Shown: in pieces, positions 1 through 35,039 of the stretch
Layout of the letters: the number at the start of each line of letters is the position of its first letter
Position numbering within the stretch: position 1 is the first letter of the stretch
Source: an uncultured Cryomorphaceae bacterium
GTDB lineage: Bacteria; Bacteroidota; Bacteroidia; Flavobacteriales; Schleiferiaceae
NCBI GenBank assembly: GCA_913049845.1
Contig: CAJWZE010000012.1
Span: forward strand, 1 to 35,039
Length of the DNA stretch: 35,039 bases
Direction: 5' to 3'
Position numbers and translations under genes: made by a program
Notes under the pieces: model-generated
Seen by the model: the letters and a program-made list of their open reading frames with translations, nothing else
What the model was told of the DNA's origin: nothing
Database searches by the model: none

Positions 1-2
1 TC

Positions 3-236
3 GAAGCCCGCTCGTGTGAGCGCTTTAGATTGCTGAGCGAGAATTTGGAGGACAAGGAGCTCAGCAAGTTCTACCATACCTTAATGATCTCTGAGGCAAA
101 CCACTACACGATATTTTTAAAATTGGCCCGAACTTATGGAAAGCGGGAAGAGGTGAATCAGATGTGGCAGGATTTGCTAGAATATGAGTCGGAAGTCATT
201 TCAAATTTGGGGACAGAGGGTCTCATTCACGGATAA
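3..236 (+). CDS. miaE: tRNA-(ms2io6A)-hydroxylase MiaE-like, C-terminal part (5' truncated)
   Basis: The frame is open from the left edge and ends at TAA 234-236, so only the last 77 or so residues are present. The remnant begins [13 protein letters not shown] and continues with a [14 protein letters not shown] helix. This is the C-terminal half of the ferritin-like di-iron fold of MiaE: the first segment carries a Glu-Ala-Arg-Ser-Cys-Glu-Arg signature, and the second an E-x-x-H pair of the kind that binds the di-iron centre. Family members hydroxylate the isopentenyl side chain of the hypermodified A37 of tRNAs reading UNN codons, using O2. gcvT starts 22 bases downstream on the same strand and may be cotranscribed. 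The family call is good from the motifs, but most of the protein lies outside the window. Confidence 0.8.
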
Positions 237-258
237 TAAGAACACTTTACAACAAAAT

Positions 259-1356
259 ATGAGTACCGAACTAAAATCAACAGCGCTCGAGAAAGTGCAT
301 ATCTCATTAGGTGCCAAGATGGTGCCGTTTGCAGGTTATAATATGCCCGTACAGTACAGCGGATTGCGCTATGAGCATTCTGCAGTGCGTATGCAGGCAG
401 GAATGTTTGACGTAAGCCATATGGGCGAATTTTTCGTCGAAGGCACAGATGCATTGCCGTTCCTTCAAAAGGTAACGTCGAACGATGTTAGCAAGCTTAT
501 ACCTGGAAAAATTCAATACAGCTGTTTCCCCAACGAAGAGGGCGGTATTGTGGACGATTTATTGGTCTACTGCTTCTCGAAGGAACACTTCCTTCTGGTG
601 GTCAACGCCTCAAACATATACAAGGATTGGAACCACATCATGAAGTATACGGAAGGGTTTGATGTGAACTTGAGCAACCAAAGCGACGATTACAGCTTGT
701 TAGCAGTACAAGGTCCCAAGGCTACAGAAATACTCCAAAGATTGACTAGTAAAAATTTGTCGGCTATACGCTATTACAATTTTGTCATCGGTGATATGGC
801 AGGTGTTAAGGATATTATTATCTCAGCGACGGGGTATACGGGTGCTGGTGGCTTTGAGTTGTACACTAACAATGCCAATGCAGAAACCCTTTGGAATGCG
901 GTGCTTGAAGCGGGTGAGCCTCACGGATTATTACCTGCTGGATTGGGTGCACGCGATACACTTCGTTTAGAAATGGGTATGTGCTTATACGGAAATGATA
1001 TTGACGATACGACAAGCCCAATGGAGGCCGGTCTTGGTTGGATTACGAAGTTTAACAAGGACTTTATTTCGTCGGAAATTTTTGCCAAGCAGAAAGAGGA
1101 AGGCGTGACAAAAAAATTGGTCGGCTTTGAAATGATCGACCGTGGTATTCCACGCCACGGCTATGAGATTACCAAGGCTGGTGCCGTTGTTGGTCGTGTG
1201 ACCTCTGGAACGGCAAGCCCCTCAACAGGTAAGAACATTGGTATGGGTTATGTTCCGGTTGAATTAGCTGCAGAGGATAGCGAGTTTGATGTGGTAATCC
1301 GTAACAAAACGATTAAAGCAAAGGTGGTAAAACTACCATTCTACAAGAAGGTTTAG
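259..1356 (+). CDS. gcvT: Glycine cleavage system aminomethyltransferase (T-protein)
   Basis: This 365-residue protein has the usual GcvT length. T-protein transfers the aminomethyl group from the lipoylated H-protein to tetrahydrofolate, giving methylene-THF and ammonia. The N-terminal part reads [14 protein letters not shown] and MFDVSHMGE. The segment [10 protein letters not shown] (residues 95-104) carries the conserved catalytic aspartate. [11 protein letters not shown] and [21 protein letters not shown] are typical of the folate-binding GCV_T domain, and the C-terminal barrel contains IPRHGYEI and [19 protein letters not shown]. The ATG at 259 is preferred over a start at 184, because the extra 25 residues lie inside miaE and do not resemble the family. 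No gcvH or gcvP is in the window, as is common in Bacteroidota, where gcv genes are scattered. Confidence 0.97.
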
Positions 1357-1817
1357 ATATTTTTTGTTTTAGATTACTCGATGTGCAAGCGTCTTAGGAT
1401 ACGAGCAATCAAATAGTGGCTCTGAGCAAATCGGCTCCAATTAATCCAAATGCAAAGAGTGTAAATGGAAAATCAATCTATTCTGTGGATACTGCCAACT
1501 TCGCTGCAACTGCTTTGCCCGCTGAGGGGTGGCTGTATCTATATAGATATTCGTCAACTTAGTATATATATTCTTTGCAACGATTTTAGTTCCAATACTT
1601 CACTTTATGTATGATGCCAACCGCATCTTCCGAGAAAACTTCAATTACGCTGTCTGGATTGTTGATAGTATACAGGGCTTGCGGTCGGTTTCGATATGAA
1701 ATGTTTTCCATCGTTGTTAATTTATTAATAAGCCCCTGTTTTTAGATGTAAACAAAAAACAGCTAAAATTTAAGGAAAAGAGTAGATGTACTTATTGAAT
1801 ATAATGAATGAGGATTG
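1357..1817. other. Long intergenic region with no intact gene
   Basis: This is the only gene-free stretch over 300 bases. It begins with a T-rich tract just after the gcvT stop (1357-1372) but has no obvious stem-loop there. It contains a perfect 14-base palindrome, TATCTATATAGATA, at 1536-1549. It also holds a protein-like but interrupted minus-strand reading frame (1441-1711, listed separately) and the lrp-family promoter at its right end. No tRNA cloverleaf or riboswitch-like fold was recognised by eye. Confidence 0.6.
1441..1711 (-). pseudogene. Possible decayed gene fragment, unidentified
   Basis: On the minus strand an ATG at 1711-1709 opens 41 codons that read like real protein (for example ALYTINNPDSVIEVFSEDAV and IIHKVKYWN) and stop at TAA 1588-1586. 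Just past this stop a second minus-strand frame stays open to TAA at 1443-1441, with text such as IVAKNIYTKLTNIYIDTATP. The two halves lie end to end in different phases, as expected for an old frameshift in a short gene. It could also be a genuine 41-residue protein followed by noncoding DNA, or chance. I do not recognise the family, and no ribosome binding site supports translation. Confidence 0.3.
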
Positions 1818-1825
1818 CACCTTTG
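1795..1825 (+). promoter_or_regulatory. Putative Bacteroidota sigma-A-type promoter of the Lrp-family gene
   Basis: A -33 type TTG (1795-1797) is followed after 20 bases by CACCTTTG (1818-1825), one mismatch from the Bacteroidota -7 consensus TAnnTTTG. Spacing fits the 19-21 bases usual in this phylum. The implied transcript starts near 1830, giving a leader of roughly 15 bases before the ATG at 1845. The -7 box lies inside the near-symmetric sequence TTGCACCTTTGCAA, which could allow autoregulation, but that is speculation. Confidence 0.5.
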
Positions 1826-1844
1826 CAATCTATCACATGAACCT

Positions 1845-2318
1845 ATGAAACTAGACAAACTCGATAAACAGATTCTGCAATATTTAGTGAAGGACGCTCG
1901 GAAGCCTTTTACTGAAATCGCAAAGGATTTGTTGGTTAGCCCGGGTACCATACACGTACGCGTAAAGAAGATGGAACAAATGGGTGTTATAAAAAGCACA
2001 TCCATCTCTGTGGATTATGCAAAATTAGGCTTTGGATTTGTTGCCTATATAGGTCTCTTCACGTCACGCTCGTTGCAATCTCCTGACATTATTGATCAGC
2101 TTTGTTCAGTACCTGAGGTAACCGTTGCACACCTTGCTACTGGAAAGTACGGCATCTTTGCGAAGATTCGTTGTCGCGATGCATCGCATGCTAAGGATGT
2201 GATTTTCCGCATTAATGATATTGAAGGCGTCGAGAATACAGAAAGTATGATTTCTTTGGAGGAGAGTATAAATTCAAACACTGGATTATTGGATTTAGTG
2301 ATCAACGAGAGCAATTAA
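1845..2318 (+). CDS. Lrp/AsnC family transcriptional regulator
   Basis: This 157-residue protein starts MKLDKLDKQILQYLVKDARK, the classic Lrp/AsnC N-terminus. The winged helix-turn-helix spans about residues 1-55, with FTEIAKDLLVSPGTIHVRVK as the HTH core and MGVIKS leading into the wing. The RAM (ACT-like) effector and oligomerisation domain follows at about 65-145 (GFVAYIGLFT, VTVAHLATGKYGIFAKIRCR, IEGVENTESMISL). Family members form dimers to octamers and respond to amino acids. The ATG at 1845 is chosen because it gives the canonical N-terminus; an upstream TTG at 1815 would overlap the promoter. It is a single-gene unit ending in the terminator at 2337-2373. Its regulon cannot be told from sequence; the adjacent gcvT is a reasonable but untested candidate. 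Confidence 0.93.
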   Translation: MKLDKLDKQILQYLVKDARKPFTEIAKDLLVSPGTIHVRVKKMEQMGVIKSTSISVDYAKLGFGFVAYIGLFTSRSLQSPDIIDQLCSVPEVTVAHLATGKYGIFAKIRCRDASHAKDVIFRINDIEGVENTESMISLEESINSNTGLLDLVINESN

Positions 2319-2336
2319 GTACGTTGCTTAAGGAAT

Positions 2337-2373
2337 AAAAAAACCCCTAGCGGCTGCAAGCCGCTAGGGGTTT
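2337..2373. terminator. Bidirectional intrinsic terminator between lrp-type gene and gap
   Basis: A perfect 14-base-pair stem, AAACCCCTAGCGGC with GCCGCTAGGGGTTT, encloses the five-base loop TGCAA. On the minus strand the stem runs into seven consecutive T (A2337-2343 on the plus strand), which is ideal for stopping gap. On the plus strand only TTT follows, so termination of the regulator gene should be weaker unless stem strength alone suffices. It sits 18 bases after the plus-strand stop and 29 bases after the minus-strand stop. Confidence 0.93.
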
Positions 2374-2402
2374 GTGTCAGACTTGAGGGAGCCTTGATTT
2401 TC

Positions 2403-3839
2403 TCAGTAATAAGTATTGCGCCGTACGTCAGCGAAATGTTTCGCTAGGCGCAAGACTTGTCTGCTGTAGCCGTATTCGTTATCGTACCATACATAGAGCG
2501 TAAGGCTGTTACCATCTCCGCTGATCTGTGTCGCGTTGGTATCGAAGATGCAAGGGCACGGATTCCCTACGATGTCACTACTGACTAGTTCATTGGAGGT
2601 ATTGAAGTGAATCTGTTCAACCAAAGGTCCACTGAGTGCGGCATTTTTGAATACTTTCAATACCTCTTCCATAGTTGTACTCCGAAGCAGCTGAAGATTT
2701 AAAACAGCCAGTGAACCGTTGGGCACAGGTACACGAATGGCACTAGAGGTAAGCTTTGATCCCAATCCAGGAATACACTTGTCTACTGCTTTTCCTGCTC
2801 CGGTTTCTGTAATGACCATATTCAAGGCTGCTGCACGACCCCGGCGGTATTTCTTATGCATATTATCCACAAGGTTCTGATCGTTGGTATAAGCGTGTAT
2901 GGTTTCAAGATGTCCTCGTTCAATACCAAAGGTGTCGTTGACGACCTTCAGTACTGGACTGATTGCATTGGTCGTACAGCTGGCGGCACTAATGATTTTA
3001 TCCGTTGAAGCATCTACAACATTATGGTTTACACCATGAACGATGTTTTTGATTCCATTCCCTGGTGCTGTAAGTAAGACTTTATCGATTCCAGTTCTTT
3101 CGAGATGCTTGCTAAGCGCAGCTTCATCACGGAAGGCCCCTGAATTATCTATCAAGAGCGCATTATGAATTCCATAGTTAGTGTAATCAGCTTCGGTGGG
3201 GTTCGGAGTAGCAATAAAGTGGATAGGTCGCCCATTGACAATCAAGGCTAAATTTTCTTGATCAACGATAACTGTTCCTGGAAATGCACCATGCACAGAG
3301 TCTATTTTGAGTAGAGACGCCCGCTTGTGAAGGCTAGGGATATCGATGCTACGTACAGCTACAGCTCTCAATCTTAGCTGACGCCCACTTCCTTCTTGTG
3401 TAATGAGTTCTCGCGCTAAAAGCCGTCCGATGCGGCCAAATCCAAAAAGAACAACATCTGTAGGTTGCTTGGGTCGACTTCCAAAGAAATTGCAGAGCTT
3501 GTTTGCAATGAATTCTTCGGCCTTATTTTCTGAAGCAGACCACTCCGAAGTGAGTCGCCCAATATCTATTTTGGCATTTTCAATGGTCGTTTTCTTGAGC
3601 GTCACTAACAATTCTAGCGTAGCATTAACAGAAATTGGTTTATCGAGCATACTCTTGGCGTATTGATGTAGTTCAAGCACTTCGCTCGGCTTACAATCAA
3701 TTAGCGTATTTCGGAACATTATTATTTCTAATCCACGGTCGTAGAATAGCTCATGGACACAGGCTATGATGTCCACTGCCATGCGTTCTGAACGTATTCG
3801 TGCATGGACTTTTTTAGAGTACTCTTTTTGAGCAATCAT
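2403..3839 (-). CDS. gap: Long-form glyceraldehyde-3-phosphate dehydrogenase, GapB-like
   Basis: This 478-residue protein is about 140 longer than a standard GAPDH because of an N-terminal extension of about 125 residues, mostly helical, with no motif I recognise. The Rossmann motif GFGRIG lies at about 133-138, the catalytic cysteine in SCTTN at about residue 288, and the catalytic histidine in ETIHAYTNDQ at about 315. RRGRAAALNMVITETGAGKA and WYDNEYGYSRQV complete the catalytic domain. The enzyme interconverts glyceraldehyde-3-phosphate and 1,3-bisphosphoglycerate. Where NAD-specific enzymes have an Asp after the second beta strand (IND), this protein has VAVRSID. Together with the GapB-type YTNDQ stretch, this suggests NADP use or dual use and a gluconeogenic role; that is inference. 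The long form is, from memory, common in Bacteroidota. It is monocistronic between two terminators. Confidence 0.93.
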   Translation of the reverse strand: MIAQKEYSKKVHARIRSERMAVDIIACVHELFYDRGLEIIMFRNTLIDCKPSEVLELHQYAKSMLDKPISVNATLELLVTLKKTTIENAKIDIGRLTSEWSASENKAEEFIANKLCNFFGSRPKQPTDVVLFGFGRIGRLLARELITQEGSGRQLRLRAVAVRSIDIPSLHKRASLLKIDSVHGAFPGTVIVDQENLALIVNGRPIHFIATPNPTEADYTNYGIHNALLIDNSGAFRDEAALSKHLERTGIDKVLLTAPGNGIKNIVHGVNHNVVDASTDKIISAASCTTNAISPVLKVVNDTFGIERGHLETIHAYTNDQNLVDNMHKKYRRGRAAALNMVITETGAGKAVDKCIPGLGSKLTSSAIRVPVPNGSLAVLNLQLLRSTTMEEVLKVFKNAALSGPLVEQIHFNTSNELVSSDIVGNPCPCIFDTNATQISGDGNSLTLYVWYDNEYGYSRQVLRLAKHFADVRRNTYY

Positions 3840-3905
3840 ATGTGAAAATTGGTGGTTCTTTATTCGAAGTTAGCCAAGAAAACTCTCAGTTTGAAGTTTA
3901 TTAAT

Positions 3906-3938
3906 AAAAAAATAAACCACTGGATTACAGTGGTTTAT
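3906..3938 (-). terminator. Intrinsic terminator of degP
   Basis: ATAAACCACT (3912-3921) pairs perfectly with AGTGGTTTAT (3929-3938) across a seven-base loop. On the minus strand the hairpin is followed by a run of T (A3906-3912 on the plus strand). It lies about 50 bases past the degP stop and separates degP from gap. A second weak hairpin, AGTGTG with CACACT, lies between it and the degP stop. Confidence 0.88.
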
Positions 3939-3990
3939 ACTCTAATTTTAGTGTGTCATTTTCACACTATCTTCCTTCATTCTTTCCTGT

Positions 3991-5448
3991 TTACCATTCA
4001 AAGGCGTAGTAATTGGCCTTGCCGTTGGTTTCAAATCCTTGAATTAATACACCGTCGCCAGTGCTGAACTGTTGGATGAGCTTTTCAAATTCAGACACAT
4101 CGTTGATATATACATTATTGAGTTTGACGATGATAAATCCTTCGGATATGCCAGCTTTTTCAAATCGCCCACCAAGTATTTTATCCACCTTCACGCCGTA
4201 TCGTAACCCTAGATTTCTTTTCTCAGTACTGGAGAGTTCACTCAAGCGTGCGCCGAAAGATCGTAAAATCTCTTCCTCGTGCGTCAACATTTCGGTAGTG
4301 CCAAGTTTGTTCTTAAGTACCAGATTGAATTTCTCGTTACGTCCATCTCTATTGACGATCATATCAATGGATTCTCCCGGTCGGTGTGACCCAATTGCTT
4401 CAGTGAGATCGGCACCGGTGCGGACTTGTTTGCCGTCAATGTTAATAATAACATCTCCCTTTTCTATACCCGCATCTTCTGCGGCGCCACCTTCAACAAC
4501 ATTCGCTACGTAGACACCTGCATTTACTTTAATGTCCAATTCTTCGCTAAGTGAGGCGTTCAGTTCATTGTAATTGATTCCTATAAAGGCCCGCTGTACG
4601 CGTCCAAACTCTTTCAGGTCGCCGACCACCTTCATCATTAGATTGGCCGGTATTGCAAAGCTGTAACCCTCGAAGGAGCCACCGCGCGAAGAGATAGCCG
4701 TATTAATACCTACCAACTGTCCTCCTGTGTTCACCAACGCTCCTCCTGAATTTCCAGGGTTCACAGCCGCATCCGTTTGCAAGAAGCTTTCGATAGCACT
4801 TTGTTCATCAATAATATTAATGTCACGACCCTTGGCTGAAATTATACCCGCGGTGACAGTGCTGGTTAGGTTGAACGGATTCCCTACGGCAAGGACCCAT
4901 TGGCCTAGACGAACATTGTCGGAATTGGCCACAGTAATTTTTTGCAAGCCTGCTGCTTCTATCTTTAATAAAGCGATATCTGTAGTTGGATCTCTACCTA
5001 CAAGCGCAGCATCGAATTCGTCGTTATTGGATGTAACGACGGTAATTTTCTTAGCGTCCTTAATTACGTGATTATTCGTTACGATATATCCGTCTTCGCT
5101 TAAGATGACACCGGACCCGGACCCCTGAACCTCCCGGCGCTGTGGGGTAGAAGGGCGTCCAAAGAATAAGTCATTGAATGGATTGTGGTAATTCTGTACA
5201 CGTTCTGCTATGATTTTTACGTGAACCACTGCTTCGACAGACGCTTCTGCGGCTTCCACAAAATTCGTGGGTACTGCGGCGCTGGTAGTGGGGTGATTTG
5301 AAACTGCAACAGGCACTGCGACCGGTTGGTTTTCAATGACAACGGTCTTGCCCGTCCAGCCCAATACGTGTGCAGCAGCTAAGGATAATAGTCCTCCTGC
5401 TGCAAAAAGCAATACAAACATTCCAATCGATTTCGCATTCATCTTCAT
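3991..5448 (-). CDS. degP: DegP/HtrA-family periplasmic serine protease with two PDZ domains
   Basis: This 485-residue protein has the usual DegP/DegQ length. A signal or anchor helix occupies about residues 7-28, so it acts in the periplasm. The trypsin-like domain has the catalytic triad His127 (TNNHVI), Asp157 (PTTDIALLKI) and Ser234 (NPGNSGGAL). PDZ1 spans about 280-375 (GVYVANVVEGGAAEDAGIEK), and a divergent PDZ2 about 395-480 (GRFEKAGISEGFIIVKLN). Family members degrade or chaperone misfolded envelope proteins as trimers and larger cages. The ATG at 5448 and an ATG two codons later are both possible starts. It is divergent from dapF and ends in its own terminator. Confidence 0.95.
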   Translation of the reverse strand: MKMNAKSIGMFVLLFAAGGLLSLAAAHVLGWTGKTVVIENQPVAVPVAVSNHPTTSAAVPTNFVEAAEASVEAVVHVKIIAERVQNYHNPFNDLFFGRPSTPQRREVQGSGSGVILSEDGYIVTNNHVIKDAKKITVVTSNNDEFDAALVGRDPTTDIALLKIEAAGLQKITVANSDNVRLGQWVLAVGNPFNLTSTVTAGIISAKGRDINIIDEQSAIESFLQTDAAVNPGNSGGALVNTGGQLVGINTAISSRGGSFEGYSFAIPANLMMKVVGDLKEFGRVQRAFIGINYNELNASLSEELDIKVNAGVYVANVVEGGAAEDAGIEKGDVIINIDGKQVRTGADLTEAIGSHRPGESIDMIVNRDGRNEKFNLVLKNKLGTTEMLTHEEEILRSFGARLSELSSTEKRNLGLRYGVKVDKILGGRFEKAGISEGFIIVKLNNVYINDVSEFEKLIQQFSTGDGVLIQGFETNGKANYYAFEW

Positions 5449-5564
5449 AGTATTCTGTTTAAATTGAATAACGCCTTATATGCATTTATACACTAATGAA
5501 CGTATATATTGTCCTGAGGTGCATAACTTTAACTCCTTTTAACACCTTATCACCCATTATGATT

Positions 5565-6329
5565 ATGAATCTTAGGTTTTTCAAATACCAATGCGCCGGG
5601 AACGATTTTATCCTGCTTGATGCACGTGAATCTGGCATTAATCTCTCGAAGGAGCAAATTCGTTTGATATGTGACCGTAATTTTGGTATTGGTGCCGATG
5701 GATTGATGTACCTCGAGCCGCCGCGACACGAAGGCGACCACTTTTATATGGTGTATTTCAATGCAGACGGTAGTGAAAGTAGCATGTGTGGTAATGGTGG
5801 TCTGTGTATTTCGAAGTTCGCAACAGACCAAGGTTTAGTTACAGTTCGCTTGCAGTTTCATGCGATTGATGGCCCACACTGGGCGGAAGTCCGCGGTGAA
5901 AGTGTTGCTTTGGGTATGATTGACGTTCCCGGAGTTGTTGAAAGTCACGGTGCTTTTTTCGTAGACACTGGAAGTCCTCATCACGTTGTAGTTGCTGACA
6001 CTCATCAAGATGATTTCATCGCCTTCGCTCGACCCTTGCGTGATGCCTACGGGGAGGATGGCTGCAATATCAACTCATTAGTTGCCCTAGAGCACGGCTT
6101 TTCTATACGGACCTTCGAGCGCGGTGTGGAAAATGAAACACTCGCTTGCGGTACAGGTGCGGTTGCAGCTGCAATGGTAGCTGTGCATAATGGTTTAGCC
6201 AATGTACCCGTACACCTCAAAGCTTTAGGCGGGGAGCTAATTGTCAGTTTCGAAGGATCGGGACCTTTTACCAGCGTAGTACTGGAAGGACCGGCTCAGT
6301 ATAGTTTTGAAGGATATTGGAAGGGATGA
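5565..6329 (+). CDS. dapF: Diaminopimelate epimerase
   Basis: This 254-residue protein starts MNLRFFKYQCAGNDFILLDA, matching the family N-terminus, so ATG 5565 is preferred over ATGs at 5559 and 5496. DapF interconverts LL- and meso-diaminopimelate by a two-cysteine mechanism in the cytoplasm, feeding both lysine and peptidoglycan synthesis. The two catalytic cysteines are Cys75 (MCGNGG) and Cys195 (LACGTGA). An oddity is residue 80: the family usually reads CGNGxRC, but this protein reads CGNGGLC, with Leu in place of Arg. The rest is intact (YFNADGSES, DTGSPHHVV, RTFERGVENETLACGTGA). It is the first gene of a tight operon, and its stop overlaps the next ATG in ATGA. Confidence 0.95.
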   Translation: MNLRFFKYQCAGNDFILLDARESGINLSKEQIRLICDRNFGIGADGLMYLEPPRHEGDHFYMVYFNADGSESSMCGNGGLCISKFATDQGLVTVRLQFHAIDGPHWAEVRGESVALGMIDVPGVVESHGAFFVDTGSPHHVVVADTHQDDFIAFARPLRDAYGEDGCNINSLVALEHGFSIRTFERGVENETLACGTGAVAAAMVAVHNGLANVPVHLKALGGELIVSFEGSGPFTSVVLEGPAQYSFEGYWKG

Positions 6330-6841
6330 TACAGGTTGGAGATATAGGTGTGCTGCGAGCACTTGAGCCATCAGATCTAGATTGGATCTACGCCGTCGAG
6401 AACGACGCTTCTTTGTGGTATTTAGGCATCAGTAAGGAGCCTTGGAGCAAAGCAGTACTTTCCAGTTATATCGATGCACAGCCCGGCAATCTTCTTCGCG
6501 ATGGACAATTACGACTGTTATTCGAAGTAGACGGTATTCCCGTGGGTACGTTAGATGTCTATGACTACGATCCTATAGCGCGCAAAGGCGGTATCGGTAT
6601 TGTACTCAGCCCTGAAGCGCGTGGAAAGGGATGGGCAAAATTGGCCCTAGAGGCCTTTAAACAATATCTTTTTGGTACTCTTGGTATGCATATGCTTTAC
6701 GCCGTAGTACCCCAGTCTAATCCTGCATCTCAAACCTTATTTGAGTCACTCCTTTTTGAACATTCAGGCGTTTTTAAGCATTGGATTATGAGAGAGGGCC
6801 AATTCGAAGACGCACACCTCTATCAACTAATTCATTCATGA
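6326..6841 (+). CDS. GNAT-family N-acetyltransferase
   Basis: This 171-residue protein has the GNAT fold: an N-terminal strand with LRALEPSDLDWIYAVEND, then GIPVGTLDVYDYDP, then the acetyl-CoA loop GIGIVLSPEARGKGWAKLAL with the R-G-K-G-x-A pyrophosphate signature. The C-terminal part (HMLYAVVPQSNPASQTLFES) matches the substrate-side helix of RimJ/RimL-like enzymes. The start at 6326 gives an ATGA overlap with the dapF stop; an alternative ATG lies three codons upstream. Its stop also overlaps the mltG start in ATGA. Translational coupling to dapF and mltG hints at a cell-wall link, but the acetyl acceptor cannot be told from sequence. Confidence 0.9.
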   Translation: MIQVGDIGVLRALEPSDLDWIYAVENDASLWYLGISKEPWSKAVLSSYIDAQPGNLLRDGQLRLLFEVDGIPVGTLDVYDYDPIARKGGIGIVLSPEARGKGWAKLALEAFKQYLFGTLGMHMLYAVVPQSNPASQTLFESLLFEHSGVFKHWIMREGQFEDAHLYQLIHS

Positions 6842-7863
6842 GAAAATTCATCATCATCGTAGGGGTTGTCCTCCCGGCATCCCTCATTTTCTTAGTATTT
6901 ACTGGTTACAATATGCTTTTCGAAGCGAATGTAAATGAGCAGGTCGCGCCTTATACACTGTATGTTGATGAGAAAATGACTATCGAAGATCTGTATGCAT
7001 TGCTGGTAGAAGATGACGTGCTGTTGGCGCCAGAAGGATTTTTGTTGCTAGCAAATAAGAAAGGCTTGACTGCACCAAAAACGGGACATTATGTACTCAC
7101 TGCCAGCCAAAGCTCAAATAGCATAGTAAACACCTTATTGGCAGGATTTCAAGAGCCTGTTCGTATCCAATTTAATTCTGCAGAAAACTTAGAGGATTTA
7201 GCCGGACAACTTGCGTCACAATTGATGACAGATAGTATTAGTCTATTGGAGGCCTTCAATGAAACTCGTGTGGGTTGGGAAGACGCATCGGCCCTTGGTG
7301 CCTATTTGCCAGATACCTATGAGGTGTACTGGAATGCATCGGCTGCGGCAATAGCAGAAAAGCTCAACCAGAACACAGTGCGCTTTTGGTCGAAGGACCG
7401 CATAGCGCAAGCTGCCGCACTAGGACTTACTCCCGCGGAAGTAAGCACCTTGGCCTCTATTGTTATGAAGGAGAGTAGCAAGGCAGACGATCGCTCACTT
7501 GTTGCCCGTTTGTATTTAAATCGACTAGAGAAGGGGATAAAGCTCCAAGCAGACCCTACAGTGATCCACGCCATCAAACGTGCTAATCCAGGGGCTATAG
7601 TGCGACGTGTTCTCAAAAAGGACTTGGATATGGAAGACCCGTACAATACATATTATGTGAAAGGATTGCCACCAGGACCTCTATGTGTACCTGAGAAAGC
7701 AGCCCTACTTGCTGTTTTAAACGCTTCTGAGCACGAGTACATCTTTATGTGTGCAAATCCAGACCAACCGGGCTACCATGTCTTTGCAAAGAACTATGCC
7801 GCTCATTTGGTAAATCAACGCAAGTGGACGCGTTACTTGAACGAACGAAAAATCTATCGTTAG
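6838..7863 (+). CDS. mltG: Endolytic peptidoglycan transglycosylase MltG
   Basis: This 341-residue protein has one N-terminal membrane helix (about residues 3-23) and a periplasmic YceG/LytG domain. The catalytic-region signature is LASIVMKESSKADDRSLVAR (about 205-224), followed by LYLNRLEKGIKLQADPTV. The conserved glutamate of this motif corresponds to Glu212; the position two residues earlier, often Glu in other MltG proteins, is Met here. PDTYEVYW, YNTYYVKGLPPGPLC and FAKNYAAHLVNQRKW are further family landmarks. MltG cleaves nascent glycan strands and is thought to set chain length. The ATG at 6838 overlaps the upstream stop in ATGA and gives a proper membrane anchor; an ATG at 6781 would lie inside the acetyltransferase gene. 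It is the last gene of the operon. Confidence 0.94.
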   Translation: MRKFIIIVGVVLPASLIFLVFTGYNMLFEANVNEQVAPYTLYVDEKMTIEDLYALLVEDDVLLAPEGFLLLANKKGLTAPKTGHYVLTASQSSNSIVNTLLAGFQEPVRIQFNSAENLEDLAGQLASQLMTDSISLLEAFNETRVGWEDASALGAYLPDTYEVYWNASAAAIAEKLNQNTVRFWSKDRIAQAAALGLTPAEVSTLASIVMKESSKADDRSLVARLYLNRLEKGIKLQADPTVIHAIKRANPGAIVRRVLKKDLDMEDPYNTYYVKGLPPGPLCVPEKAALLAVLNASEHEYIFMCANPDQPGYHVFAKNYAAHLVNQRKWTRYLNERKIYR

Positions 7864-7947
7864 TCGCTCATTTACTTCGTAGAAAAACACCCCCGCCACT
7901 TCTTTAAAGAAGAAAGCGAGGATGAAAAAAATGTCATCGTTTTTCCG
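7864..7947. other. Convergent intergenic spacer with small inverted repeats
   Basis: Between the mltG stop and the stop of the T9SS protein gene lies a perfect 14-base palindrome (CTTCTTTAAAGAAG, about 7899-7912). Next is a short stem, GATGA with TCATC, followed by GTTTTT on the plus strand (about 7920-7945). The second could be a weak terminator for the dapF operon. Neither is a textbook terminator. Confidence 0.35.
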
Positions 7948-10900
7948 TTATTCCAGGATTAGACGCTGTACGTCTGTTCCGAAAGGAGTAACTGTTTCAA
8001 CAAGGTATATACCTGCAGCCCAACCTGAAGTTGCAATAGGAAAAGTGTTGATGCCTTCATTGCCATGAACAGATTGCATCATTATTAGCTGACCTTGCGT
8101 ATTTCTAATTGAAATCGTTACATCAGCCTCTTGCTGGAACGAAATAGGCAGTTGTGCATATCCGGTTGTAGGGTTAGGGTAGATGTTCCCTACACCAATA
8201 TGGCGCTCGAGTTCTTCTTCACCGACAACATAGACTCTTCCTGGGTCGTCTGTTACGTAGAAACAGAAATCGTCAATCGCCCATCCGGCTTTATTGATGG
8301 TCTCATCAGAACCAAATCTAAAGCGGAATACTGCATTACGTGCGGTATCCACACTTATGTTGATTTTCGCCTGTACCCAACCGTTACTCAAACCGGTCCA
8401 TCCTGGTTTGTATACATCTAGTGAGGTTACAAAGCTCGTATTGAACCAAGTCGCACCGAACAAGTTAGTTCCTACTGTATACCAGGTTATACCACCATCG
8501 AAGGTTACGTCGACTGTGCCACCATCGTGGTAAATCTCTGTAGAGAAGGCGTGCATGAATTCGTACGAGTATACCTCACCTGAATCAATCGCAAATACAG
8601 GGGTGTAAAGCGCGGATGAATCACGTTTCTTATAGTTCGAGTCGAGATCCGTCACCCAAGCATTCGAACCAGAGTTTGTGCTTATTAACGGTGCGTTGTT
8701 AGGCGTGCCTACCTCCCATAGCGTAGTACCGTCTTTCACAAAGGCATTTAACGTCAGCCAAGGATCTACAGCCGCATCATCAAAGTTGTTACAATACGAG
8801 CTATCTGTAGCCATATCAATTTTATCCAATACTGTGATATTCGCACAGATTTGATCGTCTGAAGTCAAGTTATCTGGCTTACTATCTGGCAACGAAGTAC
8901 GAACACATACGTTTGAAACGCCGCTCGATGGGTTTACCCAAGGTGCATCAAACTCATACCATGCACCCTTACGTGGGATCAACGGCGGATTGAAGACGAC
9001 CTTTTCAGGTGTCGTCCATGTAGTACCACCGTCCACACTATATTCTGCCATACAGCTGTCGAGAATCTTAGCTCCTGTATTTCTGATGTAAGTCTGAATA
9101 TGGTTGTTCTGACCAGGAATAGGCAAGTATTCTACAGTCGTTACGTTGACTGGGGCAGCACTGTTCTGTGGTGGCACATAGATTTCTACTTTATCAATGT
9201 TCCAACCATCGCTGTTACCACCTGCCGTTTTCATTCGCGCACGAAGGATAAGTGGTGCAGAAGAGAAGTTCCACGCGGCAAGTGGCCATACTGAAGTTTG
9301 CTGACCAATGTTACCTACCCATGCATCATTGATACTGGAAGTACCTGTATTGTACCAGTTCGTTCCTACGACGTTCTGTGGATCCCAGAAACCAACGGTA
9401 TTCCATTGACCACCACCTTGGAATTCAATAACTGCAACATCACCAGAACCTAGGTCGATATCGTGTGTAATGCGCAGCTCAACACCGGCAATGGTATCGA
9501 AACCAATGAAACGAGGGAAGTAAAGATTTTCCTCAATACCACCCGGAACGTTCGTGTTAACATTCGTACCGTATCCATTATTACCGTTGAGCGCATTTAT
9601 AGATCCTAATTGCCAGATATTTAAATCACCTGCAACGAAGAATCCGCTTGTATCTCCGAAAGCACAATTTTCAAAATCTTCTACGAAACCGCTTTGAATG
9701 TATTTTTCTGGCCATCCTGCTGACATAGTATACGATGTATCGTTCCACCCGTGCGTGTCACCGTTTTTGGTTGTCCAAGCATGTACTTCAAATGTTCCTG
9801 TTGGCCAAGCAACAGTGTTAGTAACATCTACTGCTGTAGCCATGTTACCTGCAGCTACAGAACCTGAATGAGTAAATGTATAAGTCGTTGCTACACCCGA
9901 ATTAGGACCACACGTTGGAGTTACTGTATAGGTAATGGGAATGTTGCTCTGTGTTTGCTTACCAAAGTTTCTCAATTTCACTTGGAGACGTTTACCTGCA
10001 GGGCCAGCTGTGAGGTTGACACGCACGCCTGGGGCGATAACATGATCCACACCGACGTCTACATTTTTCTTATCAAAAATTGCTATATCATCAAAGGCAA
10101 TATCCGATGCAATACCGAAACCTGATTTTTGAGCGATGAAACGGAGCTTGATAATCTTACCCGCCTGAGAACTTAAATCTACCTCGTAGTGGGACCATTC
10201 ATCTTTTTCGTCACTTAAGGTAGCGGTATATGGCGTCATTGGGTTTGACCAATTGTTTTCACCGTCCTTAATCCACTGAACACGGATGGCACCAATATCA
10301 GCACCGTACATGTGGTGACGGAATTGCAATACTGGGCTAGTCATACCTGTGAGATCCAAACATTTTGAAACCAAGGTAGCTGAGGCAGGCGAGGTACCGT
10401 AATCCCCTTCAGCAACGAGGTAATTACCCGAGCCACTCTTATCGGAAATAGGACCAGACCCTACAGTTGGTGTAAACCCTGTGCCTACCATAAAAGCAAA
10501 CGAACCACTGTTACTCGATGGAGTAGGAGAGAACACAACGTTTGAGAACGTACCTGCGTTAAATGGTGTATTGTTACCTGGAGTCGTGGCAGCATCGTCA
10601 AAGTTAATAACGTACGGGAATGTCGTAAAAGGCTGTTCGTGAACAATTCTGATTGGACCAATAGTGTCGTTTGTATTTACAGTATCACCTGGCTGCGCGG
10701 TGTAGATTTTAATATCGTAAATACCGTAACCACTTAAATCCGGGCCTGTTGCAAAGGTGAAGAAAGTAGAATCACCCAAATAGAGGTCTTTATTCGTGAT
10801 GTATTCTGTGTGTGTTACATTGGTGGTTATACCCGTAGCATTTGTGTAATCGTAGTCCCAAGTCACTGGAATACTATCAAGTACGTTACAACCGTTGCTC

Positions 10901-12726
10901 TGAACCCAAAGATCCAAAGTTTCGTTGTTAGAGTACGAACAGTAACCGTTCTGCGGGTTAAACACTTCACGCAAAGCTACTTCGTAAGCCGCTGGCTCGT
11001 AAACGCGGATGTTATCGATTGCAACATCACCTTTAGAGGCATTGCCACGGTTTACAGAAAAACGAATACGTGCATAATCGCCAACGATGTCGTTCAATGA
11101 AACCGAATAAGTTTTCCAAGGGTCGTTTGATTTCGTTTGTTGTGCGTAGTCTATTCTTGCCAAACCAGCGTAGATACTAGTATTGAATCCAGTATCGGCA
11201 GTCACTGCTAGGAAGTCTACGTGTGCTCCGTACATATGATAATCAAATTCCAAAAGTGCACAGCTGTATGCACCGAGGTCTAAACACGGTGTTATCATAT
11301 GCGCTTTGTCATTTTTAGAACCTTGGTCTGCTTCTGTGTAGACATATTTTCCGTTACCATTTGTAGAAGCATCGCCATCCGGTCCTGTGAGATTACTACC
11401 CGTTGAGCCAGAGCGTACCGACCATGCGAAACCAATGGTGTTTTCGTTTGGAATGACCTTCCAGTTCTGGCCGTTCGGTGGATTTTGATCCGGGAAGTTA
11501 CCGCGATGCGCAAGACCACTAGTACCTGAACCAGTACCTGCTACCCAATACAATGGGTTCTCGAAATTTTCCTCCATCGGAAGTGTCGTAGAGTACGGGA
11601 AGGAGTTCTGTGTCGTTGTTCCACAAATAGGAGGGAGACCTGGATCTCTCCAGAACTTGTATGCGAAATTTGAGGCCGATTCAAGCGGTGCACGCACCAC
11701 ATTAGGACAGGCACAGTCAAAAATGCGTACATACCATTCTACTGTGTCGTTTACGCCTATATTGCCAAAAGTATATTCGTAAATAGAGCTATCTGGACAG
11801 CTCGTGGTCACTGTAGAACTCATCAAAGAATCTGTCCAAGCAGTCCACGAACTTGCACTGTAGTCGTAGCGGCGGATATAGATTCGCATACTATCTACCC
11901 CTATGTTGTCTTTACCTTCCACACGAACAGCTTGTGTTGGCATGTAACGCGCACCCTCAGGTTTTGCTTGTGGATTGATACCCACCCAATCCAATGTTGG
12001 TGGCTCAAGCTCACAAGGAGCACCTTCGACCATTATGTTGTCGACAAACCAACCGGCTAGTGAATTTGGTGACGGCGTACCAGTCTTGTTCGTCATTATA
12101 AAACGAATCTTACAGTTGGCGAATCCGTTTTGTGTGTTTGTAGCATCGTAAACACCCAAATACGAGCTAAGGTCGAATGTTTCTCTTGCCCACCAGCTCT
12201 GTTGTGGAGTGGTGCCAGAGTTGTTATTACCGACAGTTGGCCCCACCCAATAAGGGGAAAGGAGCGCCGACGGATACGAAAGCTCGTTAAACCAACCTTG
12301 CGCAGAGAACTGTGGACTTTCCCCTTGGTAATGAGTACCGATCATATTCACCCAGGTTGCACCGTTGTCGCGAGACATTTGGATGTAGGCTTTTTGAATG
12401 AACCGAATCTTACAGATTTGGTCAAACGTAAAACGAACGTTTGTGTAACCAACTGTTGTAAATGCGTCTGTTTCGAAAATGATTGAATCATTCGCGTAAA
12501 TCTGCGTATGGAATGACCTTGTTCCAGTCGTTTTCAAAAAAGTAGTGTCGTTCCAAGACCTTGTGGCATTGGTTGAATCAGTGTTATAGTTGGCGGCAAT
12601 TGAATCTGCACCCAGAGTTCCATCGAAGTTTTCAGTAAAGACTGTATCGATTGGGGGGGCGAACTGACCGAAAGCGGTCGTTGCAGATACAACAAAAAGG
12701 AGGGTAACTAGTAAGCTTTTCTTCAT
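7948..12726 (-). CDS. Large multidomain T9SS-secreted surface protein (jelly-roll/CARDB-like repeats)
   Basis: This 1592-residue protein starts MKKSLLVTLLFVVSATTAFG, a clear Sec signal peptide; the ATG at 12726 is preferred over one 12 codons upstream. The C-terminus (IGVGNIYPNPTTGYAQL to the end, about 80 residues) is a type A T9SS sorting domain, so the protein should cross the outer membrane and be attached or released there. Between them, jelly-roll/MAM-like domains at about 30-235, 375-580, 705-870 and near 990-1190, plus a last one near 1340-1500, alternate with CARDB/Ig-like spacers. Two jelly-roll domains carry the signature YHMYGA or HHMYGA. Each ends in a D-x-I-A/W-x-DN/DD type strand (VAIDNIRVYE, IAFDDIAIFD, WAIDDFCFYV). 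No catalytic motif was recognised; an adhesin or surface-layer role is likely but unproven. It is monocistronic. Confidence 0.85.
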   Translation of the reverse strand: MKKSLLVTLLFVVSATTAFGQFAPPIDTVFTENFDGTLGADSIAANYNTDSTNATRSWNDTTFLKTTGTRSFHTQIYANDSIIFETDAFTTVGYTNVRFTFDQICKIRFIQKAYIQMSRDNGATWVNMIGTHYQGESPQFSAQGWFNELSYPSALLSPYWVGPTVGNNNSGTTPQQSWWARETFDLSSYLGVYDATNTQNGFANCKIRFIMTNKTGTPSPNSLAGWFVDNIMVEGAPCELEPPTLDWVGINPQAKPEGARYMPTQAVRVEGKDNIGVDSMRIYIRRYDYSASSWTAWTDSLMSSTVTTSCPDSSIYEYTFGNIGVNDTVEWYVRIFDCACPNVVRAPLESASNFAYKFWRDPGLPPICGTTTQNSFPYSTTLPMEENFENPLYWVAGTGSGTSGLAHRGNFPDQNPPNGQNWKVIPNENTIGFAWSVRSGSTGSNLTGPDGDASTNGNGKYVYTEADQGSKNDKAHMITPCLDLGAYSCALLEFDYHMYGAHVDFLAVTADTGFNTSIYAGLARIDYAQQTKSNDPWKTYSVSLNDIVGDYARIRFSVNRGNASKGDVAIDNIRVYEPAAYEVALREVFNPQNGYCSYSNNETLDLWVQSNGCNVLDSIPVTWDYDYTNATGITTNVTHTEYITNKDLYLGDSTFFTFATGPDLSGYGIYDIKIYTAQPGDTVNTNDTIGPIRIVHEQPFTTFPYVINFDDAATTPGNNTPFNAGTFSNVVFSPTPSSNSGSFAFMVGTGFTPTVGSGPISDKSGSGNYLVAEGDYGTSPASATLVSKCLDLTGMTSPVLQFRHHMYGADIGAIRVQWIKDGENNWSNPMTPYTATLSDEKDEWSHYEVDLSSQAGKIIKLRFIAQKSGFGIASDIAFDDIAIFDKKNVDVGVDHVIAPGVRVNLTAGPAGKRLQVKLRNFGKQTQSNIPITYTVTPTCGPNSGVATTYTFTHSGSVAAGNMATAVDVTNTVAWPTGTFEVHAWTTKNGDTHGWNDTSYTMSAGWPEKYIQSGFVEDFENCAFGDTSGFFVAGDLNIWQLGSINALNGNNGYGTNVNTNVPGGIEENLYFPRFIGFDTIAGVELRITHDIDLGSGDVAVIEFQGGGQWNTVGFWDPQNVVGTNWYNTGTSSINDAWVGNIGQQTSVWPLAAWNFSSAPLILRARMKTAGGNSDGWNIDKVEIYVPPQNSAAPVNVTTVEYLPIPGQNNHIQTYIRNTGAKILDSCMAEYSVDGGTTWTTPEKVVFNPPLIPRKGAWYEFDAPWVNPSSGVSNVCVRTSLPDSKPDNLTSDDQICANITVLDKIDMATDSSYCNNFDDAAVDPWLTLNAFVKDGTTLWEVGTPNNAPLISTNSGSNAWVTDLDSNYKKRDSSALYTPVFAIDSGEVYSYEFMHAFSTEIYHDGGTVDVTFDGGITWYTVGTNLFGATWFNTSFVTSLDVYKPGWTGLSNGWVQAKINISVDTARNAVFRFRFGSDETINKAGWAIDDFCFYVTDDPGRVYVVGEEELERHIGVGNIYPNPTTGYAQLPISFQQEADVTISIRNTQGQLIMMQSVHGNEGINTFPIATSGWAAGIYLVETVTPFGTDVQRLILE

Positions 12727-12765
12727 TGCTAAACGCGTTTGTGTTAACCTTTTATAGGGCAATTA

Positions 12766-12773
12766 CAAATATA
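12766..12773 (-). promoter_or_regulatory. Putative -7 promoter element of the large T9SS protein gene
   Basis: The minus strand reads TATATTTG here, a perfect match to the Bacteroidota TAnnTTTG -7 element, about 40 bases upstream of the ATG at 12726. No good -33 TTTG is visible at the right distance, so the call rests on one box. Confidence 0.45.
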
Positions 12774-12789
12774 TAAAAATGGCAACGCT

Positions 12790-12817
12790 CCCGACTTTAA
12801 CTAAGCTAAAAGTCGGG
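12790..12817. terminator. Hairpin downstream of the FAH-family gene, likely terminator
   Basis: CCCGACTTT (12790-12798) pairs perfectly with AAAGTCGGG (12809-12817) over a ten-base loop. It lies 40 bases past the stop of the minus-strand hydrolase gene and just upstream of the next minus-strand promoter. No U tract follows on the minus strand, so it may be a processing or 3'-end stabilising hairpin rather than a classical intrinsic terminator. Confidence 0.5.
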
Positions 12818-12856
12818 TTAGAATGAGGGAATGAGCGCCTTGCTGATTTAGATGGT

Positions 12857-13471
12857 CTATTTCACGCTGAAATAGAAGATACGTTCCCCCTCCAAATACA
12901 ACTCTAAAAGTTCGTCGTGGTGCACCTTACCGACACCGGCAGGTGTGCCTGTAAAAATCAAATCGCCAGTTTTGAGCGTGAAGTACTTACTAACATGTGC
13001 AATGAGTTCATCTACAGAGAATAACATATTTTTTGTATTTCCTTTTTGAACAGTTTTACCGTTAATGTCGAGGTGAAAATTAATATCAGAAATCGGCTTT
13101 TTCAGGTCCTTTAATTTGAAAAAACTGCTTACTGCGGCACTGCCGTCAAATGCCTTTGCCTTTTCCCAGGGCAAGCCTTTTTCCTTACACTTAGCTTGAA
13201 CGTCACGAGCAGTAAAATCTATACCTAGACCAATTTCATCGTAGTACTTGTGCGCAAAACGCGGTTCAATATGCTTGCCCAAACGGTTGATTTTGACTAC
13301 AACCTCGATTTCGTGTTGTACCTCGTTGCTGTGTTCTGGAATGAAGAACGGGTGCTTCTTGAGCATTATGGCTGTGTCCGGTTTGAGGAAAACTATGGGT
13401 TCCTTTGGAATAGGATTGTTTAGTTCAGCAGCGTGATTGGCGTAATTACGTCCGATACAAATGATTTTCAT
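12857..13471 (-). CDS. Fumarylacetoacetate hydrolase family protein (FAHD1/YcgM-like acylpyruvase)
   Basis: This 204-residue protein has the size of the short single-domain FAH family (acylpyruvases and oxaloacetate decarboxylases). MKIICIGRNYANHAAEL is the usual N-terminus. The divalent metal ligands are predicted as Glu54 and Glu56 (HEIEVVVKI) and Asp85 (GIDFTARDVQ). WEKAKAFDGSA and LIFTGTPAGVG complete the active-site motifs. These enzymes hydrolyse acylpyruvates or decarboxylate oxaloacetate in the cytoplasm; the exact substrate cannot be deduced. The start lies 2 bases after the exonuclease stop, so the two genes are very likely cotranscribed. Confidence 0.92.
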   Translation of the reverse strand: MKIICIGRNYANHAAELNNPIPKEPIVFLKPDTAIMLKKHPFFIPEHSNEVQHEIEVVVKINRLGKHIEPRFAHKYYDEIGLGIDFTARDVQAKCKEKGLPWEKAKAFDGSAAVSSFFKLKDLKKPISDINFHLDINGKTVQKGNTKNMLFSVDELIAHVSKYFTLKTGDLIFTGTPAGVGKVHHDELLELYLEGERIFYFSVK

Positions 13472-13473
13472 AC

Positions 13474-14244
13474 TCAGGCGTTATTAAATCCACGTAGTTT
13501 TATCGCAGTCAACACTTTCTTGGTGTAAAGTGGGAAATCGGCATTTTGGATCCAACTGTAGTATCCGGGGTTTTCATTTAATATGCTTTGAACGGTTTTA
13601 CCGCGGTATTTCCCAAAAGTAAAGACTTCTTCACCTTTATCGTTGTAAGCGATGAAGCCTGCGAAATCTGCCACTTTTTGACGGTTGGAAAAATCGGCCA
13701 GGAACTTAATGTTGTTCTGCAAATCTTCATACTTATCTATTTGAGCCTTAAGTACTTCATAGGTGGCTAATACATCCGCTTCGGCGCTGTGTGCATTTTC
13801 CAAACTCTTGTCGCAATAAAATTTATAGGCTGCACTCAATGTGCGCTGTTCCATGCGGTGGAAGATGTTTTGCACATCGACTGCTAGGCGTTTACCCATT
13901 TCAAAATCTATACCTGCACGCAGAAATTCTTCGGCGAGAAGCGGAATATCAAATTTGTTACTGTTGTACCCAGCGAGGTCACTATTTGAAATGAGCTCAT
14001 AAACTTTTACGGCCAATTCCTTAAATGTAGGTTCGTTAGTTACGTCATGATCGTAGATGCCGTGTACAAGCGAAGCACTTGTCGGAATGGGTATAGTGGG
14101 GTTAACGCGCCAAGTATGTGTTTCCTCTTTACCTGAGGGATGTACTTTGTGTACACAGATCTCGACAATACGATCGTTTGTGACGTTCACACCGGTGGTT
14201 TCTAAATCAAAAAAACAAATTGGACGTTGAAGCTGTAGCTGCAT
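13474..14244 (-). CDS. DEDDh 3'-5' exonuclease with ExoX-type C-terminal domain
   Basis: This 256-residue protein has the DnaQ-like fold. The DEDDh residues are Asp13 and Glu15 (CFFDLETTG), Asp99 (YNSNKFDIPLL), His152 and Asp157 (AHSAEADVLATY). The C-terminal 50 residues (FTFGKYRGKTVQSIL, GYYSWIQNADFP) match the small domain found after the nuclease in exodeoxyribonuclease X-like proteins. It should degrade DNA or RNA 3' ends with two metal ions, in repair or proofreading-like roles; it is not an obvious DNA polymerase epsilon subunit. The ATG at 14244 starts MQLQLQRPICFFDLETTG. An ATG 22 codons upstream would place translation through the odhB-type terminator, so it is rejected. It is the first gene of a two-gene unit. 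Confidence 0.9.
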   Translation of the reverse strand: MQLQLQRPICFFDLETTGVNVTNDRIVEICVHKVHPSGKEETHTWRVNPTIPIPTSASLVHGIYDHDVTNEPTFKELAVKVYELISNSDLAGYNSNKFDIPLLAEEFLRAGIDFEMGKRLAVDVQNIFHRMEQRTLSAAYKFYCDKSLENAHSAEADVLATYEVLKAQIDKYEDLQNNIKFLADFSNRQKVADFAGFIAYNDKGEEVFTFGKYRGKTVQSILNENPGYYSWIQNADFPLYTKKVLTAIKLRGFNNA

Positions 14245-14265
14245 GAGTGTGGAATTATGGGGGTT

Positions 14266-14288
14266 AAAAAAACCGCCAAGAGGCGGTT
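14266..14288 (-). terminator. Intrinsic terminator of the E2 acyltransferase gene
   Basis: On the minus strand AACCGCC and GGCGGTT form a 7-base-pair stem over the loop TCTT, followed directly by a run of T (A14266-14272 on the plus strand). It lies about 27 bases past the stop of the acyltransferase gene, so the exonuclease gene needs its own promoter in the remaining 20 or so bases. Confidence 0.9.
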
Positions 14289-14314
14289 CTAAAGTACTAT
14301 TTAAAATCAAACGA

Positions 14315-15649
14315 TTAAATCTCTCGATTCATATCCCAAGCTTCTAAGTATTCTGCTACACGCTTGACAAACATTCCTCCAAGCGCACCATCTACTATGC
14401 GATGGTCGTAGCTGTGGCTCAAGAACATTTTATGTCGTACTGCAATGAGGTCACCCTCCGGTGTTTCAACAACAGCAGGTCTCTTAACAATCGCACCTGC
14501 AGCCATAATAGCTACTTGAGGTTGATTGATAATAGGGGTACCGAGGAGGTTGCCAAAAGTTCCTACGTTGGTCAGAGTATATGTACCTCCAGAAATTTCA
14601 TCTGGTTTCAGTTCGTTGTTTCTAGCACGGTTGGCTAAATCGTTTACTGCCTTTGTAATTCCCAGGAGGCTCAACTGGTCTGCATTCTTCACTACAGGTA
14701 CAATCAAATTGCCCGATGGAAGAGCAGCGGCCATCCCAACATTGATGTTGCCGTGCTTGATGATATTCGATCCGTCCACACTAACATTGATCATCGGGAA
14801 ATCTTGGATGGCTTTAACAATGGCCTCCATAATAATCGGCGTGAATGTAATTTTCTCGCCGTATTTTTCTTGGAAACTCTTTTTTTTCTTGTTCCTCCAT
14901 AAAACCACTTTCGTCATATCTGCTTCAACGAAAGAAGTGACGTGTGGCGATGTTTGAACCGAATTTACCATGTGATCTGCAATAAGTTTTCTCATGCGAT
15001 CCATTTCGATAATTTCATCACCGGCAGATGTTGTAATACTTGGATTGGCTGCTGCAACTGGTATATTTGGTATTCTAGGCGCGGGTGCTGGAGTTGCTGC
15101 TGGCGCTGGAACAGTGCGTCCAGCTTTTAGATATGCAAGGACATCTTTCTTAGTAACACGTCCGTCTTTTCCGGAGCCCGTTATTTGATCCAATTCAGCT
15201 TGGCTGATACCTTCTTCTTTCGCCATACTCCTGACCAACGGAGAGTAGAAACGGCCGTTTGAATTTTTCGCGATAGGCGCATTTGGAGCAGAGGTTGTTA
15301 CAGTCTGAGCAGCAGCAGCAGCTTTTGTTTCAATCTCTGCCACGACTTCTTCAATAGCGGGAGCGCGAGCAGGTGCACTTTCTGCCTCAATTGTTGTTTC
15401 TCCCGAGCCTTCAGTCTCAATGATTGCAATGGCTGCGCCTACTTGAGCAACATCATTTACATTACTAATAATTTTTACCAACGTACCACTCACAGGAGAT
15501 GGTACTTCACTATCAACTTTATCGGTAGCAACTTCAACAATGCTTTCCTCGGCTTCAATGAAATCGCCTTCATTTTTGAGCCATGTGGTAATAGTAGCTT
15601 CTGCAACGGATTCGCCCATTTTGGGCAGGATAAGTTCGAATTGGGCCAT
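14315..15649 (-). CDS. Dihydrolipoamide acyltransferase, E2 of a 2-oxo acid dehydrogenase complex
   Basis: This 444-residue protein has the standard E2 layout. One lipoyl domain spans residues 1-80 with the lipoylated lysine at Lys44 (ATDKVDSEV). An Ala/Pro/Glu-rich linker follows, then a peripheral subunit-binding domain at about 134-178 (FYSPLVRSMAKEEGIS, GSGKDGRVTKKDVLAYL). A second Ala/Pro linker leads to the catalytic domain at about 210-444, with His416 and Asp420 in SHSYDHRIVDG. E2 moves the acyl group from E1 to CoA. The composition resembles the branched-chain 2-oxo acid type of Bacteroidota, which would supply branched primers for fatty acids, but pyruvate or 2-oxoglutarate cannot be excluded. 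No E1 or E3 gene is adjacent. It has its own terminator. Confidence 0.93.
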   Translation of the reverse strand: MAQFELILPKMGESVAEATITTWLKNEGDFIEAEESIVEVATDKVDSEVPSPVSGTLVKIISNVNDVAQVGAAIAIIETEGSGETTIEAESAPARAPAIEEVVAEIETKAAAAAQTVTTSAPNAPIAKNSNGRFYSPLVRSMAKEEGISQAELDQITGSGKDGRVTKKDVLAYLKAGRTVPAPAATPAPAPRIPNIPVAAANPSITTSAGDEIIEMDRMRKLIADHMVNSVQTSPHVTSFVEADMTKVVLWRNKKKKSFQEKYGEKITFTPIIMEAIVKAIQDFPMINVSVDGSNIIKHGNINVGMAAALPSGNLIVPVVKNADQLSLLGITKAVNDLANRARNNELKPDEISGGTYTLTNVGTFGNLLGTPIINQPQVAIMAAGAIVKRPAVVETPEGDLIAVRHKMFLSHSYDHRIVDGALGGMFVKRVAEYLEAWDMNREI

Positions 15650-15699
15650 TGATACTTAAGTTTGTCGTCCTCGAATTTACGGCAAAAAACCGTGGTAAT

Positions 15700-17652
15700 T
15701 TAAGGGGCTGAGCATTTGGTTAATTGCCATAAGCGCAACAGGTCGCTGCGCACGGCAGCCTCTTTTGCATAATCCTCAGTAAGTGCTATCGCATTTTGAG
15801 AAAAGTCTAATTCCTGAGGCAATTCTCTGCAAATGTCAAAAATCGGTTGGGGCATCTGCGGTAGTGAAAACTTCTCCCCTAAACCTGCAGAATAGCCAAT
15901 CAATGTGCGTTTTCCTGCAAATAATTGCCCAGCTTGGGATACCCATAGCTGCCAGCCTTGGCCTCGGCCCATAATGTGTGCGAGCAGAAATGATATTGGC
16001 AAGGTGAGCAATAAAAGAAGGGTTAGGCCAATCTCATAAACGCGACGCTGACGCAGGTAATTCGCATCGGTTATACGTAAAGCCTTTTTGTAGGTCATAC
16101 CTTTACTTAAACTACTATCGGAGCCAATGATAAATTCATTCTTGGGAAGTAAAGATTTCACTGCTGTCTGTGTGCCTAAGGCTTCGGTAATAGCAATGAG
16201 CTCGTCATAGCTGCTGGACGAACAGTCAACGACTAATTCATTGATACGGTGTAGCTTCACAAGGGCTTTTAATTGCTCGAAAAGACGATTTTCCAGCGGT
16301 TCCTGGTGCCACAAAAAGGAAGGTTGTACATCACTTGCATTTAAAATATCATTTAGGACGCTGAGGTTATTGTTGCTACCGTAAAACATAATGCGTGGCC
16401 GCCTTTGCTCGTTTGAAAATAATCGTTGACCAGACACGGCTGCAATCAACGCTCGGTATGCAATTAAACTAGCGGTACCCACCAATGCGCCGAGCACAAG
16501 CAATGCTCTAGAGAAGCGTAATTCCTCCGGCAACAGACCATAGCCAAAGCCGATCATTAGTGTGGTGATGAGCATAGAACGCATAATGTTTTTGGGCTGA
16601 GCGCCACTGAAATAGTTGCCGCTTACCCACAAACCAATAACCCACAACAGCACATAAGCAACTTGAATGTTGTAGGTGTAAAGATCCGGGTAGGATCCGC
16701 CATTGATAAAACGGTGGTTGAGCTCCCAGTAAATTTTTACCGTATTCAAAAGGTAGTAGAGGACTACCGCATCCACCACTGGTGCAAACGCACTGCGGGC
16801 TATTCGAGCCACTATGGCAAGTGCAGCACGTAAGTAAATGCCTAGGTAAATCAAAATTTTATAGGTCCAAGCAGCACCGCCGCTAAATTGTTTCTGGGCA
16901 AAGAGAATCATCGCTTGATAGAACATGCGGACGTAATTCAAACTGCCGCGCTTGGTACTCTCGCCTTTGTAATGAATGATTTTACTTTCTGCGAAATAGA
17001 TGTTCTTTTTACCCGTTTTCTGCAATTCGTAACTTAGGTCGATGTCTTCGCCGTACATAAAGTAACGTGGGTCGAAGCCACCCAATTCTCGCAAGAGTTT
17101 CGTCGGGACCATCATAAAACAACCGACAAGGATGTCTACCTCGTGGTTTTCGTCTTTACTTAAGTACCCAAGGTGATATTTGGCAAACGTCTTGGAGGTA
17201 GGAAATAGATTACTTAATCCACTAATCTTCCAAAACGCGACCAACGGCGTGGGTAGGGCGCGCTTGGATTCGGGTAAGAATTTGCCACTGCCGTCTATAC
17301 CTTGAATCCCTAATCCGCCGACCTCGGGATGGTTTTTTAGGTAATCTATACTTTTCTGGAGCGTATCGGACCGCATTACGGTATCGGGGTTGAGGATGAG
17401 GGTGTAGGTGCCTTTGGCTGCCTTTAAGCCTATATTGTTCGCCCTGCCGAACCCTAAGTTTTCGTAATTATTAATCCAATGGACCTCGGAAAATTGACCT
17501 CGGATTTCAGCCTCGCCTGAATCGCTGCTTTGGTTGTCCACGACAATGACTTCATAGCTATAGTTCGTCTTACTCCGATAGATGCTATCGAGGCACTGCG
17601 AAAGGAATTCCTTCACATTATAATTGACAATGACTATGCTTAGGTCTAGCAT
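15700..17652 (-). CDS. GT2 glycosyltransferase fused to membrane and degenerate sugar-phosphotransferase-like region
   Basis: This 650-residue protein begins with a GT-A family 2 domain, residues 1-240: LSIVIVNYN at the start, VIVVDNQSSD near 35-44, the metal/donor motif LILNPDT near 85-91, and the acceptor-side GEDIDLSYEL at 201-210, as in rhamnosyltransferase-like enzymes. It then has about five hydrophobic segments between 264 and 405, a Rossmann-like soluble part from about 419 (RPRIMFYGSNNNLSVLNDIL) to 515, and another membrane helix at 541-560. The tail has GKRTLIGY at about 580-587. The second half has the layout of polyisoprenyl-phosphate sugar-1-phosphate transferases (WcaJ-like), but the catalytic stretch between the last helix and the VGPRP-like site is only about 20 residues. 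It is therefore probably catalytically dead there. The start shares one base with the recR stop (TAATG), so recR and this gene are coupled. It probably builds surface polysaccharide. Confidence 0.85.
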   Translation of the reverse strand: MLDLSIVIVNYNVKEFLSQCLDSIYRSKTNYSYEVIVVDNQSSDSGEAEIRGQFSEVHWINNYENLGFGRANNIGLKAAKGTYTLILNPDTVMRSDTLQKSIDYLKNHPEVGGLGIQGIDGSGKFLPESKRALPTPLVAFWKISGLSNLFPTSKTFAKYHLGYLSKDENHEVDILVGCFMMVPTKLLRELGGFDPRYFMYGEDIDLSYELQKTGKKNIYFAESKIIHYKGESTKRGSLNYVRMFYQAMILFAQKQFSGGAAWTYKILIYLGIYLRAALAIVARIARSAFAPVVDAVVLYYLLNTVKIYWELNHRFINGGSYPDLYTYNIQVAYVLLWVIGLWVSGNYFSGAQPKNIMRSMLITTLMIGFGYGLLPEELRFSRALLVLGALVGTASLIAYRALIAAVSGQRLFSNEQRRPRIMFYGSNNNLSVLNDILNASDVQPSFLWHQEPLENRLFEQLKALVKLHRINELVVDCSSSSYDELIAITEALGTQTAVKSLLPKNEFIIGSDSSLSKGMTYKKALRITDANYLRQRRVYEIGLTLLLLLTLPISFLLAHIMGRGQGWQLWVSQAGQLFAGKRTLIGYSAGLGEKFSLPQMPQPIFDICRELPQELDFSQNAIALTEDYAKEAAVRSDLLRLWQLTKCSAP

Positions 17653-18269
17653 TAATGCGGTAGGCTTTGTTCGTAAGGTATGCGGTGTTGTATGCTTCGG
17701 CCAAGAGTTACTTCATCTGCAAATTCTAGCTCATCACCAACGGCAATTCCCCGCGCAATAGTGGTTAAGGTCGCTCCGAAATTTTTGATCTTGCGGTAGA
17801 GGTAAAAGTTTGTAGTATCGCCCTCCATCGTGGTATTCAGGGCAAATACTACCTCCTTCACTTCGCCAGTTTTTATCTTGTTTATGAGCGAATCAATGGT
17901 GAGATTGCTCGGGCCGATACCGTCCATCGGTGAGATTAGTCCACCTAATACGTGGTAGACACCGCTGTATCCGCCTGTATTTTCAATAGCCATGACATCA
18001 CGAACATCCTCGACGATACAGACGATGCTCTTGTCACGTTTGGGACTGCTGCAGATGCTACAAATTTCCGTATCGGAAATTGTGTGACATTCGCTGCAAA
18101 AGGTGGTGTTATTTCTCAAATCTAATATGGCATCACTAAGGCTCTCTGTCTGTGCTGCAGGCCTGCGCAAGAGGTGCAGCGCCAGTCTTAGCGCAGTCTT
18201 TTTACCAATACCTGGCAGGCGAGAGATTTCCTCTACGGCCAATTCTATTTTACGACTTGAAAAATTCAT
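17652..18269 (-). CDS. recR: Recombination mediator protein RecR
   Basis: This 205-residue protein has the normal RecR length. A helix-hairpin-helix lies at the N-terminus ([20 protein letters not shown]). A C4 zinc finger is formed by Cys58, Cys61, Cys70 and Cys73. A Toprim domain follows from about residue 80 ([44 protein letters not shown]), with a C-terminal [20 protein letters not shown] segment. RecR works with RecO and RecF to load RecA at gaps and breaks. A minus-strand TACTTTTG (18277-18284) matches the -7 consensus but would leave almost no leader. The gene is divergent from a symporter gene 37 bases away and overlaps the downstream glycosyltransferase start by one base. Confidence 0.97.
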
Positions 18270-18306
18270 TCCGGTTCAAAAGTAAGAGATTACGCATATT
18301 TGTGAA

Positions 18307-19722
18307 ATGAACAACGCACTCTTTTTACTCGTATTGCTCCTTTATGTGGGTCTTTTAGCTTTTGTTGGCCGCATAACCTCACGCGGAGCATCCAACGCCA
18401 CTTTCTTCAATGCGAATAAAAATGCCAATTGGCTGCTGGTGAGTTTTGGGATGATTGGTGCATCACTATCTGGAGTGACGTTTATCAGTGTCCCCGGCTG
18501 GACAGCCGCTTCAGGCATGACTTACATGCTTATGGTGGTCGGTTATTTTTTAGGGTACCTGTTCATTGCGAGCGTTTTGTTGCCCATATACTACAAGAAT
18601 AATGTGATCAGCATTTACGAGTTTCTAGGCATTCGTTTGGGTTTGGAAAGTTACAGAACTGGTTCGCTATTTTTCTTACTTTCAAGAATCGTCGGTGCTG
18701 CGGCACGATTGTATATCGTTTCCATGGTCGTACAAGTGCTAATATGCGATACGCTGGGCATTCCATTCGTAATTACTGCGCTATCCATTCTGCTTCTCAT
18801 CGCTATCTATAGCGCCTCAGGCGGCATTGCCACCATCGTTTTTACAGATACGCTTCAAACGACACTAATGCTCGTAGCTGCGGTGATGGCTTTTTACTTC
18901 GTAGGTAAGGCAGTAGTTCCCGTGGATCGTAGCTATGTAGACTTTCTCTCCAGCCATCCAGACTGGCGTTTTGTAGAGGTTACCGGTGCTAAATCTTGGT
19001 GGCGTCAATTGCTAGGTGGTGTGTCAATTGCCATTGCAATGACAGGGCTGGACCAAGATATGATGCAAAAAAACCTTACCGTAAAACACCTTAAGGATGC
19101 ACAAAAGAACATGGTGTTGCTGGGCGCTACATTGCTTGTGGTGAACCTATTATTCTTATCGTTGGGCATTTTTTTAACTGAATTTGCAGCAAGTACAGGC
19201 ATCACGGCTACAGGGGATAAACTATTCTCAGCCATAGCGATGCATCCATCGCTCCCTATCGCGCTCCCTATTGTATTTTTTCTAGGCCTTCTTGCGGCAG
19301 CATTCTCGAGTGCGGACAGTGCGCTAACCTCCTTAACTACCGCATTTTGTATTGACTTTTTAGGTATGAAGTCCAACGGGTCAACCAAGTTACGTACAAG
19401 AGTTTATGTCGGATTCATGGTTTTACTTTTAGGGGTAATGCTTTTGATTTATACCTTGAAATCGGAGAGTATCATTAGTACGCTTTTTACAGCAGCGGGA
19501 TACACCTATGGGCCGTTGGTGGGGCTCTTTAGCTTCGCATTGTTGTTTAAGCGTACCGTTAGAGGATGGGCTGTGCTTGCCGTTTGTGTTGCAGCTCCAC
19601 TGGTCGCATACCAAATAAGCTTATGGGTACCCCAGTTGGGATACGCCATAGGCTTTGAATTATTAGTGTACAATGGCCTGCTCACATTGCTTGGTTTGCT
19701 GTCTATTAGCAAACGCGCTTAG
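18307..19722 (+). CDS. Sodium/solute symporter (SSS, SLC5 family), substrate unknown
   Basis: This 471-residue protein is almost entirely membrane helices (about 12-13), with the LeuT-like fold of the SSS family. Landmarks are SFGMIGASLSGVTFISVPGW in the first core helix, TDTLQTTLMLVAAVMAFYFV, TGLDQDMMQKNLTVKHLKDA, and the sodium-site helix AAFSSADSALTSLTTAFCID. These proteins use the sodium gradient to import sugars, amino acids, or other solutes. The substrate cannot be read from sequence. The plus-strand CATATTTG ending at 18301 is close to the -7 consensus but only six bases from the ATG. The gene ends tail to tail with the subtilisin gene, with a four-base overlap. Confidence 0.92.
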   Translation: MNNALFLLVLLLYVGLLAFVGRITSRGASNATFFNANKNANWLLVSFGMIGASLSGVTFISVPGWTAASGMTYMLMVVGYFLGYLFIASVLLPIYYKNNVISIYEFLGIRLGLESYRTGSLFFLLSRIVGAAARLYIVSMVVQVLICDTLGIPFVITALSILLLIAIYSASGGIATIVFTDTLQTTLMLVAAVMAFYFVGKAVVPVDRSYVDFLSSHPDWRFVEVTGAKSWWRQLLGGVSIAIAMTGLDQDMMQKNLTVKHLKDAQKNMVLLGATLLVVNLLFLSLGIFLTEFAASTGITATGDKLFSAIAMHPSLPIALPIVFFLGLLAAAFSSADSALTSLTTAFCIDFLGMKSNGSTKLRTRVYVGFMVLLLGVMLLIYTLKSESIISTLFTAAGYTYGPLVGLFSFALLFKRTVRGWAVLAVCVAAPLVAYQISLWVPQLGYAIGFELLVYNGLLTLLGLLSISKRA

Positions 19723-22700
19723 AGCTTACTGATATTTTGACTCACGGTTCCTGCGGTCGATTGCACCTTCACGGTGTACATACCAGCAGGTAGGCTGCTG
19801 AGGTCCAAATGAAAGATTTCGTTAAGCTCTGCATACGTCGAGCGTTGCAGTAGTGTACCGACCATCGAATAGATTTCAATGGATGCTTCACCCAAATCAC
19901 CAGCGTTAGCCACGTTTAACACATCATTGGTTGGGTTTGGATAAAATACCATTGGCATCGTGCTTTCTTCATCCAGCCCAATATTATTAAAGGTTGTGAT
20001 TGTACTATCTAATCCACAATCTGTCGTGACAATCAGTTTCACAGTGTAAGAACCTTTGGTGGCATAAGTATGCTGCGGATTTTGTTGGTTACTTGAATTA
20101 CCATCTCCAAAATCCCAGAACCACGCGGTTGGTGCAGGTGTAGAGTAGTCTTGGAAATTATACGTCAAACCTCCCGCAAGTCCCAAGGTGAACTGAGGAC
20201 GTAGCTTCGGCCCAGGAACGAGCAGTGCAGAATCTGCGACAAACGTATTCTCATTGTAGTATACATATTCGAGGTAATAGTCCGTTGCTGAGGTGAGTGT
20301 AGAAGTGTGAGTACCCATACCCATAAAAGTATTCACGATGGATGAACCCTGACGATTCAAGCTAAAGTTCCCTGCCAACGTTGTATCCGTGCTGCTCAAA
20401 GCAAAGTTGAACAACTCATCCTCACAAATCAATGCGGGTAGGTCTAATGTTGCTGCAGAAGGTGTGCCTGAGAGGTCGATTACACGTATATTATCGAGGT
20501 ATAAGTTGTTACCATAGCCACAGATGCCTACGAACTCGAATTGGACATAGTTTGAAGTTAAGTTGGATAAACTCACCGTATCTGTTCTCCATTCAGAAGG
20601 GTCATTAGGTACAAACGTTGAGGTGCTTGTTCCTGCTGTACTCAGGTCGACACCTCCTTTCAGATAAAGTGTATCGAATGTGCTGCCACAATCGTCACTT
20701 ACGACTACCGCAAGCTGATCGAAGTATGAGGTTGAATATGGTGCGTAGCTTAAATCAAACATAAGAGTAGGGTTAGTGTATCCACTGATATCAAACTTTG
20801 GACTCAATAGACCGTCGGTGGTACCTACGGCATTGTAATTGAAGTAGCCCATATACATCACACCTGTTTTGGCTCCGATAGGTCCATCTACATCACCGCG
20901 TGTCCAAGTCATTCCGCCATCCGCATTCCGCACGATGAAATCCCCAAGGCTGTTTGTGGTAAATGTCTGTACTACAGGCAAGCTAGGCAATGCATTAACT
21001 ACAATATCATTGGTTTTTGTGATGGTATCACTGCCGTAGGTGTTCGTTGCAATCAATGTAATAGTATAACTGCCCACTGCGCTGAAGCTTACCTGCGGGT
21101 TTTGTGAGCTCGCAGAAGAACTGTTCACAAAGCTGAACGTGGCAGGAGTTATAGTCCAATTCCAGCTCGTAGGCGACTTCGTGCTTTCATCTAGAAGCGT
21201 CATTGGAGCGTTCAAACACGGTGTTGAAGTCGAAGCAGTGAAGTCTGCTAAAGGCGTTCCTATTTTATCTTCAATGGCAATGTTATCAATTGCTATATCA
21301 CTTTGGTAATCATTCCCAGTAGTTCCGGTAAAGCGCAACAAAACTGTATCTCCTGTAAAGGCGCTTAGGTCCGTATTCAACGTCTTCCAGCTGTTGCCTT
21401 GATCACCACTTAAACTAAGCAAGTTGGTCCATGAAGTACCGTCGAATATTTCAACGACCAATTCACCCATTGTTGCGCCGTACATGTGGTAGGCAAAATC
21501 TAGTTCTGGAGCGACGGCACCACTTAAATCAATACAAGGGCTGTATAACACAGCATTTTGGAAATTACAATTTCCTGAACTTTCTAGGTACAGATATTTA
21601 CCGCTGTTACCGAATCCTGATGAAGGCCCCGTGCCGTTTGAAGCGGTACCACCGCCGTTGGTTCTCCAATCGATATCATCCTCTGAGCCATTACTGAGGT
21701 TGGTCCAATCTCCGGCAAGGTTACATACAGTAGACCCACAGTTGGTGTTGGTACCACAGTTGTTGAAGGCGTTGAAGTCTTGCAGGAACGGCAAGCTGTA
21801 CAATGAAGAGTTCAAATAGGTAATGGTTTGATCAACGGTATCGTTCTGCGCATTCATATCACCACTAAGCTCTGTCCAAGCACGGATGGAACCATTGCTT
21901 GTCCCAGACCAAGTAATCGGATTAGGGAATACGAATACGGTATCTGCATACGGCGCTATGGAATCAAAAATGGTGTCGCGAACGACTGTACCTAAGTATT
22001 CGTAGGCTACAGGCAGTGTATCTAGGATATTAGTTGACGGATTTCGAACTTGAACCGCTACATCAATCGTACTGCTCTGACAGCTGCTTACAAATTGTGG
22101 ATTCATCACTGCCTTCAGCTCTAAATCACGCGGCAATGGACAGTTTTGGATACCACTCGGTAGATCAACGGCGTACGAGCGCTTCCCAAAAGCTCCGTTG
22201 TAATTCGCTGAAGCACTAATCCAAGTATCAGTGCTCACCACGTAAGGAATGACCATAGTATTGCTTGAGGAAGTAAAGACTGAATCCATGTATTTCGTCC
22301 CTAGAATGTAAGCCGTGTAGTCGGTTGCTGAAGTCACGGAGTTAATGGTCACTTTTAAGCTGTCCGGACACACCCAATCTACAGTAAGACCCGAAGGCTG
22401 TGCCATAACGGTCATGGGACCTACTACTGAAGTGTCACCGTTTTTAATCACGCGCAAATACGCCTCATCCGTTGGATTGTTTGGAACGTTCCAGTTGGCC
22501 ATTCCTTGACCCGTAATAGGGTTCAACGTAAGATTGTTCCAAGAGCTTCCTCCATTTGAAGAGTATTGCCAGCTTAATCCGTTAGTTTCTCCGTCCCAGC
22601 GAACGACCATAGCCCCTGGGGTCAACGACTGACCAGTAAAAGGATAGACAATTTGCGTGCGTTCTACAACGACGTCGTAGACTACATAGAAGGTCTGCGG

Positions 22701-24479
22701 ACCCTGTGGCACGTTAGTTCCGTAGACAGTAAAACGGTAATCACCGTTGCTCGGGGCATCGATAGTGACTTGCTCCGTGTTGTTCAAGGTATCGGTAGCA
22801 CGTACTGCGAGGTTATTCAGGGTAACGTTGTTTGGTGTTGGGTTTAGTACCCAAGGCTGGTAGGTTGTTGAACCGGTTAGGTCAGTTACTGTGAAGTCCA
22901 GATTGTTCACCAAAGCCTTGGAAGCAAAGGTAGAACCTTCCTTGTCCGTCCAGTAGAGCATTGTACGTAATTCACGTGCACCGCTCGGTACGTTGATATC
23001 GTATGTCAATGTATCACCCGTTGTGATAGAGTTGGTAAACCACGCTGTATCACGGATGGTTCGAATGGCACGACGAGTATTTATTCGTCCGTATCCGAAA
23101 ATAAAATCTGGACCGTTATTACCAAGGTCATCTGCCGTATTCATTGCAATGGCTTTCAATAAACCGCCGGTGGCGGTATCGCCTTGCAATTCGTCGTGGG
23201 CATTGTGGAGCACGGTAAAGAATCCGGCTACACCTGGCGCGGCCATAGAAGTACCCGACTTAAAACCGTAGGTGTGTCCATCGATAGTCGAATAGACGTT
23301 GGTCCCTACCGCAGCAAGATCCGGCTTAATACGTCCATCCGCGGCAGGTCCTCGTGAAGAAGAAGGCGCAATAGCATCGAGATAGGTTATGTTGGCAGTG
23401 GCTACCACATTCTTTCCTTGTTTGTGTCCCCCTGTTACATTCCCCCATTGGGAACCTGCACCATACCCACAATTTGAGCCGTTGTTGTTACCAGCACTAA
23501 ATACGTGCATCAACGCCGGGTTATCACGAATATCCTTATCCATTTGTTGGGCGTACGCTGTGTAACCGGCATTACAACCGTTCGAGTACGAACTGTTCGT
23601 CACACGAATTCCGTACAGTGAATAGTGGTTGTCAATATTGCTGAGATTTTGTGGATAATTGTAGTAAACCATGGTAGCACCTGTAGCATTACCGGCACCG
23701 TCTGGGTCGATATTACCTGCGCCAAAGACCGTTCCCGCTACGTGGTCGCCGTGGTCACCAATAGAGTTTCCTGCCAATGAGATAAGGCGTCCGCGGTAAT
23801 CGTCGTGCGGGCCGATGTCTCCATCATCGCCAACACCCACCACAACATTTTCACCGGTATATTCACCGTCCTGCTGAATGAAGGCCACTCGTGAAGAAGC
23901 ACGGCTGTTCTCATTTTCAATAGTTCCCGGCTCCTCAATCGCTTGGATGAACAATACATGAGGTTCTTTGGCTAATTTTTCCAGGTCCTTAATCTTCAAC
24001 GAAGCCGTGTACCAGCCGTCTCGCAGTGGCAGCATACCTTTACTGTAACGAAGTGAGGTTGAGAATTCTGGAGCAGTTAAGAATTGGACGGCAATGTTTC
24101 CGTTGTTTAACACAGCCCAAGAAGGAATGTCTCCGATGCTCAAAGGACCGTCTAATTTCATGCGCGGCGTCCATGCGGTGAATGCACGAACTCCTGCAGC
24201 CTTCAGGTCTGAAGCACTCACACCTTTTGGCAGACGCACTTCAAATGCGTTTTCTGGTAAATAATGGAAGAGTTCTACCCCTAAATCCAACAATGCTTTT
24301 TTATCTTCGGCAAGCACTGCGTGATTCCACAAGGCAACCCCATATGTTGGGCTGCTGCTTTGAATCTGAAGGTAGCTGCCTTCAGTTAAGTAGTAGGTGC
24401 CCGATTTTAAGTTCAACTTTAATTGGGCGTTAGCGGATACAGAAAAAGCGGTGATTAATACGAGTAAAAATCTCTTCAT
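19719..24479 (-). CDS. Secreted S8 (subtilisin-like) peptidase with MAM-like and PKD domains and T9SS sorting domain
   Basis: This 1586-residue protein starts with a Sec signal peptide (MKRFLLVLITAFSVSANA). A propeptide-like region (about 20-195) precedes the S8 domain, with predicted Asp218 (VVVGVGDDGD), His246 (GDHGDHVAGT), oxyanion Asn331 (FSAGNNNG) and Ser411 (GTSMAAPGVAG). Downstream are a P-domain-like beta region (about 480-620) and a fibronectin/Ig-like part. A MAM-like jelly-roll with YHMYGA follows, then a PKD-like domain (SWNWTITP), another jelly-roll, and a canonical PKD domain (WFWDFGDGNSSNQQNPQHTY). The type A T9SS sorting domain at the end starts MVFYPNPTNDVLNV. It should be exported to the cell surface or medium and degrade protein. 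All catalytic residues are present. Its start codon abuts that of the divergent deacetylase gene with no spacer. Confidence 0.93.
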   Translation of the reverse strand: MKRFLLVLITAFSVSANAQLKLNLKSGTYYLTEGSYLQIQSSSPTYGVALWNHAVLAEDKKALLDLGVELFHYLPENAFEVRLPKGVSASDLKAAGVRAFTAWTPRMKLDGPLSIGDIPSWAVLNNGNIAVQFLTAPEFSTSLRYSKGMLPLRDGWYTASLKIKDLEKLAKEPHVLFIQAIEEPGTIENENSRASSRVAFIQQDGEYTGENVVVGVGDDGDIGPHDDYRGRLISLAGNSIGDHGDHVAGTVFGAGNIDPDGAGNATGATMVYYNYPQNLSNIDNHYSLYGIRVTNSSYSNGCNAGYTAYAQQMDKDIRDNPALMHVFSAGNNNGSNCGYGAGSQWGNVTGGHKQGKNVVATANITYLDAIAPSSSRGPAADGRIKPDLAAVGTNVYSTIDGHTYGFKSGTSMAAPGVAGFFTVLHNAHDELQGDTATGGLLKAIAMNTADDLGNNGPDFIFGYGRINTRRAIRTIRDTAWFTNSITTGDTLTYDINVPSGARELRTMLYWTDKEGSTFASKALVNNLDFTVTDLTGSTTYQPWVLNPTPNNVTLNNLAVRATDTLNNTEQVTIDAPSNGDYRFTVYGTNVPQGPQTFYVVYDVVVERTQIVYPFTGQSLTPGAMVVRWDGETNGLSWQYSSNGGSSWNNLTLNPITGQGMANWNVPNNPTDEAYLRVIKNGDTSVVGPMTVMAQPSGLTVDWVCPDSLKVTINSVTSATDYTAYILGTKYMDSVFTSSSNTMVIPYVVSTDTWISASANYNGAFGKRSYAVDLPSGIQNCPLPRDLELKAVMNPQFVSSCQSSTIDVAVQVRNPSTNILDTLPVAYEYLGTVVRDTIFDSIAPYADTVFVFPNPITWSGTSNGSIRAWTELSGDMNAQNDTVDQTITYLNSSLYSLPFLQDFNAFNNCGTNTNCGSTVCNLAGDWTNLSNGSEDDIDWRTNGGGTASNGTGPSSGFGNSGKYLYLESSGNCNFQNAVLYSPCIDLSGAVAPELDFAYHMYGATMGELVVEIFDGTSWTNLLSLSGDQGNSWKTLNTDLSAFTGDTVLLRFTGTTGNDYQSDIAIDNIAIEDKIGTPLADFTASTSTPCLNAPMTLLDESTKSPTSWNWTITPATFSFVNSSSASSQNPQVSFSAVGSYTITLIATNTYGSDTITKTNDIVVNALPSLPVVQTFTTNSLGDFIVRNADGGMTWTRGDVDGPIGAKTGVMYMGYFNYNAVGTTDGLLSPKFDISGYTNPTLMFDLSYAPYSTSYFDQLAVVVSDDCGSTFDTLYLKGGVDLSTAGTSTSTFVPNDPSEWRTDTVSLSNLTSNYVQFEFVGICGYGNNLYLDNIRVIDLSGTPSAATLDLPALICEDELFNFALSSTDTTLAGNFSLNRQGSSIVNTFMGMGTHTSTLTSATDYYLEYVYYNENTFVADSALLVPGPKLRPQFTLGLAGGLTYNFQDYSTPAPTAWFWDFGDGNSSNQQNPQHTYATKGSYTVKLIVTTDCGLDSTITTFNNIGLDEESTMPMVFYPNPTNDVLNVANAGDLGEASIEIYSMVGTLLQRSTYAELNEIFHLDLSSLPAGMYTVKVQSTAGTVSQNISKL

Positions 24480-26861
24480 ATGTCAGTTAGAAATTGGACT
24501 ACTAAGATAACATCAAAACGACGCATTGTTCAGGCTTTGGTGCTAGTCTTCACTGTAGGTTCTGTGAATCAAGGAGTTGCGCAATACAAGCCCCTGGACA
24601 GAAGCGAAACTTTGGCTGAAATGCAGCGTTTCGCTTCGGGTAAAAGAGTGCTGTATATGGCGGCGCACCCCGACGATGAAAACACCCGTTTGATTGCATG
24701 GTTGTCCAATGCCTTGGATGCAGAAACTACCTATCTCTCACTGACTAGAGGCTCAGGTGGTCAAAATCTCATTGGCGATGAACTAGGTGCTGACTTAGGT
24801 ATCATTCGTGAGCACGAATTACGCGCCGCACGCAATGTGGATGGTGGGAATCAATGTTTTACCGATGCCTTAGATTTCGGATATTCCAAAAGTGTGGACG
24901 AGGTGTGGAGCAAATGGGATCACGACGACCTGCAGCTTCAAGCTGTGCGCATCATACGTGAACTCATGCCGGATTTTATTATTACGCGTTTCCCTCCAGA
25001 CGAGAGAGCAGGCCACGGCCACCACACGGCATCGGCCGAATTAGCCATTGAATGCGCTGAACTGGCCGCGGATGAGAAATACGATACAGAAACAGCGCCT
25101 TGGTCGGTGCAGGGCGTCTGGTGGAACACCTCTGTTTGGTGGGACCCAAGACTAAAAGACGATCCAGAGGCGGTTCAGCTAGATATGAGCGGTTTTGACC
25201 CGCTTTTAGGTGAAACTTATGGTGCCATTGGTGATGCTGCTCGCTCCATGCACAAATGCCAGGGTTTTGGTGTGCCTATTAACCGTGGCCCGCGCGAGGA
25301 ATATTTCAAGAAGCTTTGGGGTGGAGGCGATTTTGCCGGGTATTTAGATACAGAAACCTCTACAATGGAGGACGACGCAGTGCTGGCTTCGGATGCTGCT
25401 TTTGCATTGGAGATTGGCGATAGAAGCCAAGCCATTTCTAAGTGGGCTTCACTTGGCGGTTCACTGCTCGAAAAATCGGCTCCTACTTCCGATAAGTACC
25501 AGCGTTGGCAACAGGTTATGCTGCATCTCTTGGGAGTGTATGCTGAGGTGTATACCTCGGAAAATCCTTTAATAGAAAACACGGCTCACCCGGCTATGCT
25601 GAAGATTCAATGTATGAATCCTGATGTAAATGTGGCTATTGCTTCTGTTATGACAGCAGGAAAAAACATAGGATTGAATCCCGCCCAAGAAGTCAGTAAT
25701 GAAGGCTTTCAGCAGGAAATTGATTTGATGTTGGGTAGAGAACAAGCTACGAATGTTGTCAAGGTTCGTCTACAGAGTGACCAATCAATAATCATTCTTC
25801 ATTTGTTGCCTGTTGCAAAACTCTTTGATCGTGCCATAGGGGAATACCGAGAGGCCTTAGTCATTGAACCGGCCGTTCATGCGAAGTTCGACCAAAGAGT
25901 GTATTGGAGCACCGGAAAAGGCACCGCTGTAGGTTACTCTATCCATGCGAATAGTGCAGGTAAACAGCAATGGGCAGTTTTAGCCAAGAATCAACAGGGT
26001 ATTATTGTTTGGAACAGTGGCCACAACGAGGTCGAACTTTCGAAAGGTTGGAATCACTTTACAGCTGAGGTGCCAAAATCGATAGAGAAAGGAAAATTTA
26101 CACTACATATTACCCCTCATACCAAGATGGAAGGCATGTCTTTTTCTTTGCCGTTGCTCAAAGAAGAACATAAGATTTCCTACCCGCACATTGGAACGCA
26201 TTACCGCTTTATTGAGGCTTCTAGTACACTAGCCATATTAAATTTAAATAAAAAGCGCATCAAAGTAGGCTACATTGAAGGTGCCGGTGATATTATGGAC
26301 GAAACCCTAGAAAATTTGGGTTATGAGGTACTTCGAATCAAGGAGAATACCCCGGATTTATGGAACGAAGTGGATGCTGTACTTGTGGGAATCCGCGCCT
26401 TTAATACCGAGACATGGCTAATGAATAGTGGTCATAATATAAAGAGCTTCGTTGAAGGTGGTGGCAATTTTGTCGTGACTTACACAACTGCTGGAAGAAA
26501 CGGTACGGAACTGCCTACGCCGCTGCCAGTAGTTATCGGAAGAGACCGTGTGACCGAAGAGGACGCACCGATTACCCTTAGCAAACACCCGATACTTTCT
26601 TCCCCAAATGAGATTACGTCTTCAGATTTTAACTATTGGGTTCAGGAGCGTGGATTGTATTTCCCTAAATCTTACGAAGGGTTCACTGAAGTACTCACCA
26701 TTACGGAAAGTACAGGTACGAACTATTCCAACAGCACCGTTGTTGGACATTATGGAAAAGGTTCCGTAATTTACACGGGATTGTCATTGTTTAGAGAACT
26801 GCCTGCAGGCGTTCCAGGTGCCATTAAACTTTTACAAAACATACTCCATTATGACCATTAA
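24480..26861 (+). CDS. Exported PIG-L family deacetylase with C-terminal glutamine-amidotransferase-like domain
   Basis: This 793-residue protein has a positively charged N-terminus (TSKRR) followed by a hydrophobic stretch and a VAQ-type end near residue 35, consistent with a signal peptide. The PIG-L/LmbE domain (about 45-290) contains the zinc motif AAHPDDE (His63, Asp65, Asp66) and the second metal motif GHGHHTAS (residues 178-185). A beta-rich middle part follows. A C-terminal domain from about 595 (IKVGYIEGAGDIMDETLENL, then VDAVLVGIRAFN and FVEGGGNFVVTYTT) resembles class I glutamine amidotransferase-like/ThuA folds without an evident catalytic triad. PIG-L enzymes remove acetyl groups from GlcNAc-like sugars; an extracytoplasmic amino sugar or glycoside substrate is an inference. 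No internal ATG could replace the start at 24480 without losing the signal peptide. The stop overlaps a small downstream gene. Confidence 0.9.
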   Translation: MSVRNWTTKITSKRRIVQALVLVFTVGSVNQGVAQYKPLDRSETLAEMQRFASGKRVLYMAAHPDDENTRLIAWLSNALDAETTYLSLTRGSGGQNLIGDELGADLGIIREHELRAARNVDGGNQCFTDALDFGYSKSVDEVWSKWDHDDLQLQAVRIIRELMPDFIITRFPPDERAGHGHHTASAELAIECAELAADEKYDTETAPWSVQGVWWNTSVWWDPRLKDDPEAVQLDMSGFDPLLGETYGAIGDAARSMHKCQGFGVPINRGPREEYFKKLWGGGDFAGYLDTETSTMEDDAVLASDAAFALEIGDRSQAISKWASLGGSLLEKSAPTSDKYQRWQQVMLHLLGVYAEVYTSENPLIENTAHPAMLKIQCMNPDVNVAIASVMTAGKNIGLNPAQEVSNEGFQQEIDLMLGREQATNVVKVRLQSDQSIIILHLLPVAKLFDRAIGEYREALVIEPAVHAKFDQRVYWSTGKGTAVGYSIHANSAGKQQWAVLAKNQQGIIVWNSGHNEVELSKGWNHFTAEVPKSIEKGKFTLHITPHTKMEGMSFSLPLLKEEHKISYPHIGTHYRFIEASSTLAILNLNKKRIKVGYIEGAGDIMDETLENLGYEVLRIKENTPDLWNEVDAVLVGIRAFNTETWLMNSGHNIKSFVEGGGNFVVTYTTAGRNGTELPTPLPVVIGRDRVTEEDAPITLSKHPILSSPNEITSSDFNYWVQERGLYFPKSYEGFTEVLTITESTGTNYSNSTVVGHYGKGSVIYTGLSLFRELPAGVPGAIKLLQNILHYDH

Positions 26862-26964
26862 GACAACACAGACATTGAATTGGAAGAAGTACTACATCGG
26901 CGTAATTGCCCTTCTAGTCGTTGAGATTGTTTTGTTTTACTTCATCACGCGCGATTTCGTATAA
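26851..26964 (+). CDS. 37-residue single-pass membrane peptide, putative symporter accessory subunit
   Basis: An ATG at 26851, inside the last four codons of the deacetylase gene, opens 37 codons ending in TAA 26962-26964. The next base is the A of the symporter ATG. The peptide starts MTIKTTQTLNWKKYY, has one hydrophobic helix (YIGVIALLVVEIVLFYFI, about residues 15-32), and ends TRDFV. The charge pattern (KK before the helix, short R/D tail) is that of a real small membrane protein. The overlap upstream and zero spacing downstream strongly suggest translation. Two-component symporters in the same superfamily use small membrane partners (for example DUF485 or DUF4212 proteins), but those have more helices and this one is not a recognised relative. 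Function is inferred only from position. Confidence 0.75.
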   Translation: MTIKTTQTLNWKKYYIGVIALLVVEIVLFYFITRDFV

Positions 26965-28620
26965 ATGCACCCATTAGATTGGATTGTATTAGGAGCTACT
27001 CTAGCACTTATCGTAGGTTACGGGGTATATGAGACCCGTAAAGGCGCCACAGCAAGCGAACTTTTAAGCGGCTCGAAGACGGTAAGTCCCTTGACCATTG
27101 GATTGGGGATTATGGCCACTCAAGCTTCCGCTATTACCTTCCTAAGCACCCCGGGCCAGGCGTTTGCAAATGATATGGGTTTTATCCAGTTCTATTTCGG
27201 AATGCCTCTTGCCGTCGTTTTGGTCAGCATATTCTTTGTGCCTGCTTATCGAAAGATGCGTGCCATCACTGCATACCAATTCTTGGAAGAGCGCTTCGAC
27301 CGCAAGACTCGCCTTTTCACAGCAGCATTGTTTTTGACCTCTCGAGGCCTTAGCGCGGGCATCACCATTTTCGCTCCGGCCATCGTACTTTCGGCTGCCA
27401 TTGGCGTACCGCTGAATACTATGATCATCATTATAGGTGCCATTGTTGTGGTCTATACCGTAAGCGGAGGATCAGCGGCCGTTGCCGTCACGCAGAAATG
27501 GCAGATGACCGTCATTTTATTGGGTATGGCGATAGCAGCAACCATTTTGATAAACCTTATTCCAGTAAGTATGTACGATGCCTACCACATTGCGGGTAAT
27601 ATGGGCAAGCTGGACATTGTAAGTACGTCCTTTGACCCGGGTACACGGTATACGTTGTGGTCTGGACTGGCCGGTGGACTCTTTTTATCGCTAAGTTACC
27701 TAGGTACAGACCAAAGCCAAGTGCAGCGCTATTTGGGCGCCGAGGACGAACGCAGTTCTAAATTTGGCTTGCTTTTTAATGCCACCTTCAAGGTGCCTAT
27801 GCAGTTCGCAATTCTTGCCATTGGTGTCCTGCTTTTTGTTTTTTACCAATTCGTTAAACCGCCTATTTTTTTTAATCAAAGCGAGATTGAACGTGCTCCG
27901 GTTGAGATTCAGCAGCAATTGCAGTCCCTTGAGCTCGAACATGCTCTTGCTTGGGATTCTAAGCGTGAGGCATTGGTTAACACAGATTGGGATGGGGCTC
28001 GATACTACGATGAACTTCAAGAACAATACCGTGCTTCCTATATGGATTTACTTGACGAAAATCTGAGTAGCTTTCAACCTAAGGATACGGATTATGTATT
28101 CATCACCTTCATTCTTGAAAACCTGCCTAAAGGGCTCATAGGGCTGTTATTGGCTGTTATCATCAGTGCCGCAATGTCTTCTACCGCCGGTGAAGTGAGT
28201 GCTTTGGCGACAACAACTTATGTGGATTATTTCCAAGTCTTCTTTGGCAAAAATGACCACAACGAAAAACGTACAATCAGAACGCTAGTTCTTCTTTGGG
28301 GTATTGCCGCTATCCTGGTGGCACTGGCAGCGCCGCTCTATGAGAACCTCATACAGCTAGTTAATGTACTAGGTAGTCTTTTTTACGGCACTATTCTGGG
28401 TATCTTCCTGGTGGGACTATTCTTGAAAAAAGTGGGTGCTAATCAAGTGTTTATTGGCGGACTCATCGCTCAAGTGACTATTTTCATTTGCCACTATTTG
28501 AATTCTAAAGGCGCACTATCCATAGGATTTTTATGGTATAATGTAATTGCTACGCTTATTGTGATTGGTTTATCGATGTTGCTTCACTTTGGCTTAAGAC
28601 GAGGAACCATTCATGAATAA
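26965..28620 (+). CDS. Sodium/solute symporter (SSS family) with large hydrophilic insertion
   Basis: This 551-residue protein belongs to the SSS/SLC5 superfamily. Core landmarks are MATQASAITFLSTPGQAFAN in the first core helix, TVSGGSAAVAVTQKWQMTVI, LGTDQSQVQRYLGAEDERSS, and the sodium-site helix ISAAMSSTAGEVSALATTTY. Unlike the 471-residue symporter at 18.3 kb, it carries a charged, helix-forming insertion of about 75 residues at about 298-375 (rich in Glu, Gln, Leu and Tyr), between a membrane helix and TDYVFITFILENLPKGLIG. The ATG follows directly after the stop of the 37-codon gene, so it is translationally coupled to it. With the upstream deacetylase it probably imports a released or deacetylated sugar-like product. 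It ends two bases from the convergent YkgJ-type gene. Confidence 0.92.
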   Translation: MHPLDWIVLGATLALIVGYGVYETRKGATASELLSGSKTVSPLTIGLGIMATQASAITFLSTPGQAFANDMGFIQFYFGMPLAVVLVSIFFVPAYRKMRAITAYQFLEERFDRKTRLFTAALFLTSRGLSAGITIFAPAIVLSAAIGVPLNTMIIIIGAIVVVYTVSGGSAAVAVTQKWQMTVILLGMAIAATILINLIPVSMYDAYHIAGNMGKLDIVSTSFDPGTRYTLWSGLAGGLFLSLSYLGTDQSQVQRYLGAEDERSSKFGLLFNATFKVPMQFAILAIGVLLFVFYQFVKPPIFFNQSEIERAPVEIQQQLQSLELEHALAWDSKREALVNTDWDGARYYDELQEQYRASYMDLLDENLSSFQPKDTDYVFITFILENLPKGLIGLLLAVIISAAMSSTAGEVSALATTTYVDYFQVFFGKNDHNEKRTIRTLVLLWGIAAILVALAAPLYENLIQLVNVLGSLFYGTILGIFLVGLFLKKVGANQVFIGGLIAQVTIFICHYLNSKGALSIGFLWYNVIATLIVIGLSMLLHFGLRRGTIHE

Positions 28621-28622
28621 CG

Positions 28623-29126
28623 CTACGATCTAGCTTTCATCCGTTCTACCATCTCATACACTGCGGGGCAGTGACGAAAATTGATTTCTGTCAGCCCTAA
28701 AATTGATTTCATATTAGTGTAATCGGTATGCGGGTATTGCCGACAAGCTCTTGGCGCATATTCGTAGATGGTGCATTTGTTTGTGGCCAATTCTAAGAAT
28801 GGACATGGCAAACTTTTCATCACCCAATCGCCATCTTCATCTACACGTAAATAGTGCTTTTCAAACGCCGCTGGTTTCATACCTTGCTTTTTCGATATTC
28901 GCTTAATGTCTTGTTTGGTGAGCAGCGGTCCCGTTGCGCGACAACATCGTGCACATTTGAGGCAGTCTGTTTCGGCAAAGACTTCCTCGTGTACTGCATG
29001 AAATTTGGCATTGAGCTTCGTACCTTCTTGCTTGGATAATCGGTCAAAGAACTTCTTGTTCTCTTTCCTTTTGGAACGAGAAAGCTCTTTGAAATTTGGC
29101 CATATGTGTTCAAGGTAATTATCCAT
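28623..29126 (-). CDS. YkgJ-family cysteine cluster protein (putative zinc/iron-binding)
   Basis: This 167-residue protein carries the UPF0153/YkgJ pattern. CLKCARCC has Cys55, Cys58, Cys61 and Cys62. Cys108 (LPCPFL), Cys118 (NKCTIYEYAPRACRQYP), Cys128 and a final Cys153 (FRHCPAV) complete eight cysteines that could bind a metal or an Fe-S cluster. The N-terminal 50 residues are helical and basic. The biochemical role of the family is not established. The start overlaps the end of the thioredoxin-like lipoprotein gene by eight bases, so it is the last gene of a three-gene operon. Confidence 0.9.
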   Translation of the reverse strand: MDNYLEHIWPNFKELSRSKRKENKKFFDRLSKQEGTKLNAKFHAVHEEVFAETDCLKCARCCRATGPLLTKQDIKRISKKQGMKPAAFEKHYLRVDEDGDWVMKSLPCPFLELATNKCTIYEYAPRACRQYPHTDYTNMKSILGLTEINFRHCPAVYEMVERMKARS

Positions 29127-30312
29127 TCGCTTTTGCCACTAATTCTTCTAATTCTTCTCTGGTTTCTTTTACATAAGCATCATATTCCTTGGTGGAAGGA
29201 CCGTAAAAGCCCGTGTAGATCTTTACCACGTTTCCCTGGTGATCCAACATAATAGAAGTAGGGTAGCTTCGTATTTGCTCTAACGGCAATATGGCATTGC
29301 GGTCCTGTTTAGCATCGTAGGTGGCAATAACCATGGGGAAGGAGGTACCGAGGTCGTGCTCCATTTTCTGTACTGCAGCCGTAGCTTTTTCCAAAGTCCC
29401 ACTGTATTCGTAGCTCAGTCCGAAAACATCAATAGCTCCCTCAAATTCACGGTAGTATTGGTCTAATACACGACCTTCGTCCATGCAGTTCGGACACCAG
29501 GAACCTTGGATGGCCAAGATTGTAGGCTTGGTGACGGTACGGCTATCAAAATCAACAGTATCCCCATTCAAGCCCGGAAAATGCCATTCGATATGCGTAT
29601 AATCTTTACGCAACTTTGACATTTCTTCGGGATCCTCCAACATAGCGTTAGCATCAGCTGCACCTGAGAATGAATAGTAGCCGGTCATCCCTGCCCAAAC
29701 GTGGCCTTCAATGTTGCCATCGGTAATGGTAGCACGGACTTTGTATATGAATCTGCCGTCGAAGCCCAAGAGCTCAAAACCACCCTCGACCTCGTAACCT
29801 GTCATGAATCTGCTGTCCCCTGTGGATGTTGCAATAGTCCCTACGAGAATACCGTCTTTTTTATTCAGCTGCAGCAATGCAGACTTCTCCTCGCCGTCAC
29901 CCATGTAGCGGGTAATGGCATATTGGCTAGAAAAGGCCGAAGGGCTCTGGCCATAGGTCATACGTCCAGGTGTTAGCTCCATAGGTAATCGATAATTATT
30001 TGCGTCCGTGCGGTAGTATTCACCTTTAAACCCATCTTCTGTGGCAACGAGCCAGAGGTCAGAGGCGAATACAGGGAAAGTACCTCGAAGGGTATCTTCT
30101 CCACTTACAGTGACTTCAAAAGATTCCTGTACTCCGTTGTTAAACGTGAGTATGTCTTCCTCGAGGTGAACATTAAAGGATACTCGGGTGGAGTCGTTTT
30201 GGATGATTGATCCAATGAAATATTCTCTAGTAGCTTCTATAGCTTCTGGCTCTGGCGATGCGCAAGAAAAAAAGGCCATCGAAATGGCCCCTGTAACAAT
30301 GAAATTCTTCAT
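29119..30312 (-). CDS. Thioredoxin-like (TlpA/ResA type) lipoprotein with uncharacterised N-terminal domain
   Basis: This 397-residue protein has a short lipoprotein signal (MKNFIVTGAISMAFFSC, lipidated Cys17), with a tolerant lipobox as often seen in Bacteroidota. Residues about 20-235 form a beta-rich domain I do not recognise by name (for example LDGRF-like GFDGRFIYKVRATITDG and GHVWAGMTGYYSFSGAA). The thioredoxin fold occupies about 240-397, with the redox motif WCPNC (Cys273, Cys276) in AIQGSWCPNCMDEG and the cis-proline in RSYPTSIMLD. It should act as a periplasmic thiol-disulfide oxidoreductase on an envelope or cytochrome-type partner. It follows the phosphohexomutase gene after only seven bases and overlaps the YkgJ-type gene. 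Confidence 0.9.
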   Translation of the reverse strand: MKNFIVTGAISMAFFSCASPEPEAIEATREYFIGSIIQNDSTRVSFNVHLEEDILTFNNGVQESFEVTVSGEDTLRGTFPVFASDLWLVATEDGFKGEYYRTDANNYRLPMELTPGRMTYGQSPSAFSSQYAITRYMGDGEEKSALLQLNKKDGILVGTIATSTGDSRFMTGYEVEGGFELLGFDGRFIYKVRATITDGNIEGHVWAGMTGYYSFSGAADANAMLEDPEEMSKLRKDYTHIEWHFPGLNGDTVDFDSRTVTKPTILAIQGSWCPNCMDEGRVLDQYYREFEGAIDVFGLSYEYSGTLEKATAAVQKMEHDLGTSFPMVIATYDAKQDRNAILPLEQIRSYPTSIMLDHQGNVVKIYTGFYGPSTKEYDAYVKETREELEELVAKANG

Positions 30313-30319
30313 GTCTGAA

Positions 30320-32035
30320 TTAAAGGTTCAATTCCTCAATAAAGGTATCAATCTTTCTTTCAAGTTCTGCCTTGGTGGCTGCATGGTTCTCGCCAGTTGA
30401 AGTGCATACGCTGAAGTAAAACTTAATTTTCGGTTCGGTTCCCGAAGGACGGGCACTGACCTTATCCCCAGCCTCAGTGATAAACTGCAAAACGTTTGAA
30501 GCAGGCAGCTCAGTGCTTGTCGTTGCTCCACTGCGTAGAGCGGTTTGAGTGGAGTTACTGTGGTCGATAGCAACAACAACGGGTGACCCCGCCAAGGTTT
30601 TAGGTGGGTGGTTGCGTAGGGCAGTCATCATATCAGCAATCTCCTGGGCGCCTGAGCGTCCTTTCTTGGTGATGGAAATCAAACGCTCTTGGTATTGACC
30701 AAATTCACGGTGGATGGCTTCTAACTGATCGAGTACGGTACGGCCTTGCGCCTTAGCATGGGCAGCCATTTCAGCAATCATAACTGCAGATGCTACTGCA
30801 TCTTTATCGCGAACAGAATCTCCGATGAGGTAGCCGTAGCTCTCCTCACCACCAACCATGAAGTTCATCTCCGGCTTATTGTTGATGATATCTGCGATCC
30901 ACTTAAACCCTGTCAAACAGCGGAAACAAGGAATGTTGTAGCGTTCTGAGATTTTAGCGATCAAATCCGTAGTTACTACAGTTGCTGCAGTGAAGGGATT
31001 ATCTGGAACGGCATTATGAGCATCTGCTTGACTCAGTACATAATGTACAAGCAATGCTGCAGTATCGTTTCCATTTAGCAGCTGCATCTTACCTGTGCCG
31101 TCGTTTGCCGCGATACCTACGCGGTCGGTATCCGGATCACAACCAATTACAATGTCACTGCCACTGGCTTGTGCTTGGCCAATACCCATCGCGAGCGCGG
31201 CACCTTCCTCAGGGTTTGGGCTGACCACCGTAGGGAAATTGCCGTCTGGATTGGCTTGTTCTTCAACGATGTGTACGTTAGTAAAGCCACTAGCCTTGAG
31301 TGCAGGTGGGACGCTTACGATAGAAGTTCCGTGCAGGGCGGTAAATACCACTTTAAGATCCTCTTTGCCATCGTTGTTGAGGCTTTGGGCCACGACATTA
31401 GCAATGTATTTTGAGTCGATAGCCTCACTGATCGTTTCGATGAGGTCTTCATTGGCGTTCCAGTTGATGTCTTCAAATTTAGTTTGACGCACTTTAGCGA
31501 TAACGCCACCGTCGTGTGGTGGGACCAATTGGCCACCGTCGTTCCAATACACCTTGTATCCGTTGTATTCCTTGGGATTATGTGAGGCTGTCAAAACGAT
31601 ACCGAAATCACAGCCTAGCTCGCGTACAGCGAAGCTCAGCTCCGGGGTAGGGCGCAATTCTTTAAACAAATACGTGTGTACACCATTGGCACTCAATACT
31701 TCGGCAACCTTGCGGGCAAAAGCCTTGGAGTTATTGCGGCTGTCGAAGGCGATAGCTGCTTTAAGGTCTTTACGACCATAGGTCTCCTTGGCGTAATTTA
31801 TTAAGCCCGTAGTTGCCGTACCCAGGGTATATGGGTTGATTCGGTTAGTACCTACTCCCATTATTCCGCGCATACCGCCGGTTCCGAAGTCAAGGTCTCT
31901 GTAAAACGGTTCGATCAAATAGTCGCCGCCTTTATCAAGCAGGGCTTGTGCCTCTGCTCGGGTTTCCTCATCGAAAATACCTGAAGTCCAAAGCTTTGCA
32001 TTTTGTGTAGCTATGGATAGTACGTCTGTGTTCAT
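30320..32035 (-). CDS. Alpha-D-phosphohexomutase (phosphoglucomutase/phosphomannomutase)
   Basis: This 571-residue protein has the size of the PgcA/PGM2-like branch. The phosphoserine loop is LTASHNPKEYNGYKVYW (Ser151), the magnesium loop is GCDPDTDRVG, the sugar-binding loop is GGEESYG, and the phosphate-binding C-terminal loop is RPSGTEPKIKFY. FGTGGMRGIMG near residue 50 is the N-terminal signature. It interconverts hexose 1- and 6-phosphates (glucose or mannose) in the cytoplasm. The ATG at 32035 (MNTDVLSIATQNAKLW) is preferred over one four codons upstream. A minus-strand -7 match, TATTTTTG, at 32061-32068 gives a leader of about 20 bases. First gene of the operon with the thioredoxin-like lipoprotein and YkgJ-type genes. 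Confidence 0.94.
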   Translation of the reverse strand: MNTDVLSIATQNAKLWTSGIFDEETRAEAQALLDKGGDYLIEPFYRDLDFGTGGMRGIMGVGTNRINPYTLGTATTGLINYAKETYGRKDLKAAIAFDSRNNSKAFARKVAEVLSANGVHTYLFKELRPTPELSFAVRELGCDFGIVLTASHNPKEYNGYKVYWNDGGQLVPPHDGGVIAKVRQTKFEDINWNANEDLIETISEAIDSKYIANVVAQSLNNDGKEDLKVVFTALHGTSIVSVPPALKASGFTNVHIVEEQANPDGNFPTVVSPNPEEGAALAMGIGQAQASGSDIVIGCDPDTDRVGIAANDGTGKMQLLNGNDTAALLVHYVLSQADAHNAVPDNPFTAATVVTTDLIAKISERYNIPCFRCLTGFKWIADIINNKPEMNFMVGGEESYGYLIGDSVRDKDAVASAVMIAEMAAHAKAQGRTVLDQLEAIHREFGQYQERLISITKKGRSGAQEIADMMTALRNHPPKTLAGSPVVVAIDHSNSTQTALRSGATTSTELPASNVLQFITEAGDKVSARPSGTEPKIKFYFSVCTSTGENHAATKAELERKIDTFIEELNL

Positions 32036-32060
32036 ATAATGATACATCTTGAGTGAGCCT

Positions 32061-32068
32061 CAAAAATA
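32061..32068 (-). promoter_or_regulatory. Putative -7 promoter element of the phosphohexomutase operon
   Basis: The minus strand reads TATTTTTG, a full match to TAnnTTTG, about 25 bases before the ATG at 32035. The -33 region would fall within the htpG terminator hairpin and shows no TTTG, so the call is based on one box and its position. Confidence 0.4.
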
Positions 32069-32069
32069 C

Positions 32070-32090
32070 AAAAAGGGGACCGGAGCCCCC
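32070..32090 (-). terminator. Intrinsic terminator of htpG
   Basis: On the minus strand GGGGGC and GTCCCC form a six-base-pair stem (one G-U pair) capped by the loop TCCG and followed by TTTTT. It lies about 43 bases past the htpG stop, directly upstream of the -7 box of the next operon. Confidence 0.8.
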
Positions 32091-32133
32091 TCAGACATTC
32101 CTTGGATCAAAGAATGTTTATTCAACATTTAAT

Positions 32134-34023
32134 CTACTCGTCACCAAGCATCTTGTAAGAACGTGCGATGAATGCAGTTAGCTCTTCACCGTGCAGTAAG
32201 TTTTGCTGAAGCTTAGCGAGATCTAAGGCTTGATTCACCTCTTTCGAGCGTGCGCCTTCATTATCGGTGTCGAGAATCTTAGAAGCTAGGCTGTGGTTAG
32301 CGTTCACGACAAGGTCGTAAATTTCTGGGAAATCGCTCATGCCCATCATACCGCCACCGCCAGTCATCTGCATTTCCTTCATGCGGCGCATAAATTCTGG
32401 TACAGTTATTACTAGTGGCGCTTCAGTTGAGTCCATATCCTCTAGTTTTAATGTGAACTTCTCTTTAGGAACAATCGCCTCAAGTCGTTTTTTCAACTCT
32501 TCCTTTTGTTTCTCGCTCAGTTTAGCAACGCGTGTTTCGTCTTTCTTGATCAAGTTGTCAATCAAATCAGAATCTACGCGAGCAAAGGTGGTGTCTTTGT
32601 GTTCACCTTCTAGTTTTTGGATCAAGTGCGAAGTAAGCGGAGAGTCCAAAAGCAATACTTGGTATCCTTTAGCTTCCGCGGCTTGGATGTAGCTGTGCTG
32701 TCCGTCCTTGTGTGAAGCGTAAAGCACGACTGTTTTTTTGTCCTTATCCGTTTGATTCTTCTTGATAGATTTTAGGTAGGCATCGAAAGTGTGTAGTTTA
32801 CCCTTGGTATCTTCGTACAACGCGAATTTTTTCGCCTTATCAAAAAATTTCTCCTCGGTCAACATACCGTATTCGATGATGATCTTCATGTCGTTCCACT
32901 TCGCCTCAAAGTCTTCACGGTCTTTGCGGAACATCCCGTCGAGTTTATCCGCTACTTTCTTCGTGATATGTGAGGAGATTTTTTTCACATTACCGTCGGC
33001 TTGGAGGTACGAACGACTTACGTTTAGTGGGATATCTGGTGAATCGATTACTCCGTGCAATAAAGTCAAGAAATCTGGAACGATCCCTTCAACGCTGTCA
33101 GTTACAAACACTTGTTTCTGGAACAACTGAATCTTGTTTCGTTGAGGCTCTACATTCGGCTTGATTTTCGGGAAGTATAATACCCCAGTCAAATTGAACG
33201 GGAAGTCCACGTTCAGGTGGATGTTGAAGAGCGGCTCGTCGAAGCTCATTGGGTAGAGCTCGCGGTAAAATTCTCTATAATCTTCTGCCGTCAAATCGCT
33301 CGGTGTCCGCACCCAGGCAGGGTTTGTATTATTTACGACGTTAGGGACTTTTTTCGTTTCCCATTTCGCCTCTTCGCCTTCTGCTGCGGCGTTATAGCTC
33401 TCGTCCTTTTCACCAAACTGGATGCTCACAGGCATAAATTTGGCGTATTTGCTCAATAGTTCGTTAATCTTATTATCCTCCAAAAATTCTTGGCTGTCTT
33501 CCGCGATGTGCAAGCAAATCTCAGTTCCTCGTTCTTCTTTATCAATAGAGATCAGTTCAAATTCAGGATTTCCTTCACAGCTCCATTGAACGGCAGGATC
33601 GTCTTTGTACGACTTTGTGAGGATTTCCACTTTCTTAGCGACCATAAAAGCAGAGTAGAACCCAAGCCCGAAGTGGCCAATTAGATCGGCACCTTCCATC
33701 TTGCCCTCGTATTCCTTCACAAACTCTTCCGCACCTGAGAAGGCTACTTGGTTGATATATTTATCAATCTCTTCCGCTGTCATACCAATACCACGGTCGA
33801 TGATGCTAAGCGTCTTTGCTTTTTTATCCACTTTGATTTGGATGGTTAAATCGCCCAATTCACCTTTGGTTTCACCAAGGTTGGTCAACGTTTTAAGCTT
33901 TTGGGTAGCATCTACGGCATTGGAAACAAGCTCGCGTAGGAAAATTTCATGGTCACTATACAAGAACTTTTTGATGATTGGGAAGATGTTCTGCGCGGTT
34001 ACATTAATTGATCCTTTAGACAT
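32134..34023 (-). CDS. htpG: Hsp90-family chaperone HtpG
   Basis: This 629-residue protein has the normal HtpG length. The ATPase domain begins with YSDHEIFLRELVSNAVDATQ, containing the catalytic Glu31 and Mg-coordinating Asn35. It continues with SIIDRGIGMTAEEID and LIGHFGLGFYSAFMVAKKVE, the GHKL nucleotide-binding motifs. The middle domain follows (LPLNVSRSYLQ-type IPLNVSRSYLQADGNVKKIS), then the C-terminal dimerisation domain to RSYKMLGDE. The Glu/Lys linker of eukaryotic Hsp90 is absent. The ATG at 34023 (MSKGSINVTAQNIFPIIKKF) is preferred over one nine codons upstream, which adds a Lys/Arg-rich stretch not typical of the family. It is divergent from fabH, and the 148-base gap has possible regulatory repeats. 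Confidence 0.97.
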   Translation of the reverse strand: MSKGSINVTAQNIFPIIKKFLYSDHEIFLRELVSNAVDATQKLKTLTNLGETKGELGDLTIQIKVDKKAKTLSIIDRGIGMTAEEIDKYINQVAFSGAEEFVKEYEGKMEGADLIGHFGLGFYSAFMVAKKVEILTKSYKDDPAVQWSCEGNPEFELISIDKEERGTEICLHIAEDSQEFLEDNKINELLSKYAKFMPVSIQFGEKDESYNAAAEGEEAKWETKKVPNVVNNTNPAWVRTPSDLTAEDYREFYRELYPMSFDEPLFNIHLNVDFPFNLTGVLYFPKIKPNVEPQRNKIQLFQKQVFVTDSVEGIVPDFLTLLHGVIDSPDIPLNVSRSYLQADGNVKKISSHITKKVADKLDGMFRKDREDFEAKWNDMKIIIEYGMLTEEKFFDKAKKFALYEDTKGKLHTFDAYLKSIKKNQTDKDKKTVVLYASHKDGQHSYIQAAEAKGYQVLLLDSPLTSHLIQKLEGEHKDTTFARVDSDLIDNLIKKDETRVAKLSEKQKEELKKRLEAIVPKEKFTLKLEDMDSTEAPLVITVPEFMRRMKEMQMTGGGGMMGMSDFPEIYDLVVNANHSLASKILDTDNEGARSKEVNQALDLAKLQQNLLHGEELTAFIARSYKMLGDE

Positions 34024-34063
34024 GTTTTTTCTTTTTAGGTTTTCAAGCATACGGCAACGTTTG

Positions 34064-34117
34064 TGCCATTAAGTTCATTACTAAATTTTACTGACAGGAT
34101 GGCAAGTTAATGTGTCA
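34064..34117. promoter_or_regulatory. Cluster of TGNCA half-sites between htpG and fabH
   Basis: Four TGNCA pentamers (a self-complementary pattern) lie in the 148-base divergent gap: TGCCA 34064-34068, TGACA 34092-34096, TGGCA 34100-34104 and TGTCA 34113-34117. TGACA and TGTCA form an inverted repeat. Fewer than one would be expected by chance in this length. They may be an operator for the heat-shock gene or for fabH. Minus-strand TATGCTTG (34044-34051) is one mismatch from the -7 consensus for htpG but overlaps the rejected upstream start. Confidence 0.3.
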
Positions 34118-34171
34118 TTTTTGCGCTAACTTATAACCTTAACACGTAATAAATACTTCAACACATAACAC

Positions 34172-35039
34172 ATGCACAGAGCACGAATCACAGGATTAGG
34201 CCATTATGTCCCTGAAAATATTGTAACGAACAACGACCTGAGTACATTGATGGAGACCAAAGATGAATGGATTCGTGAAAGAACGGGTATTGAAGAGCGC
34301 CGATGGGTCAAAGAAGGCGACGGCAATACGGCTGCCACGATGGGTATTAAGGCCGCGACCATGGCTATTGAAAATTCAGGACTCACGAAAGACGATATTG
34401 ATCATATAATTTTTGCCACCATTAGCCCAGATTATTATTTCCCAGGCTGTGGTGTGCAGGTGCAAGAGGCCCTGGAAATGGGTACTATCGGTGCTACGGA
34501 TATACGCAATGCCTGTTCAGGTTTCATTTACGCGACCTCTATCGCAAATGCCTTCGTGCAGACGGGGATGTATGAGAATGTACTAGTCGTCGCAGCTGAA
34601 CTCCAAAGTCCGTTCCTAGATAAAACAACCCGCGGTCGCGGACTGAGCGTCATCTTTGGTGATGGTGCTGGTGCTGCAGTTTTTTCACGCGCTCCAGAAG
34701 GTCATAAGGGCATTATGAGCTGTCACATGCACAGTGAGGGAAAACATAAGGAAGAGCTAACCATGAAGGGTTTTGGAACGCAGCATTGGCTGGATGAGTA
34801 CGATGAGAAGGGTATTATTCCAAAAATTCACTTTCCACAGATGAATGGGAACTTTGTATTTAAGCATGCAGTAGTGCGATTTGGAGAAGTTATCGGTGAA
34901 GCGCTGAAAACGAATCGCATGATGCCCGAACAGATCGATTGTTTGATTCCACACCAGGCCAACCTGCGCATCGCCCAGTTCATTCAAAAACGTATTGGAC
35001 TTCGTGATGATCAAGTCTTCAATAACATCCAGAAATACG
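34172..35039 (+). CDS. fabH: Beta-ketoacyl-ACP synthase III (FabH type), 3' truncated by window end
   Basis: Reading from ATG 34172 gives 289 codons still open at the right edge. The sequence starts MHRARITGLGHYVPENIVTN and has the KAS III signatures WIRERTGIEERRW, the nucleophile Cys115 in DIRNACSGFIYAT, GDGAGAAVF, and the catalytic His261 in IPHQANLRIAQF. The catalytic Asn lies just beyond the window, as the reading ends in VFNNIQKY. The enzyme condenses an acyl-CoA primer with malonyl-ACP to start fatty acid synthesis. An insertion around residues 185-227 (HSEGKHKEELTMKGFGTQHW) makes it longer than E. coli FabH. With the lipoyl E2 at 14.3 kb, possibly branched-chain, it could use branched primers; that is inference. 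CATTTTTG at 34116-34123 is one mismatch from the -7 consensus. Confidence 0.94.
   Translation, partial: MHRARITGLGHYVPENIVTNNDLSTLMETKDEWIRERTGIEERRWVKEGDGNTAATMGIKAATMAIENSGLTKDDIDHIIFATISPDYYFPGCGVQVQEALEMGTIGATDIRNACSGFIYATSIANAFVQTGMYENVLVVAAELQSPFLDKTTRGRGLSVIFGDGAGAAVFSRAPEGHKGIMSCHMHSEGKHKEELTMKGFGTQHWLDEYDEKGIIPKIHFPQMNGNFVFKHAVVRFGEVIGEALKTNRMMPEQIDCLIPHQANLRIAQFIQKRIGLRDDQVFNNIQKY

Follow-up and report, generated by a model that had tools for sequence, protein, structure and literature searches.

Bacterial symporters of the sodium:solute symporter (SSS) family can carry small two-span subunits, the DUF4212, DUF485/YjcH, DUF997/YhdT and DUF3311 proteins, which are small membrane proteins encoded just before the symporter itself. 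Single-span microproteins, among them KdpF, AcrZ and CydX, act as partners of membrane complexes. In the human SGLT2 and SGLT1 systems, a single helix, MAP17 (PDZK1IP1), is assigned to a transporter of the SSS/SLC5 fold. According to structural work, this helix contacts TM13 of SGLT2 and belongs to a fixed scaffold, being required for transport and aiding stability and surface expression (PMC10803289); the authors also argue from the structures against MAP17 acting directly on activity (PMC10803289).

Here, we describe a bacterial peptide of 37 residues that is probably an accessory subunit of the SSS symporter encoded next to it. The gene lies in a stretch of 35,039 nucleotides from an uncultured Cryomorphaceae bacterium (hereafter the window, meaning the whole stretch), as the second of three consecutive genes on one strand (Table 1). 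Its translation reads MTIKTTQTLNWKKYYIGVIALLVVEIVLFYFITRDFV and is followed by a TAA stop. The ATG falls within the last 11 bases of the PIG-L gene, in another frame, while the stop directly abuts the symporter ATG, with zero gap and in the same frame. The 11-base overlap recurs in 12 of the 14 other loci of the genus (L005-L017, L019), the two exceptions being a locus cut before PIG-L (L008) and one scored from a later ATG (L011). The protein contains a single hydrophobic stretch, at about residues 14-33. Both the layout (an ATG in the 3' end of the deacetylase gene, 37 codons and a stop abutting the symporter ATG) and the one membrane helix had been described in the initial annotation, and both hold. 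A second, distant SSS symporter is encoded in the window at 18367-19185 (open frame of 478 aa; where the two match, identity is 25%), and no such small peptide gene precedes it.

Table 1. Features of the three-gene locus in window coordinates.
Feature	Position	Strand	Basis
PIG-L family metallo-hydrolase, 793 aa, first of the three genes	24480..26861	+	PF02585, AHPDDE motif
PIG-L/small gene overlap, 11 bases, ATGACCATTAA	26851..26861	+	sequence reading
Small gene, 37-residue single-span membrane protein (stop included)	26851..26964	+	family profile matches, pN/pS
W11 codon, best conserved family residue (99% weighted)	26881..26883	+	family alignment
Predicted membrane helix, residues 14-33, one conserved face	26890..26949	+	conservation moment
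SSS-family sodium:solute symporter, 551 aa, probable partner	26965..28620	+	PF00474, TIGR00813, AlphaFold model

Like the DUF4212, DUF485, DUF997 and DUF3311 subunits, the peptide is a small membrane protein whose gene immediately precedes that of an SSS symporter, but it has one hydrophobic segment where those have two helices, and none of the four families was among the Pfam/NCBIfam matches of 50 members scanned at E 0.1. It shares its size and its single helix with KdpF, AcrZ and CydX; KdpF (NF011332) matched one of the 50 members at E 0.071, which is no convincing family match. Unlike MAP17, the peptide is bacterial, 37 residues long and encoded beside its transporter. Compared with the sequences of PDB chains down to a permissive E of 10, our peptide profile (A2) returned three unrelated chains and no MAP17 chain, so the peptide would be an analogue of MAP17 and not a recognised homologue.

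The small open reading frame (ORF) is a genuine protein-coding gene, although at 37 residues it is below the reach of most gene finders. Across 14 genomes of the genus (the window's included), the 33 codons outside the PIG-L overlap have a pN/pS of 0.176 in the peptide frame versus 1.24 and 1.37 in the other two frames, and the variable columns at codon positions 1, 2 and 3 number 11, 8 and 31 of 33, a pattern from which we conclude that the peptide is under purifying selection; the first 33 codons of the symporter gave 0.265 in the genus comparison. The family profile recovered the small ORF from the window's own genome at E 2.5e-13, a value that includes the window's peptide itself as a profile row, with the next candidate at 0.018, and the ORF is far beyond chance. 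A small frame of the same pattern precedes the symporter at all 29 loci that we inspected, including the window's own and loci where symporter identity is down to about 50%; this set was drawn up without the paralogue loci and without L018, in which the match begins at residue 65. A search with the symporter as query in 100 related genomes added 31 orthologous loci, not counting three partial matches in G020, G035 and G049, with the small ORF present in 21 (at least 16 bits) and absent in 10 (at most 0.6 bits). None of nine symporter paralogue loci has the ORF (at most 1.1 bits), nor does any of three in a second locus set (L002-L004, two genes), the two sets overlapping in one gene, L002/L065, that is counted in both. 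The initial annotation had staked its reading on a conserved frame upstream of orthologous symporters with coding bias, and had confined it to one symporter subfamily: the frame at 29 of 29 loci and the in-frame pN/pS strongly favour that reading, and the paralogues, where the restriction was tested, agree with it.

The gene is widely distributed. In a set of 80 named loci, two of which hold no upstream DNA (L074 and L130), a scan revealed the small ORF in 77 of the 78 others (at least 13.2 bits), and the remaining one, L116, has it 190 bases upstream of the symporter. By record title, the carriers belong to Flavobacteriaceae, Saprospiraceae and Cytophagales (e.g., Marivirga, Pontibacter, Algoriphagus and Persicobacter) and also include metagenome-assembled genomes (MAGs) labelled Myxococcales (L080) and Deltaproteobacteria (L108), titles being taken as given. 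Among all fetched loci with a symporter match, 137 of 145 have a small ORF above 10 bits, a count that contains same-contig duplicates (e.g., L001/L156, L107/L177, L116/L175 and L018/L074) and loci that are themselves profile seeds. The eight misses are the paralogue loci L002-L004, three loci with no upstream DNA (L018, L074 and L130), and L163 and L165, in which the peptide gene is found elsewhere in the genome and not before the symporter.

We then surveyed 295 genomes of the class blindly, using profile A2 (50 peptides, 37 positions) with no gene as reference and a cut-off of E <=1e-4; six or more of the genomes (G000, G103, G149, G220, G285 and G356 among them) had themselves contributed rows to the profile. 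The survey gave 113 matches in 112 genomes, of which 104 share the strand of the symporter and lie no more than 200 bases ahead of it, the farthest listed at 193 bases. The nine others comprise a second, weak match in G220, five cases at apparent contig breaks (G169, G178, G317, G318 and G379), and three genomes (G204, G294 and G300) in which the peptide gene adjoins PIG-L and the symporter is elsewhere. In G220 (C141:706-774 and 2402-2518; loci L175/L116), the peptide sits ~190 bases before the symporter and the second, weak match ~1.6 kb upstream.

The symporter is present in 150 of the 295 genomes (E 1e-80) and PIG-L in 157 (E 1e-100), the two occurring together in 148 and either alone in 11. 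Genomes with the peptide have the symporter in 110 of 112 cases, the two without it, G318 and G379, being contig-end matches, and PIG-L in 112 of 112. Among the 40 symporter genomes without a blind match, we read 37 locally (all except G214, G277 and G322) and found a weaker family ORF in 20 (10.9-25.9 bits) and none in 17. The gene is carried by 130 of 147 examined symporter genomes and, being absent from 17, is not obligatory for them; since genomes share descent, such counts do not represent independent events. Ten of the 17 belong to a single genus, g50 of family f24 (G107, G151, G187, G219, G249, G278, G305, G332, G357 and G381), which has symporter and PIG-L with no upstream peptide; in G151, G187, G249 and G332 the symporter match (E 1e-80) spans only the first 313-330 profile positions. 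Plasmid records gave no symporter match at E 1e-40.

Family members are about 30-55 residues long, with start codons chosen by rule. In an alignment of 129 distinct peptides (about 91 effective), conservation reaches 99% at W11 and 97% at Y15. Along residues 14-34, a stretch that we chose, the conservation moment is highest at 100-105 degrees (p 0.00075 by permutation, computed at 100 degrees), and the conserved residues Y15, V18, I19, L22, I26, F29 and T33 line one face of the helix, flanked by W11 and F/Y36. Conservation of a single face over the full length of the helix suggests that the helix packs against a partner and is more than an anchor. Lysines precede the helix, so that by the positive-inside rule the N terminus is likely cytoplasmic.

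The peptides represent a protein family without a convincing Pfam or NCBIfam model, and 112 of the 295 genomes sampled from the class carry a member. The scan of 50 members listed 5 NCBIfam and 16 Pfam families at E 0.1, none of them convincing, and the window's own peptide matched nothing at that threshold. The best Pfam match, DUF3413 (PF11893; 2 of 50 members, E 5.1e-4), and the best NCBIfam match, TIGR03745 (1 of 50, E 0.018), we take to be matches to the composition of a hydrophobic stretch. Among the open-access papers listed by literature searches, none dealt with the peptide-symporter pair or with the small family.

The symporter matches PF00474 with 109.2 bits (cut-off 22.8) and TIGR00813 with 204.9 bits (cut-off 184). 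A 75-residue insertion noted on first inspection is consistent with the two-stretch TIGR00813 match and with gap-rich columns of alignment A1, the figure of 75 being that of the initial annotation. The AlphaFold model of the symporter, compared with the PDB using Foldseek, resembles SiaT best (5nva and 5nv9; E 1.2e-18 and 2.2e-18), with a TM-score by target of 0.87 against 5nva, and SGLT2 chains of SGLT2-MAP17 entries match it from rank 8 on; the model thus predicts an SSS (LeuT-type) fold. We also ran AlphaFold on two natural in-frame pairs as tethered chains, the intervening stop being read as a residue. The symporter is well folded in these pair models, whereas the mean pLDDT of the peptide per ten-residue block is 41, 57, 54 and 48 in the window pair and, improved in part only, 58, 80, 65 and 41 in a Polaribacter pair, a placement too poor to name an interface.

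The upstream neighbour matches PF02585 with 54.4 bits (cut-off 28.2), and AHPDDENT is invariant in a 20-row PIG-L alignment (A3). It shares the PF02585 domain and the AHPDDE motif with the LmbE-like enzymes Mca/Bca and BshB, but differs from them in its length of about 800 residues, its large C-terminal part and an N terminus that by eye is signal-like. Mca is the best NCBIfam match for the PIG-L proteins of the window and of L108; the window protein is far below the equivalog cut-offs of Mca (31.1/277.15 bits), MshB (27.6/224.35), BshB2 (26.7/195.25) and BshB1 (13.4/182.5). By sequence, the PIG-L profile matched only LnmX in the PDB (5bmo, E 0.00086).

We consider it probable that the peptide is a genuine single-span inner-membrane protein acting as an accessory subunit of the adjacent SSS symporter. 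Its lysine-rich N-terminal end would be in the cytoplasm and its short C-terminal tail in the periplasm, and the conserved helix face may lie against the outer surface of the symporter bundle, in the way that MAP17 packs on SGLT2. From there, the peptide could help the transporter to fold, to remain stable or to keep a fixed scaffold through the alternating-access cycle. Translation of the three genes may proceed as one run, in which overlapping or abutting starts would keep small subunit and transporter in step. The PIG-L hydrolase would be periplasmic and would release a product that the symporter would import.

A helper that assists assembly, insertion or quality control of the symporter and is no lasting subunit of it is a possible alternative, to which we give less credence. 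It draws on the same linkage data, and loss of the gene in some lineages suits a dispensable helper; MAP17 itself is argued to act on folding and localisation (PMC10803289). The present data fit a helper and a subunit alike.

An unlikely alternative gives the peptide to the deacetylase, as a partner or membrane anchor of PIG-L whose place before the symporter would reflect operon order. The three genes do form one inherited set: PIG-L accompanies the peptide in every peptide genome and, where its position is known (108 of 112), lies within 400 bases upstream in 82. In the other 26, PIG-L is farther away (within 2 kb in 8, elsewhere in 18), and in all 26 the peptide stays beside the symporter. 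The reverse split, in which the peptide gene follows PIG-L and is parted from the symporter, occurs in three genomes of the same sample (G204, G294 and G300), five further cases being apparent contig breaks; G044 and G052, from the family sample, show it as well. Nine genomes have PIG-L but no symporter. Two of these are G318 and G379, which hold the peptide at a contig end, and the other seven (including G343, 71% complete, and G355, 80% complete) gave no peptide match at the blind-profile cut-off; in the five read locally (all but G350 and G355), the best ORF near the PIG-L end reached 4.9 bits and no peptide was found. In several named species (e.g., Marivirga sericea, two Tenacibaculum and a Persicobacter), no PIG-L is found upstream and the symporter is still preceded by the peptide, and in named examples the gene upstream of the peptide is one other than PIG-L. 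At one locus (L121:2968-4857), two ORFs, one of them dicarboxylate-symporter-like by eye, separate PIG-L from the peptide. The profile matches, the 26 splits against 3 and the lack of a match in any of the seven PIG-L genomes without symporter all weigh towards the symporter and against PIG-L, and we assign the peptide to the symporter, which is the more likely partner and the one first proposed.

We regard it as highly improbable that the ORF acts only in translation, as a leader or coupling device that opens the symporter start site, and that the peptide itself is inert. Overlaps and zero gaps are indeed common, the distance from the profile end being -1 in 38 of 103 cases and 2 in 34; selection nevertheless acts on the amino acids, the helix face is kept across the class, the five genomes with the reverse split retain the gene at a distance from the symporter, and both the gap length, up to 190 bases, and the frame vary. 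Stop read-through as biology was rejected on the varying frame: 36 of 130 peptide-symporter pairs are in frame (33 with one stop, 14 of them from the window's genus, and 3 with two) and 94 are out of frame, in a count that excludes seven duplicate, partial or distant loci. No fusion of peptide and symporter was noticed among the loci inspected. A chance ORF in the gene junction, conceivable for a frame so short in a region (22000-32000) overlapped by 98 ORFs of at least 30 residues, is refuted by the conservation and codon results and by its absence from all nine paralogue loci.

The peptide family is widespread in the class and linked to a single transporter and a single hydrolase, and the pair offers a small bacterial system for asking how SSS/SLC5 transporters make use of single-helix partners. 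That symporter and PIG-L are inherited together also points to one uptake pathway worth naming. LmbE-like amidases serve to recover glucosamine from thiol conjugates, as is stated for Mca and, "presumably", for Bca (PMC4101496). A periplasmic PIG-L working with an importer for a thiol-conjugate fragment is a testable guess, no more. That the peptide is an independently arisen bacterial counterpart of MAP17, required by a Bacteroidota symporter for whatever a periplasmic PIG-L amidase releases from bacillithiol or its conjugates, is a long shot; if true, the cell would be salvaging part of a thiol cofactor from its periplasm.

The link of the three-gene set to bacillithiol metabolism is a lead only. 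The symporter is found in 149 of 275 BshC-positive versus 1 of 20 BshC-negative genomes (Fisher 8.9e-6), a figure with strong relatedness behind it, as the BshC-negative genomes cluster in few families. With BshC in 275 of 295 genomes and BshA in 271, neither gene is rare enough to be informative. Inspected by eye, 15 listed loci gave no usable recurring gene beyond the three as a clue to substrate. Among the gene places listed for the class genomes, the smallest distance between bshA and the symporter noticed by eye is about 14 kb (G171). Bacillithiol synthesis genes are close by in two MAG contigs whose labels name other phyla: L108 (L108:187-6701) has the order bshB1, bshA, PIG-L, peptide, symporter, and L130, labelled Chthoniobacterales (L130:1-4451), has a BshB1-like gene (131.8 bits, under the cut-off of 182.5) and bshA downstream of the symporter.
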